From positions 1 through 16,428 of the forward strand of contig JAENRP010000584.1 in the NCBI GenBank assembly GCA_024741835.1: a stretch of DNA of 16,428 nucleotides, read 5' to 3'. Positions within the stretch are counted from its first letter, which is position 1, and each line of letters opens with the position of its first letter. The position numbers and the translations under genes were made by a program. Origin of the DNA: Diplocarpon mali. Taxonomy: Eukaryota; Ascomycota; Leotiomycetes; Helotiales; Drepanopezizaceae. Shown one piece after another: positions 1 to 16,428 of this stretch. The notes beneath the pieces are model-generated. The model was given only the letters and a program-made list of their open reading frames with translations, ran no database searches and was not told where the DNA came from.

Positions 1-1
1 C

Positions 2-406
2 GAGGAAGAAATAAAGGCTCTATCAGCTTTTGAAAACGCTACGCAATTAGCTTCTCAAGCTTTTATAAGCTATAAAGCAGATCTTAGTGAAAATATATAC
101 TCTAAACCGAGTAATACTAAGATCATAATTGCAAAAGAGGGATTATCAGAGATCCCTGAGCCTAAAAATTACCAAGAAGCTATAAATTCAGCTTATAAAG
201 AATACTGGCTAAAAGCTATGCAAAAGGAGTTAGACTCTCTAGAAGAGCTAAATACATGGGAAATATTGCCCTACGAGGCTAATACTCCTACTTATAAACC
301 CTTAAAAACTAGATGGGTTTATAAGATAAAGGTCCATAAAGAATACTACGAGTTTAAAGCTCGCTTCGTTGCAAAAGGCTTCGAACAGCTATATGGCCTA
401 AACTAT
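2..406 (+). CDS. Ty1/Copia reverse transcriptase (RVT_2), 5' part of a split frame
   Basis: This open frame of 135 codons enters from the left edge, and its true start lies outside the window. Residues about 1-65 are the linker before the RT. From about residue 70 (W-L-K-A-M, then ELDSLEELNTWEI) it has the start of the Copia-type RT fold, followed by the hallmark block TRWVYKIK, the FKARFVAKGF segment and G-L-N-Y. In the Copia family this enzyme copies element RNA into cDNA inside virus-like particles. No stop occurs, and CAA and TGG codons are preserved, unlike in the DNA that follows. The frame is broken after the TAT codon at 404-406 by the inner element and resumes in phase at 16163. Reading on into the inserted LTR gives a few foreign residues and a stop near 425. 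Family assignment is firm. Whether the outer element was active cannot be judged from this piece. Confidence 0.9.
403..406. repeat. Target-site duplication, left copy (CTAT)
   Basis: CTAT precedes the left LTR and recurs at 16159-16162. Removing one copy with the insert restores an uninterrupted Copia RT frame. A 5-bp duplication ACTAT is possible if the final A of the right LTR is counted as target. The 4-bp reading keeps symmetrical TGT...ACA LTR ends. Confidence 0.85.
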
Positions 407-652
407 TATAAAACAGAGGGGAGATAATACAAGAATAGGCCTAAGGGAAGACTTAAAAACAAGAGGAGGAAGTACCATAAGCGGGCTTTCCTAGACAAGA
501 TGTTGGGAATAAGTCCTAAGTATAGGGTATATTTAGTACTATAGCGATACGCGCTATCTTTATATATAGAAGATGGCCCTTTTTATCCTCCTACTATCCT
601 GCGCCGATTATATGATATATATTATAAGACCTATTTATCTTAAGTCTTTATA
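407..652 (-). repeat. Left LTR (3' LTR in the element's own orientation)
   Basis: These 246 bp are repeated at 15913-16158 with no gap. By eye about 23 positions differ, all C/T or G/A. On the minus strand the consensus end bases are TGT...ACA; both ends here have decayed to TA by RIP-type change. A TATA-like octamer TATATAAA lies on the minus strand at 566-559. The left edge is set by the break in the Copia frame, and the right edge is where similarity to the other LTR stops. Confidence 0.92.
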
Positions 653-829
653 TATATCTTAAATAATAAAAGTAGTAGCCTTTACTACTATTAGTAAGGA
701 ATATAAAATAATATAGGTTAAGGTAATAGCATATTAATTATTAGCAAACCTTAAGTGCGAGAAACTAATATATTAAAAGGCTTAAACTAAGGCTATATTA
801 TTATTAAAGGTAAAAGAAAAAAAGAAGAG

Positions 830-855
830 TTTTTTTTTTTTTATTTTTTTTTTTT
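830..855 (-). repeat. A-rich homopolymer (A12-T-A13 on the minus strand)
   Basis: Twenty-five of 26 bases are A on the minus strand, about 100 bases after the proposed ORF3 stop. It could be an ordinary slippage tract or the remnant of an mRNA poly(A) tail. No AATAAA signal is visible just before it. A terminator role is not supported. Confidence 0.6.
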
Positions 856-868
856 ATATACGCTTTTC

Positions 869-891
869 ACCTATAGGCCAGGCCCAGGAGT
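869..891. repeat. 23-bp palindrome family, copy 1
   Basis: Arms ACCTATAGGC and GCCCAGGAGT, centre CAG. It lies after the likely ORF3 stop. If the frame is extended it falls in codon phase 2, unlike all other copies, which fits a non-coding position. Confidence 0.75.
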
Positions 892-1172
892 TAGAAAACG
901 AAACTAGTAAAACAAATAAATAAGCTATAGAATTATAAAAACAATTAAAATAGAATTAACTTAGGTATTAGTTTTCCTTAATTCTTTTTAAAGGATAGGG
1001 AGAACTATTATTAGATAATACTCTCTTTGCTAAACGACTACTTCTTCTTATAGCATTGCTATTAGTGTCTAATAAGATAGCTCTTAGTATAATAGGAGCT
1101 TTAGTAGTTTAAGCAGATGCTAGTATGCTTTAGCGGCTTCTACTAATAGGGAGAGAGACTTATATAATAGCG

Positions 1173-1197
1173 TTATTATTATTATTATTATTATTAT
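1173..1197. repeat. TTA/TAA trinucleotide microsatellite
   Basis: About eight TTA units run on the plus strand. On the minus strand they are AAT codons in the ORF3 frame and encode a run of seven or eight Asn near its C-terminus. The unit length of three keeps the frame. It may be partly a product of RIP acting on Asn/Asp-rich codons. Confidence 0.8.
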
Positions 1198-1283
1198 CCT
1201 TAAGGGAATTGTCGGTAATAAAGGAAAGGGAGGTAGGAGATGCTACGGACTCTACTTCTTTAGCCTTACCCTTTGCTAAATCA

Positions 1284-1306
1284 AGTTATAGGCCGGGCCT
1301 AGGAGT
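1284..1306. repeat. 23-bp palindrome family, copy 2
   Basis: Arms AGTTATAGGC and GCCTAGGAGT, centre CGG. In the ORF3 frame (minus strand, phase 1) it reads T-P-R-P-G-L-stop-L, near residue 1043 and just before a Ser/Thr/Pro-containing stretch. Confidence 0.8.
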
Positions 1307-2105
1307 TGTATTAAGGGTTTTTGCATAAGGCTTCTTAGTGCTATACTTCTTAAGAAGTATTATCTTATCAATTAGGTTATTAGCTTTAATATTATTATTT
1401 ATATCTTTAGTCTTTATCTAAGACTTATTATTATATAACTATAGCTCTAGTTATTAAACTAGCTTCTAAGTATTAGTAAAATCTTTAAAAAGTTCTTATT
1501 TATACTTCTTTAGATATACTATTAGCTGAGATATATCTTTTGCAAATAAATCCTTTATAGTTATTACTATTAATAGGTTATTTTATAATCGTCTTCTTAT
1601 AAGAGCGTCTGATAGTAGACTACCTTTTATTATACTAAGTATTATACGAAACTTAGCTAAGGATTCTTTAGTAATACTCTATCTCGCTATGCTTAGTTTC
1701 TTTATACAAATGGAATCGATAATGAATTCTTCTAAGTCAGCGCTATTCTTAAGTGATTCATTGCTAATAACTTCTATATAGTTGTTACTAATAGCAAGAA
1801 AACTACCCTTTCCAGGTTCTCTATTAGAGTCTAGGTTAATGAAAGTGCCTTATCTTATAAATACTAAAAACAGAGTAGTCTTATTAGAAATATACTCCTT
1901 TAGAATTGTTCTATCCTTAGTATTTAATTCTTTCTATTAAGCTGCGCTTTATATTAGATTTAGTAAGATCTACTAAGAGTTCTTAAGACAATAGGATATA
2001 AGTGTAAATGACTTATAGGACTTTTCCTATATAGTAAATTCTTTAATCGACTGTTTAGCAGTAGGGATCATATAATAGTTAATAGTTCTACTATTAAGAG
2101 AATTG

Positions 2106-2128
2106 ACTTATAAGCTAGGCCTAGGAGT
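2106..2128. repeat. 23-bp palindrome family, copy 3
   Basis: Arms ACTTATAAGC and GCCTAGGAGT, centre TAG. In ORF3 (phase 1) it reads T-P-R-P-S-L-stop-V, near residue 769. The likely counterpart in ORF2 is copy 7. Confidence 0.85.
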
Positions 2129-3335
2129 TAAGCTTACGAATCTTATATTAGCGTTAATCTTAGTAGAAATAATTCGCAAATAGTAGTTAATACTTATAAA
2201 CTATATAGGCTTAGGATATGCTACTAGCTTATATAAAGAATTATAATAAGTTAATAGAGTATTAAGATATAGATTATAGTATATCTTTAAGGTCTGCTAT
2301 ATTAAGATATAAGTTATATTATAAAGGAAGGCGGAGGGGGGGCTTAGCTTCTTATCTAAGGTCTGGAAATAGTATTAGTACATTTCTAGCTCCTCTTATA
2401 CTAATATCAAAAATGAATTCTTTCTACGATTACTATAACTATACGTGCGCATAGTGTTTAAAAAGGCATAACTTAATAACTTAGGCATATTTAAGAAACC
2501 TTTGGTGCAGAGTGATATTAGGGTATCCTTGGTTAGTATAGTCTTATACTAGGCAGGGGTCTAAGTGATATTATAGAATAATTTAAGGGCCTTGAGTACT
2601 ACTTAGAACTTGGAGAAACCTAATGATATATCTTTCTTAATTTAGTTGGCTATTCTATTACCTATAGTCATAATTGCACAGTTTCTAAGGTGTAATAAGA
2701 ATAGAGTCGAGTCGGGTGCAGTATAAAATTTGTATATATTAGAGGAAACTTGCTTATTAGTTAGAGATACTATTATCAACTTATAATATTATACATATTA
2801 TTATTTATATAAAGTATAAAATTTTTCAAAACTGAAGTCCTTGAATATCCTTATTATAAATTTGCTTAATTGTATCTTCATCTTTAATATTACCGCAATC
2901 TTGAATCTATTGCTATATTAAAGTATTATCTTAATATTAAGGGAAACTTTATAGTACTTTATAAATATGATTATTATACTACTTTCTGACTTTTCTTTAA
3001 GGATATAGTAGTCGCCTTTCGATTTCTTATACTTAATAAAGAAATGTATAATATTATCTATAGAAAATTCGTCTTATCGCAGCTTTATAATTTACTTAAT
3101 AGCTTTTGCTATTGCCTATTATACTAATAAAACATCTCCCTGGTTTTCCTTCTTTAAACGCTTTATTATAGATTTATAGAATCTTAGAATAAACTTTTGC
3201 AGATCTTTAGGAAAAGTTTATATAATATCGGATATATCCTTTTTAATATTATTAAAAATTTCTAATACATTAGTAATAAGGCTATCTACTTTATCTATTA
3301 GCTTATCTTTTAAATCTATATTATTACGTATTCTG

Positions 3336-3358
3336 ACCTATAGGCTAGGCCTGCGAGT
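3336..3358. repeat. 23-bp palindrome family, copy 4
   Basis: Arms ACCTATAGGC and GCCTGCGAGT, centre TAG, with flanks that extend the symmetry (TG before, CA after). In ORF3 (phase 1) it reads T-R-R-P-S-L-stop-V, near residue 359, only 186 bases from copy 5. I found no convincing counterpart in ORF2. Confidence 0.88.
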
Positions 3359-3521
3359 CATTTTCTTTACTACTAGTATTTAAGGTGTTTAAGGCATTTC
3401 TAGGGATAGTGACTTAAATTCGTCTAAGTTAGAGGATTAGTAGTTAGGTAGGTTAGCTGCTTGAGTTCCTAGTATTATAAGCACCTCCGGCTTAAAGACA
3501 TTCTCCTTATATGCTGATTCT

Positions 3522-3544
3522 ACTTATAGGCTAGGCCTATAAGT
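3522..3544. repeat. 23-bp palindrome family, copy 5 (perfect arms)
   Basis: Arms ACTTATAGGC and GCCTATAAGT are exact reverse complements around the centre TAG, the only perfect copy in the window. In ORF3 (phase 1) it reads T-Y-R-P-S-L-stop-V, near residue 297. The positional counterpart in ORF2 is copy 8. Confidence 0.92.
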
Positions 3545-4432
3545 CAAATTCTCCTTATTAGTTATTCCTACTAGGGGTAGTAGCATTTTTAAAGTGATAG
3601 GAATAATAAACTCCTATCTCTCTATCTTATTATCGAAGTAATTTATAGTATACTTAGTAAGATAAGTCATCTTCTCTTTTATAATAAGTAGATTATATTA
3701 CAACTATTAAAGGCCAAGTGTATTTAAAATAGTTTAGTCGGGAAGTATAAAATTATTATACTATAAGGGTTTATCTTTTATAGTCTAAATAGTAGAGTAT
3801 ATAATAGTGCTTAAGAACCTAATAAATTTTCTGCCTTAGATGCTATTTCCTTATAGCTTTTTTATACCCTTTTAAATAGTGAAATAATTTAATACCTATA
3901 TAGCCTTTGCTATAGGTTAGTATATCTCAAAGATTTTGCTAAGCCCTTGCAAGGCGTTATTAATAGTAATATTAGTTATAAAGTAGGTCTGGAAAAGTGT
4001 ACTATAAGTGCTACTTATAAATTGTAATAATCTTTTTATATACTTATTCTTTTTATCTCGATTTTTTTAAAACAAATCTATTAAATTAGCATACCTTTAA
4101 TATTCCTATAGAAATTTTTCATAATCGATCCCTTTTGTCTTAAGCTTATTCTTAAGAAAATTATCAAAGCTTAAAAATCCTTCTTTTATAGTAGAAATTC
4201 TATAGTTTAATACTTTTATAAATGAGTTTAAGAATACTTGCTATTCTATTTTACCTAATATTCTATAAGTAGTCACTATATCTTTTAATAATCTTAAAGC
4301 TTTTCTATCCTATAAAAAGTTACCCTCTAATATTAGTTTATTATTAGCAGTATTTAGGGGTTTGCTACCTAAAGCTATAACTAATATATTCTTCTTAAGT
4401 GTGGCTTTCTTGCTTAAGCTTAGTGGTACTAT

Positions 4433-4945
4433 AATGAATTATTTAATAGGAAGGGGTAGTTCTAAATAAAGAGATGATTATTTAAGAAAGATTAATAATA
4501 TAGGAGGCTTATATTAGAAAAGATTGATAATAAAAGACAATAGTAGTAGTGCTAGTATTATAGGTCTGGTAGGGTTATAGAAGAAGTAAAAAAAGTAAAA
4601 TTGTAATGCGGGGAGAGGCTTATTTATAGAGTTTTGGAATCGCGCTAGTGTACAAAGGAAAAGTGGGCATAAAGAGGCTAGAGGTAGGAATAAAAGTGGG
4701 GCATGATATATACTAGGACTTATAATTGGTAAATGACAATTATCAAAGGTAAGGATGATATTTCAAAGGTAAGCGTTAGAAAGTTGTATATAAAGGAAAT
4801 AATCAAAGGATAGATTATATATAAAGAATAAAGTAAAGTAAAGAATATATATAGAATAGAATAATGAATAGAGAATAAAGAGGTACTAGTATATAGGAAG
4901 TAGATAATTTAAAAAAAAAAGATTTAAGTCGAATTTGTAAGTTCT
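4433..4945 (-). promoter_or_regulatory. Spacer between ORF2 and ORF3 with a promoter-like TATA box
   Basis: About 510 bases have no frame. On the minus strand the segment is pyrimidine-rich and holds TATAAATA at 4628-4621, about 190 bases before the ORF3 start, followed by C/T tracts (GCCTCTCCCC and TTACTTCTTC). This resembles an ascomycete RNA polymerase II promoter. There is a T10 run (4920-4911, minus strand) near the ORF2 end. The stretch keeps more G on the plus strand than its neighbours, so it looks less eroded. It suggests that ORF3 has its own promoter rather than being part of the pol transcript. Confidence 0.45.
4621..4628 (-). promoter_or_regulatory. Candidate TATA box of ORF3
   Basis: TATAAATA on the minus strand is set in CTATAAATAAGCC, with a C/T-rich stretch directly downstream. 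It is a better match than the simple TA runs elsewhere in the window. The inferred ORF3 start is about 190 bases downstream. Confidence 0.4.
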
Positions 4946-5174
4946 TTAAATGGTTTTCCCTAAGGGTAATAGGCTAGATTTTCTAGATTGCTCAACTCAA
5001 TTATCAATTCTATTATCACTTTAGAGTCTTCTTCTCTTGCGTTAGTTCTTACCTTTTGGCGATTTTTCTAATTTAAATGCTTATATTAAAGGAACCTCTA
5101 TTTATACCCTTAGGTTTGGTAGCTAAAGTTCATCCGAACTATTTTATAGGCTAAAGCTAGCTGAGTCCAACCTT

Positions 5175-5197
5175 ACTTATAGTCTAGGCTTACGAGT
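5175..5197. repeat. 23-bp palindrome family, copy 6
   Basis: Arms ACTTATAGTC and GCTTACGAGT, centre TAG. In ORF2 (phase 1) it reads T-R-K-P-R-L-stop-V, near residue 1033, just before the basic tail. The counterpart in ORF3 is copy 2. Confidence 0.85.
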
Positions 5198-6059
5198 CAG
5201 TCTTGGCGTTTCTAAGCTTAAGGGTAAAAATAGGGAATTGGTTCCTAAATCAGGGTCTGATGTTATACTAGCGTCTCGGTTTATCTCTTTTCCGAACTTT
5301 CTTATAATAATGCCTTTATTAATTAGTATATTAGGCTCTCGGATAGCATTTGCTTTATTACATTATCCTTAAGACTTAAGTCTATAAAGAAGCGACTTAG
5401 TATTTGTAATATTTATCTAGGCCTTAATAAAGGTATTAAAGAGTTTTTAATTATATTCTATAAGGTAGATTTTCAATTCGTCTTTATTAAAAAGAAATAA
5501 CTCCTATACTTCGATTATAACTAATAGATCTATTTAAGAGCGTTGATTAATAATGGCTTTAAAGAGGCTGCTATAGTTCTTAAGATAAAAAGCTACTTTA
5601 AAAGGTATAGTGGTTCCGCTTGTATTAATCTATTAAGGTACTAAAGGTTGCTTTAAAGTAAAAATTAAAAAGATAAGATTAGAGATTTAAGTCTTATTTT
5701 CAAAGGTATTCTTATTATAAATGGCTATATAGTTATTATAAAAGGCTATAAAACCATTAGTCTTATAAGAATTGTCCGAAAGCATTTTAAGAAAGTATCC
5801 TTATTTTATTATTACTATAATTAGATTGCTATTATTAGTAATAGGTCGTAAGATCTCCTTTTACTTTAATTTTACAGTTATTTAAGCTAGTTGAGATTTT
5901 GAACTAAGTGCTTAAGAAGTCTATCGACTTATCTTCTTTATTAATAAAGTGAGTTTTATATTTAATTAAGAGCCGACTTACCTATTAAGGCTTTTAGAAG
6001 CTAGCCCTTATCTAATCGATAGGATTTAATAATCTAAGACTTACTTTTTAATAAAATTA

Positions 6060-6082
6060 ACTTATAGGCTAGGACTATAAGT
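6060..6082. repeat. 23-bp palindrome family, copy 7
   Basis: Arms ACTTATAGGC and GACTATAAGT, centre TAG. In ORF2 (phase 1) it reads T-Y-S-P-S-L-stop-V, near residue 738. Confidence 0.88.
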
Positions 6083-7445
6083 AATAATCGGATTTTCTTT
6101 ATTAGTAATACTTATATCTCTCTTTATTAAAACAACTTAATTATAAAGATTAAGACCAATTAATTAAAAAGGTTTAAAGTAGGCTATAAGTTAATAGGCT
6201 CTTTTACTTTTCGCTATTATAGCTAAGAGGTAAAGTCTATAATGTATCCGAAGGACTTATTAAGTGAGATTAAATATTATATTATAAAGAAAATAAGAAG
6301 GTATAAAGGTTGCGTTATTTATAAGATAGAAGTGATAAAGGTATATCTCTACTTCTTATCTTATAATAAAGAGGAATGTACTTATAAAAGTACTATTATT
6401 AGTAGTAAAATTATCGATTAGGAAGCGGCATCTAAAGGGTTTAGGCATTATAATTAACCCTTCTTCCTCTATTTCCTTTTACTATTTATTACTTAATAAT
6501 ATTAATAAAAAGGAATTGTTCTATTCAATTGGTTCTAACGCTTTTAAAGCTTTAGGATCAGCTTTGAATTTTATAGCACTTAAAGATGCCTCTATTATTA
6601 ATAGGTTGGATTTGCGTATCCTTAAAAAGATAAAGAATTGATTATTAGAGTAGATTAGAAAAAGATCGATATCTTTTACTATATAGAGAAGTTTAAGGTA
6701 TTTAATAGTTTTATTAATATTAAATCCTTTATAATTAAGACTATAGTAAATCGAAAGAGAGCGAATATAAAGGTTATAAAGTCTTCTTCCTTCGATTCCT
6801 ACGCTAGGAAGATACTATCGAAAGCAAGTTTTTATTATAAAGGATACTTAAATGTTATATCGTTCTTTAAGCTTAAGGTTAAGAATAACCGATTAAGGCA
6901 TATTGCTATAATTATAAATGTTTTAATTAATAGATTCCTCTTTATATTCTCTTTCTTATAAGATGAAATAGTCTTACTTAGCATCTAAGAGACTAGGTTC
7001 TTGACTTTTATAATTATTAAAGAATTAAATAATATTTGCAAAGGCGAATTCGTCTAAGGTAAGCTATTGAATCTATCTAATAGCTCTTTTAATTATTTCT
7101 AAAGCAGTAGGAATAGGGTCTTCCCTTACATTATTATTTTTAAAGCAGTTATATATAAATATAAAGAAGTTAAGAACTAGCTCTTTTAAGTTATTAAAGA
7201 AGGAGTTTAAATAGGCGTGCAATCCTTTGATTTTAAATTGCAAATCAGCTAAAGTGGCTATTAAATGATCTATCCTTTTTAAAGGTTAAGGTAAAATTAG
7301 TTATTTAGCTAAAGGAGAGTCCTTTAAAGATTCTGAAAATTCCAAAGAGGCTGCATCAAGCGTTTAAGCAGTGTATTCGGCAGCGATTTTTAAAATCATT
7401 TTAATAAGAGGCAGGTTAGGTCCAGTTTTAAAATTCTCATTTCTA

Positions 7446-7468
7446 ACTCCTAATCTAAGACTATAAGT
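7446..7468. repeat. 23-bp palindrome family, copy 8
   Basis: Arms ACTCCTAATC and GACTATAAGT, centre TAA. In ORF2 (phase 1) it reads T-Y-S-L-R-L-G-V without a stop, near residue 276. It is diverged in the left arm. Confidence 0.75.
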
Positions 7469-8293
7469 TAAATTATATAATTTAGTACTTATTATATCTT
7501 TAGGCTAAAAGGCGAATTTTAAAGCAGGCTTAACTATAAATAACCAATTCCCTTCTTTATTATTAAAGAAATCTTATTTAAACCTTAGTATAGGAGTCTA
7601 GTTCTCTTTTAAAATAAGTAAACTATAAGCAAAAGCGCAAAGCTTTAGTATATTAATAATAGTGCTATTAGGTAAAGTAATATCTATAGCCTAATTTGAT
7701 CTTTTTATAGCTCTATTAGCTGCTATAAGTACTATATTAGATAGGCTTATAAATCTGCAACCGCGAATTCGATTGCTTTAGAATTTTACTACTCCTTTTT
7801 AAATGATAAAGAAATTGAAAATCTAAATAGCTCTAGTAGCAAGAGTGTTTTCCTTAAGAATTTTTAATAATACTTGCCTTCTATTATTAGAATTAATATT
7901 TATTAAAAAGCGTAAATGAAATAGGAGTCCTCTCTTATTAATAGCTGAATTATCTAATTATCGAATAGATTCTTCCCTTTTATCTTAATCTATTTTAAAA
8001 GCGTTAGCCAAGGTTATATATTAATCTGCATTAGCTAAGAATTCCTCTTTGGAGATTCCCTTTAGTCTTAATTCTTTAATTAAGAAGTCGTTAAATTAGA
8101 GAATTCCAAGGGCCACTTAAATTAAAAGGTTATTAATAATATTTGCATAAGCTAAAAGGAGTTTTTATTATTCTATATCTCCTAAGGCTATATAGGTCGA
8201 TTTAAAGCTCTCTAACGATATAATAGCTCTACTATCCTAAGAGAAGTTTATAATTAGTATTTATTTATCCCTTATTATAGTAGATAAAACCAT

Positions 8294-8497
8294 TTATAAG
8301 TTCTTTAAAGGCATATTGCTTATAAAGGATAAGGAGTATAAATAAGAGAGTTTAATAGGATATAAAAATTAAAAGGGCATATAAGCTATAATAGGTTTGC
8401 TATATATATATTAAGGAAATTGGACTTTTTATTTATTATTTAAAGAAAATAATAGGAATGCTATAATTAAAGGTTAATATTAAGAATGCAAATTAAG
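8294..8497 (-). promoter_or_regulatory. Gap between pol and ORF2, possible ORF2 promoter
   Basis: About 200 bases lack coding support: the pol frame accumulates closely spaced stops that do not look like RIP of Gln codons. They contain an alternating TATATATATA run (8401-8410) roughly 110 bases before the ORF2 ATG, and a TTTATAC near 8338. No LTR, terminal repeat or recognisable polypurine tract is visible. An internal promoter is a guess from position. Confidence 0.3.
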
Positions 8498-8708
8498 TCA
8501 AAGCAGGTAAGAAATTAAGGTGATCTTAAAAGATCCATATCTTAAATAATAAAGGAGGCGATTTTGCTAAAAATGTAAAAATAAGGATTAGAGGAAAGTA
8601 GGACAATTGATAGGCTAGGAAATTGTTTAGTATTCCTATTTGCGTTCTTTGGATATTTTAGGAATAATAACTTAAGGTTGTAATTAAATAGGTATTTTAA
8701 TATTCTTC

Positions 8709-8731
8709 ACTCGCAGGACTAGCTTACGGGT
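8709..8731. repeat. 23-bp palindrome family, copy 9
   Basis: Arms ACTCGCAGGA and GCTTACGGGT, centre CTA. It lies in the pol frame (phase 1), reading T-R-K-L-V-L-R-V, after the integrase C-terminal domain and near the end of pol. Confidence 0.78.
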
Positions 8732-10143
8732 TAAGTTAGAGAAATCTTAGTCTTTATCTAAGGGTTTAAAATTGCTTATATTACTATCGGTTCCTATAGA
8801 AGATTCAGAGGTTATATCAATTTCTGATTCGTCTTCTAAAGGGAATAAGGTCTAGTTATATCGATAAAAGCGTTTTAATCAATTGGCTGCGAAGGTCCCT
8901 TTAATATCAACTCTATTAAGTTCTTAAAGAGAATAGTATCCTTTTTCTTTTTACTTAGATTTAACTTTAAATAGGCTAAGCTATCGATAGTTAAGTTTAG
9001 TATTTACTAATATATTAATACTTCTTATAATATCATAGACTAGGATAAGATCATCTTTTTAAATAGGGTATATTTTAAGTACTTTAAAAGCAGCCTATAC
9101 TTCTTTAGTTTTTTCCTTATATCATTTCTTTTGTAGAATGATTTCCTTTATATTTATATCTTAGAGCTTAAGTTATTAGCATCTTATTGCTAGCAAATTA
9201 GAATAGTTTTAAATTTGATTATAGTCGAATAATCTTTAAATAGGCTATTAGGATTTAAAAGGGAGCTATACCTCTTTGCTATAGATAAGGAAAAATGGTA
9301 TAACTCTAGTCGGTTTATAAATTATCGTTTAATAAGTAAAGAGTATTTTATAAAAGTGTTTTATCCAATTTTTAAATCCTTTATAAGTAACTTTAGATAG
9401 CCTATTAAGAATATTGCGATATTCTTGCTCTATTACTCTATTAGCTTTTAAGTTATACGCTAAGATTTAAACCCGTTTAATGCTATATTTTTATAAAAAA
9501 GCTTTAACTACTCCTTTATTTTTAAGGCCTTTATTAATAGTTAGTCTGCTAAAAAGTCTATAATAATAGACTATATCTTCTTAAAGGAACTTTGCAATAG
9601 ATTTAGAGTTAGTAGATCTTAAAGGTTGTCCTTTAGGCTATCTTAATAGGTTTTCCTTTGCTAAAATAAAATATATAATCCTATTTTCGGTTGTTAGTAC
9701 TTATATAATATTGAGATTGACTTTATAGAAAAGGCCTAATGGCTAGGTTAAGAATAAGGGATTTTCCTTATAATTAGGTTTTTGTTTCTAATAGGAGACG
9801 CAACTTTTTACAAAAGCTTTACAGTCTTTAAAAGAACCTTTTTAAAAGAATTTTCTTAAAAGCCGATAGTAAGTAGACTTAGCCCTTTAGTGGCCTATTT
9901 CTTTATAAATATCTTAAATAGCCTTAGCTTACAGTTTATTATTATCTAAATAGAGTTGTATAGGAAATGAGTTATTGCTCCTTTTAAATAACCGCCTTCT
10001 TTATATTAGATAAATTAGAGCTTTAGCTTTAAACTTTTGAAAATCCTTAAGAGAAACTGTCTTTAGTTATCTAAGTATAACTAAAAATTTTGCGATTTCT
10101 TTAAAGTCATTTAAGTAATTAAGTGATAAAATCCTCTTATTTG

Positions 10144-10166
10144 ACTTATAGGCTGGGCTTGCGAGT
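10144..10166. repeat. 23-bp palindrome family, copy 10 (different phase)
   Basis: Arms ACTTATAGGC and GCTTGCGAGT, centre TGG. It lies in the linker between RNase H and the integrase zinc domain. Unlike most copies it is read with its first base in codon position 3, giving L-A-S-P-A-Y-K, with no stop. Confidence 0.88.
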
Positions 10167-12110
10167 CGAGTTCCTTTAAGGCGATATATCGATAGATAAC
10201 TAACTTTATTCTCTACCTACTTATTAATATCTATTTTATCTTCTTTAATCAAATTAGAGGGGTAGGGGTAAGTTCTTTTTAAAAGGCCGTTTGCGGTAGT
10301 GTTTTTCATTCCTGGAATATATTTGACTTTAAAGTCTATTAGTCTTATTTAAGTAATCTATTTTATTAGCAAAGCTTTAGGTAAGTCGCTTGCAGCTTTA
10401 TTTAATTCTTCTACTAGTACTTTAGTATTAGTTTCAAGGATGAAGTAAGTGCTATAAAGGTTGCTTCTTATCTTTTTTATTGCTTTTAGGGCTCCTTTGC
10501 ATTCCTATTTAATAGTATTATACTTTATTTCTACTAGATTCTAAAGACTACTTTTAAAGTAAGCTAAATGTCTTTTCTATTAGCTATTAGCTTATTAAAG
10601 GATAGCATCCTATTTGATTAAGCTTATGTTAACTATTAGTATAATTGGCCTAGCGTTAGCTCTATAGTCTATTTTGATTAAATATGGCGCTTTAAGCAAC
10701 GCTTGCTTTAGTTGTTTTATAGCCTCTATTTAGGGTTCCTCCTATTAAAACTCAGCCCCTTTTTAAAATAAGGTATAAATAGGTGCTACCTTTTTAGTAA
10801 AATCTTTGATTTAAATACGATAGTATATTATAATGCTAATAAATTCGCAGGCTTCTGCTATATTATTATACCTCTTCTATTTATCGATTTTAAGTACTTT
10901 AGCCCTTTAAGGACTTCGGCTATTAGAATTAATAATAAAACTAATAATTTCTATTAATAGAAGATAGTATTATAACTTCGGACTAACTGTTGCTCTTGCC
11001 CTTTCGAATCGTATAAGCACCTAGTCTAGGTTTTAAATATATTCTATTATAAATTATTATATATTAAGGAGAACTTCTTTATAATTATAGAATAATCTTA
11101 ATCCTTTTACTCTTATATTATCTATATAAAGGAGCGTAATATTAGGTATATAATCTATTAGTATCTTATAAATTACTTAGATAAATTAAGCAATCGAATT
11201 TATAGCCCTTTAAGGTAATCTTATTATCTAAAGTAGCTTAAGAGGGGTTTGAATTACTATTATATCTCTCGATTTAATATTAAGAATAAATTAGTCGTAT
11301 TTAAAGAAGAAGTTAATAAGAGAGCTACGGGTTAATCCTACGAATTCATTTAAGAACTTATCTATATTCAAAGGAACGTTAGCGTCCTTAATAGTTATTT
11401 GGTTTATTTCTACTACTGCTATTATTAGTCTATAAGTTCCCTTTTCTTTCTTAGTAACTAAGAACCATTTGTTCTTATAAAGGCTATTATAGAATTCGAG
11501 AACGCCTTGCTTTAGCCTATCCTTTAATATTTCGATTACCTTTTCTTAAAGAGCTTTAGGAACTCCGAATGTTTTCTCTTACTAAGCCTTATAGGGTATT
11601 ATTTTAATCTTAATATAAGGCGTAACCTCTTCTCGAATCTAGCTAAGTTCTGTCTAATTAAAAGCTAAGGTATCCTTTCGATTTATTAAGGTTTTATAAA
11701 GTAGTTCGCATTCTTACTCTATTAAGTCATCTTTAATTTTTAGTATATCAAAACGTTCTTTTATTAGCTAATATCCGATAGGTTTATTAGAAAATCTGCT
11801 TATAATAAACTTATCGAATTTGCCACCTAGCTTTAGAGGTCGAAGTTTCTTATCTTATTTAAACTAATCATCTAATCCTTTAGGCTTTAAGCTATTAGAG
11901 ATTCTCTAATCTATCAATTGTACTTTATCGGCTTTACTTTTATATATAGTTCAAATATTAGCTAGTACTATGCTTCTCTACTTCTTTCCTTTTTTATCAA
12001 ATCCTATAAAACGGTCCGAATTTTCCTTTTTAAAAATAAATAAAAGATTTTCTAAGTTATTAATTTAAAGTGCGTAAATAGAAATATTATTAGTAATTTT
12101 ATTATTTTTC

Positions 12111-12133
12111 ACTTGTAGGTCCAGCTTATAAGT
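12111..12133. repeat. 23-bp palindrome family, copy 11
   Basis: Arms ACTTGTAGGT and GCTTATAAGT, centre CCA. In the pol frame (phase 1) it reads T-Y-K-L-D-L-Q-V, between protease and RT, 139 bases from copy 12. Confidence 0.8.
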
Positions 12134-12272
12134 GGTTTTTAGGTTTTTTAAAATGATTGGTAAATTATTGAAATTTGTAAAATAAACCCTCTTCTCTACC
12201 TTATTTTTCTTTTTTCTTAATTATTGATTTGATAAAACGCTAATTGTACTATTTTTTAAAATTCTAGATTTA

Positions 12273-12295
12273 ACTCTTAGTCTAGGACTATAAGT
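12273..12295. repeat. 23-bp palindrome family, copy 12
   Basis: Arms ACTCTTAGTC and GACTATAAGT, centre TAG. Flanking bases extend the symmetry (ATTTA before, TAAAT after). In the pol frame (phase 1) it reads T-Y-S-P-R-L-R-V, near the start of pol. Confidence 0.82.
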
Positions 12296-14188
12296 TAAAT
12301 TGCTATTATTTAAAATCGGCAAACTTACCTTCCTTTTGCTATAACTCCTTGCTAAGTGCCTTCCTTTATTAGTATTAAGCCTAGCCCTTATACTAGCTAA
12401 TCGTTTCCTAAAACCTTATTTTAGAATTCGGCTATATCTCTTATAATAACTATTTGTCCTTTTAAAGATCGATCTATATTCTAAAGACTAGCTTTTATAA
12501 GACTATCTTTAGGATAGTTAAATATTAGCTAAGATTTTAAAATAAAAGGCATTTTTAAAAGAATATCATTTAAAGAATTCTCTATTACTAGAAAGTTGAT
12601 ATAATTAATAATCCTTTTGACTTTAACCTTTACGTTTTTTACCTATTTATTAAAATTGTATTTCGATTTAAAGATAGTCGAATATATAAGAAGTCGATTG
12701 CTAACAATTGATAATTAAGTCATTTCTGCCACTTTTCTAATTATTATATTAACTTTTAAACTATAATCGATTAGAGCCTTTGCTTTAACTGATTCTTCTA
12801 TTAAATAAATAATAATAGGGCTTTTTATTGCAACTGCTAAACAATTTCGATTGATATTTTAAAATATTAAGGCTATTATTATAATATTATAATACCTTTG
12901 GGTTCCTTTATCTTTTGTAATCTAAAGACATTTGATTAAGGCTAAGTGCTTCTTAGAGTTCTTTTATATTACAATTTCCATTTCCTTATTATTATTCAAA
13001 TCTTTAAAGGCAATTAAGATATACTTTCCTAATACTTTATTAAAGCATTTAGTTAAACTAAATAGGTCTTTGAATATAAGGTTAATTTGCTAGGCTATAA
13101 TATTTTTTATAGCTTTCTCTATTATAATTGAACTAGTATATTTATTAACGAATTTTTCCTATTTTAATATCTATCTCTTTCGCTTAAGATTAGAAGTCTA
13201 TGTAATAATTTTAACTTCTTAATCTTTAAGTTTAAAGCTATCTTTATCTATTATATCTTTAATCAATTCGTCTGCTATATTGGCTTTATCCTTATCTATT
13301 GCAATTCTAAACTATTAAGTGTCTTTTAGCGTTTAGACTTTATATTAAGATTCTTAAGTTGCACGCGCTGATTTCTAAACTTTGGCTAGTTTTATTAGTA
13401 TTAGTAGAATGGAAGATCTAAAAGGACGCTAAGAATTCCAAAGGTTCTTAGATATAGAAGTAGTATTAATATCGGCTAAAACATTATTATTAACCTATTC
13501 TAAAATAGAGATGCCTCTAACTTCTATAGCTATTTAATCAAAAGCTAGGTCCTTAAGAACTCCCTTAGGTAGATTGCTAATTAGACTTATATATATATAA
13601 GTTGGAATTTTAGCGTTTATATCTATAATATGCTATTGTTTGATTAAATTCTTATCTTATTTTATATTATATATTATCGTTTGAATAGTCTATAACTATA
13701 AGTGATTCTAGTGCTTTTTAATAAGGATAGCTTTTAGCCTAGGATCTTTAATGCAAAGCATCCTATACTTATTAATATATATAACCTTAGTATTAATAAA
13801 ACAATAGAAAAGAGGACAATTATTATAATACTTATATAAAGGGCAGTTGGGTTCCTTATTATTGCAAAAGTTGCAAGTTAGTCTTCTTCTATTGCTATTC
13901 CCTTAATACCTTATAATGTTAATATTAATAGAGTGCTGGTTAAGATTAATTTCTCTTTCTTTAATTAACTATTAAGTTCTTATATTAACTAGTTATTTCA
14001 AATAATAAGAAGTAGGAGTCTAGTAATAGGAATTACTAGGTTGGCTTATAATAGCTAAGTTTTATTTATTATTAAATTAGGGAATATGCTATTTTTCTTA
14101 TAAAAGATTATTAATCTTAGTTTTTAAGCTTTACATTCAGAGTTCTATAAATTAGGTCTTAAGTTTCTTAATTCTAAGGTTGGATCTT

Positions 14189-14211
14189 ACTCCTAAGTCG
14201 GGCCTACAAGT
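14189..14211. repeat. 23-bp palindrome family, copy 13
   Basis: Arms ACTCCTAAGT and GCCTACAAGT, centre CGG. In the gag frame (phase 1) it reads T-C-R-P-D-L-G-V, between the Gag structural domain and the cysteine cluster. Confidence 0.8.
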
Positions 14212-15197
14212 GAAAGGTATGACCATTAGGTTCTTCTTTACCTCCTTTGTAACTTCCAAAGCTTTCGAATGTTCTTAGACCAAGCTCTTAAGGTCTTTAG
14301 TATAAAAGGGAGTAAGGGCTTTTTCCTACTCTATAGTATTAATAGTTCTCTTACTAAGATCTGATTTTAAAGCAAAGGCTAAGAATTCCTTAAATAAGGC
14401 AAAGGTTATAAGGTCTTGCTTATTAATCCTAAAATGCTTAATAATCTTATTTCAAAGGCTAATAGGTAATCCGAGTAAGAAAAGGCAGCCTCTTTCAACT
14501 TTACTAAGTATTTTCTAGCTGATTAAGGTATTTAATATATAAGTAAAAGTCCGATAGTAGTTCTTAAGTTCCTTAAGAGTTTAAGTAATTAGAATAAATT
14601 CCTTTAAGAAAGCTAGAGTATTGCGAATCTACTATTTATCAAATTTATAGAATTCAGACTTAAGAGCCTTAATAAGGAGTTCTTATAAACTATACGTTTT
14701 CTATTTAAAGAGGGATTTGATAATATCTTTACTTATATAGTTATAGTAGCAAAGGAGCTAAGAAATCATATCCGCTTATAGAATACTAAAATTATAATAA
14801 GTTTCCTTATATTACTTAAGGAAATTAATAATATTAGCTCTTATAAAGTAAGGAGCACTAAGGGAACTAAAGAAGGGAAAGTGGCTAGTAATAGCCTTAA
14901 ATGCGGCTATTATCGTTTTATACTAACTATTTAAGTTGATAGAATCTATAGGAGGTAAAGGGGAAGCTTTAATATCGCATAATTGGTTATTAAAAGGAGT
15001 ACTTCGAAATTCAAAAGGGCTTAAAGAACGTTCGGAATCCGAGTTAATCTTAGAGTAATTAAGACAGGTTTGAAAAGATTCAGATAAAGGAATAGTGAAA
15101 AGTTTAAAATTGTTATTATTTTTAGTGTTTTCTAATGTTAATATTAAAAAAGTAAATAGCAGCCTTAAGTTATTTAAGGATGTCTTTTTATCCTCTT

Positions 15198-15220
15198 ACT
15201 TATAGGCTAAGCCTAAGAGT
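15198..15220. repeat. 23-bp palindrome family, copy 14 (different phase)
   Basis: Arms ACTTATAGGC and GCCTAAGAGT, centre TAA. It lies in the N-terminal part of gag (residue about 122), read with its first base in codon position 3 as L-L-G-L-A-Y-K, the same phase as copy 10. Confidence 0.83.
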
Positions 15221-15664
15221 AGAATTCCGGATTTTATTAAAAGTTTAATCCGAGTTTGCTAAGAGATTTTAAATAGGTGCTAAATAGCTAATAAGAGCGT
15301 TGCAACTAATTGTAATAAGATAAGGTTTACCTAATTAAAGACTAATTTTTAAAATAAGGTTTATATATAAGATTCTTTTTAGCCTTTAGGCTAATTCCTA
15401 TTAGTCCTTAGAATAAAGGGGTCTTTAAAGACGATTCTAGGGCAGTTTTTAGAGTTCTATTGAACTAAGGCAGTTGAATTATCAAATTCGGATTTCTAAG
15501 GAAACTGAGGATGCACTTCTAGCTAAAGCTTGCACTTAGTATTACTTAAATACTTAAAACTACTATTGTTTGAGGTTGCTATTATAGGTTTTATTAAACT
15601 TTTTATATTAGAAAGCCGAAAATTCCGAGAATCTTGGAGTTGAGGAGGAAAAAAAAAAGGGGGT

Positions 15665-15685
15665 TTTTCGGAATAGAGCCGAAAA
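15665..15685. repeat. Small inverted repeat in the leader
   Basis: Seven-base arms TTTTCGG (15665-15671) and CCGAAAA (15679-15685) flank the loop AATAGAG. It is the clearest hairpin in the leader and is unrelated to the 23-bp palindrome family. Its role is unknown. Confidence 0.35.
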
Positions 15686-15894
15686 GGGAAAATCTGAGGT
15701 TATTGATAATTGCTAAATGAAAATCGATAGTTCTAAGTAACTAGGCGATTGAAGAGAGAGAAATTGATGATTTTCGATACTAATCGAAGTGCGTAAAGGT
15801 GGTTTTCAAAGATGTTTTTCAAAAGGCCAGTCTCTTATCTGCGAACTAAGAGATCGATAAGGTTGTATAAGGATAGAAATCTTAAGAAATCGGT

Positions 15895-15912
15895 CCTTGT
15901 ATAGGTCACTAA
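15895..15912 (-). other. Possible primer-binding site next to the 5' LTR
   Basis: Directly inside the upstream LTR the minus strand reads TTAGTGACCTATAC. Primer-binding sites normally start with TGG, complementary to the tRNA CCA end, within a base or two of the LTR. TAG here would be TGG after one TpG-to-TpA RIP change, giving TGGTGACC. The tRNA is not identified. The position is good and the base match is partly inferred. Confidence 0.4.
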
Positions 15913-16158
15913 TATAAAATAGAAGGGAGATAATATAAGAATAGGCCTAAGGGAAGACTTAAAAACAAGAGGAAGAAGCACTATAAGCGGGCTTTCCTAG
16001 ATAAGATGTTAAGAATAAGTCCTAAGTATAGGGTATATTTAGTACTATGGCAATACGCGCTATCTTTATATATAGAAGATGGCCCTTTTTATCCTCCTAC
16101 TGTCCTACGCCGATCATATGATATATGTCACAAGACCTATCCATCTTAGGTCTCCACA
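15913..16158 (-). repeat. Right LTR (5' LTR, promoter-bearing in the element's orientation)
   Basis: This is the partner of the LTR at 407-652. It keeps the less mutated outer end, beginning TGTGGAGACC on the minus strand, against TATAAAGACT in the other copy. It ends at 16158, directly before the second CTAT. As the upstream LTR for the minus-strand genes it should carry the RNA polymerase II promoter, for which the TATA-like box below is the visible candidate. Confidence 0.92.
16065..16072 (-). promoter_or_regulatory. TATA-like box in the 5' LTR
   Basis: The minus strand reads TATATAAA about 90 bases into the upstream LTR, followed by a short GC-bearing stretch (GATAGCGCG). It is unchanged in both LTR copies although their surroundings differ by RIP-type transitions. 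Position and orientation fit the promoter of the minus-strand genes. Start-site evidence is absent, and A+T-rich DNA gives such boxes easily. Confidence 0.45.
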
Positions 16159-16162
16159 CTAT
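16159..16162. repeat. Target-site duplication, right copy (CTAT)
   Basis: This is the second copy of the duplicated target, immediately after the right LTR. The Copia codons continue from 16163. Confidence 0.85.
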
Positions 16163-16428
16163 ATCGATACCTTTGCTAGCATTATAAAGCAAATGGCTTG
16201 GCGCCTTATATTTGCCTTAGCAGTACAAAATAGCTGGATTATATGGAAAATCGATATAAATAACGCCTTTACTCAAGGCGATATCGATTACGAGATATAT
16301 ATTGCCCCTCCAAATGGCATATGCACTTCGAAATATAGTAATAAACTACTAAAGCTCAATAAAGCTCTATACGGCCTAAAACAATCGGCTAGACTCTGGT
16401 TTATTACTCTAAAGGAGGTCCTTATACA
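16163..16428 (+). CDS. Ty1/Copia reverse transcriptase (RVT_2), continuation after the insertion
   Basis: This is the second piece of the Copia RT frame, in phase with the codon ending at 406 once the insert and one copy of CTAT are removed. It is open to the right edge (88 codons plus two bases). It contains DTFASIIKQMAWRLIFALA, the first catalytic Asp region (W-K-I-D-I-N-N-A-F, Asp at 16253-16255), the Q-G-D-x-x-x-E-I-Y-I block, and the very characteristic ALYGLKQSARLWF block of Copia RTs. The second catalytic motif (YVDD type), RNase H and 3' LTR must lie beyond the window. There are no stops and no RIP-like substitutions, in sharp contrast to the 15.7 kb just upstream. This indicates that the copy was coding-competent in this region when it was interrupted. 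Confidence 0.9.
   Translation, partial: MDTFASIIKQMAWRLIFALAVQNSWIIWKIDINNAFTQGDIDYEIYIAPPNGICTSKYSNKLLKLNKALYGLKQSARLWFITLKEVLI

Follow-up and report, generated by a model that had tools for sequence, protein, structure and literature searches.

The window considered here, that is, the whole stretch of 16,428 bp analysed (positions 1 to 16,428 of contig JAENRP010000584.1 of Diplocarpon mali), contains a dead, RIP-mutated Ty3/Gypsy LTR retrotransposon of 15.75 kb, Gypsy-A, whose sense strand is the minus strand. The element has two LTRs, a target-site duplication and the pol order RT-RNase H-integrase of Ty3/Gypsy elements, and Pfam places RNase H and then the H2C2 integrase domain on one frame. 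The LTRs differ at 23 positions, all by transitions. A Copia-like frame that the element interrupts resumes, as judged by eye, across the ACTAT pair. The features of the element are:

402..406: target-site duplication ACTAT, left; the identical 5 bp stand at 16158-16162
407..651, minus strand: left LTR (3' LTR in the sense direction), 222 of 245 positions identical to 15913-16157
1203..8998, minus strand: long inferred coding region downstream of pol, in the frame with the fewest stops of six; eight palindromes lie in phase in it
9773..9940, minus strand: integrase H2C2 zinc-binding domain (PF17921)
10271..11464, minus strand: reverse transcriptase / RNase H, part of it aligned to the Ty3 enzyme 4OL8 (E 5.1e-17; PF17919/PF17917)
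About 10439-10729, minus strand: RNase H portion, inside 10271..11464
15913..16157, minus strand: right LTR (5' LTR in the sense direction), paired with 407..651
16158..16162: target-site duplication ACTAT, right, matching the left copy at 402..406

Over 1203..8998, TGA occurs four times in the chosen frame and 12-24 times in each of the five others. For 12604-15195, the chosen minus frame has two TGA and 47 TAA/TAG and one plus frame is hardly worse (3 and 45); the minus frame was picked because the sense strand is minus. Pfam searches of longer stretches, with X at stops, returned pol domains only and had no match in 1202-9001 or 12601-15195, and ten single open segments gave no match either. 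Solved-structure searches with window positions 8402-10201 and with L107:7-207, from a Copia carrier described below, reached a best E of 0.28.

Dispersed through the element are 14 copies of a near-palindrome, each exactly 23 bp long, standing singly 0.16-2.0 kb apart; none lies in the LTRs or in the flanks outside them. A degenerate 23-mer allowing at most three mismatches found 13 distinct places (25 strand-wise matches) in the window and nothing in 200 dinucleotide shuffles of it. A position-weight profile built from 12 of these 13 places set 14 apart, the lowest scoring 22.7 and the next place in the window 4.9; 50 second-order Markov shuffles gave at most 19.1, below the lowest real copy. 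The copies are listed here, with A for the main codon phase and B for the other phase:

869..891: palindrome 1, adjoining the 3' LTR; counted as untranslated (outside the inferred frame)
1284..1306: palindrome 2, coding phase A
2106..2128: palindrome 3, phase A; 35 of the 40 family loci score here
3336..3358: palindrome 4, phase A; 39 of the 40 loci score here, the exception being L005, unaligned there
3522..3544: palindrome 5, phase A, its arms complementary at every position; all 40 loci score here (ten fetched by motif)
5175..5197 and 6060..6082: palindromes 6 and 7, both phase A
7446..7468 and 8709..8731: palindromes 8 and 9, both phase A and both present in L053 too
10144..10166: palindrome 10, in the RNase H-integrase linker, phase B; likewise in L070 and L080
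12111..12133 and 12273..12295: palindromes 11 and 12, both phase A and both upstream of the RT match
14189..14211: palindrome 13, phase A in the frame inferred for the upstream (gag) side
15198..15220: palindrome 14, lying behind the 5' LTR; taken to be untranslated (outside the inferred frame)

The motif is abundant in the host genome (49.4 Mb), with 8,091 places at two mismatches or fewer against 30 for a reversed-pattern control. A narrower pattern gave 3,342 places and a GC-rich pattern 272, with none in the control in either case. The 14 copies reported in the initial annotation are real, and the pattern is not, as that annotation had considered possible, equally common in shuffled sequence. 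That the palindromes are a product of chance, or of the composition of AT-rich, RIP-mutated DNA, is hardly credible in view of the empty shuffles and the excess over the reversed pattern. Among random 3-kb samples, a palindrome at four mismatches or fewer was present in five of seven AT-rich ones and in none of 13 with a GC content of at least 0.45 (gene-like; a small set, 39 kb in all). Collections of viral and prokaryotic contigs held no exact match to the motif, as expected if it is fungal; it is known here from one genome only.

The copies that were read sit in polyprotein linkers and near LTRs. Gypsy elements of two families carry them, as do a Copia family, a Copia-like one and an unclassified repeat. 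All 20 loci picked from places with the GC-rich form fell in repeats, 17 in the unclassified family, two in the Copia family and one in Gypsy-B. Confinement to the inner element, as first described, is true of this contig, but genome-wide the motif occurs in other elements, and the set is not particular to this LTR element since several other repeat families carry it. Gypsy-A has sites upstream of RT and in the linker that joins RNase H to integrase. In Gypsy-B the site is at a different point of that linker, at about residue 153 (RNase H extends to residue 95 and integrase starts at 234). In the Copia carrier (L107, L119; 523 bases read) the site is just upstream of the protease domain; the carrier is probably Copia, as judged from one pol domain of L107 (PF22936 Pol_BBD, 30.2 bits against a cut-off of 27). 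The element in L059, L005 and L056, which has a ten-unit palindrome array, is putatively Copia-like, a name given by eye from its motifs. Pfam was blank on L059:1142-1480, L059:1570-1863, L005:692-907 and L056:1751-1990, as was a solved-structure search on the last two.

Three candidate assignments were dropped in the course of this comparison. The L060-type sequence had been taken for a family of its own; through L066 it connects to Gypsy-B, and it is therefore probably the 3' end of that element. The palindromes of L055 had been placed in a plus-strand gene and L121 had been read as a junction of two families; both are Gypsy-B read antisense.

Of the window copies counted as coding, 11 of 12 share one phase (binomial 4.7e-5 for a given phase), the phase given for 14189 assuming that the frame shifts near 12,600. 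With 869 and 15198 also counted as coding, the figure is 11 of 14 (6.9e-4). These frame data fit the analogy to Rickettsia palindromic elements drawn in the initial annotation. The off-phase copy, 10144, falls within an open stretch of L070, where mutation is less heavy. In the main phase the unit encodes an eight-residue Pro-Gly linker, T-x-x-P-G-x-x-V. An asymmetric variant occurs in both orientations in the same phase: a Gypsy-B unit in L090 encodes TPGPGPRV and a Copia unit in L119 encodes TRGPGPGV, and apart from one transition each unit is the reverse complement of the other. This favours a module of DNA over a conserved peptide. The unmutated motif has no stop codon in the other phases by our own translation, and hence the phase bias also allows a cause at the protein level. 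The Pro-Gly peptide might have been selected as a flexible or cleavable spacer between domains, the palindrome being a by-product of the codons for it and the repeats being ordinary coding minisatellites. The shared phase, with all phases open, agrees with this, as do the inter-domain sites of Gypsy-A, Gypsy-B and Copia and the in-frame tandem growth described below. However, third codon positions hardly vary: in the 25 units read (not all independent), T stands at position 3 in 24, C at 15 in 22 and A at 21 in 23. The motif also occurs near LTRs where no frame was inferred, at 869 and in L005 and L060, and once in another phase, and its reverse-complement versions encode different peptides. 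We consider a protein-level origin unlikely.

The initial annotation described a near-palindrome with ten-base arms; all ten arm positions are fully complementary in only one window copy (3522). The pair at positions 5/19 is neither complementary nor G.T nor A.C in seven of the 14 window copies and in 10 of 11 units from other families, nine of the 11 being C-C or G-G. There was no covariation of the arms from site to site, with 7.28 pairs complementary as found and 7.07 after re-pairing (p 0.24, 18 of the 25 units used), nor was there a G.U bias on the sense strand (18 G.U against 25 A.C pairs). Maintenance of a hairpin by pairing is therefore unsupported.

That length and symmetry persist amid heavy mutation had also been pointed out, and all 14 window copies are indeed 23 bp. 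RIP introduces transitions but no indels and affects the two arms equally, and the core, GGCC-N-GGCC, contains no CpA or TpG except at the centre base. Length and symmetry hence need no special protection, and their preservation is largely an effect of RIP. Transitions per site in three palindromes (0.095-0.196) were like those in the flanks (0.127-0.164). Transversions were about five-fold fewer in the three than elsewhere, jointly at p 0.02-0.05, the palindromes singly ranking at 0.44, 0.19 and 0.03 among windows. These counts omit six of 40 loci (L005, L010, L011, L013, L030 and L040), which are rearranged or the window itself. The deficit of transversions would suit a cis-acting site. The palindrome would then be the target of a dimeric DNA-binding protein, or of a factor for RNA packaging or dimerisation, whose affinity increases with the number of copies per element. 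Such a site would also suit the near-palindromic form with a three-base centre, the copy number (up to 14 per element and ten per array) and the hairpins predicted for three units (-15.4, -7.4 and -11.8 kcal/mol). The lack of covariation, the failure of G.U to exceed A.C, the frequent mismatch at 5/19 and the abundance of one-unit Gypsy-B linkers all speak against such a site, and we regard it as rather improbable.

How the units behave among copies of a family was followed at several sites, copies within one family not being independent. The two Gypsy carriers and the Copia carrier yielded 180-332 candidate copies each, of which the best 40 were scored (another scored set was the best 40 of 218), and "fixed" hence refers to the most similar copies. 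No presence/absence polymorphism was seen at the dispersed sites 3336, 3522, 12111, 12273 and 14189 in the copies compared or scored, and no new insertion was caught among the compared copies. The length over 12111/12273 changed by at most 1 bp (best 40 of 297 candidate copies), as did that over 14189 (best 40 of 332), and the unit was 23 bp in the copies scored. The 40 loci compared for 2106, 3336 and 3522 include ten (L001-L010) fetched by the motif itself, and L011 is the window; of the 30 loci L011-L040, all scored at 3336 and at 3522, and 26 did so at 2106. All five loci lacking a match at 2106 (L005, L013, L015, L024, L038) are unaligned or gapped there. The initial annotation had allowed that other family members might lack the pattern; the sites tested are in nearly all copies compared. 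A related linker, L092, has no palindrome and is too diverged for its borders to be placed. Direct repeats of 1-10 bp showed no significant excess at 23 sites (26 listed, three dropped as duplicates; lowest p 0.06), so no target-site duplication was evident at palindromes.

Tandem number, in contrast to the fixed single sites, does vary. The arrays that were read have a unit of 39-54 bp. Gypsy-B has one to four units of 45 bp, and relative to the three-unit L090 the lengths (best 40 of 180) were -90 in three copies, -45 in 21, zero in 14, +45 in one and +18 in one; one zero row, C273, is a partial match of the four-unit locus L121, and the split rows C82 and C232 were joined by hand. One-unit linkers were common in Gypsy-B (best 40 of 184, the rest of those copies lying outside the stretch read). 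In the Copia family, which has one unit in L119 and two, 54 bp apart, in L107, length differences were multiples of three in 40 of 40 copies, with 12 distinct non-zero values (best 40 of 180; split rows joined by hand at five loci).

Sites fixed in the copies compared could reflect old inheritance, one or a few ancestral LTR elements having possessed the motif, with only transposition, duplication and recombination since and no insertion step of its own. The LTRs of Gypsy-A and the L060-type element, about 71-72% alike, are in keeping with this, but the carriers are both Gypsy and Copia, with sites at non-homologous positions. Such a history is, in our estimate, quite improbable.

In sum, we lean towards the view that the set is a DNA-level, frame-compatible palindromic module that has spread among LTR retrotransposons. 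The starting module would have been a GC-rich, near-palindromic 23-mer of the type ACTCGCGGGCCNGGCCCGGGAGT before mutation. It may have entered several LTR families of one RIP-active fungus where extra residues are tolerated, namely inter-domain linkers of the polyprotein and stretches beside LTRs. In coding DNA it would be retained almost only where the frame stays open, as an eight-residue Pro-Gly linker in either orientation. Each retrotransposition of a carrier would multiply it passively, and in some families in-frame tandem duplication of a 39-54 bp unit containing the module would add to its growth. RIP would later have killed most carriers, leaving the GGCC core and the symmetry visible. 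The sites were presumably copied from one module rather than arising independently, and the copying between elements may have occurred by recombination or, if reverse transcriptase switched template from one packaged RNA to another, during reverse transcription. A bolder form of the proposal, which we put forward only tentatively, would make the module a 23-bp in-frame palindromic hyperparasite, non-autonomous and nuclear, passing between unrelated LTR families within one genome and translatable in both orientations.

The findings suggest that a tiny sequence has spread by hitch-hiking in jumping genes. We know of no such coding palindrome set in any eukaryotic nuclear genome, and the open-access literature searched, at the level of listings and abstract openings, mentions no nuclear in-frame palindromes of fungi or other eukaryotes. 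If the module does move between LTR families, it offers a system for dating and counting gains of short coding insertions, helped by the 180-332 candidate copies per carrier, by the RIP marks on dead ones and by the frame as a record of selection. The seeding of short in-frame repeats in proteins would then be directly testable through sister genomes.

Among known systems, MITEs and foldback elements are non-autonomous, carry inverted repeats and reach high copy number. The fungal units are far shorter, with no room for two termini and an interior, and they showed neither a target-site duplication of constant length nor presence/absence polymorphism of single insertions. Minisatellites inside an LTR element are exemplified by Gmr9/GmOgre of soybean, where tandem units lie between the coding region and the LTR (PMC3305785). 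Tandem arrays with variable unit number occur in Gypsy-B and Copia as well, but only some of the fungal copies form arrays: many are dispersed singles (14 in the window), also in coding DNA and in several families. Mitochondrial GC clusters and repetitive hairpin-forming elements, known from yeasts and sponges, are likewise short hairpin units scattered through a genome. Such units are reported inside coding genes as well (PMC2800124). Those elements and clusters are organellar, whereas the fungal set is in nuclear retrotransposons and has a codon-phase bias. Finally, Rickettsia palindromic elements are palindromic and dispersed and lie in frame in coding genes, their peptide joining the protein (PMC10969869). 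The fungal set shares with them the palindromic form, the dispersal and the in-frame position inside protein-coding sequence. They differ in that the Rickettsia elements are bacterial, about 150 bp long and found in unrelated cellular genes, whereas the fungal units are 23 bp and the copies examined are in repeats, mostly LTR retrotransposons. The 23-bp set is like the Rickettsia palindromic elements in kind, though not a member of them.

The 23-bp near-palindrome, of which the initial annotation had claimed 14 copies in the window, is indeed present in that number. The degenerate pattern matched 13 places at three or fewer mismatches and nothing in 200 shuffled sequences, while the matrix separated 14 places from all else (lowest score 22.7, next place 4.9; top score among 50 shuffles, 19.1). 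The arms often differ, with ACTCC on one and ACTCG on the other.

All 14 are enclosed by one LTR element of 15,751 bp (407-16157; family Gypsy-A), inserted, as judged by eye, within a Copia-like gene and flanked by a 5-bp target duplication, ACTAT. Its RT/RNase H aligns with the Ty3 enzyme (4OL8, E 5.1e-17) and an integrase zinc-binding domain follows in the same frame; the sense strand is therefore minus, and the element is Ty3/Gypsy. The two 245-bp LTRs match at 222 sites, and each of the 23 differences is a transition; CpA and TpG are depleted to 0.37 and 0.43 of expectation. Together these features mark repeat-induced point mutation (RIP). That the host is a fungus is borne out by 60 matches to the fungal transcription-factor domain PF04082, against none in 14 control genomes. 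The integrase is followed downstream by an inferred coding region of about 7.8 kb (1203-8998, minus), a long extra capacity for an LTR element, where a Pfam search gave no match. Elsewhere, a Gypsy-A LTR abuts internal sequence equivalent to window position 4603 (locus L065, 686-936), probably a nesting of one member within another. Another copy (L053, 2287-2569) carries a solo-LTR-like insertion of about 283 bp, with TGTGACG...CGTCACA ends and a TTGCC target duplication (both by eye) and several short GAACCGG-type repeats in its interior.

Contrary to the proposal that it is restricted to the inner part of this element, the motif occurs in other elements genome-wide. In the species' own assembly (49,369,952 bases, 676 contigs), a pattern near the original one matched 3,342 places (control 0), a broader pattern 8,091 (control 30) and a GC-rich, little-mutated form 272 (control 0). 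Since the first ten loci returned by the motif search all matched Gypsy-A (L005 partially), we drew our own sample of 20 stretches of 3 kb. The palindrome was found in five of the seven AT-rich stretches, two being Gypsy-A and three other elements, and in none of the 13 with GC of at least 0.45, a small gene-like sample of 39 kb in total, so that host genes may still carry some. Twenty places of the GC-rich form, when read, fell in one unclassified repeat family (17), a Copia family (2) and a second Gypsy family, Gypsy-B (1). Thus all copies read lie in repeats, mostly LTR retrotransposons. In the unclassified repeat (L105; family L103, L104, L106, L108-L118, L120, L122), tandem near-palindromes of the type CACCCCTTAATAGAGGTG adjoin the 23-mer with A-runs between them, perhaps a second class of mini-palindrome. 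The sites within the carriers are as follows.

Palindrome sites by carrier (numbers are start positions in the window; Gypsy-A sense strand minus)
869 and 15198: Gypsy-A, one beside each LTR
Eight from 1284 to 8709: Gypsy-A, long downstream coding region without Pfam match
10144: Gypsy-A, between RNase H and integrase
12111 and 12273: Gypsy-A, upstream of the RT match
14189: Gypsy-A, gag-side frame
L082 and relatives: Gypsy-B, RNase H-integrase linker, Pfam domains on either side
L060: probably near the LTR at the Gypsy-B 3′ end; L060-type sequence is joined to Gypsy-B in L066
L107 and L119: Copia, immediately upstream of the protease domain; Pol_BBD above cut-off in L107
L059 and L005: Copia-like element (identified by eye, without a Pfam match), an array of ten units, and three copies following the apparent RNase H end

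None of the 14 Gypsy-A palindromes falls within the RT/RNase H or integrase matches. The Gypsy-B linker site is unlike 10144 in both flanks and phase. No palindrome occurs in the 0.74-0.87 kb read at other integrase-domain loci (L067-L069, L071-L079, L081, L083-L086, L092, L093, L095-L102). Some families in this genome have undergone little mutation, as indicated by matches to the integrase domain that lie in open frames 624-1024 residues long (G000:C102:133108, C200:6014, C498:5858, C38:126751); at the C498, C102 and C38 matches, the 0.85 kb read contains no palindrome.

In the window, one minus frame has the fewest stops overall from about 600 to 12,600; between there and 15,200 the minus frame next to it takes over, roughly tied with a plus frame. 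TGA is a stop codon not readily made by RIP, and over 1203-8998 the chosen frame has 4 TGA vs. 12-24 in the five others. Ten palindromes in the long frame, and 14189 in its own, start on the first codon base. The exception, 10144, keeps its different phase in a less mutated copy (L070), there within an open stretch. Hence 11 of 12 coding palindromes share a phase (binomial 4.7e-5) when 869 and 15198, which adjoin the LTRs and are out of phase, are counted as untranslated, and 11 of 14 (6.9e-4) when they are counted as coding. The Gypsy-B and Copia palindromes are in this phase too. As all phases of the unmutated motif are free of stop codons, stops alone do not explain the bias.

Orientation varies. 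In the sense direction the ACTCC arm comes first in Gypsy-B (L087, L090; peptide e.g., TPGPGPRV) and last in Copia (e.g., TRGPGPGV), and these two units are mutual reverse complements save one transition. Gypsy-A by itself likewise contains the motif both ways round (869, 1284, 2106 vs. 7446, 14189), all in the common phase except 869. Use of a unit's own reverse complement would not be expected of a conserved peptide; it would be of a DNA module able to sit either way.

The dispersed sites seem to date back to the origin of the Gypsy-A family, since sites and lengths are near-constant among scored copies: 3522 scores in 40/40, 3336 in 39/40 and 2106 in 35/40 (ten of the 40 loci were fetched by the motif itself and one is the window), and the window's length is kept within 1 bp over 12111/12273 and over 14189 (40 scored copies per search). 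Arrays vary. Ten palindromes occupy about 470 bp of L059 (480-949), neighbours lying 39 or 48 bp apart and in one case 90, with the flanking spacer partly repeated. The 45-bp Gypsy-B unit is present once in L082, twice in L088, L089, L091 and L094, three times in L090 and four times in L087 and L121. All 40 scored matches in one search, L082 included, share its one-unit length; in another search, against three-unit L090, 40 scored copies differ by -90 (3), -45 (21), 0 (14, one a partial row of four-unit L121), +45 (1) and +18 bp (1). Copia copies differ from one-unit L119 by 0, 3, 6, 51, 54, 57, 60, 63, 66, 69, 78, 87 or 90 bp, multiples of three in 40/40 scored. Given such in-frame changes, these regions were probably translated while the arrays changed.

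That symmetry survives mutation follows largely from RIP itself, which changes CpA to TpA whichever strand is hit and leaves length unaltered, without indels. CGCA in one arm and its counterpart TGCG in the opposite arm are both turned into TATA, so that symmetry is kept; the GGCC-N-GGCC core has no RIP target save its centre base. Maintenance of a hairpin by pairing is unsupported: arms re-paired between sites pair equally well (p 0.24), and G.U pairs are not above A.C pairs. Inside three palindromes transitions per site are 0.095-0.196 (flanks 0.127-0.164) and transversions, which are not RIP products, 0.000-0.018 (flanks 0.019-0.066). For transversions the three rank singly at 0.44, 0.19 and 0.03 among 23-bp windows, and jointly give p 0.044 against random triples (0.050 phase-matched, 0.020 GC-matched), which hints weakly at constraint that acted before RIP.

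A DNA-level unit is supported, one that takes both orientations, sits in unlike carriers outside matched domains and preserves the frame in coding parts. Insertion with target duplication is unsupported, direct repeats beside the 23 sites compared not being significantly in excess. The palindrome may have passed from one element to another; the simplest routes would be recombination, or template switching when co-packaged RNAs are reverse-transcribed. It would then have multiplied along with its carriers.

In the literature searched, with most subscription journals outside it, no such palindrome set was found in fungal nuclear elements. Mitochondrial hairpin elements resemble the fungal 23-mer in form, as described in excerpts of PMC2800124. 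Nearest in kind, going by excerpts of PMC10969869, are the Rickettsia palindromic elements; the analogy drawn in the initial annotation holds in that both are in-frame palindromes in coding sequence, and fails in length, host and target.
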